This document shows, one piece after another, positions 1-32,291 of a stretch of 32,291 bases of DNA. Source of the DNA: Bacteroidales bacterium (GTDB taxonomy: Bacteria > Bacteroidota > Bacteroidia > Bacteroidales > B18-G4); contig JAUWGC010000007.1 of NCBI GenBank assembly GCA_030606625.1, positions 1 through 32,291 of the forward strand, in the 5' to 3' direction. The notes beneath the pieces were generated by a model. It worked only from the letters and a program-made list of their open reading frames with translations. It was not told where the DNA came from and did not search any database. A program made the translations under genes and the position numbers. Numbering within the stretch: position 1 is the stretch's first letter; each line of letters begins with the position of its first letter.

Positions 1-924
1 TATGGTATTGACACTGCAATGATCAATGAATTTGAAATAAGAACAAAAAAGGGGGAAGACTATGTAATCCATGTCCTTTTATCTGATTTGAATGCTAATC
101 TGTCACAGGATCATTATATGAATATTGAAAGAAGTGCTGTACTTAGCCGGGATGATTTTATCATATGTAATTCCAGTCAAATACCTGTTTTTTGCAATAA
201 TATTGACAAGCATCAACAAATCAGGATAAAACCGGGTGATTCTACCATTAACTATCTTTATGCCAGGTATTATAATCGTGATTTTCCTGTTGCATTACCG
301 CCATTTGTGAGCGAATCAAAAGCAAGATTTGAATATAAAGCAGACAGCACTTTTAATGTTCCGGTGGAAAAGAACACAACATCAGATCTTTGTTTAAGTG
401 ATGAAGGGTTTTATTTTTTTCAGGCTGATACCTCTGGCAGGGCAGGGATAACGATTTACCGGTTTTATGATGACTTTCCAATTGTTTATTCAACCAGTCA
501 TTTGCTTGAACCTTTGCGATATATAACCACAAGTGCAGAATTTGATAAACTTAAAAATAGTGATAATCCAAAAGTTGTATTGGACAGGTTCTGGCTGGAT
601 AATGCAGGAAATCCATACCGGGCCAAGGAAATGATAAAGAAATTCTATAATAGAGTTAAGGACGCGAATATATATTTTACATCATACCTTGAAGGCTGGA
701 AAACAGACAGGGGTTTGATTTATATTGTTTTTGGCCCACCGAATATTGTTTACAGGGCAAATAACTTTGAAGAATGGATTTATGGTGAAGAAGGACACAG
801 TAATTCCATAAAATTTCAATTTGTCAAGGTAATCAATCCATTTACTGATAATGATTTTAGTCTTATCAAATCACCATCATACAAGGATAAATGGTATAAT
901 GCGGTAGGTCATTGGAGAAGATAG
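1..924 (+). CDS. GWxTD domain-containing protein, C-terminal part (5' end outside window)
   Basis: The reading frame is open from base 1, so the gene starts before the window; the first internal Met is at 19. Counting from that Met, the last third carries the family signature: a run ending in EGWKTDRG at about residues 225-232, followed by IYIVFGPP. This matches the GWxTD domain, a module of unknown biochemical role found mainly in Bacteroidetes and related phyla. The part before it looks like a beta-rich domain; any signal peptide would lie outside the window. Family membership is well supported by the motif; function is unknown. It lies on the same strand as rlmB, but two genes and repeat arrays separate them. 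Confidence 0.85.
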   Translation, partial: YGIDTAMINEFEIRTKKGEDYVIHVLLSDLNANLSQDHYMNIERSAVLSRDDFIICNSSQIPVFCNNIDKHQQIRIKPGDSTINYLYARYYNRDFPVALPPFVSESKARFEYKADSTFNVPVEKNTTSDLCLSDEGFYFFQADTSGRAGITIYRFYDDFPIVYSTSHLLEPLRYITTSAEFDKLKNSDNPKVVLDRFWLDNAGNPYRAKEMIKKFYNRVKDANIYFTSYLEGWKTDRGLIYIVFGPPNIVYRANNFEEWIYGEEGHSNSIKFQFVKVINPFTDNDFSLIKSPSYKDKWYNAVGHWRR

Positions 925-948
925 AAATTGTTGCAGTATTAAGCGGCA

Positions 949-993
949 ACTGTCAATTGTCAATTCTGTATTGTCGATTCTGTATTGTCGATT
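949..993 (+). repeat. Heptamer array, left arm flanking the four-helix-bundle gene
   Basis: Six consecutive 7-bp units starting at 949: ACTGTCA, ATTGTCA, then ATTCTGT alternating with ATTGTCG twice, plus a partial unit. The last 28 bp (966-993) are two perfect copies of a 14-bp double unit. The array at 1461-1495 is built from the reverse complements of the same words, so the two arrays form an inverted pair around the gene at 1083-1436. Confidence 0.85.
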
Positions 994-1082
994 TAGGGTT
1001 TTTAATGAAAGAAATAATACATTGAGTTGAGGACGAATTTTCTTTTTGGGTATTAATTATCAGAGCTCAAAATATTTTTATC

Positions 1083-1436
1083 ATGCGAAAAGAAATCGAA
1101 AGCAGATTAATTAACCTGAGTGTAGGGATTAATAAGCTGGTTATTACATTAAATAAAAGTATACTTTCTCAAAATTTAAGTGAACAGGTGATCCGGTCTT
1201 CTAATAGCGCTGCATTAAACTATGGCGAAGCTCAGGGAGCTGAGTCAAAAAAGGACTTTATCCACAAAACAAGTGTTGTTCTTAAAGAACTGCGGGAAAC
1301 CTGGATCAGTCTCAGGATACTATCTGAATCCGGAATAGTTGAAGATAGAATTGATATGACAAAGTTGCTTGATGAGTGTAATCAATTAACAGCAATTTTT
1401 CAAAAAACTGTAACTACAGCGAGATCCAGGAGTTAA
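1083..1436 (+). CDS. Four helix bundle protein (S23 / rRNA intervening-sequence protein family)
   Basis: A 117-residue protein that matches the TIGR02436-type four-helix-bundle family. The central segment, with NYGEAQGAESKKDFIHK at about residues 46-62 followed by LKELRETWISLRIL, is the family hallmark. Members are encoded inside intervening sequences of 23S rRNA genes or as stand-alone genes; fold relatives include Avd, the accessory protein of diversity-generating retroelements. No catalytic residues are known, and a nucleic-acid-binding role is only inferred. There is no rRNA here, so this is a stand-alone copy. It sits between inverted heptamer arrays (949-993 and 1461-1495), which makes it look like an inserted cassette. 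Confidence 0.85.
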   Translation: MRKEIESRLINLSVGINKLVITLNKSILSQNLSEQVIRSSNSAALNYGEAQGAESKKDFIHKTSVVLKELRETWISLRILSESGIVEDRIDMTKLLDECNQLTAIFQKTVTTARSRS

Positions 1437-1460
1437 GAAACACTCAATCGAATATCACAT

Positions 1461-1495
1461 TGACAATCGACAATACAGAATACAGAATCGACAAT
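1461..1495 (-). repeat. Heptamer array, right arm flanking the four-helix-bundle gene
   Basis: Five consecutive 7-bp units: TGACAAT, CGACAAT, ACAGAAT, ACAGAAT, CGACAAT. Each is the exact reverse complement of a word in the left array (949-993). The arm begins 24 bp after the stop codon of the four-helix-bundle gene. Confidence 0.85.
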
Positions 1496-1496
1496 T

Positions 1497-1556
1497 ATAA
1501 TGAGTAAGCAATAGTGCCAGGAACAACTATCCCTCCTCTCGCTGCTTACTCATTAT
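1497..1556. repeat. 14-bp perfect inverted repeat between convergent genes
   Basis: ATAATGAGTAAGCA at 1497-1510 is perfectly complementary to 1543-1556, with a 32-bp loop. It follows the heptamer array directly and lies before the stop of the convergent protease gene (1563). It could act as a bidirectional transcription stop, but there is no T-run, so it may instead be part of the repeat cassette. Confidence 0.6.
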
Positions 1557-1562
1557 CCCGTT

Positions 1563-3206
1563 TTATCTATTGATTATCATACGCTTGCTAATCAACAGAT
1601 CTTTTGTTTGTAGTGAATAAATGTATATACCGGATTCGAGTTGTTTTCCGCCTTGATTGGTTCCGTCCCATGAGACTGAATAAGAACCTTTGTCCTGATC
1701 TTCCTGAACCAGAATGGTAACAATCTTTCCTTCAAGATTGAAAACTTTCAGTGTTACGTATGTGGGCATGTTCAGAGTATATTCAATTCTTGTATTTAAA
1801 CTGAACGGATTTGGTGTATTTTGTTTAAGGTTAATTTTGTTGAATGATTCGCCGGTATTTGAATTGATATTGATAAGCGAATCGACTACTGTCAATCCTT
1901 TAATGCAGAAATTTCCGGTATTCAAGTAACCTGAAGGATCATCATAATAATAGAAGTCTATCCATTCATCACCTTCCTTATAATAGCTTTCTTCGGGGTT
2001 GGATGAAGACTCAACGAGTGTTCTGCTATCTGAACCAAGAAGGACGGGTACGATTGATGTTCTGTCATAAGGGTGGCCGCCATAAGATAGGTTAAGATAA
2101 ATATAGAAATCTTCACCTTCTGATAATGTTATATCCTGGTTAAGGTCAATGGTATGGAATCCCGTAAATTCAATATAACCAGACACAGATACCAATTCAT
2201 CTGTAAGTTCTCCTCCTGTGAAATTATCAAAAATGATTACTGTATAATCAACACTATCTGCTGCATTGAAGAAGCTGACTGATTTAAGTATCTCATCTTC
2301 TACAGAAGTAAATGCATTGAAAGCTTCATTAATATCTTCCTTGGTATCACGCCATCCATGATAATCATGGTAATAACAATTATCATATTGTAAATATTCA
2401 ACATCCTGGAAGGAGATGGCTCCCATTTCCGGATTTTGTCCGCAATGCTTATCATAATATGAGATCCAGAAAAATCCTTCATTTCCCCAACCAGCACCCC
2501 AGCTGTTTTTACACAACCATGCACCTGGTAATGGTGCATCCGTCACTTTATTATTATCCCATCCAATAATGGCAATTGCATGATTTGGGTCATCCGGATT
2601 TGATGGCGGTTGGTATTGAGTGTATCCGGGTCCCCAGAAGTTTCCAACACACATGCATGTGCCCATGACACCAAAAGTCATGATTTTTTCTTTAACAAGA
2701 TTGATGTTACCCAGGTCTGCTCCGACAATATACCATTCAACATAGCGTGGATAATAATAATGATAACTCGTATCGTACCTGGCTGGTGGTGTGTAATATG
2801 ATTGTCCGTCGATATCCCTTACCGCACCTTCAAGTCTGGAAAGATAAGCAGATGTAACAAGGTAATCCCCTCCTTGGTGGACCTCGAGGCCACTACCGGT
2901 AGGCGGGATTATATCATCATTATTATGCTGATTAAATCCGTTCCACCAGTCGAGATGATACTCGGCCAGATCTGGTTCACCAACCTCTCCTGCAGCAGCC
3001 CAGGCTCCTGTCATTAATAAATTTCCTTCCATCGCTGCCATGGCTCCATGTGTCCAGCAGGTTCCCCCTTGCTGGCTTTTTACTGATGTTACATAGTTTT
3101 CTCCGTTATAATCCCTCAAATCAAAAGTTTCGGGAGGGTTTTGTGCATACAGAGATGCAGTTAAGAAGAATACAATAACGATTAAAATAAATGTAAAGTT
3201 TTTCAT
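1563..3206 (-). CDS. Secreted papain-like (C1A) cysteine protease with T9SS sorting domain
   Basis: A 547-residue exported protein. A Sec signal peptide covers residues 1-21, cleaving near LYAQ. The C1A peptidase domain spans about 27-265: the catalytic Cys50 is in [10 protein letters not shown], His209 in [10 protein letters not shown] and Asn234 in [10 protein letters not shown]. The Gln-to-Cys spacing is one residue shorter than in papain (Q45, C50). A beta-rich middle region (about 275-440) resembles domains found in other secreted bacterial C1 proteases. A T9SS type A sorting domain closes the protein (about 460-547), with TPNPF and a final KRMIINR. It is probably secreted or cell-surface anchored and degrades protein outside the cell. 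It stands alone, convergent with the four-helix-bundle gene. Confidence 0.9.
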
Positions 3207-3283
3207 AGCTATTAAATTGTTTTATATATTTAGCGCTAAATTAAAAATATTCAACGAAAGAGAGCATAAAACATTAAAAAAAA

Positions 3284-3372
3284 ATCAGGCTTTGAAAGGT
3301 TAGAATATTAAAAAGTAAATGGTATAAACTGGCATCAAATATATAGAGTGTACATTTTTTTCAAAGCCTGAT
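3284..3372. repeat. 14-bp perfect inverted repeat enclosing 61 bp, upstream of rlmB
   Basis: ATCAGGCTTTGAAA at 3284-3297 is perfectly complementary to 3359-3372. The left arm follows an A-run and the right arm is preceded by a T-run, extending the symmetry. It lies in the 249-bp divergent spacer between the protease gene and rlmB. It could be a small palindromic element or an operator; nothing in the sequence decides. Confidence 0.55.
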
Positions 3373-3415
3373 AACTAATATATTCACTATATAGACACAC
3401 CTGATAATAATAAAG

Positions 3416-3443
3416 TTGCATATCATTAATAAAATTATTTTTG
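3416..3443 (+). promoter_or_regulatory. Bacteroidetes-type promoter for rlmB
   Basis: TTG at 3416-3418, a 17-bp spacer, then TATTTTTG at 3436-3443, an exact TAnnTTTG -7 box. The expected transcription start is near 3450, only a few bases before the GTG start at 3456, so the mRNA may be nearly leaderless. Confidence 0.6.
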
Positions 3444-3455
3444 TAAACCACTATA

Positions 3456-4202
3456 GTGAAAAGAGAAAAGCTAATATTTGGTTTAAGGCCAGTGATCGAA
3501 GCTGTTAAGTCTGGTAAAACCCTTGATAAGATTCTCATACAGCGTGACCTGAAGAGTGAATTATTCAAGGAGTTGAGAAAGAATTTGTCAGAAACAGGAG
3601 TGCCTTACCAATATGTACCGGTTGAAAAGCTCAATAAAATTACACATAAAAATCATCAGGGCGTTGTTGCTTACCTTTCAAGCATTACATATTATCAAAT
3701 TGAAGATATTCTTCCGGGCTTGTTTGAAGCAGGGGCTGTACCTCTGGTATTGGTTCTTGATAGAATTACTGATGTGCGGAATTTTGGTGCCATTGCCCGT
3801 ACAGCAGAATGTGCAGGTGTTGATGTTCTGATCATACCATCAAAAGAGTCAGCACAAATCAACGAAGATGCTATAAAAACATCTGCCGGAGCTTTACACA
3901 AGATACCAGTATGCCGGTCAGGAAGTCTGCCGGAAACAATAAATTATTTGAAGGAAAGCGGCCTGCAAATAATTGCAGCAAGTGAAAAAGCCACCAATTT
4001 ATACTATCAGGTTGATTATTCCATACCTTCAGCAATTATTATAGGATCAGAGGAAGATGGTATCAGCAAAGCGATTCTTAATATAGCTGAACATAGAGTA
4101 TACATTCCGGTTTTAGGTAAAATTGAATCAATGAATGTTTCTGTTGCAGCCGGAGTGATCATATACGAAGCTGTCAGACAAAGAACAGGGAAAAACAACT
4201 AA
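3456..4202 (+). CDS. rlmB: 23S rRNA (guanosine-2'-O-)-methyltransferase, RlmB / SpoU family
   Basis: A 248-residue SPOUT-class methyltransferase expected to methylate the 2'-OH of a guanosine in 23S rRNA using SAM. The N-terminal substrate-binding domain covers about 1-85 (IFGLRPVIEAVKSGKTLDKI) and the SpoU catalytic domain about 95-245. All three SpoU motifs are present: motif 1 NFGAIARTAECAGVDVLIIP, motif 2 IIIGSEEDGISK, and motif 3 IPVLGKIESMNVSVAAGVI, which forms the knot that binds SAM. Translation begins at GTG 3456, the only start that keeps the N-terminal domain, and the promoter lies just upstream. A bidirectional terminator follows. The exact target nucleotide cannot be read from sequence alone. 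Confidence 0.92.
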   Translation: MKREKLIFGLRPVIEAVKSGKTLDKILIQRDLKSELFKELRKNLSETGVPYQYVPVEKLNKITHKNHQGVVAYLSSITYYQIEDILPGLFEAGAVPLVLVLDRITDVRNFGAIARTAECAGVDVLIIPSKESAQINEDAIKTSAGALHKIPVCRSGSLPETINYLKESGLQIIAASEKATNLYYQVDYSIPSAIIIGSEEDGISKAILNIAEHRVYIPVLGKIESMNVSVAAGVIIYEAVRQRTGKNN

Positions 4203-4208
4203 GAAAAA

Positions 4209-4240
4209 AAGCCCCGGCAGTGACCGGAGCTTAATTTTTA
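4209..4240. terminator. Bidirectional rho-independent terminator between rlmB and rplS
   Basis: A 9-bp stem with one mismatch: AAGC, mismatch, CCGG at 4209-4217 pairs with CCGG, mismatch, GCTT at 4224-4232, with a 6-nt loop. It is followed by a T-rich run on the plus strand and preceded by an A-run (Ts on the minus strand), so it fits both convergent genes. Confidence 0.8.
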
Positions 4241-4254
4241 ATCTTTGTAAATTA

Positions 4255-4611
4255 TTAGATTCTTTTTTCCTTGATTCTTGCCTTTTTACCGGTTAATCCC
4301 CTGAGGTAAAAAATCCGGGCACGTCTTACAACGCCACTTTTATTAACAGTGATTTTTTCGATGAATGGAGAAGAAACAGGGAATATTCTTTCCACCCCTG
4401 TACCTCCTGATATCTTTCGCATAGTAAAGGTTTCGGTTGGGCCACTTCCTGCACGCTGAAGTACAACACCCTGAAAGTTCTGTAATCTTTCCTTGGTACC
4501 TTCTTTGATCTTATATTGAATTGTTATAGTATCCCCGGCTTTAAATTTGGGAAATTCTTTAACTTCTATCTGATCCTCAATAAATTTCAATAATTCGTTC
4601 TTGCTCATCAT
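4255..4611 (-). CDS. rplS: 50S ribosomal protein L19
   Basis: Bacterial L19, a large-subunit protein at the 30S-50S interface. Core motifs are [16 protein letters not shown], a GVVLQ segment, [11 protein letters not shown], and the basic C-terminus with [21 protein letters not shown]. The frame is open up to an ATG at 4665 (136 residues). I place the start at 4611, or the adjacent ATG 4608, because family members are about 115-120 residues and begin directly with a helix like [11 protein letters not shown]; the 18 extra residues resemble nothing in L19. trmD lies upstream on the same strand, a common pairing, but here a 325-bp spacer with repeat arrays separates them and rplS probably has its own promoter. 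Confidence 0.93.
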
Positions 4612-4677
4612 TCCAATATTTAATCCGTCTTTGTGTTTGCTACGGAATAGTAATTTAACCTGCATTATTCATGCAGA

Positions 4678-4820
4678 AGATAAAAGACAAAAGTAAAAAG
4701 ATAAAAATCAATTGTTTATATAAAATTTGTTTTAAGATTTATAAATTACTGGTCAAATTATTGTTTGTTTATTAACTTTATATAACTTTTGTCTTTAGCC
4801 TTTTATCTTTTATCTTTTTG
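4678..4820. repeat. Inverted pair of AGAYAAA heptamer arrays upstream of rplS
   Basis: Left arm 4678-4705 is four 7-bp units: AGATAAA, AGACAAA, AGTAAAA, AGATAAA. Right arm 4786-4820 is five units: CTTTTGT, CTTTAGC, CTTTTAT twice, CTTTTTG, reverse complements of the same word family. About 80 bp of AT-rich sequence lies between. On the minus strand 4695-4688 reads TACTTTTG, an exact TAnnTTTG box 77 nt upstream of the chosen rplS start, so the array may supply the rplS -7 element. The -33 spacing is not good. Confidence 0.8.
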
Positions 4821-4936
4821 ATTAATTTGAAAATTAATCAAGTTAGGATTTTCTAAAAATGGCTGCAAATATACAGCTTAAATTTAAATAATTAAAAAAA
4901 ACGTTTATAAATTATAAAAGTTTATTGGTCGTTCTG

Positions 4937-5614
4937 TTAATTGTCTATCAAGCCAGGCCTTCTTTCTTTTGTTCTCTCAATGGCTTTTTGAAGCCGCCAT
5001 TCCTGAATTTCCTTTTCATTGCCTGAAAGCAATACTTCCGGCACCTTTAGACCTTTAAATTCCCTGGGTCTTGTATAAACAGGAGGAGACAGTAAATTAT
5101 TCTGGAATGAGTCAGATAAGGCTGAGGTTTCATCGCTTAAAACGCCGGGTAGCAAACGGACGATGCTGTCAGTAAGTACTGCTGCCGCAAGCTCCCCACC
5201 GGAAAGGACATAATTACCTATTGATATCTCTGTTGTTATATAATGTTCACGGATCCGTTCATCAATACCCTTATAATGGCCGCATAACAGGATCAGATTC
5301 ATTTTCATTGATAATAAATTAGCTGTTTGCTGATCCATTAAACGTCCGTCGGGGCATAAATAAATGATTTCATCGTATGTTCGTTCTTTTTGAAGTTTCT
5401 CGATACATCTGGCAATGGGTTCGATCATCATTACCATGCCGGCTCCACCACCATACGAATAATCATCAACGCTTTTATGTTTATTGGTAGCGTAATCACG
5501 TGGATTAATAAAATTAATCTCAATTAAGCCTTTTTCTTTTGCTCTTTTTATGATGGAATAAGAGAAAGGACTATCAAACATAGTTGGAAATATGGTGATG
5601 ATATCTAAACGCAT
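4937..5614 (-). CDS. trmD: tRNA (guanine(37)-N1)-methyltransferase TrmD
   Basis: A 225-residue TrmD, which methylates G37 of tRNAs with a G next to the anticodon to prevent frameshifting. Diagnostic segments are [20 protein letters not shown] at the N-terminus, [14 protein letters not shown], the knot motif [13 protein letters not shown], and [17 protein letters not shown] with the SAM-contacting loop. It ends in the usual [16 protein letters not shown] region. The length is typical. Its leader contains a hairpin with a T-run and a consensus promoter (see 5691-5796). Confidence 0.95.
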
Positions 5615-5690
5615 TTTCTGGATTTTTTATAAATGTTTGTAGTGAATATTCGCCACTTTCAAATTATTATTAAAATTGTAGATAGAAATA

Positions 5691-5730
5691 AAAAAAAGGC
5701 CGTACACAATTAGAGAAAAAGTGCACGACC
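5691..5730 (-). terminator. Orphan terminator hairpin in the trmD leader (attenuator or end of a small RNA)
   Basis: On the minus strand, arm 5730-5721 pairs with arm 5707-5698 (8 of 10 positions), with a 13-nt loop, followed directly by seven Ts (5697-5691). No minus-strand gene lies to its right: the next gene, at 5929, is on the plus strand. Together with the promoter at 5767-5796 it would define a transcript of about 70 nt, or an attenuator in the trmD 5' leader. Confidence 0.65.
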
Positions 5731-5766
5731 AAAACCAAATCTTATAACTTAATCAAAAAGCTATGA

Positions 5767-5796
5767 CAAAAATAGAAAAAAATTCACGAATGTCAA
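5767..5796 (-). promoter_or_regulatory. Bacteroidetes-type promoter reading toward trmD
   Basis: On the minus strand, TTG at 5796-5794, a 19-bp spacer and TATTTTTG at 5774-5767 match TTG-N19-TAnnTTTG exactly. The expected start is near 5762, giving a leader of about 150 nt before trmD that includes the terminator-like hairpin. Confidence 0.65.
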
Positions 5797-5848
5797 GTTT
5801 TTTTAGCTCTAATTCTTCATATTTAGGATGCTATTTGATTTATTTTTC

Positions 5849-5856
5849 TATTTTTG
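5849..5856 (+). promoter_or_regulatory. Candidate -7 box for the subtilase gene
   Basis: TATTTTTG matches TAnnTTTG and lies 72 bp before the ATG at 5929. The nearest upstream TTTG (5834-5837) is only 11 bp away, too close for a standard -33 box, so only the -7 element is supported. Confidence 0.4.
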
Positions 5857-5928
5857 CATAACTATTTATAATAATAATAAATTAGTAATCAATTAAATAT
5901 ATATATTTTTATTAATAAATAAATAATC

Positions 5929-7596
5929 ATGAAAAAGATTTTTTCAACCCTATTATTTTCTTTTATTTCGTTAATTATTTTGTCTCAGGTAGCTCCTGAA
6001 AAGTATTATGTTGCTTTTACAGACAAGAATAATTCTCCTTACTCAATAGATAATCCATCCGAATACTTATCTCAGGAATCAATTGATCGAAGGAGCATTC
6101 AGGGTATACCTATAGATGAAAAGGATTTACCGGTTAATCCAGGTTATGTCCAGGGTGTAGCTCAGATAGGTGTTACTATATTAAACAGGACAAAATGGTT
6201 GAATGGTGTTACAATTGAAACCGATGATCCTGGCAAGATTGATTTGATCAATGCCCTGCCATACGTGAAGCATGTTGTGAAATCTCTTGTGGTTAAGCCT
6301 GATCCTGATTTTGAAAAACCATTCTTTACGAATGAGAGCTATATAACAAATACGGAACATTTTTCCGGATATTCAGGCTCAAGCAGGTTCTTTGACTATG
6401 GACCATCATATAACCAGATAAATATGTTGAATGGTGTTCTGATGCATGAAGACGGATACAGAGGTGAGGGCATGACAATTGCTGTTCTGGATGCCGGCTT
6501 CGATAATGCAGATAATATGGCTGTCTTTGACAGTCTTTGGAATAATGGACAGATTTTAGGAACGTATGATTTTGTGAACAGATGTCCGGTAACATTTAAT
6601 CAGCATTTCCATGGTTCGATGGTTCTGTCATGTATGGGAGGGAATTATCCTGGTGAGGTCATTGGTACTGCACCAAAAGCTAATTATTGGCTGTTTCGTT
6701 CAGAGGATGGTAATTCTGAATATATTATTGAGGAGTACAATTGGGTATCAGCTGCAGAATTTGCTGACAGTGCGGGTGCAGATATCATTAATTCTTCATT
6801 GGGGTACACTGAATTTGACGATCCTTCACAAAACCATACTTACCAGGATATGGATGGTAATTCAACTCCTGTAACCATTGGTGCTGATGTAGCAGCTAGC
6901 CGGGGTATGATCGTAGTTAACAGTGCTGGTAATCAAGGTACCAGCTTTTGGTTTTATTTATGTGCCCCATCAGATGGTGATAGCGTTATGGGTGTTGGAG
7001 CAGTTGATGCATCAGGTAATTATGTGTTTTTTAGCTCACGGGGTCCATCATACGACGGTCGTATCAAACCGAATGTAGCTGCCCAGGGCCAGGATGCTTA
7101 TGTTGCTTATCCCACTGGTGGATATGGAAGCGCAAGTGGCACATCATTCTCTTCACCTATTATTGCTGGAATGGTGGCTTGCCTGTGGCAGGCAAACCCA
7201 TACAAACATAATATGGATATTTTTTCAGCTATTGAACAAAGTGGCAGTCAATATTTAAATCCGGATGACATGCTGGGATATGGTATCCCTGATTTTGTTG
7301 AAGCCAAAAATATTCTTACAATTATTGATTCAAAAGGAAATATTACCAACGAAGGCTTGATTGTATACCCTAATCCTTTTACAGCTCAAATAAACCTGGT
7401 ATTTAAAGGGGAATCCGAAAATGCTTTTTTAGAGATCATTGATTATGCCGGTCGTATTGTGGTCCATCGTGAGATCATAATCAGCAAAAAAAATAACCTT
7501 ACTATTAATAACCTGGAGAATTTGTCAAAAGGCGTTTATATTTTAAGGGTCATTTCTTCCGGGCAAATATATACTAAAAAGCTGATCAAGAATTAG
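5929..7596 (+). CDS. Secreted S8 (subtilisin-like) serine protease with T9SS sorting domain
   Basis: A 555-residue exported protease. The signal peptide is residues 1-19 (MKKIFSTLLF, then a hydrophobic stretch ending at LSQ). A prodomain-like region spans about 22-125. The S8 domain spans about 165-465: Asp188 in IAVLDAGFDN, His228 in QHFHGSMV, the oxyanion Asn335 in NSAGNQG, and Ser406 in GTSFSSP. A T9SS type A domain follows (about 480-555), with VYPNPF, GVYILRV and a terminal KKLIKN. All catalytic residues are present, so it should be active outside the cell or on its surface. Its stop is only 6 bp from the stop of the convergent phosphohexomutase gene. Confidence 0.92.
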   Translation: MKKIFSTLLFSFISLIILSQVAPEKYYVAFTDKNNSPYSIDNPSEYLSQESIDRRSIQGIPIDEKDLPVNPGYVQGVAQIGVTILNRTKWLNGVTIETDDPGKIDLINALPYVKHVVKSLVVKPDPDFEKPFFTNESYITNTEHFSGYSGSSRFFDYGPSYNQINMLNGVLMHEDGYRGEGMTIAVLDAGFDNADNMAVFDSLWNNGQILGTYDFVNRCPVTFNQHFHGSMVLSCMGGNYPGEVIGTAPKANYWLFRSEDGNSEYIIEEYNWVSAAEFADSAGADIINSSLGYTEFDDPSQNHTYQDMDGNSTPVTIGADVAASRGMIVVNSAGNQGTSFWFYLCAPSDGDSVMGVGAVDASGNYVFFSSRGPSYDGRIKPNVAAQGQDAYVAYPTGGYGSASGTSFSSPIIAGMVACLWQANPYKHNMDIFSAIEQSGSQYLNPDDMLGYGIPDFVEAKNILTIIDSKGNITNEGLIVYPNPFTAQINLVFKGESENAFLEIIDYAGRIVVHREIIISKKNNLTINNLENLSKGVYILRVISSGQIYTKKLIKN

Positions 7597-7602
7597 TTGA
7601 AA

Positions 7603-9348
7603 TTATTTTAATCCCATTGATTGAATAATCTTTTCCAGTTTTTGATCGAGTACTTTATTCATTGATCTGAATTGGGCTTTAGAGTCTGGCTTATCCCTAA
7701 CTTCGAAATAATATTTTATTTTTGGTTCGGTACCTGAAGGCCGTATGCTTATTTTACTGCCGTCTTCCAGAAAAAACTGAAGAACATTTGATTCAGGCAT
7801 GTGAATAGTATTTTCTTTGCCAGTTAACAGATTTTTTTCCTTCAGTGACAAATAATCCTTTATTTTAATAATTCTACTGTCATTAATAGTTTTAGGAGGA
7901 TTAAGCCGGTAATCTTCCATAATTTCCCGAATTTCTTTTGCTCCTGTTTCCCCTTTCTTGACTATTGACAAAAGGCTTTCTTTATAGAGATCAAATTCCA
8001 GAGCTATTTCTATCAGAAGATCATAAAGTGTTTTACCATGGTCTGCAGCCCATGCAGTTGCTTCAGCTATTAATGCACAGGAACTGACCGCATCTTTATC
8101 CCTGACAAAATCGCCGATCAGGTAGCCATAACTTTCTTCACCACCGGCGATGAAAGTTTTTTTACCTTCATTCAAACGGATCAATTTTGCAATCCATTTA
8201 AAACCTGTCAATACATCATAACATTCTACATTGTTTTGATCTGCAATATCCTTTATTAATTCAGAAGTAACAATTGTTTTTACTATATATTCATTGCCAG
8301 ATAGCTTACCTTTCTCTTTCCATTTTTTAATAAGGTAATAGAGAAGGATTGAAGCGGTTTGGTTACCATTAAGCAGAATAAAATCATTCTGGTCATCTCT
8401 GATGGCAATCCCTACTCTGTCGGAATCCGGGTCTGTAGCCAAAACAAGACTGGCATTAATTTCCCTGGCCAGCCGAATGGCTAATTCCATGGCTGAACTT
8501 TCTTCAGGATTAGGTGATTTTACTGTCGGGAAATTACCGTCTGGTTTAGCCTGTTCCTTCACAATGTGGATATTATTAAACCCAAATGCTTTTAGGCACT
8601 CAGGAATAAGTGTTATACCAGTACCATGAATAGGAGTATAAACGATCTTTAAATTCTTATACTTTTCAATGATTTCCGGCGAAACAGACAGCTTTTTGAT
8701 ATTTTCTAAATATATATCATCAATCTCCTTACCTATAATTTCAATCAGATTTTTATTTGGAATGAATTTAACATCATCAATGCTTTTAATGTTATTAACT
8801 TCTGCAATAACATTCTTATCATGTGGTGGTATCAATTGGGCACCATCGTTCCAGTAAGCTTTATAACCATTGTATTCTTTGGGATTATGGGAAGCTGTTA
8901 TAACCACACCGCTATGGCAATTTAAATGACGTATAGCAAATGAAAGTTCAGGTGTCGGACGAAGGGCGTCAAAAAGAAATACTTTTATATCATTAGCTGA
9001 AAACACATCGGCTGTAATTTCTGCGAAATACCGGCTGTTATTTCTTGAGTCGTAAGCAATAGCTACTTTTAACCGGGTTTTTTCCCCGAACATTTTTTTA
9101 AGGTAATTGGCCAATCCCTGTGTGGCCATTCCAACAGTATATTTGTTCATTCGGTTCGTTCCAACGCCCATGATTCCCCGCAACCCACCAGTGCCAAATT
9201 CAAGGTTCCTGTAAAATGCATCCGTCAATTCTTGTGGGTCATTGTCGATCAATGTCTGAACTTTTACTTTGGTCTCCTGGTCGAAATTTCCTTTCAGCCA
9301 TACTTTGGCTTTATCCAATATTTTTTGATCCAAATGTTTTGTTACCAT
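7603..9348 (-). CDS. Phospho-sugar mutase (phosphoglucomutase/phosphomannomutase family)
   Basis: A 581-residue alpha-D-phosphohexomutase. The phosphoserine loop is TASHNP with Ser153, the metal loop is DPDSDR with Asp306, Asp308 and Asp310, the sugar-binding loop is GGEESYGYL near 402-410, and the phosphate-binding loop is RPSGTEPK near 536-543. Length and order match the PGM2/PgcA-type enzymes of Bacteroidetes, which interconvert hexose 1- and 6-phosphates; whether glucose or mannose is preferred cannot be decided. Glucose 1-phosphate from this enzyme would feed the nucleotide-sugar genes upstream on the same strand (9469-12612), although 120 bp with a tandem repeat separates them. Confidence 0.92.
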   Translation of the reverse strand: MVTKHLDQKILDKAKVWLKGNFDQETKVKVQTLIDNDPQELTDAFYRNLEFGTGGLRGIMGVGTNRMNKYTVGMATQGLANYLKKMFGEKTRLKVAIAYDSRNNSRYFAEITADVFSANDIKVFLFDALRPTPELSFAIRHLNCHSGVVITASHNPKEYNGYKAYWNDGAQLIPPHDKNVIAEVNNIKSIDDVKFIPNKNLIEIIGKEIDDIYLENIKKLSVSPEIIEKYKNLKIVYTPIHGTGITLIPECLKAFGFNNIHIVKEQAKPDGNFPTVKSPNPEESSAMELAIRLAREINASLVLATDPDSDRVGIAIRDDQNDFILLNGNQTASILLYYLIKKWKEKGKLSGNEYIVKTIVTSELIKDIADQNNVECYDVLTGFKWIAKLIRLNEGKKTFIAGGEESYGYLIGDFVRDKDAVSSCALIAEATAWAADHGKTLYDLLIEIALEFDLYKESLLSIVKKGETGAKEIREIMEDYRLNPPKTINDSRIIKIKDYLSLKEKNLLTGKENTIHMPESNVLQFFLEDGSKISIRPSGTEPKIKYYFEVRDKPDSKAQFRSMNKVLDQKLEKIIQSMGLK

Positions 9349-9368
9349 ATTTAATCAGAATAATTATT

Positions 9369-9469
9369 GTAACTAATCAGTGTCATGAATCATAAGTGCT
9401 TAGAGTGCTTAGAGTGCTTAGAGTGCTTAGAGTACTTTAGGCACTTGAAATTTATAACTGATTAGTTAC
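9369..9469. repeat. Nonamer tandem repeat enclosed by a 13-bp inverted repeat
   Basis: Four perfect 9-bp units GTGCTTAGA (9396-9431) and a degenerate fifth sit inside a perfect 13-bp inverted repeat: GTAACTAATCAGT at 9369-9381 and its complement at 9457-9469. The right arm reaches the rmlD stop codon. The whole block fills the rmlD-phosphohexomutase spacer. Confidence 0.85.
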
Positions 9470-10335
9470 TAATTATTAATATTTTGTAAGCAGTCTTTTA
9501 AACTTTCCCTCCAGTAAGGAATGTCAATATCCAGGAATTTTTTAATCTTGGATTTGTTTAATATGCTAAAAAATGGCCTGTGTGCCGGTAATGGAAAATT
9601 TTTTGTTTCGACAGGGTTTATCTGGCAATTAATTCCGGATATCTCAACTATAGCTTTTGCAAAATCATACCAACTGGCAACTCCTTCGTTTGAATAATGA
9701 TATATCTCAACTTCTCGTATTTTATTTGTTCTGGAAATAAGCTTAAAAATTACCTCCGCAAGATCTTTTGCATATGTGGGCGTGCCAACCTGATCACAAA
9801 CAACATTCAGGGCATCCCTGTCTTTGGCGAATTTAATAATGGTTTTAACAAAATTGCTGCCATATTCGGAATACAACCATGAAGTCCGGATAATGATACC
9901 TCTTTTCAGAGTACTTTGAATTTGAGATTCACCTTCCTGCTTGGACCGGGCATAAACGGATAAGGGATTTACAATGTCTGATTCTGTATATGGTATGTTT
10001 TTAGTGCCGTCAAAAACATAATCTGTAGAAATATGAATGAAAAATATTTTCTTTTTAAACGCCAGTTGTGAAAGGTATTTTACGGCTATACTATTGATCA
10101 GGAAAGCTGATTCTTCATCTTCTTCTGCTTTATCGACAGCATTATAAGCAGCACAATTGATAATGATATCGACTGGATTTTCTTTAAGGAAATTTTCAAC
10201 ATGAGTGATTTGAGTAATATCTAATTCATCGACATCCGTGAAATAAAAGTGAATGTCAGAGTGCTTCCTGGAAATAAGTTTGATTTCATTACCAAGCTGG
10301 CCGTTTGCTCCTGTAACAAGTATTTTAGTCGTCAT
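9469..10335 (-). CDS. rfbD: dTDP-4-dehydrorhamnose reductase (RmlD/RfbD family)
   Basis: A 288-residue extended short-chain dehydrogenase. The NAD(P) motif is GANGQLG near residues 9-15. The family motifs DELDIT, NCAAYNAVDKAEED and STDYVFDG are followed by the catalytic YARSK (Tyr-x3-Lys). The enzyme normally reduces dTDP-4-dehydro-L-rhamnose to dTDP-L-rhamnose. It is third in the ugd-uxs-rmlD operon, 7 bp downstream of uxs. No rmlA, rmlB or rmlC lies in the window, so they must be elsewhere if rhamnose is made; otherwise this member may act on another 4-keto sugar. Confidence 0.85.
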   Translation of the reverse strand: MTTKILVTGANGQLGNEIKLISRKHSDIHFYFTDVDELDITQITHVENFLKENPVDIIINCAAYNAVDKAEEDEESAFLINSIAVKYLSQLAFKKKIFFIHISTDYVFDGTKNIPYTESDIVNPLSVYARSKQEGESQIQSTLKRGIIIRTSWLYSEYGSNFVKTIIKFAKDRDALNVVCDQVGTPTYAKDLAEVIFKLISRTNKIREVEIYHYSNEGVASWYDFAKAIVEISGINCQINPVETKNFPLPAHRPFFSILNKSKIKKFLDIDIPYWRESLKDCLQNINN

Positions 10336-10342
10336 TATTTTC

Positions 10343-11281
10343 TTAAATAAATGATCTGAAATAATTTATTGTTTTTTTCAAACCTTCATCCAGTTGAACT
10401 GAAGGTAGCCAACTCAACTCTTTTTTAGCCAGAGAAATGTCCGGTTGTCTTTTTACCGGATCATCTTTGGGTAATGGCTTGTAAACCAGCCTGGAATCTG
10501 AATGAGTGAGGTTTAATACTTTTTCGGCAAGTTCGAGTATAGTGAATTCGTATGGGTTGCCCAGGTTCACAGGTCCGATGAATTTATCTCCTGTATTCAT
10601 TAATCTGATAAATCCGTCGATCATATCATCAACATAACAAAAGCTCCTGGACTGCTTACCATCACCATATATTGTAATGCTATCGCCTTTCAAGGCTTGT
10701 ACGATGAAATTTGATACTACCCGTCCGTCATTTGCATCCATTCTGGGTCCGTAAGTATTGAATATTCTGGCAATTTTAATCCTTACATTGTTTTGACGGT
10801 AATAGTTGATAAATAATGCTTCTGCACAACGTTTTCCTTCGTCATAACATGCTCTGTAACCAATGGGATTAACATGTCCCCAATAATCTTCTTTTTGCGG
10901 ATGAATTTTGGGGTCTCCGTATACTTCGCTGGTTGAGGCCTGTAATATTTTTGCCTTGATCCTTTTGGCCAGGCCTAACATATTTAAAGACCCTGATACG
11001 GATGTTTTGATGGTTTTAATAGGATTAACCTGATACTGGATGGGAGATGCCGGGCAAGCCAGATTATAAATCTCATCCACTTCGATATAAAACGGCATTG
11101 TAATATCATGCCGTATCATTTCGAAATACGGATTTTTCAGGAGATGAACAATATTGTCTTTGTTGCCTGTGAAATAATTATCAACGCAGATTACTTCATT
11201 ACCTTCATTTAATAATCGTTCTGCAAGATGTGAACCTAAAAAGCCAGCCCCTCCGGTTATAAGGATTTTTTTTTTCATCAT
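10343..11281 (-). CDS. uxs: UDP-glucuronate decarboxylase (UDP-xylose synthase), SDR family
   Basis: A 312-residue extended SDR. The Rossmann motif is GGAGFLGSH near residues 10-18. Family signatures are [21 protein letters not shown], the catalytic [10 protein letters not shown] (Tyr-x3-Lys as YDEGK), and [11 protein letters not shown]. These match UXS, which oxidises and decarboxylates UDP-glucuronate to UDP-xylose. The substrate is made by the gene immediately upstream: ugd and uxs overlap by 4 bp (ATGA), which suggests translational coupling and a two-step pathway. Two adjacent Met codons could serve as start; I use the outer one at 11281, which makes the overlap. Confidence 0.9.
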
Positions 11282-12612
11282 AAGGTATTAATCGTAGTAT
11301 TGATTCCTATACAAAAGTAATCAAATCCTGCATTTTTCATTTCCTGGACATCATAAATATTTCTGCCATCGAATATTGCAGGTCTTTTCATAAGTTTTTT
11401 CATCACTTTCATGTTAGGGATCCTGAATTCTTTCCATTCAGTTACCATAACCAAACAATCAGCATCAATAAGTGCATCGTATTGATCTTTCATATATTTT
11501 ATCTTATTGCCGGTTATTCTTTTGGTTTCTTCCATAGCCACCGGATCATATGCTTTTATTTTGCATCCTGCATTAACAAACCGATTAATCAGGATAAGGG
11601 AAGGAGCATCACGCATATCATCGGTCTGGGGCTTGAATGACAATCCCCACATGGCAATGGTTTTATTCCTGAGGTCTCCTTTAAAGAATTCATGTACTTT
11701 ATTAAAAAGGATTTCTTTCTGATTTTTGTTAACATCCTCCACGGCCTTGAGAACTTTCATATTATAATCACACTCTTCCGCAGTTTTGATCAAAGCTTTG
11801 ACATCTTTGGGAAAGCATGAACCTCCGTACCCTATCCCGGGGTACAAGAATTTAGGGCCAATGCGCGGATCACTACCAATACCTTTTCTGACCATATTTA
11901 CATTAGCACCTACTATTTCACAAAGGTTTGCAATATCGTTCATAAAACTGATCCTGGTTGCCAGCATGGCATTGGCAGCGTATTTGGTCATTTCTGCTGA
12001 TGGGATATCCATAAAGATCAGTGGATGTCCGTTTAAAGTAAATGGCTTGTATAATTTACGCATTATTTTTTCGGCCTTTTCCGATTCAAGGCCAATGACG
12101 ATTCTATCAGGTTTAAGAAAATCATCGATGGCTGCACCTTCTTTAAGGAATTCGGGATTAGATGCCACATCAAAAAGAATATCAGCTTTACGATTATCTA
12201 ATTCTATTTGTATTGTTTCCTTAACTTTTTTTGCTGTGCCAACAGGAACAGTACTTTTTGTTACAATTAACAGGTAATCATTCATGCTTCTGCCAATATC
12301 CCGAGATACATCAAGAACATATTTAAGATCAGCACTTCCATCCTCATCCGGTGGTGTGCCTACTGCTATAAAAACAACCTCACAATCATGGAGGGTAGAT
12401 GCAATATCTGTTGAAAAAAGCAATCTGCCTTTTTCGATATTACGACAGACCATATCTTTCAATCCGGGTTCATAAATGGGCACAATACCATTTTTCAGGT
12501 TGTTAATTTTCTGTTTGTCCACATCAACACATGTAACATTGATACCAACTTCTGCAAAACATGTACCAGTGACAAGTCCAACATAACCAGTTCCAATAAC
12601 TGTGATTTTCAT
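11278..12612 (-). CDS. ugd: UDP-glucose 6-dehydrogenase
   Basis: A 444-residue enzyme that oxidises UDP-glucose twice to UDP-glucuronate with NAD+. The N-terminal Rossmann motif is [10 protein letters not shown] (7-16). Catalytic features are [24 protein letters not shown], and the catalytic Cys266 in [10 protein letters not shown]. The C-terminal UDP-binding domain contains [17 protein letters not shown] and FDGRNIYD. It is the first gene of the minus-strand operon and overlaps uxs by 4 bp. A -7 box lies 37 bp upstream. UDP-glucuronate may also leave this branch for acidic polysaccharide synthesis. Confidence 0.95.
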
Positions 12613-12625
12613 GTTTAATTAAAAT

Positions 12626-12820
12626 TTAGTTAAGATTAATTCGTCTGGCAAATGTAAAAAATTCAATTATAAGTGTATAAAAAATATGATACTTTACCTT
12701 GTCGCGCCGGCGGTTGATGAAAATAAATACCTCGCCGGATATCGGGTTCCGGTATAACTGGTTTTGCACTATGCCGTACAGCCCATCAAAGCTCTTTCGC
12801 ATATCAAATATACATTGCAT
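12626..12820 (-). pseudogene. IS66-family TnpB (Orf2) remnant
   Basis: A 64-codon frame whose first 47 codons (12820-12680) match the conserved core of IS66 TnpB: DMRKSFDGLYGIV, then NPISGEVFIFINRRRDKVK. An intact TnpB is about 110-120 residues and continues with a conserved WDG-type segment and a Tyr/Leu-rich tail. Here the similarity stops at about KYHIF and the rest (FYTLIIEFF onward) is unrelated AT-rich sequence. The normal N-terminus is also missing, with an in-frame stop a few codons upstream. No tnpC transposase or IS ends are present. This is a decayed fragment lying between the ugd promoter region and the repeat-rich block. Confidence 0.8.
12649..12656 (-). promoter_or_regulatory. 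Candidate -7 box for the ugd-uxs-rmlD operon
   Basis: The minus strand reads TACATTTG, an exact TAnnTTTG box, with its expected start about 30 nt before the ugd ATG. No convincing -33 TTG was found. It lies inside the degenerate tail of the IS66 remnant frame, so the insertion may have rearranged this promoter. Confidence 0.4.
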
Positions 12821-12895
12821 GACCCAAATTCACTAAAATATAATCACTAATAATCTATTTATTAAGCGGTTAAATTTTTAGGATTTTTCCCTTGC

Positions 12896-13023
12896 ACAAA
12901 ACAGAAAACTGTTGTTTTCCGCAATGGGACACCCAAAAAGAAAAATCAATCTATAATTTACAATTTCCGAGCACCAAAGGTGCGTAAATCATTAGCCCCG
13001 TGCGTAGCTCGGGGTTTATGATT
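12896..13023. repeat. Palindromic REP-like block
   Basis: It contains two hairpins in tandem: GCACC-AAA-GGTGC at 12971-12983, and a 14-bp stem with two mismatches formed by 12987-13000 and 13010-13023 around a 9-nt loop, whose GC-rich core is CCCCG/CGGGG. Just upstream (about 12913-12937) is a degenerate copy of the 29-bp repeat found at 13138 and 13443. No reading frame is convincing. Confidence 0.7.
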
Positions 13024-13205
13024 TTGGAAAAAAGCTTACAAAACCCAGGAAGAAAAGTTCCGTAGGGACGACCTGTTTGTAGTATAATAGCCATACATAT
13101 ATATTAAAGTGCCGTAGGTACGACCTGAATAATTATACTGTTTTGCGCAATACAGCACCCAAATTAGAATGGTTTTGAAAAAAGCTTACAAAAATTAGGA
13201 AGAAG
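13022..13205 (+). repeat. Interleaved direct repeats
   Basis: Two repeat pairs are interleaved. A 30-odd-bp sequence centred on GAAAAAAGCTTACAAAA occurs at about 13022-13055 and again at 13172-13205. An 18-bp sequence with the core CCGTAGG and ACGACCTG occurs at 13058-13075 and 13110-13127 (15 of 18 identical). Each short copy carries a small internal palindrome, typical of REP-like elements. Confidence 0.7.
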
Positions 13206-13471
13206 ATATATGATGCCTGATTAACGATATTTGATATTTGATTTATTGGATATTGGAGAATCTATTATTTTGAATTTTGTTTTCTCTGAGAGTATAATTC
13301 GAAGAGCTACATAAGGCACGTAATGTGCCTCTCCATAAATTAAGTACTGAAAAGAACGATGATCTAACTAAATCAAAAATCATTACTCCCAAATAAATCA
13401 AATATCAAATATCAGATATCGTTAATCATATATCAAAAAAGCCTGTTTTGCGCAATACAGCACCCAAATTA
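13138..13471. repeat. Nested repeat element: direct repeats outside, inverted repeats inside
   Basis: A perfect 29-bp direct repeat bounds the block, at 13138-13166 and 13443-13471; its first 18 bp are nearly palindromic around TTGCGCAA. Inside, an imperfect inverted repeat of about 30 bp built from GATATTTGATATTTGATT words lies at about 13217-13250 and 13393-13430. Between these arms is a small GGCAC/GTGCC hairpin (about 13316-13330). No coding frame is visible. Confidence 0.75.
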
Positions 13472-13558
13472 TTACCTTCAATTTTGAAGATAAATAAGCC
13501 TCAAGAACACAAAAATGATATTATAAATACATCTGAAATTCTAAGAGTATATACCCAC

Positions 13559-13646
13559 CCGCTATCGCGCGTTTGCAACGCGTGAGTTCTTCCTGCTCTT
13601 TCAAACGAGCAGAAAATAAACACGCGTCATAGAGGCGCGTTAGCGG
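13559..13646. repeat. Symmetric 88-nt long hairpin element
   Basis: Four perfectly matched stems are nested one inside the other: CCGCTA with TAGCGG, CGCGC with GCGCG, ACGCGTG with CACGCGT, and CTGCTC with GAGCAG. The internal loops between them have equal sizes on both sides (1/1, 7/7 and 8/8) and the apical loop is 8 nt. It ends 14 bp before the ATG of the truncated gene at 13661, and its sequence contains the in-frame stop (13583-13585) that closes that frame upstream. Confidence 0.85.
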
Positions 13647-13660
13647 ATGTATTCCCATCC

Positions 13661-14092
13661 ATGGCAGCCAATACTAATGACTATCTGCATATCATTTACC
13701 AGATGGATGCCGAACCGGGAGGTGCCGTACAGGGGGATGAGGATCCATATGGAGATAACTTTTTCCCATATATCCAAGTTCACAAACCAGAGGTTATAGG
13801 CATAGAAGATAATGATCAATTCAGCGATGAATACCCGGATTTTGTTTCGCAGAATTATCCAAACCCTGTTAAAACCACTTCAATTGTGAATGTTCACCTG
13901 CTCAACCATGCAAATCTGTCGCTCGAGGTATATAACATGGTAGGACAGAAGATAATCGAAATTAATAAAGGGTATACCACCGCGGGTATTCACCAGATCA
14001 CTATTGACGCCACTGAATTACCGGAAGGAATATACCTGTATACAGTCAGGGTGGGAGATAGATGCACAACACATAAGATGATTGTTGAATAA
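13661..14092 (+). pseudogene. Beheaded T9SS cargo gene: C-terminal remnant with sorting domain
   Basis: A 143-residue frame with no signal peptide. Residues 1-50 (NDYLHIIYQMDAEPGG, then QGDEDPYGDN) look like the end of a beta-propeller or BNR/sialidase-like repeat protein; that part is only suggestive. Residues 60-143 are a clear T9SS type A sorting domain, with QNYPNP, a VYNMVGQKI strand, GIYLYTVRVG and a Lys-Met end. A T9SS cargo needs an N-terminal signal peptide, so this cannot be a complete gene. The frame is open upstream only to a TGA inside the symmetric hairpin at 13559-13646. Insertion of repeat DNA appears to have removed the 5' part. It is followed by a good terminator. Confidence 0.8.
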
Positions 14093-14103
14093 TTATAAAA
14101 AAT

Positions 14104-14134
14104 AAGGCCAAACTTTTCAGGCCTGGCCTTTTTG
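14104..14134 (+). terminator. Rho-independent terminator after the T9SS remnant
   Basis: AAGGCCA at 14104-14110 pairs perfectly with TGGCCTT at 14124-14130, loop 13 nt, followed by a T-run. It shows that the remnant was once a normal transcribed gene 3' end. Confidence 0.8.
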
Positions 14135-14207
14135 TGATCCTGCCGGGGCTCGAACCCGGGACCCTCTGCTTAAAAGGCAGATGCTCTACCTGCTGAGCTA
14201 CAGAATC
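14135..14207 (-). tRNA. tRNA-Lys (anticodon TTT)
   Basis: On the minus strand the acceptor stem GATTCTG pairs with CAGGATC (one G-T pair), followed by discriminator A. The D arm is GCTCAGCAGGTAGAGC, the anticodon arm CTGCC-TTTTAAG-CAG carries the anticodon TTT, and the T arm is CCGGG-TTCGAGC-CCCGG. Length is 73 nt; the 3' CCA is not encoded. A consensus promoter lies just upstream. Confidence 0.95.
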
Positions 14208-14226
14208 GCTTCCGATTTTGGAGGTG

Positions 14227-14258
14227 CAAAATTAGAAATATTTAATTAATATCACAAA
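14227..14258 (-). promoter_or_regulatory. Promoter for tRNA-Lys
   Basis: On the minus strand TTTG (14258-14255), a 20-bp spacer and TAATTTTG (14234-14227) match the Bacteroidetes consensus. The predicted start is about 13 nt before the mature tRNA 5' end. Confidence 0.7.
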
Positions 14259-14270
14259 CAGAATTTACAA

Positions 14271-14894
14271 TTAAGAATTCACAATTAATAATTTACCAAG
14301 CCCTTCCCTGATCAGAACAGGCTCTTCGCTGGTGCAATTAATGATAGTTGATGCAATATTGCCTCCATATCCCCCATCGATCACAATGTCAACAATATCC
14401 TTGAACTTTTCATAGATCAGTTCAGGATCAGTAGTATATTCCAACAACTCATCCTCGTCATGGATAGAAGTGGTTAGGATGGGATTGCCCAATTCCCTTA
14501 CAATATCACGTGGTATGTTATTGTTAGGTATGCGGATACCTACTGTTTTTTTCTTGCTCCGGAAGATTTTGGGGACACTATTGCTGGCATTTAAAATAAA
14601 TGTATAAGGACCCGGGAAATGACTTTTCATTAACTTGAATGTAGAATTATTCACTGGCCTGGTATAGTAAGCCAGATGACTGAGATCATAACAGATGAAT
14701 GAAAAATTTGTTTTATCCTTCCTGATTCCTTTGATCTTTGCCACACGATCAACGGCTTTGGGTTTATTAATATCACAACCAAGTCCGTATATTGTATCAG
14801 TGGGATATATAATGACTCCGCCGTCTCTCAGGCATTCTACAACCTTGTTGATCTGCCTTGTACTGGGATTTAACGGATGAATTTTTAACAACAT
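14271..14894 (-). CDS. L-threonylcarbamoyladenylate synthase-type protein (Sua5/YciO/YrdC/YwlC family)
   Basis: A 207-residue single YrdC-like domain. Key segments are GGVIIYPTDTIYGLGCDI near residues 25-42, KIKGIRKDKTNFSF (the nucleotide-binding K-x-R-type loop, here divergent), and HFPGPYTFILNAS with VGIRIPNN. Members activate threonine with bicarbonate and ATP to form threonylcarbamoyl-AMP for the t6A37 modification of ANN-decoding tRNAs. The lower conservation of the K/R-S/N loop makes it closer to the YciO branch, whose activity differs, so the exact role is uncertain. It stands beside tRNA-Lys(TTT), itself a t6A substrate, though this proximity may be chance. Confidence 0.82.
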   Translation of the reverse strand: MLLKIHPLNPSTRQINKVVECLRDGGVIIYPTDTIYGLGCDINKPKAVDRVAKIKGIRKDKTNFSFICYDLSHLAYYTRPVNNSTFKLMKSHFPGPYTFILNASNSVPKIFRSKKKTVGIRIPNNNIPRDIVRELGNPILTTSIHDEDELLEYTTDPELIYEKFKDIVDIVIDGGYGGNIASTIINCTSEEPVLIREGLGKLLIVNS

Positions 14895-14926
14895 GATATA
14901 AATTTCTCAAAAATTTCTTTAAAAAA

Positions 14927-15027
14927 AAGGGAAAGCTACTTATATCGCACCGCTACAACCGTCTACCCTTGCTTCCTTCCGGACCTGGGGGAGTTCAACA
15001 GGAGCTGGTCGTATAAGACTTTCCCCC
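14927..15027 (-). ncRNA. ffs: Signal recognition particle RNA, bacterial small type (4.5S)
   Basis: The minus strand contains the invariant SRP domain IV sequence: AGGTCCGGAAGGAAGCA (14980-14964), with the GGAA tetraloop region. The 5' end GGGGGAAAG (from 15027) pairs with the 3' end CTTTCCC (about 14935-14929), closing the rod. Eight Ts follow (14928-14921), forming the terminator. Length is about 99-101 nt, typical of the short SRP RNA without an Alu domain. It binds Ffh for cotranslational membrane targeting. Confidence 0.95.
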
Positions 15028-15029
15028 TG

Positions 15030-15060
15030 CAAAATTAAGAATATATTGACTTTTGGCAAA
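15030..15060 (-). promoter_or_regulatory. Promoter for ffs
   Basis: On the minus strand TTTG (15060-15057), a 19-bp spacer and TAATTTTG (15037-15030) form an essentially perfect Bacteroidetes promoter. The start would fall at the predicted ffs 5' end. Confidence 0.8.
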
Positions 15061-15066
15061 ATAATA

Positions 15067-15093
15067 TTGGTTTAAAATTTTTTATTATGTTTG
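15067..15093 (+). promoter_or_regulatory. Candidate promoter for the DUF4199-GT2-GT4-hddA operon
   Basis: TTG at 15067-15069, a 16-bp spacer, then TATGTTTG at 15086-15093 (TAnnTTTG). The ATG is 27 bp further on. It is back to back with the ffs promoter. Confidence 0.5.
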
Positions 15094-15120
15094 TATCAAT
15101 AATAACCTAATCTCATACCA

Positions 15121-15663
15121 ATGGAAAATCAAAAAATGTCATCCGGTAAGATCGCATTAAATTACGGTCTGGTCTTTGGAATTATTTTAATTGTTTATAG
15201 CCTTGTATTATATCTGTTAAATATCAATTTTGAATCATTAAAATACTGGGGCTATGGAAATTATGTTATTATTCTGATAGGAATGGTCTTAGGTATTAAA
15301 GCATATCGCAACAAATACCTTGATGGATTTATCTCTTTCGGAAAAAGCTTTTCAACTGGTTTCCTAATTGCTTTGTTCGCTGCAATATTAGTAGCAATTT
15401 ATTCATTTTTTTATTATAAATTTATAGATCCTGGTATTCTGGTTCATATTATTGAGAGTGCAGAGGAAGGGATACTGGAAAGTAGTCCTGATATATCAGA
15501 TCAACAACTTGATATGGCGATGGGGTGGACTAAAAAAATGACCAGTCCTGTAATGCTTGCTATCGGTGGTCTCATTATAACTGTTATTATTTCTCTGATC
15601 ATTTCGCTGATTGTATCGATATTCATGATGAAAAAAGATAAATCAGTTGAAGGTGTGGCCTAA
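15121..15663 (+). CDS. DUF4199 domain-containing membrane protein
   Basis: A 180-residue integral membrane protein with four predicted transmembrane segments: about 12-32, 45-60, 75-99 and 140-168. Between the third and fourth lies a polar stretch rich in Glu and Asp (about 108-135). The protein fits DUF4199, a Bacteroidetes family of unknown function that is often next to a DPM1-like GT2 gene, as here. Its stop codon directly precedes the glycosyltransferase start region, so the two are cotranscribed. A helper role in lipid-linked sugar transfer is inference from context only. Confidence 0.8.
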   Translation: MENQKMSSGKIALNYGLVFGIILIVYSLVLYLLNINFESLKYWGYGNYVIILIGMVLGIKAYRNKYLDGFISFGKSFSTGFLIALFAAILVAIYSFFYYKFIDPGILVHIIESAEEGILESSPDISDQQLDMAMGWTKKMTSPVMLAIGGLIITVIISLIISLIVSIFMMKKDKSVEGVA

Positions 15664-15675
15664 TTGAAATTATCT

Positions 15676-16650
15676 ATGGATATTACTCTCGTCATTCCTG
15701 TCTATAATGAGCAGGAATCATTAAAGGAGTTGTGTGATTGGATCCGGAAAGTGATGCAATCGCACGAATTTACATATGAGATCATCCTTGTTGATGATGG
15801 AAGCAATGATGGTTCCTGGCTGGAGATCACTAGTCTTTCTGAGGCTGATGAAAACATCATAGGTGTTAAATTTAAGCGAAACTTTGGAAAATCAGCAGCT
15901 TTGAACACAGGTTTTGATCATGCACGGGGTGATGTTGTGATAACTATGGATTCCGACTTGCAGGATAGTCCTGATGAGATACCTGAACTATACAGAATGA
16001 TCAGGGAAGATGGCTATGACCTGGTATCAGGCTGGAAAAAGAAACGTCATGACCCAATTACCAAGACCATTCCTTCAAAATTCTTTAATCGGGTCACCTA
16101 TTGGGTTTCCGGCATTAAACTTCATGATTTCAATTGTGGTCTGAAAGCTTATAAAAATAAAGTGATAAAAGATATTGAAGTTTATGGTGAAATGCACCGG
16201 TATATCCCTGTCATTGCCAAATGGGCCGGATATTCCAAAATCGGGGAAAAAGTAGTACAGCATCAGAAGAGGAAATATGGTGTGACCAAATTTGGTTTCG
16301 AAAGGTTTATCAATGGTTTTCTTGACTTAATATCTATATCATTTGTAACCCGTTTCAGGAAAAAACCTATGCACTTTTTCGGAACAATCGGTACTTTGTT
16401 CTTCCTGGGCGGAGGGCTGATATCATTATGGATCATACTGGACAAGATTTTTAAATGGGGTGCGCATCGTAATATTACAGATCAACCTGTTTTCTACCTT
16501 GCACTTGTAGCAATGATCATCGGGGCACAGTTGTTTCTTTCAGGTTTTCTGGCTGAGATGATTTCAAGGGATTCACATAGAAAGGACCATTCTATCATTG
16601 AAAAGTCAGTGGGTATCAAAGATAAAGATTCTAAAAATCAGGATAAATAA
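15676..16650 (+). CDS. Glycosyltransferase family 2, membrane-anchored (DPM1/DPG-like)
   Basis: A GT2 enzyme of 324 residues from ATG 15676; a TTG at 15664 would add four residues, but the family normally begins directly with the strand MDITLVIPVYNEQES. The GT-A domain spans about 1-230: VDDGS binds the nucleotide and MDSDLQD is the DXD-type metal motif. Two transmembrane segments follow (about 237-262 and 277-302), an arrangement typical of enzymes that transfer a sugar to a polyprenyl phosphate carrier at the inner face of the cytoplasmic membrane. Donor and acceptor cannot be read. It lies directly after the DUF4199 gene. Confidence 0.88.
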   Translation: MDITLVIPVYNEQESLKELCDWIRKVMQSHEFTYEIILVDDGSNDGSWLEITSLSEADENIIGVKFKRNFGKSAALNTGFDHARGDVVITMDSDLQDSPDEIPELYRMIREDGYDLVSGWKKKRHDPITKTIPSKFFNRVTYWVSGIKLHDFNCGLKAYKNKVIKDIEVYGEMHRYIPVIAKWAGYSKIGEKVVQHQKRKYGVTKFGFERFINGFLDLISISFVTRFRKKPMHFFGTIGTLFFLGGGLISLWIILDKIFKWGAHRNITDQPVFYLALVAMIIGAQLFLSGFLAEMISRDSHRKDHSIIEKSVGIKDKDSKNQDK

Positions 16651-16671
16651 GCTTTTTAACTTTACCCGCAA

Positions 16672-17820
16672 ATGGCTGATTCCAGAAATATCCTTATCAT
16701 TGGTTCTGCCTACCCGTTAAGGGGGGGAGGGATTGCAACTTTTAACGAACGCCTGGCAAAAGCTTTTCAGGATAACGGTGATAATGTAACCATATATAAC
16801 TTCAGCCTTCAGTATCCTAAGTTTCTTTTTCCGGGGAAAACACAATATTCTGATGAGGCTCCCCCGGAAAACCTTCATATCCTTACCAGGATCAACTCAA
16901 TTAATCCATTCAACTGGATTAAGATCGGACGTGAATTAAAAAAACGCAAACCTGATATCGTCATCATCAGATACTGGCTGCCATTTATGGCACCTTGCCT
17001 TGGTACCATTGCCAGGATCCTCAGGAAAAACAAACATACCAGGATCATCGCTATTACCGATAATGTGATCCCGCACGAAAAACGTATAGGTGACAAGAGT
17101 TTAACAAAGTATTTCCTGAAATGGATGGATGGTTATATCACAATGTCAAGATCGGTTTTAAAAGATCTGGATCTTTTTGATACCATGAAACCGAGATATT
17201 TCTGCATACATCCTTTGTATGATAATTTCGGCGATCCTGTATCCATGGATAAAGCAAAAGAAGTGCTTAAGCTTGATCAGGACGCCAGTTATATATTGTT
17301 TTTTGGATTTGTTCGCGAATACAAGGGATTGGATTTGTTGCTTCAGGCTTTTGCAGACACCAGGCTTCGAAAACTTCCACTTAAATTAATTATTGCAGGT
17401 GAATTTTATACTTCCCCTGATCCATTTTGGGATATTGTTAAAACTAACAGGTTGGAAGGCCTGGTTCAGATGAATAATGAATTTATACCCAATACTGCGG
17501 TTGTTAACTATTTTTGTGCAAGCGACCTTGTTGTACAGCCATACAAAGATGCTACCCAGAGTGGCGTTACTCAGGTTGCATATCATTTTAATAAACCAAT
17601 GGTTGTATCTAATGTCGGGGCTCTTCCTGAAATGGTACCTGATGGAAAGGTTGGTTACGTTGTGAATCCGGATGTAAAGGAAATAGCGGATGCAATACTG
17701 AAATATTTTGAAGAAAACAAGCAAGCTGAGTTTGAGCAAAATGTTCGGGAGGAGAAAAATAAATATTCCTGGGATAATATGATTTTGGCTGTTGATACGT
17801 TAATAAATCAAATGGATTAA
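16672..17820 (+). CDS. Glycosyltransferase family 4
   Basis: A 382-residue GT-B fold enzyme. The N-terminal glycine-rich loop is YPLRGGGIATFNERL (near 14-28). In the C-terminal domain FFGFVREYKGLDLLLQAF starts the nucleotide-binding half, and the conserved E-x7-E-like region is DATQSGVTQVAYHFNKP followed by NVGALPEMV. No transmembrane segment is present, so it is a cytoplasmic enzyme assembling a glycan on a lipid or protein acceptor. It sits 21 bp after the GT2 gene and 11 bp before hddA. The donor may be GDP-heptose, as heptose genes follow; that is inference. Confidence 0.88.
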   Translation: MADSRNILIIGSAYPLRGGGIATFNERLAKAFQDNGDNVTIYNFSLQYPKFLFPGKTQYSDEAPPENLHILTRINSINPFNWIKIGRELKKRKPDIVIIRYWLPFMAPCLGTIARILRKNKHTRIIAITDNVIPHEKRIGDKSLTKYFLKWMDGYITMSRSVLKDLDLFDTMKPRYFCIHPLYDNFGDPVSMDKAKEVLKLDQDASYILFFGFVREYKGLDLLLQAFADTRLRKLPLKLIIAGEFYTSPDPFWDIVKTNRLEGLVQMNNEFIPNTAVVNYFCASDLVVQPYKDATQSGVTQVAYHFNKPMVVSNVGALPEMVPDGKVGYVVNPDVKEIADAILKYFEENKQAEFEQNVREEKNKYSWDNMILAVDTLINQMD

Positions 17821-17831
17821 AAGGAAATACA

Positions 17832-18854
17832 ATGATCGTTAGAAGCAAAGCCCCGTTAAGGATAGGATTGGCAGGGGGAGGATCTGATGTTGCTCCATAT
17901 TCGGATTTATACGGAGGTGCAATCCTGAATGCAACAATCAATATGTATGCATATGCGACCATTGTTCCGAGGCCGGATGGAAAGATTATCCTCAACTCAA
18001 TTGATAATGGCGGGAAATACGAGTTTTCCTCAGTTGAACATCTGGAAATTGATGATAATCTTATATTACTAAAAGGTATATATAATCGTGTTGTTCAGGA
18101 ATATACCCACAAACCTCTGTCGTTTGAACTTACCACCTATGTAGATGCACCATCCGGATCAGGCCTCGGTACTTCATCAACCCTGGCTGTAACTATACTT
18201 GGTGCGTTTGCGGAATGGTTGAACCTGCCACTTGGTGAATATGACCTGGCAAGGATGGCATATGAAGTCGAAAGGATCGATCTTAAGATGGCTGGTGGTA
18301 AACAAGACCAGTATGCTGCCACTTTTGGTGGTGTGAACTTTATGGAGTTTTCAAAGGATGAAAAAGTTGTTGTGAACCCGCTTCGTGTCCGCAGTAAATA
18401 TCTGAATGAGTTAGCACATAATCTTATTCTATATAACACCAAGACAAGCAGACTCTCTTCGAAAATCATCGAAAAGCAATCAGAAAACGTGCTTAAGAAA
18501 AACATGATCTCTATCGAAGCAACACATAAGATAAAGGAACAAGCGATCATGATGAAAGAAGCGATCCTTAGAGGAGAACTGGATAAAATTGGTAAAATCC
18601 TGAATTTCGGATGGGAAAATAAGAAGCTCATGGCACCTGGAATCTCCAATTCTTTACTTGATGAGATATACCGCACCGCTATGGATCACGGGGCAATGGG
18701 TGGTAAGATATCCGGTGCAGGAGGAGGGGGTTTTATGATCTTTTATTGCCCTAACAATGTCAGATATAACGTCATCAAAGCTCTGACTAAATTTGGCGGT
18801 ATTTCTAACAGGTATGAATTCACCAATGTCGGATTGACTTCCTGGAGTATATAA
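17832..18854 (+). CDS. hddA: D-glycero-alpha-D-manno-heptose 7-phosphate kinase (GHMP family)
   Basis: A 340-residue GHMP kinase. Motif 1 is RSKAPLRIGLAGGGSDV (4-20), the ATP loop (motif 2) is PSGSGLGTSSTLAV (near 107-120), and motif 3 is GGKISGAGGGGFMIFY (near 291-306). The N-terminus and the GGKQDQYAATFGG segment match HddA, which phosphorylates heptose 7-phosphate at C1 to the alpha 1,7-bisphosphate; fucokinase-like relatives are the main alternative. gmhA, hddC and a gmhB-like gene, all required in the same pathway, lie 2-4 kb downstream, which supports the call. It ends the plus-strand operon that starts at 15121. Confidence 0.87.
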   Translation: MIVRSKAPLRIGLAGGGSDVAPYSDLYGGAILNATINMYAYATIVPRPDGKIILNSIDNGGKYEFSSVEHLEIDDNLILLKGIYNRVVQEYTHKPLSFELTTYVDAPSGSGLGTSSTLAVTILGAFAEWLNLPLGEYDLARMAYEVERIDLKMAGGKQDQYAATFGGVNFMEFSKDEKVVVNPLRVRSKYLNELAHNLILYNTKTSRLSSKIIEKQSENVLKKNMISIEATHKIKEQAIMMKEAILRGELDKIGKILNFGWENKKLMAPGISNSLLDEIYRTAMDHGAMGGKISGAGGGGFMIFYCPNNVRYNVIKALTKFGGISNRYEFTNVGLTSWSI

Positions 18855-18941
18855 TCCTCCTTCGGGCGCCTATGCTAAATCTTTCGCCGGCGGTCGAAGC
18901 CTTTGGCGAAGACCTCAGCGACAGCATGCGGACGAAATGGA
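18855..18941. repeat. GC-rich imperfect palindrome between convergent genes
   Basis: TTCGCC at about 18888-18893 pairs with GGCGAA downstream, and the outer sequence has weaker complementarity (GCCTATGCT versus AGCATGCGG). It fills the space between hddA and the convergent methyltransferase gene and is far more GC-rich than its surroundings. It could be a REP-like element or a bidirectional stop without a T-run. Confidence 0.5.
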
Positions 18942-19727
18942 TTATTCTTTATGGACGGCATAGATCATCTCTTCTGCCGTTATCTTATCATATGTTAGCA
19001 ATGCATATTTGGCAACCTTTTCGCTGTCCATATCCTTGATGAAATCATTCACTTCTACTTTGAAACCTGCTGAGTTTATCCGCTTGTCATAGTCCAGGCC
19101 ATATTCACGTACATGGTCTTTCTGGCCAAAGTGGATCTCACGCTCTTTTTCAGTTATAATGGATTTATCTTCGTAAGTTTTTTCTCTTTCAACATTGATC
19201 GGTGACTGTATAATGCCCCAGCCGCCCGGTTTCAGTACACGGAATAGTTCCGTCATTGCTTTTATGTCATCATCAACATGTTCCAGGGTGTGATTGCAAA
19301 ATACAACATCGAAAGTATCGTTACCAAAAGGGATTTCCTGTACGTCCATTTTTACCCTGGCAAGAGGGGATTCAAGATCAGCGGAAACATAGTCAAGGTT
19401 TTTCAGAGCTTTGAATCGTTTCAGGAAACAATACTCAGGTGCAATATGTAGAACTTTAAGGCGGGCTGAGAAGAAATTGGTCTTTTCCTTGAGAAATAAC
19501 CACATCAAACGATGACGTTCAAGGGATAAACAATTCGGACAAAGAGCATTATCCCTTGATTTAAAACGGCCATACGGTAAAAAATTTCTGTAATGTGCAC
19601 CACAAACAGGACATTCGACATTATTTCCTGTGTAGAATAATCCTATAAGCCTGGCAAAGAAATGACTGACCTTTTGTAAATATTTTCTTGGGATGAATCT
19701 GGTAACCAGGCTGATGATATGTTTCAT
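18942..19727 (-). CDS. Class I SAM-dependent methyltransferase with N-terminal zinc ribbon
   Basis: A 261-residue protein. A CPVCG...CPNC pair (about 39-64) looks like a small zinc ribbon. The methyltransferase domain follows: LKVLHIAPEYCFLKRF replaces the usual glycine-rich SAM loop, SADLES is the acidic end of strand 2, and VVFCNHTLEHVDDD with LFRVLKPGGWGIIQSP are the type-11 methyltransferase motifs. The substrate is unknown. Its position between glycan operons suggests a sugar- or lipid-linked acceptor, but it is on the opposite strand, so coregulation is not shown. Confidence 0.82.
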   Translation of the reverse strand: MKHIISLVTRFIPRKYLQKVSHFFARLIGLFYTGNNVECPVCGAHYRNFLPYGRFKSRDNALCPNCLSLERHRLMWLFLKEKTNFFSARLKVLHIAPEYCFLKRFKALKNLDYVSADLESPLARVKMDVQEIPFGNDTFDVVFCNHTLEHVDDDIKAMTELFRVLKPGGWGIIQSPINVEREKTYEDKSIITEKEREIHFGQKDHVREYGLDYDKRINSAGFKVEVNDFIKDMDSEKVAKYALLTYDKITAEEMIYAVHKE

Positions 19728-19772
19728 TTGATCTGATTATTATGGTGCAAAGTTATTCAATTATTCTTATTG

Positions 19773-19854
19773 GTGAGTCGTGAGTCATGAATCGTAAGTC
19801 GCAAATCTAAAATCAAATCGTAAGTCGTTCATCGTAAGTCGTAAGACGTAGATC
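19773..19854 (+). repeat. Heptamer array, GTAAGTC family
   Basis: Eleven 7-bp units with consensus GTAAGTC (variants GTGAGTC, ATGAATC, GCAAATC, GTTCATC, GTAGATC) and one 5-bp unit at 19815-19819. It is the longest array in the window and lies upstream of the minus-strand methyltransferase. Confidence 0.85.
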
Positions 19855-19907
19855 AAAGGATCTTTGTTATTTGCATTGCGAAGCCCGCCGTCTTTTCTGC
19901 TTGTTCA

Positions 19908-20025
19908 TTTCTTTTGCTTGTCCAAAAGAAACGAACCAAAGAAAAGGACAGCACGAATGAAGCCCTTTCTCCCCACGGTCAGACTTCCCACCGCACGGTC
20001 CCCGAAAGTGCCGCACCATTCGTGC
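19908..20025. repeat. Structured GC-rich intergenic element
   Basis: A perfect 9-bp hairpin (TTTCTTTTG 19908-19916 with 19923-19931, 6-nt loop) is followed by a perfect 9-bp inverted repeat (GCACGAATG 19951-19959 with 20017-20025) around a C-rich 57-nt interior holding two copies of CACGGTC (19974 and 19994). There is no convincing frame. The base composition is unlike its neighbours, so it looks like an inserted repeat or a structured RNA. Confidence 0.65.
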
Positions 20026-20057
20026 ACTCCCCCCACCGGCTAACTTTTAGTTTAACA

Positions 20058-20130
20058 AGATAAAAGGCGCAAGACAAAAGTGTCTCAACCCGAATCTTTT
20101 GTCTTTTTACTTTTGTCTTTTGTCTTTTAT
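20058..20130. repeat. Inverted pair of AGAYAAA heptamer arrays
   Basis: Left arm 20058-20085: AGATAAA, AGGCGCA, AGACAAA, AGTGTCT. Right arm 20096-20130: CTTTTGT, CTTTTTA, CTTTTGT twice, CTTTTAT. The words are the same family as at 4678-4820, about 15 kb away. The arms are only 10 bp apart and could form a hairpin. Plus-strand 20108-20115 reads TACTTTTG, a perfect TAnnTTTG box. Confidence 0.8.
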
Positions 20131-20194
20131 ATTAACATTTAACACATCGTGATACAAATTGAAAAATAATTCTTCCGGATAATATGATTATATA

Positions 20195-20202
20195 TATTTT
20201 TG
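20195..20202 (+). promoter_or_regulatory. Candidate -7 box for the nitroreductase-heptose operon
   Basis: TATTTTTG, 22 bp before the ATG at 20225. No clear -33 TTG at the right spacing. Confidence 0.4.
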
Positions 20203-20224
20203 TTAACAAATAAAGATTAATATT

Positions 20225-20749
20225 ATGGGATTTATTGAGATTGCTAAAAAAAGGTATTCCACGCGACAATTCCTTGATCAGCCGGTTGAAAAGGAAAAGA
20301 TTCTAAGTGTGCTGGAAGCTGGAAGGATCGCTCCTTCAGCAGCCAACAGGCAACCATGGATATTTATTGTTATTCAGGATAAGGAAAAACTGAATGGGAT
20401 TAATAAAACCTATCAAAAGGATTGGTTGAAAAAAGCCCCTGTGGTAATAGTTATTTGTGGAGATCATCACCAGTCATGGATCAGAAGTGACGGGAAAGAT
20501 CACTGTGATATTGATATAGCCATATCTGTGGATCATATGACTCTTGCAGCAGCGGATATTGGACTTGGAACTTGCTGGATTTGTGCATTTGATAAGAAAA
20601 AATGTGCTGAGATATTAAATCTCCCGGATCATATAGAACCAATTGTACTGTTGCCATTAGGATATCCGGCAGACAAACCGGACCTAGAAAGGCATGGCTC
20701 AAAAAGAAAAAGCCTTAGTAAAATAACCAAATGGGAGAGTTATTCATAG
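20225..20749 (+). CDS. Nitroreductase family protein (FMN-dependent)
   Basis: A 174-residue nitroreductase-fold protein. The N-terminal FMN phosphate motif is KKRYSTRQF (8-16), APSAANRQPW (36-45) is the second flavin-binding motif, and AAADIGLGTCWICAF (near 109-123) is the third conserved segment. These enzymes are dimeric NAD(P)H:FMN oxidoreductases acting on nitro compounds, quinones or other small electrophiles; the substrate is not predictable. It opens the operon containing the heptose genes, 16 bp before gmhA, without an obvious role in that pathway. Confidence 0.88.
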   Translation: MGFIEIAKKRYSTRQFLDQPVEKEKILSVLEAGRIAPSAANRQPWIFIVIQDKEKLNGINKTYQKDWLKKAPVVIVICGDHHQSWIRSDGKDHCDIDIAISVDHMTLAAADIGLGTCWICAFDKKKCAEILNLPDHIEPIVLLPLGYPADKPDLERHGSKRKSLSKITKWESYS

Positions 20750-20765
20750 TAACTTATAAATTATT

Positions 20766-21338
20766 ATGCAAATTCAGGATAAAATAAAACAATCAATCGC
20801 CGTAAAGGAAAAAATCATTGGTGATACTGAATTATTGAACAGGATCCGGACTGTTGCTGAGGCCTGTATTCTTTCTTTTAAGAATGGAGGTAAAGTTCTT
20901 TTTTGCGGCAATGGAGGAAGTGCTGCCGATGCCCAACATCTGGCCGCTGAGCTTTCGGGTAAGTTTTATATAAACAGGGAACCGCTTGATGCTGAAGCTC
21001 TTCATGTTAATACGTCTTATCTGACAGCAGTTGCAAATGATTTTGGTTTTAATGAAGTCTTCTCCCGCCTGTTGAAGGCAAAAGGGAAAAAGGGAGATGT
21101 ACTGATCGCACTGTCAACATCCGGAAGTTCTCCTAATATAATCGATGCTATTGAGATCGCAAACAAGTTAGGCATGATCACAGTGGGCTTAACAGGCGAT
21201 TCAGGAGGTAAAATTAAAAAGTTGTGTAATTTCCTGATCAATGTTCCTTCTTCTGACATACCCAGGATTCAGGAATCACACATTATGATCGGGCATATCA
21301 TCTGTGAAATTATTGAAACCAATCTTTTTGCAAATTGA
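20766..21338 (+). CDS. gmhA: Sedoheptulose 7-phosphate isomerase (SIS domain)
   Basis: A 190-residue SIS-domain isomerase. The phosphate-binding signature is CGNGGSAADAQHLAAELSGKF (residues 47-67; the catalytic region includes the Glu here), and ALSTSGSSPNIIDAI is the second phosphosugar loop. It converts sedoheptulose 7-phosphate to D-glycero-D-manno-heptose 7-phosphate, the entry step to heptose nucleotides. The Gln and His near RIQESHIMIGH (about 171-181) match the GmhA metal and active-site region. Its TGA overlaps the next start codon. Confidence 0.92.
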   Translation: MQIQDKIKQSIAVKEKIIGDTELLNRIRTVAEACILSFKNGGKVLFCGNGGSAADAQHLAAELSGKFYINREPLDAEALHVNTSYLTAVANDFGFNEVFSRLLKAKGKKGDVLIALSTSGSSPNIIDAIEIANKLGMITVGLTGDSGGKIKKLCNFLINVPSSDIPRIQESHIMIGHIICEIIETNLFAN

Positions 21339-22042
21339 TCAAAGAAGCAATAATATTAGCAGGAGGTTTTGGAACAAGGCTGAAAGGAGTAATAAAAGAT
21401 CTTCCAAAATCACTGGCACCTGTTATTGATCGTCCTTTCCTGGAATATCAGTTGAATTATCTGAATAATTGGGGAATCCAAAGAGTTATACTTGCGGTCG
21501 GATATAAGAATGAACTTATCCGGGAGTACTTTGGGAACATATACAAATCAATAAAACTGGACTATTCACTGGAAGATATACCTTTAGGCACGGGAGGGGC
21601 TTTGAAAAAAGCACTGAGCTTTGCAGGTACTGATAATGTACTTGTGATGAATGGAGATACTTATTTTGATGTTGATCTGCAATCTTTATATGATTTTCTA
21701 CATATCAAGGAATGCAGCCTGGGTGTGACTTTACGATATGTGGATGATGTCGGAAGATACGGCACTGTGGAAATTGATGAAAAAAACAGGATCACAGGTT
21801 TCACAGAGAAAGGTCAGAAGCAAGGCCCTGGTTATATCAACGGGGGTGTTTACTTGTTTGATAAAAGATTTTTTATAGGATTTAACCTTCCGCAAAAATT
21901 TTCATTGGAAAAAGAATTTTTGGAAAAGTATTGTCACAAGGAGAGAATATATGGCCTTTGTAGTAATGGTTACTTTCTGGATATTGGCATACCTGAAGAT
22001 TATAAAAAAGCTCAAAATGAATTTAAAGGATTTATCCGTTGA
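21335..22042 (+). CDS. hddC: D-glycero-alpha-D-manno-heptose 1-phosphate guanylyltransferase
   Basis: A 235-residue nucleotidyltransferase. The signature LAGGFGTRLKGVIKDLPKSL (8-27) is the pyrophosphorylase loop; NGDTYFDVD carries the metal-binding Asp, and NGGVYLF is the sugar-binding segment. In context it transfers GMP to heptose 1-phosphate, giving GDP-heptose. A nucleotide other than GTP cannot be excluded by sequence. The start must be the TTG at 21335, because the next Met lies beyond the catalytic loop; this TTG shares bases with the gmhA stop (TTGA), which suggests translational coupling. It overlaps the next gene by 26 bp. Confidence 0.88.
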   Translation: MIKEAIILAGGFGTRLKGVIKDLPKSLAPVIDRPFLEYQLNYLNNWGIQRVILAVGYKNELIREYFGNIYKSIKLDYSLEDIPLGTGGALKKALSFAGTDNVLVMNGDTYFDVDLQSLYDFLHIKECSLGVTLRYVDDVGRYGTVEIDEKNRITGFTEKGQKQGPGYINGGVYLFDKRFFIGFNLPQKFSLEKEFLEKYCHKERIYGLCSNGYFLDIGIPEDYKKAQNEFKGFIR

Positions 22043-22580
22043 TAATGAATGGACACTATTCCTCGACAGGGATGGGGTTATAAATAAAAGGATCATAGAT
22101 GGCTATGTTACCTGCTGGGAAGAATTTGAATTTCTTCCCGGAGTTCTCCATGCATTGCAATTATTGTCAGGTCTTTTTGGCAGACTAATTATTGTTACAA
22201 ACCAACAAGGCATCGGAAAGGGTTTGATGACTAATAATGATTTAAAAAATATCCATAATAAGATGTTGAAGGAAATTGAAAGAAACGGAGGAAACATTAC
22301 CAGTATCTACTACAGTCCTTATCTTGATGCAGATAATCACGAAACCAGGAAACCAAATTCCGGAATGGCCATGCAGGCGAAGCATGAATTTCCTGAAATT
22401 AATTTTAATAAATCTGTTATGGTTGGTGATTCCATAGTGGATATGCAATTTGGTAAAAAATTAAATATGTATACTGTTTATTTAATGGATGAAACCGGTG
22501 ATTTTAATCATCAACTAATTGACTTTCAGTATAAAGACCTCCCTGATTTTACAGATCATATTATCAAAACCTTAACTTAA
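22017..22580 (+). CDS. gmhB: HAD-IIIA phosphatase, GmhB-like (heptose 1,7-bisphosphate phosphatase)
   Basis: A HAD phosphatase of 187 residues from ATG 22017; the frame opens at 21951 but the extra residues duplicate coding space of hddC and precede the natural start before NEWTLFLDRDG. Catalytic features: nucleophile and acid-base Asp17 and Asp19 in FLDRDG, VTNQQGIGKG (motif 2 Thr/Asn), Lys112 in RKPNSGM, and Asp138 in VGDS. It should remove one phosphate from heptose 1,7-bisphosphate. The usual GmhB zinc loop with three Cys and a His is replaced by YYSPYLDADNHETRKP, which lacks all three Cys. Activity on histidinol phosphate is an alternative, but the operon favours heptose. Confidence 0.85.
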   Translation: MNLKDLSVDNEWTLFLDRDGVINKRIIDGYVTCWEEFEFLPGVLHALQLLSGLFGRLIIVTNQQGIGKGLMTNNDLKNIHNKMLKEIERNGGNITSIYYSPYLDADNHETRKPNSGMAMQAKHEFPEINFNKSVMVGDSIVDMQFGKKLNMYTVYLMDETGDFNHQLIDFQYKDLPDFTDHIIKTLT

Positions 22581-22596
22581 TCCAAAACAACCTGAA

Positions 22597-24042
22597 GTGT
22601 CTCCGCAATTAATATTATTTAGTTTCATTGCATATACATTAATCCTTTTTATTGTCAGCTGGTTTACAGCAAGAAAATCATCCAATGAGGCATTTTTTAT
22701 AGGGAATCGCATCTCACCATGGTACGTTGTGGCTTATGGTATGATTGGAGCTTCCTTGTCGGGAGTGACCTTTATTTCTATCCCCGGAGATGTTGGTTCG
22801 ACACATTTTTCATACATGATCATCGTCTTTGGATATCTTGTGGGATATTTTGTGATTGCAAATGTTTTGCTTCCGCTTTATTATAAGCTAAATCTGACAT
22901 CGATATATTCATATCTTGAAGAAAGATTTGGTTTTTGGTCCTATAAAACCGGCGCATTCTATTTCCTCGTTTCAAGAGTGATTGGTGCATCATTCAGGAT
23001 GTTTTTGGTAGTGAATGTGTTACAGATATTTGTATTTGATAATTGGGGGATACCTTTTTGGGTGACAGTCACAAGCTTTATTATACTGATAATGCTTTAC
23101 ACTGTGAGGGGCGGGATAAAGACCATAGTATGGACTGACACCCTGCAAACTACTTTCATGCTTCTTTCGGTTGTTATCACCATATTTTTTATTTCATCAG
23201 ATTTGCAGCTATCAGTATCCGAACTGCTAAAGAACACATTTAAAACCGATTATACACAGTTATTTTATTCAGACTGGCAACATAAACATTTCTTTATTAA
23301 AGATTTTTTTGCAGGTATATTTATTGCTATTGTAATGACGGGTCTGGACCAGGATATGATGCAGAAGAACCTTAGCTGCAGGAACATCAGGGAAGCAAAA
23401 AAGAATATGTATTGGATGAGTTCCAGCCTGGTTCCGGTTAACTTCCTGTTCCTTATTCTGGGTGCTGTGCTGTACCTCTTTGCCAGCACAAAGAGCATAC
23501 CAGTGCCGGAATTAACAGATGATCTTTTTCCGATTATAGCCCTTAAGTATCTTGGGCCTACTGCCGGAATAGTGTTTATGATTGGTTTGATTGCAGCTGC
23601 CTATTCGAGTGCTGACAGTGCCCTGACTTCATTAACCACTTCATTCAGTATTGATATTCTGGGTTTGCAGAAGAAGGATCACATAGATGAACGCCGAAAG
23701 GTACATATCAGGTATCTGATCCATATAGGTGTTTCATTCACTGTATTACTGGTGATCATGATTTTCAGAGCTGTTAATGACCAATCTGTAATATCTAAGC
23801 TGTTCACCCTGGCCGGATATACCTACGGGCCTTTGTTGGGTATTTATGCTTTCGGCCTATTTACAAGGTGGAGAGTGAGAGATTCGTGGGTACCATTAAT
23901 TGCATTGTTGTCTCCGGCGATATGTTATTTAATAAGTATTTTCGATCAATCCTTATTGAATGGATATAATTTTGGATTTGAGCTGTTAATACTCAATGGC
24001 CTGATTACTTTTGCAGGGTTGTTAATAATTCATAGAAAGTAA
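22597..24042 (+). CDS. Sodium:solute symporter family protein
   Basis: A 481-residue polytopic protein with about 13 transmembrane helices, starting at GTG 22597. The SSS signature is in the middle: AAAYSSADSALTSLTTSFS (near 337-355), the region that forms the Na+ site. An early GASLSGVTFISIPG (near 51-64) corresponds to the helix-1 substrate region. It imports an unknown solute, possibly a sugar or organic acid, with sodium. It lies 16 bp after the gmhB-like gene and closes the operon from 20225. Whether it feeds the heptose pathway is unknown. Confidence 0.85.
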   Translation: MSPQLILFSFIAYTLILFIVSWFTARKSSNEAFFIGNRISPWYVVAYGMIGASLSGVTFISIPGDVGSTHFSYMIIVFGYLVGYFVIANVLLPLYYKLNLTSIYSYLEERFGFWSYKTGAFYFLVSRVIGASFRMFLVVNVLQIFVFDNWGIPFWVTVTSFIILIMLYTVRGGIKTIVWTDTLQTTFMLLSVVITIFFISSDLQLSVSELLKNTFKTDYTQLFYSDWQHKHFFIKDFFAGIFIAIVMTGLDQDMMQKNLSCRNIREAKKNMYWMSSSLVPVNFLFLILGAVLYLFASTKSIPVPELTDDLFPIIALKYLGPTAGIVFMIGLIAAAYSSADSALTSLTTSFSIDILGLQKKDHIDERRKVHIRYLIHIGVSFTVLLVIMIFRAVNDQSVISKLFTLAGYTYGPLLGIYAFGLFTRWRVRDSWVPLIALLSPAICYLISIFDQSLLNGYNFGFELLILNGLITFAGLLIIHRK

Positions 24043-24053
24043 TTCATTTAGAA

Positions 24054-24085
24054 TTGAATATATTTATAGACGTTTATTAGTTTTG
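24054..24085 (+). promoter_or_regulatory. Candidate promoter for glnN
   Basis: TTG at 24054-24056, a 21-bp spacer, and TAGTTTTG at 24078-24085 (TAnnTTTG). The 5' leader would be about 60 nt and contains the heptamer array at 24101. Confidence 0.5.
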
Positions 24086-24100
24086 AACCTTATTTTAAGA

Positions 24101-24121
24101 AGTCGACAGTCGACAGTAGAC
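24101..24121 (+). repeat. Short heptamer array, AGTCGAC family
   Basis: Three 7-bp units: AGTCGAC, AGTCGAC, AGTAGAC, between the candidate glnN promoter and the glnN start, so it would be in the transcript leader. Confidence 0.75.
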
Positions 24122-24154
24122 ATTTTAATTTAGAATAAAATCAAATAAATAATT

Positions 24155-26344
24155 ATGGGAAATATTCGATTTAAAGCCGTAGAAACAGCGATATCCATGA
24201 AACCGAAAATTGTAACACCTCCTTCCGGTAAAATATCAGATTATTTCGGTGAATTGACCTTCAATGAAGTGGCAATGAAGGAATATTTAACGGAAGAAGC
24301 TTTTAAAAAAGTCATGGATGCCATTAATAAAGGGGGGAAGATCGACAGGAATATCGCCGATCAGGTAGCGTCATCTTTGAAAGCATGGGCAATGAGCAAG
24401 GGGGCTACTCATTATACACACTGGTTCCATCCTTTAACAGGATCAACTGCAGAAAAACATGATGCTTTTCTCACACCTACCGATGGCGGAAAAGCTATTG
24501 AAAACTTCTACGGGAGTGAATTGATCCAGCAAGAACCTGATGCATCAAGTTTCCCAAGTGGTGGTATAAGAAATACCTTTGAAGCCAGAGGATATACGGC
24601 ATGGGACCCTACTTCACCTGCTTTTCTGCTAAATAATACTTTATGTATACCAACTATTTTTGTTTCTTATACAGGTGAGGCCCTGGACTATAAAACTCCT
24701 CTTTTGAAAGCTTTGAATTTCATTGATGAAGCCTCTGTAAATGTATGCCAGTATTTTGAGAAAGACGTTACCAGGGTTAATGCCACACTTGGCTGGGAAC
24801 AAGAATATTTTCTGGTGGACACATCATTATACTTTGCCAGGCCAGATCTTGTGCTTACAGGCAGAACAGTTTTTGGGCATGCATCCGCCAAAGACCAGCA
24901 ACTTTCTGATCATTACTTTGGCAGTATTGCTGAAAGGGTCATGGAATTCATGAAAGACTTTGAGATCGAAAGTCACAGGCTGGGCATTCCTCTTAAACTA
25001 AGGCATAACGAGGTAGCACCAAACCAGTTTGAATGTGCTCCTGTTTTTGAAGAAACAAACCTCTCGGTTGATCACAATCAGCTTTTGATGCACATTATGC
25101 AGAAAGTTGCAAAGAATCATAATCTTACCGTCTTATTTCATGAAAAGCCCTATGCCAAGGTTAATGGGTCAGGGAAACACAACAACTGGTCACTCATGAC
25201 CAATACAGGGATCAACCTGTTGTCACCGGGTAAAACTACAAAATCCAATCTTCGGTTTTTAACATTCCTGATCAATATTCTCAAGGCAGTTGATACGTAT
25301 GGTGATCTTCTGAGGGCGAGCACTGCCACAGCTGGTAATGACCTGCGACTGGGAGCAGGTGAAGCCCCACCGGCTATCATTTCTGTCTTTATAGGCTCAC
25401 ATTTGTCGAAAATATTAGATAACATTGAAAACAAACTAAAAACAGGAAAGATCAATGCTAACCTTAAAGCAGAACTGGATCTGAACATATCCAAAATCCC
25501 TGAGATATTACTTGATAATACCGATCGTAACAGAACCTCTCCGTTTGCATTTACAGGAGATAAATTTGAATTCAGAACAGTGGGGGCCTCTGATACATGT
25601 TCAAATGCAATGACCGTATTGAACCTTATTGTTGCTGATCAGCTGACTAAATTCAAGCAGGAAGTAGACAGCCTGATGGCTAAAAAAGTCAGGAAAGACG
25701 AAGCCATATTTACCATATTAAAAAAGTATATCACTGAGTCAAAAAAGATACGCTTTGAAGGAAACAGCTATAGCCAGGATTGGATAAAAGAGGCTGAAAA
25801 GCGAGGGTTATTCAATTTGCAATCCACACCGGAAGCACTTAAAGTGTTTTTGAGACAAGAAATCATTGATTTATACCAGAGGAATCATATTTTAACAAAA
25901 AGAGAATTAATTGCCAGATATGATATCAAGCTGGAAAATTATACTAAGAAACAACAAATTGAATCAAGGGTTATTGGTGATCTGGCTAAAAACCATATCA
26001 TTCCTAAAGCGATCCGGTATCAGAATCTGCTAATCGAAAATGTAACGGGTCTGAAAGAGGTGTTAGATGCAAAAAACTATAATAAGCTTTCAAAGAATGA
26101 GCTTCAGACCATTAAAGATATTTCCGAACATGTTTCTAAGATCAAGGTCAATGTTGATCTGATGATCGATAATAGGAAGAAGGCAAATAAGCTGGATACT
26201 TCTGAAAAAAAGGCACAGGTATACCATGATAAAGTGCTGCCATACTTTGACATCATAAGATATCATGTGGATAAGCTTGAATTGCTTGTTGATGATGAGC
26301 TCTGGACACTTCCGAAGTATAGGGAACTGCTGTTCATCAGATAA
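24155..26344 (+). CDS. glnN: Glutamine synthetase type III
   Basis: A 729-residue enzyme of the GSIII family, which makes glutamine from glutamate, ammonia and ATP and is common in Bacteroidetes. Motifs include GWEQEYF (213-219), NEVAPNQFECAPVF (285-298), VNGSGKHNNWS (336-346) and RLGAGEAPPA followed by the metal- and ATP-binding NRTSPFAFTG. The N-terminal GSIII-specific region includes the THWFHPLTG motif, and the C-terminal about 200 residues are helical, as expected. GSIII forms dodecamers. It stands alone between the symporter and DUF4831 genes; nitrogen control is likely but no operator is evident. Confidence 0.95.
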   Translation: MGNIRFKAVETAISMKPKIVTPPSGKISDYFGELTFNEVAMKEYLTEEAFKKVMDAINKGGKIDRNIADQVASSLKAWAMSKGATHYTHWFHPLTGSTAEKHDAFLTPTDGGKAIENFYGSELIQQEPDASSFPSGGIRNTFEARGYTAWDPTSPAFLLNNTLCIPTIFVSYTGEALDYKTPLLKALNFIDEASVNVCQYFEKDVTRVNATLGWEQEYFLVDTSLYFARPDLVLTGRTVFGHASAKDQQLSDHYFGSIAERVMEFMKDFEIESHRLGIPLKLRHNEVAPNQFECAPVFEETNLSVDHNQLLMHIMQKVAKNHNLTVLFHEKPYAKVNGSGKHNNWSLMTNTGINLLSPGKTTKSNLRFLTFLINILKAVDTYGDLLRASTATAGNDLRLGAGEAPPAIISVFIGSHLSKILDNIENKLKTGKINANLKAELDLNISKIPEILLDNTDRNRTSPFAFTGDKFEFRTVGASDTCSNAMTVLNLIVADQLTKFKQEVDSLMAKKVRKDEAIFTILKKYITESKKIRFEGNSYSQDWIKEAEKRGLFNLQSTPEALKVFLRQEIIDLYQRNHILTKRELIARYDIKLENYTKKQQIESRVIGDLAKNHIIPKAIRYQNLLIENVTGLKEVLDAKNYNKLSKNELQTIKDISEHVSKIKVNVDLMIDNRKKANKLDTSEKKAQVYHDKVLPYFDIIRYHVDKLELLVDDELWTLPKYRELLFIR

Positions 26345-26390
26345 ACTTTCTTGAATCAGCCTTAACTTGTACCAGGATATTAAAATCCTG

Positions 26391-26419
26391 TGCCGGTTAG
26401 TAACCCTGGCAGGTTTTTA
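26391..26419 (+). terminator. Rho-independent terminator after glnN
   Basis: TGCCGGTT pairs with AACC and GGCA (2-nt bulge), with a 3-nt loop, followed by a T-run. A second hairpin, CAGGAT/ATCCTG at 26373-26390, lies just upstream. Confidence 0.65.
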
Positions 26420-26450
26420 CAAGTAAAACACTGATGTAAGCACGAAATTC

Positions 26451-26474
26451 ATGGGTGCCATTTTGATCACCCAT
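26451..26474 (+). other. 7-bp hairpin in the leader of the DUF4831 gene
   Basis: ATGGGTG at 26451-26457 pairs perfectly with CACCCAT at 26468-26474 (10-nt loop), 16 bp before the ATG at 26491. It could influence initiation; there is no T-run. Confidence 0.4.
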
Positions 26475-26490
26475 CGTAAGTAAATATAAA

Positions 26491-27681
26491 ATGTTACGTT
26501 TTTTCAACAGACTGGCCAAAATTATCTTAACCTTTTGGTTGCTGATTTTATTATTACCTGTTACCCATTCCCAGATCAATGTAAGGCATGTTGACAAGGG
26601 ATTTGAAATAGGGGAGGGGAATGGTGTTTTCTATGTTCTGCCCAGGACAGTGATTCAAATAGATTTGCTGGTTGATAAAACAATCAAAATAAAGGGGCCA
26701 TACCATGCTTATGCAAAAAAATATCTGGGTATTGATGATATTATAGAAAATGATGTTACGACTTATAAGATCAGGGAGATTACACTTTCATCAACTGCAG
26801 AACCTGATCCCGGCCAAATTTTTTATATCGGATACAATGAAAGACAAGCGAAAGATGCACAATCGATTCTCCTTTCGTTTACTGAAGACGGCCTTATTTT
26901 AGGAGCTGAACTGATCTCCGATAAAGTAAAGCATAGTACAGGATTCATTTTCCCCGAACAAGAACCGGATGTTGATAGTCTTGCCCGTTATTTCCGTTAT
27001 TTTGCAGAGAAGAACCTTATCAAAAAAATAGATACACTGGTCAGAAAAATAAATATTGATACGATAAGCATAAAGAAATTATCCTTCAGAACGAGTATAG
27101 TAGAAAAAACCCTGGAACAAAAAGCCAGGGAGGCTGTTATGAATATTGAATCCATCCGCGTTGACAGGTATAATATACTTACCGGGTATCAGGAGGTTTC
27201 ATACAGTAAGGAAGCTATTGAATATATGACCGAAGAATTGACAAAACTGGAAGATGAATACCTGGATCTTTTCTATGGTAAAATTCTATATCAAACATTA
27301 AGATACAGGTATACTTATACTCCTAAGCCAGGAGATGAGGACATTTGGATTCCAGTGCTGGATTTCTCAGAGCAAAAAGGTCCGCAAAATCCCGGGACAT
27401 CTGATGAATCATTATATATAAGATTTTCTAAGTCCGGAACTACAGGATTATTTAAAGATATTACAAAACAGAAAGATGAAGAGGCTGGAATTCCCGGAGG
27501 CTTTCATTACCGGTTACCCGAACAGGTAGATATCAGTGTGCTTTACAGAGGTACAAGATATAAAGGTCTGACAACGTATATTGCACAGTTCGGAAGTATA
27601 ATTGCCTTACCGCCCGGGATACAAAACATTAAATTTTATCCGCATACAGGTAGTTTGAAGAGTATACAGTTTGTGTATTAG
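26491..27681 (+). CDS. DUF4831 family secreted/periplasmic protein
   Basis: A 396-residue protein with a signal peptide (residues 1-27, hydrophobic core LTFWLLILLLPV, cleavage near HSQ). The rest is largely beta-strand with a helical region (about 205-250), and segments such as FYVLPRTVIQIDLLVDKT and PGQIFYIGYN look like DUF4831, a Bacteroidetes family of unknown function. There is no lipobox and no T9SS domain, so it is probably periplasmic or loosely bound. It follows glnN after a terminator, and a heptamer array begins just after its stop. Confidence 0.75.
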   Translation: MLRFFNRLAKIILTFWLLILLLPVTHSQINVRHVDKGFEIGEGNGVFYVLPRTVIQIDLLVDKTIKIKGPYHAYAKKYLGIDDIIENDVTTYKIREITLSSTAEPDPGQIFYIGYNERQAKDAQSILLSFTEDGLILGAELISDKVKHSTGFIFPEQEPDVDSLARYFRYFAEKNLIKKIDTLVRKINIDTISIKKLSFRTSIVEKTLEQKAREAVMNIESIRVDRYNILTGYQEVSYSKEAIEYMTEELTKLEDEYLDLFYGKILYQTLRYRYTYTPKPGDEDIWIPVLDFSEQKGPQNPGTSDESLYIRFSKSGTTGLFKDITKQKDEEAGIPGGFHYRLPEQVDISVLYRGTRYKGLTTYIAQFGSIIALPPGIQNIKFYPHTGSLKSIQFVY

Positions 27682-27683
27682 CC

Positions 27684-27718
27684 AGTGATTAGTGATTAGT
27701 GATCAGTGATCAGTGAAT
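27684..27718 (+). repeat. Heptamer array, AGTGATY family
   Basis: Five 7-bp units: AGTGATT twice, AGTGATC twice, AGTGAAT. It starts 2 bp after the DUF4831 stop. Its words are the reverse complements of those at 29251-29278, on the other side of the radical SAM gene. Confidence 0.85.
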
Positions 27719-27944
27719 AGGAAGAAGTGGGTGAAAAGTTGAATGATCGATAATTGGGAGTACTCATCGAACTGTGTCAGTATTTTTAATTCGTTCCTCA
27801 AGGTAAACAAATAATTGGTTGATAATCATTGGCAAGCACCAGGGCAAGCCAAAACCCTATTTAATGATCTCTAATAAGTATAATGTGCAAGTTCCATTGC
27901 ATTAATCCGGCATGCAAGATACATGACAGGTATCAGCTAAACCT

Positions 27945-27977
27945 CACTTAGCATTTCACTTTTCACTTTTCACTATT
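27945..27977 (-). repeat. Heptamer array, AGTGAAA family, at the radical SAM stop
   Basis: Units CACTTAG, a 5-bp partial, CACTTTT twice, CACTATT. It is inverted relative to 27684-27718. The last unit overlaps the stop codon of the radical SAM gene (27976-27978). The 226 bp between the two arrays (27719-27944) hold no gene that I can support, only a short GGCAAGC direct repeat near 27830-27850. Confidence 0.75.
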
Positions 27978-29145
27978 ATTCCCATACGCCCGGTATACGT
28001 TCATTGCAAAATCTGCATTTCCCGTCCTTTATGTTGTTTTCGATGATTTTATATCCTCTGCGTTCAATCAGTGTTTTTTTGCATGAAGGACAATAAGTAT
28101 TTTCTGCATTAATACCGGGAACGTTTCCGATATAAACGAACTTCATCCCTTCCTGTAATGCGATTTCTCTGGCTTTTTCGAGTGTAGCGGTGGGGGTGGG
28201 GGGTAATTTTGTTAATTTATATTGAGGATGAAAACGGCTGAAATGCAGGGGGCAGTCATCCAGATCATTATTGTAAAGCCAGTTACACATTTTTCTGATC
28301 ATGTTGAAATCATCTGTCCAGCTTGGCACTATCAGATTTGTGATCTCCAGCCAAACGCCTTCTTCTTTCAATATCTTTAATGTATTAAGAACAGGATCCA
28401 ATGTACCGGCATTTAACATCTCATAGATGTCATTGCTGAAACTTTTCAGGTCAATATTTGCTGCATCCAGAACCTGGCAGATTTCTCTCAGAGGTTGCTC
28501 ATTAATATAACCGGCGGAAATAAATATGTTTTTTATTCCCTTCTGCCTGGCAATTTTGGATGTTTCATAAGTATATTCATAAAAAGCGATTGGCTCTGAG
28601 TAGGTATATGCAATAGATTTACATCCATAATAAAGGCATTCTTTGATAACCTCAGCCGGCATCAGGTCATAATTTTTTGATTCCAGCGGACTTACCTGTG
28701 ATATAGTCCAGTTCTGGCAGTTAAGGCATACAAGGTTGCATCCGGCAGTAGCTATGGAAAAAGCCTTGGTGGTTGGGAGAAAATGATATAACGGCTTTTT
28801 TTCAATAGGGTCAACATGTACGGCGCAGGGGTTCCCATAGGCAATACTATAGAGTTTTCCTCCTTTATTTACCCTGGTTCTGCAATCACCTGTTTCATCT
28901 TCTTTAAGGTTACATGCATGGGGGCATAATTTACATTTGACACCTTTTGGGGTTGAAATATAGTGCCTTGCTTCAATGCTCCATTTCCACAGGTCATCAT
29001 TACCACTAAAAAATTTATTGCCGCTGATCTTTGACAACCCTTTGGCAATTGCACTTGTACCGTTGAGAGCCAAAGCCAGACCACATGTTCCGCATATGCT
29101 GTACTTGAGAAATGTTCTTTTATCTATCTTTTTTCCCTTAGCCAT
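27976..29145 (-). CDS. amrS: AmmeMemoRadiSam system radical SAM enzyme, with Tat-like leader
   Basis: A 389-residue radical SAM protein from ATG 29145. The frame extends to 29208, but a -7 box (29188-29195) lies inside that extension, so the shorter start is preferred. The N-terminus reads KKIDKRTFLKYSICG followed by a hydrophobic run, a twin-arginine-like signal with Lys-Arg. CKLCPHACNL and Cys88 form the Cys cluster typical of this subfamily; the Fe-S motif is Cys136, Cys140, Cys143 (CNLVCLNC). A C-terminal zinc ribbon (YCPSC, CRFCNERIPGVW) completes it. The substrate is unknown. A MEMO-like gene lies 2.3 kb away, which supports the system assignment. Confidence 0.88.
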   Translation of the reverse strand: MAKGKKIDKRTFLKYSICGTCGLALALNGTSAIAKGLSKISGNKFFSGNDDLWKWSIEARHYISTPKGVKCKLCPHACNLKEDETGDCRTRVNKGGKLYSIAYGNPCAVHVDPIEKKPLYHFLPTTKAFSIATAGCNLVCLNCQNWTISQVSPLESKNYDLMPAEVIKECLYYGCKSIAYTYSEPIAFYEYTYETSKIARQKGIKNIFISAGYINEQPLREICQVLDAANIDLKSFSNDIYEMLNAGTLDPVLNTLKILKEEGVWLEITNLIVPSWTDDFNMIRKMCNWLYNNDLDDCPLHFSRFHPQYKLTKLPPTPTATLEKAREIALQEGMKFVYIGNVPGINAENTYCPSCKKTLIERRGYKIIENNIKDGKCRFCNERIPGVWE

Positions 29146-29187
29146 GTTTGTTAGATTAATAAGATCCGAACTAATTAAGTTTGCATT

Positions 29188-29195
29188 CAAAACTA
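29188..29195 (-). promoter_or_regulatory. Candidate -7 box for the radical SAM gene
   Basis: The minus strand reads TAGTTTTG (TAnnTTTG), about 43 bp before the preferred ATG at 29145. It lies directly downstream (in transcription direction) of the heptamer arrays. No clear -33. Confidence 0.45.
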
Positions 29196-29211
29196 CCCCA
29201 CTCCCCACTTC

Positions 29212-29278
29212 TTACTCCTTACTCCTTACTCCTTACTTCTTACTTCCCCTGGTCACTGATCACTGGTCACTCGTCACT
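29212..29278 (-). repeat. Two adjacent heptamer arrays overlapping the end of the spermidine-synthase-like gene
   Basis: 29212-29246 is five units, TTACTCC three times then TTACTTC twice; 29251-29278 is four units, GGTCACT, GATCACT, GGTCACT, CGTCACT. The second array overlaps the last codons and stop (29260) of the membrane protein, so its terminal residues VTSDQ are array-encoded. It mirrors the array at 27684-27718. Confidence 0.85.
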
Positions 29279-31407
29279 GTTCCTGTTTTTATCAAAACGA
29301 TCAAACCCGCCAAAATATTTATTATTCCGATAAAAAAACATGTGTTGATAATACCTGTGAGCGGTATGAGGAAGATGGCTGCCGCAAGAGCACCAATGGC
29401 AGAGCCCAATAGATCAATGCTATATGTTGATGAGGCTATCCTTGCTACATTTTCTCTTTGAAGGATTGTTGCCTGGGCATACTGAAATCCGATCAAAATA
29501 CCGCATATTAAACTCAACAGGTTAAAAATGATATTGACCATGATCATCCATGTTGACAATCTTGACAGAGATATCATAAGTAAGGACAATATTATGGCGA
29601 ATAATCCTATGATGAATTGGAAAGTGTAATATTTTTTTATCCCGGGACTGATCAGCCTGGGAAAAACAAGGGACCCCAGTGCCAACCCTGCCATAAATAA
29701 TGTGATAATTATACCGATCATTTGATAAACATAACCATAAATAACCTGGAAACTAATCAAAAGGATGAACGTTACCGATGAGCCTGTGAAACCGCTTGCG
29801 AAAAGGCCGATATTTATAGCATTGGATTTTATGAAAACAAAAATCACAGGTATAAGGAGTAAAACCAGAAATAACCAGATGTTGATCTTGAAGTGGCTGA
29901 GCCAGTATAGTATCTGTTCATAATATGCCAGTGGCTTGAAGTCAGTGTTAAGCCTGGTGTCAGGATCAAGGGACTCCATGATCTTTCCAGCTCTTAACCG
30001 TGTTAATTCATCATCAAGATAGTATTCATTGACATAGATAGTATTTATTTTTTTTAAGATGATTTGTTCAACAATATTGTAAGTTATTTCTTCATCTGAA
30101 GCTATATAATAATCTTTTGTGCCGGGGATAATGATAACGTTATTGAAAACCTCTTTAAGGGTATTTAATAATACCGAATGGGTCATAATGGCTTCCTGAC
30201 TCATGTAATTTCCGGCTGAAGCCAGGTTTGTAGATAGTATACCACCGGGTTTAAGTACTTGCTTAACTTCTTTGAAAAATTCATAAGTATAAAACCTGTT
30301 GATTTGTGCTGTGGATGGATCCGGCAGGTCAATGATCACAATATCATAAGTATCATCCTGTTGTTTAACCAGTCTTCTCGGATCTTTCCCAATACTATTA
30401 ATGATTTTATCATCAAGTGCTGAAGTATATTCTTTCCCGAGGTCAAGAAGCCAGGGATTCATTTCAACATAATCAACCTGTTTTATGTTATATTTCAGGA
30501 TTTCCTTTGTTGTGCCTGATAAACCGCCGGAAATGAGCAAAACCTTTTCAGGCTTGGGATGTTGTACCATGGCATAATGAATGATTTCCTCATTATCTAA
30601 AGGCTGATAGGATGTGAAAAGAAGAGATCCGTTATCATAAAAGTTTTTCTGTCCGGCAATTTCAGTTATATCAATTTTACCATATGGCGTTTCTTCATAT
30701 AATATAATTTCCTGGTCAGGATATAACAGTTCCCTTGTCTTCTTATCAGGATCCAGTAAAAAAGCAGGTATAAGGAAAACGATTGCAAGGCAGATTGCCA
30801 GATATTTCAGCAATGGTTTCTTCATGGCTGAAGAAAGGATAAATGCCGATGACATATTGATCAGTAAAAGTAAAAAAAGTGATTGGAATGTTTTCAGGAA
30901 AAATACCAATAAGAAGTTGAAAATCAATCCCCCAATGATACTTCCAATTGCTTCCAGTCCATAAACCTTATTAATATTTTTTCTGCCTGTTATATTTGAA
31001 TATTCGATACTGAAAATTGTAAATAATGCACCGGAAACAAGGCAATAGGGTATGAGAAGCAACAAAATGATCAGCCATGTCTCTACCGGGCCGAACATCT
31101 TACCGGGGACAAATGCTATATTATGGAACAGATAAAAAGAAAATACGGTTACTACAGGAAGTATTGATATCACAATCTGGAATGCGTATATGAGTTTTAA
31201 CTTTTCTTTTATTTTTTTAACTGTCTTTCCAAGGAATGCTCCTGTTCCTGTCAGCAACATCCAGTTAGACAATAATATCCCCATAATCAATTCATTACCG
31301 TAAAACACGCTTAAAAACTCACGTAAAAGAATAATTTGCGTGGTGATAGCAGAAATACCCAGGATTATGACAGAATATTTTAAACCGCTTTCTATTTTAA
31401 TATTCAT
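29260..31407 (-). CDS. Polytopic membrane protein with central spermidine-synthase-like domain
   Basis: A 715-residue protein in three parts. Residues about 10-230 form seven transmembrane helices. Residues about 235-480 form a spermidine synthase/methyltransferase-like Rossmann domain: YDNGSLLFTSYQPLDNEEIIHY corresponds to the substrate loop, KVLLISGGLSG to the nucleotide loop, VDYVEMNPW supplies the ribose-binding acid, and IIDLPDPSTAQINRFYTYEFF matches the D-x-x-DP catalytic segment. Residues about 490-710 are again helical, resembling a transporter half. Membrane-fused aminopropyltransferase-like proteins of this type have unknown function. It is upstream of the radical SAM gene on the same strand and divergent from the MEMO-like gene, so a role in that system is possible. 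Confidence 0.78.
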   Translation of the reverse strand: MNIKIESGLKYSVIILGISAITTQIILLREFLSVFYGNELIMGILLSNWMLLTGTGAFLGKTVKKIKEKLKLIYAFQIVISILPVVTVFSFYLFHNIAFVPGKMFGPVETWLIILLLLIPYCLVSGALFTIFSIEYSNITGRKNINKVYGLEAIGSIIGGLIFNFLLVFFLKTFQSLFLLLLINMSSAFILSSAMKKPLLKYLAICLAIVFLIPAFLLDPDKKTRELLYPDQEIILYEETPYGKIDITEIAGQKNFYDNGSLLFTSYQPLDNEEIIHYAMVQHPKPEKVLLISGGLSGTTKEILKYNIKQVDYVEMNPWLLDLGKEYTSALDDKIINSIGKDPRRLVKQQDDTYDIVIIDLPDPSTAQINRFYTYEFFKEVKQVLKPGGILSTNLASAGNYMSQEAIMTHSVLLNTLKEVFNNVIIIPGTKDYYIASDEEITYNIVEQIILKKINTIYVNEYYLDDELTRLRAGKIMESLDPDTRLNTDFKPLAYYEQILYWLSHFKINIWLFLVLLLIPVIFVFIKSNAINIGLFASGFTGSSVTFILLISFQVIYGYVYQMIGIIITLFMAGLALGSLVFPRLISPGIKKYYTFQFIIGLFAIILSLLMISLSRLSTWMIMVNIIFNLLSLICGILIGFQYAQATILQRENVARIASSTYSIDLLGSAIGALAAAIFLIPLTGIINTCFFIGIINILAGLIVLIKTGTVTSDQ

Positions 31408-31411
31408 TTTG

Positions 31412-31419
31412 TATTTTTG
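31412..31419 (+). promoter_or_regulatory. Candidate -7 box for the MEMO-like gene
   Basis: TATTTTTG (TAnnTTTG), 38 bp before the ATG at 31458, within the 50-bp divergent spacer. The -33 element is not clear. Confidence 0.45.
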
Positions 31420-31457
31420 TTAAAGCAGAAAGTGTTAAACACGAAATTAATTAAATT

Positions 31458-32291
31458 ATGTTTAAAGCAAAATATATCATAATCATGGTTATAGGTATGT
31501 CGATTTTCACAAATGGGTGCCAATCCCAGGAAGAACAGGGTTCTGCCAAGCTTAAGAACAGGAAGCCTGCAGTTGCCGGCAGGTTCTATGAAGGAGATCC
31601 TGTAAAATTAAACGCTGATTTAGAAGCTCTTTTTTCCACTGCTGTACCCAAAAAGTATGACCATGTGATGGCAGTGATCTCGCCACATGCAGGATTTGTT
31701 TTCTCAGGTGGGGTTGCGGCCTCAAGTTTCAACCAGATTGAAACAAACAAGGATTATGACAATATCTTTATCCTTGCTTCAAGTCACCGGATTTCTTTTG
31801 ATGGGGCTTCTGTATACGATATTGGTAATTATGAAATGCCTTTGGGAACAGTCGAAGTTAATTTACCTTTAGCCAATGAACTGATCAAAAAAAATGAAGT
31901 TTTTACTTTCAGGCAGGATGCGCATCTTGATGAGCATAGTCTTGAAGTTCAACTGCCTTTTCTGCAGTATAAGTTAAAGGACAATTTCAGGATAATACCT
32001 ATTGTGATAGGGACACAAAATCCGTCAGCATGTAAAAAGATAGCTGCTGCATTAAAACCTTATTTTGGCGGAGACAACTTGTTTGTTATCAGCACTGATT
32101 TTTCACATTACCCGTCGTACGAAGATGCTCAAATGGTTGATCATCTTACGACAGAAGCCATTTTATCAAAAAATCCTGAAAAGCTATTAAAAACACTTAA
32201 AGACAATGATAAAAAGAATATTTATAACCTTGCAACGAGTCTTTGTGGCTGGACTTCTGTCTTAAGCTTACTTTATATCATTCAGGATAAT
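31458..32291 (+). CDS. amrB: AmmeMemoRadiSam system protein B (MEMO-like), lipoprotein-like leader; 3' end outside window
   Basis: The frame is open from ATG 31458 to the last base (278 codons, no stop). The first 21 residues form a short hydrophobic leader ending in IFTNGC, a relaxed lipobox with Cys21, followed by QSQEEQ. The MEMO domain starts at NRKPAVAGRFYEGDP. The putative metal-site and catalytic residues of the MEMO family are present: His77 in SPHAGF, His110 in SSHR, His160 in DEHSLEVQLPF, Asp214 and His217 in STDFSHY, and Cys263 in LCGWTS. MEMO proteins resemble metal-dependent dioxygenases; their bacterial role is unknown. An AMMECR1 domain may follow beyond the window, either fused or as the next gene. 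Confidence 0.88.
   Translation, partial: MFKAKYIIIMVIGMSIFTNGCQSQEEQGSAKLKNRKPAVAGRFYEGDPVKLNADLEALFSTAVPKKYDHVMAVISPHAGFVFSGGVAASSFNQIETNKDYDNIFILASSHRISFDGASVYDIGNYEMPLGTVEVNLPLANELIKKNEVFTFRQDAHLDEHSLEVQLPFLQYKLKDNFRIIPIVIGTQNPSACKKIAAALKPYFGGDNLFVISTDFSHYPSYEDAQMVDHLTTEAILSKNPEKLLKTLKDNDKKNIYNLATSLCGWTSVLSLLYIIQDN

Follow-up and report, generated by a model that had tools for sequence, protein, structure and literature searches.

A putative envelope-located AmmeMemoRadiSam system with a spermidine-synthase-like membrane partner in Bacteroidales

AmmeMemoRadiSam systems (TIGR04335, TIGR04336 and TIGR04337) combine MEMO and AMMECR1 domains with a radical SAM enzyme (rSAM). To our knowledge, what MEMO, AMMECR1 and their rSAM do has not been established in any organism; the human proteins MEMO1 and AMMECR1 are associated with disease. 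Radical SAM enzymes normally act in the cytoplasm. The DNA analysed here (the window, 32,291 nucleotides) is an entire contig (C169) of a 2.28-Mb Bacteroidales genome, which was distributed over 205 contigs and 84.8% complete. A first-pass annotation, made from the sequence alone, had proposed at its right end a MEMO-like lipoprotein, an rSAM with a Tat-like leader and a membrane protein with a spermidine-synthase-like domain, together forming a system directed outside the cytoplasm. Family matches to TIGR04336, TIGR04337 and PF01564 established that all three genes are present there (Table 1), though not in a single run, the MEMO gene being transcribed divergently from the other two. Short direct repeats (CTTACTC and GGTCACT) were observed in the interval between the rSAM and membrane genes (29209-29275).

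Table 1. Features of the three-gene locus at the right end of the window
Feature	Coordinates	Strand	Remarks
MEMO part of MEMO-AMMECR1 fusion lipoprotein	31458..32291	+	278 codons, open at contig end
Lipoprotein signal peptide, relaxed lipobox FTNG-C	31458..31520	+	Cys21 at 31518-31520
Divergent intergenic region between MEMO and membrane genes, 50 bp	31408..31457	.	Layout recurs in other loci
14-TM membrane protein, 715 aa (7 TM, spermidine-synthase-like domain, 7 TM)	29260..31407	-	PF01564, 75 bits
Spermidine-synthase-like domain, predicted extracytoplasmic	29893..30711	-	Residue, topology and Foldseek comparisons
Radical SAM enzyme AmmeMemoSam_rS, 389 aa from ATG at 29145	27976..29145	-	TIGR04337, 365.6 bits
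Tat-like rSAM leader, K9-R10-T-F-L-K14 then hydrophobic stretch ending SAIA	29044..29145	-	Sequence
CX3CX2C radical SAM cluster motif	28717..28740	-	C157, C161, C164 (ORF numbering)

The MEMO part encoded in the window scored 215 bits against TIGR04336 (cut-off 26), and the sole AMMECR1 gene found in this genome was located on another contig (C132), with its 5' end open. C132 starts with TCAGGATAAT, which is exactly the window's final 10 bases, and the reading frame runs on into AMMECR1. A convergent gene lies 3' of AMMECR1; its homologues belong to the PD-(D/E)XK nuclease superfamily and adjoin the MEMO-AMMECR1 gene in the same convergent orientation in 12 other loci. Overlap, frame and matching downstream synteny led us to join both contigs, an assignment that is well supported by the sequences, without any read spanning the junction. 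C132 thereby adds 230 codons to MEMO, giving a predicted MEMO-AMMECR1 protein of 508 aa with a complete match to TIGR04336 (245 bits, 1-270/270), 171 bits for TIGR04335 (cut-off 99) and 179 bits for its AMMECR1 domain (PF01871). The matter of whether AMMECR1 would be fused or adjacent past position 32291, raised by the first-pass annotation, is settled in favour of a fusion insofar as this join holds. Metal ligands H77, H110 and C263 were kept in homologues and correspond to H49, H81 and C244, the Fe/Cu ligands of human MEMO1 (PMC11081632). Likewise, the LRGCIG motif of AMMECR1 was kept. The modelled fusion displayed two well-folded domains of uncertain relative placement (pLDDT 95, pTM 0.68). 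The genome also encodes a second MEMO-domain lipoprotein (L002:1108-2220, minus strand, contig C176) of 370 aa with a FISSC lipobox and without AMMECR1; members of its family occurred near cassettes in L137, L150, L190, L199 and L200, and on their own in a further six genomes.

The MEMO leader (MFKAKYIIIMVIGMSIFTNGC, cleavage, then QSQEEQ) displayed the hydrophobic stretch and relaxed lipobox described beforehand, and such leaders recurred in homologues (see below). The acidic residues that follow it had been likened to the surface-export signals of Bacteroidota lipoproteins, an analogy that did not survive comparison: among 40 homologues with a lipobox, 18 had no acid at positions +2 to +6 after the Cys, 21 had one and a single protein had two. 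Since this stretch is not conserved, it lends no support to a surface-export signal, and a surface-exposed MEMO was dropped.

The rSAM exceeded the TIGR04337 cut-off of 220 bits and likely starts at the ATG at 29145, not at the GTG at 29208. Its leader reads MAKGKKIDKRTFLKYSICGTCGLALALNGTSAIA. The announced Tat-like leader is thus there, but as a KR variant without twin RR. This was also the prevailing form among cassette rSAMs with a motif (KR 63/80, RR 17/80) and the one encountered in most Bacteroidales. RR leaders were found outside this order, where that of L173 was over the NCBI Tat-signal cut-off and several others fell just under it. Some established Tat substrates, TtrB for instance, function with KR (PMC1182353). 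TatC is encoded in this genome (223.5 bits, G000:C84) and in 26/27 genomes with the membrane gene, but cassette-free genomes often have it as well. The prevalence of KR, a window leader that does not match the NCBI Tat-signal model and the RR leaders of this genome's two clear Tat substrates all weaken an envelope location.

The first two of these points would suit an explanation in which the leader merely anchors the rSAM, its catalytic domain remaining cytoplasmic with normal SAM and reductant and only MEMO-AMMECR1 being outside. This would also sidestep the problem of providing SAM and electrons beyond the membrane. We nevertheless hold it to be unlikely: a positive N-terminus ahead of a hydrophobic stretch predicts an N-in/C-out orientation, RR forms exist in several phyla, an independent lineage (L083/L086) replaces the Tat-like leader by a Sec-type N-in anchor, and the MEMO leader tracks the rSAM leader even without the membrane gene. 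Judged from these sequence features, export of the rSAM domain appears quite probable, its Tat route being inferred. In the separate Sec-anchor lineage (L083:3521-6924 and L086:7743-11099), the membrane protein was strongly diverged.

Homologues lacking the leaders would have refuted an extracytoplasmic system, yet the leaders were kept. Among the 86 rSAMs encoded no more than 6 kb from the membrane gene, 80 had a KR/RR Tat-like motif with a hydrophobic stretch behind it. The remaining six were two leaderless second tandem copies (L078 and L085), the Sec-type anchor of L086, a pair of genes that were truncated or cut, and a case in which the motif search had covered too short a range; L083 was tallied as KR though it carries a Sec-type anchor. 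rSAMs without the membrane gene nearby were leaderless in 32/40 cases. Five of the eight others had a membrane gene on another contig and three (L068, L104 and L091) came from genomes devoid of it, where the MEMO leader was still present. MEMO leaders were found in 78/79 proteins near the membrane gene versus 3/16 away from it, one of these three being an upstream-frame artefact.

When paired by locus or genome, both rSAM and MEMO carried leaders in 68 cases, neither did in 14, and seven showed an rSAM leader only, of which at least five revealed a MEMO leader on inspection (some pairs were assigned by hand, and these seven were read by eye as the automatic MEMO-leader call missed odd starts). 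On the tree, leader state changed independently only two to three times, so that this concordance, though strongly consistent, does not reflect a large number of independent changes. The same genomes, including the present one with its second copy, contain leaderless rSAM paralogues, and leaderless rSAM relatives accompany leaderless MEMO, which argues that the leaders are real. Wrong start codons or read-through as their source were ruled out, because those paralogues start directly at the domain and because conservation covers the leader and not the sequence preceding it. One locus (L036:8983-11413, genome G139) counts against an envelope location: its MEMO-AMMECR1 has a Sec-type leader and its shortened rSAM has no hydrophobic leader. 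It is possibly a decaying system. In L078 (321-2507) and L085 (7794-9974), the leaderless second rSAM directly follows the leadered one; a single operon may here provide both a cytoplasmic and an exported copy.

The rSAM family was recorded in 119/247 genomes of the order. Sampling relied on 67 fetched regions, which were compared with 80 named loci found independently via the membrane protein. The three genes stood together in 65 fetched loci, collinear in 31 and divergent, as in the window, in 27. These loci were mostly from Bacteroidales, with others in Ignavibacteriota, Planctomycetota, Verrucomicrobiota, Acidobacteriota and Lindowbacteria. Linkage of the membrane gene, the absence of which would have spoken against the first-pass annotation, proved conserved: where 5 kb of flank was available on both sides (n = 37), rSAM was found in 29 loci, the fusion in 29 and both in 26. 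Cassette rSAMs grouped in a single clade (SH-aLRT 98; 88 rows) that extends to Planctomycetota, Acidobacteriota and Verrucomicrobiota. Three genomes (G218, G320 and G378) lacked the membrane gene and retained both leaders, indicating that this gene is not strictly required. Neighbour clustering yielded only lineage-specific synteny and no fourth conserved cassette gene, such as one for an electron donor or SAM supply; an electron donor of this kind was therefore dropped. In six loci (L095, L076, L099, L123, L078 and L085), the membrane protein was about 800-850 aa long and carried ~130 aa of additional membrane sequence at its N-terminus. The membrane gene also occurred in archaeal MAG records (L131, L142, L145, L173, L186 and L207, three of them with the rSAM too) assigned to Woesearchaeota, Nanoarchaeota, Aenigmatarchaeota and Theionarchaea; binning error versus transfer remains unresolved.

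The AlphaFold model of the membrane protein placed the spermidine-synthase-like domain between two sets of seven helices (pLDDT 92.9, pTM 0.92), and Foldseek with this domain retrieved spermidine synthases, many structures giving a TM-score of about 0.7 by target length. Lys and Arg were enriched in loops on the N-terminal side in 101/101 homologues, from which, by the positive-inside rule, we infer that the domain faces outside. Its active site departs from that of true enzymes. The Asp of the GGGDG motif (position 296) is Ile, Leu or Val in 81% of the 101 homologues (Leu in the window) and is not even among their five commonest residues, while the catalytic Asp (position 360) is retained in 18%, the window's protein among them, and replaced by Asn in 62%. 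Adenosine-binding residues E315 and D342 are kept in the family. Thus, fold and adenosine-binding acids meet what is expected of a spermidine synthase, whereas the GGGDG Asp and the catalytic DxxD acids do not. In a plant spermidine synthase (SPDS), exchange D103I abolished SPDS activity and permitted SAM use (PMC3725402). By analogy, and given the acids lost and kept, the membrane protein is inferred to bind an adenosyl ligand without being an aminopropyltransferase.

The first-pass annotation had seen in it a possible aminopropyltransferase-like component: as a linked component it stands, as an aminopropyltransferase it is not supported. A true aminopropyltransferase was set aside given the loss of key acids across the family. 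For the broader proposal that the protein acts on polyamines, as an aminopropyltransferase or an exporter, and that the MEMO/rSAM link concerns envelope polyamines, the PF01564 domain and fold are the arguments; replacement of the first Asp in most homologues, the mostly Asn second site (Asp in the window) and the plant exchange at the analogous first site render it highly improbable. Shorter relatives of 500 aa, with seven TM helices and a spermidine-synthase-like domain, occur in the same genomes. They share the predicted topology, also without catalytic acids, and lack the rSAM/MEMO partnership, which counts against an envelope location.

On balance, we lean slightly towards an AmmeMemoRadiSam system relocated to the envelope, with a membrane partner that would handle an adenosyl ligand and perhaps supply SAM. 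The idea of a system directed outside the cytoplasm is thus supported by kept leaders, conserved linkage and the fused AMMECR1. The location is well supported as far as sequence evidence goes, whereas the chemistry is inferred. Sequence directly backs the fusion, leaders, linkage, conserved active sites and lost aminopropyltransferase residues; Tat export and outward topology are inferences. The MEMO-AMMECR1 fusion would sit outside the cytoplasm as a lipoprotein; the rSAM would probably be exported folded via the Tat pathway, with its Fe-S clusters inside, and may stay anchored; and the 14-TM inner-membrane protein would display its domain on the same outer face. This domain, probably no longer transferring aminopropyl groups and still binding an adenosyl ligand, might deliver or present SAM to the exported rSAM, or remove 5'-deoxyadenosine and methionine. 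rSAM and MEMO-AMMECR1, with its His/His/Cys metal site, would then act on a lipid, polymer or protein substrate of the envelope. Both SAM supply and substrate are conjecture. That the membrane partner handles SAM or its products is only a tentative suggestion, and the complete scheme, in which a Tat-exported rSAM is fed with SAM by the outer-face SAM-binding domain and works with MEMO-AMMECR1 on an envelope substrate, is more doubtful still. We know of no periplasmic SAM pool or source, nor of a periplasmic low-potential reductant, and with no conserved gene to supply them this weakens an envelope location.

An exported rSAM without SAM chemistry would avoid the first difficulty: its Fe-S clusters would pass electrons to MEMO-AMMECR1 and the membrane protein would be unrelated to SAM. 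In its favour, three lineages do without the membrane gene, and four N-terminal and four C-terminal Cys are kept, together with CX3CX2C, in 98-100% of exported rSAMs, as in leaderless ones. Yet each CX3CX2C cysteine is invariant in 83/83 exported and 30/30 leaderless homologues, many other core residues are kept as strictly as in cytoplasmic relatives, and the membrane partner retains its adenosine-binding residues, which makes such an electron relay improbable.

With all parts sent to the envelope, the substrate would be narrowed to something extracytoplasmic, and a third partner with a SAM fold is added to the system. If the rSAM works outside, it must find both SAM and low-potential electrons beyond the cytoplasm; no system shown to require this is known to us. 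The question is experimentally approachable, since a complete cassette is present in the cultured isolate Gaoshiqia sediminis A06 (L187).

In the literature searched, which did not cover Burroughs et al. 2019, the name AmmeMemoRadiSam appeared in five papers, a single time in each, and no publication on an exported form was found. The work by Burroughs et al. reportedly treats Memo-clade contexts, so the membrane gene or the leaders may have been mentioned before. With this reservation, family membership is that of the known AmmeMemoRadiSam, and the inferred location and the third gene, coding for the membrane protein, are new.

Among known proteins, human MEMO1 (PDB 7kq8) shares the MEMO fold and corresponding metal ligands, but has no signal peptide, AMMECR1 domain or rSAM partner. 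Glycyl-radical enzyme activases (PflA; PDB 3c8f) provide the closest solved structure to the rSAM by sequence (33 bits); unlike it, they have no leader and no MEMO/AMMECR1 partner and are known as cytoplasmic. Fused MFS/spermidine synthase proteins (NF037959) resemble the membrane protein, which is over their family cut-off, in having an N-terminal TM half followed by a spermidine-synthase-like domain; here, seven more TM helices follow the domain and the protein is a dedicated rSAM/MEMO partner. Finally, the present locus scores above the cut-offs for all three AmmeMemoRadiSam domains and preserves the residues of the metal site and of the cluster. It differs from the known system in that MEMO and AMMECR1 are fused and, as predicted, exported, that the rSAM carries a Tat-like leader and that a 14-TM spermidine-synthase-like partner is added, in contrast to leaderless AmmeMemoRadiSam members of the same order, which occur without the membrane gene.
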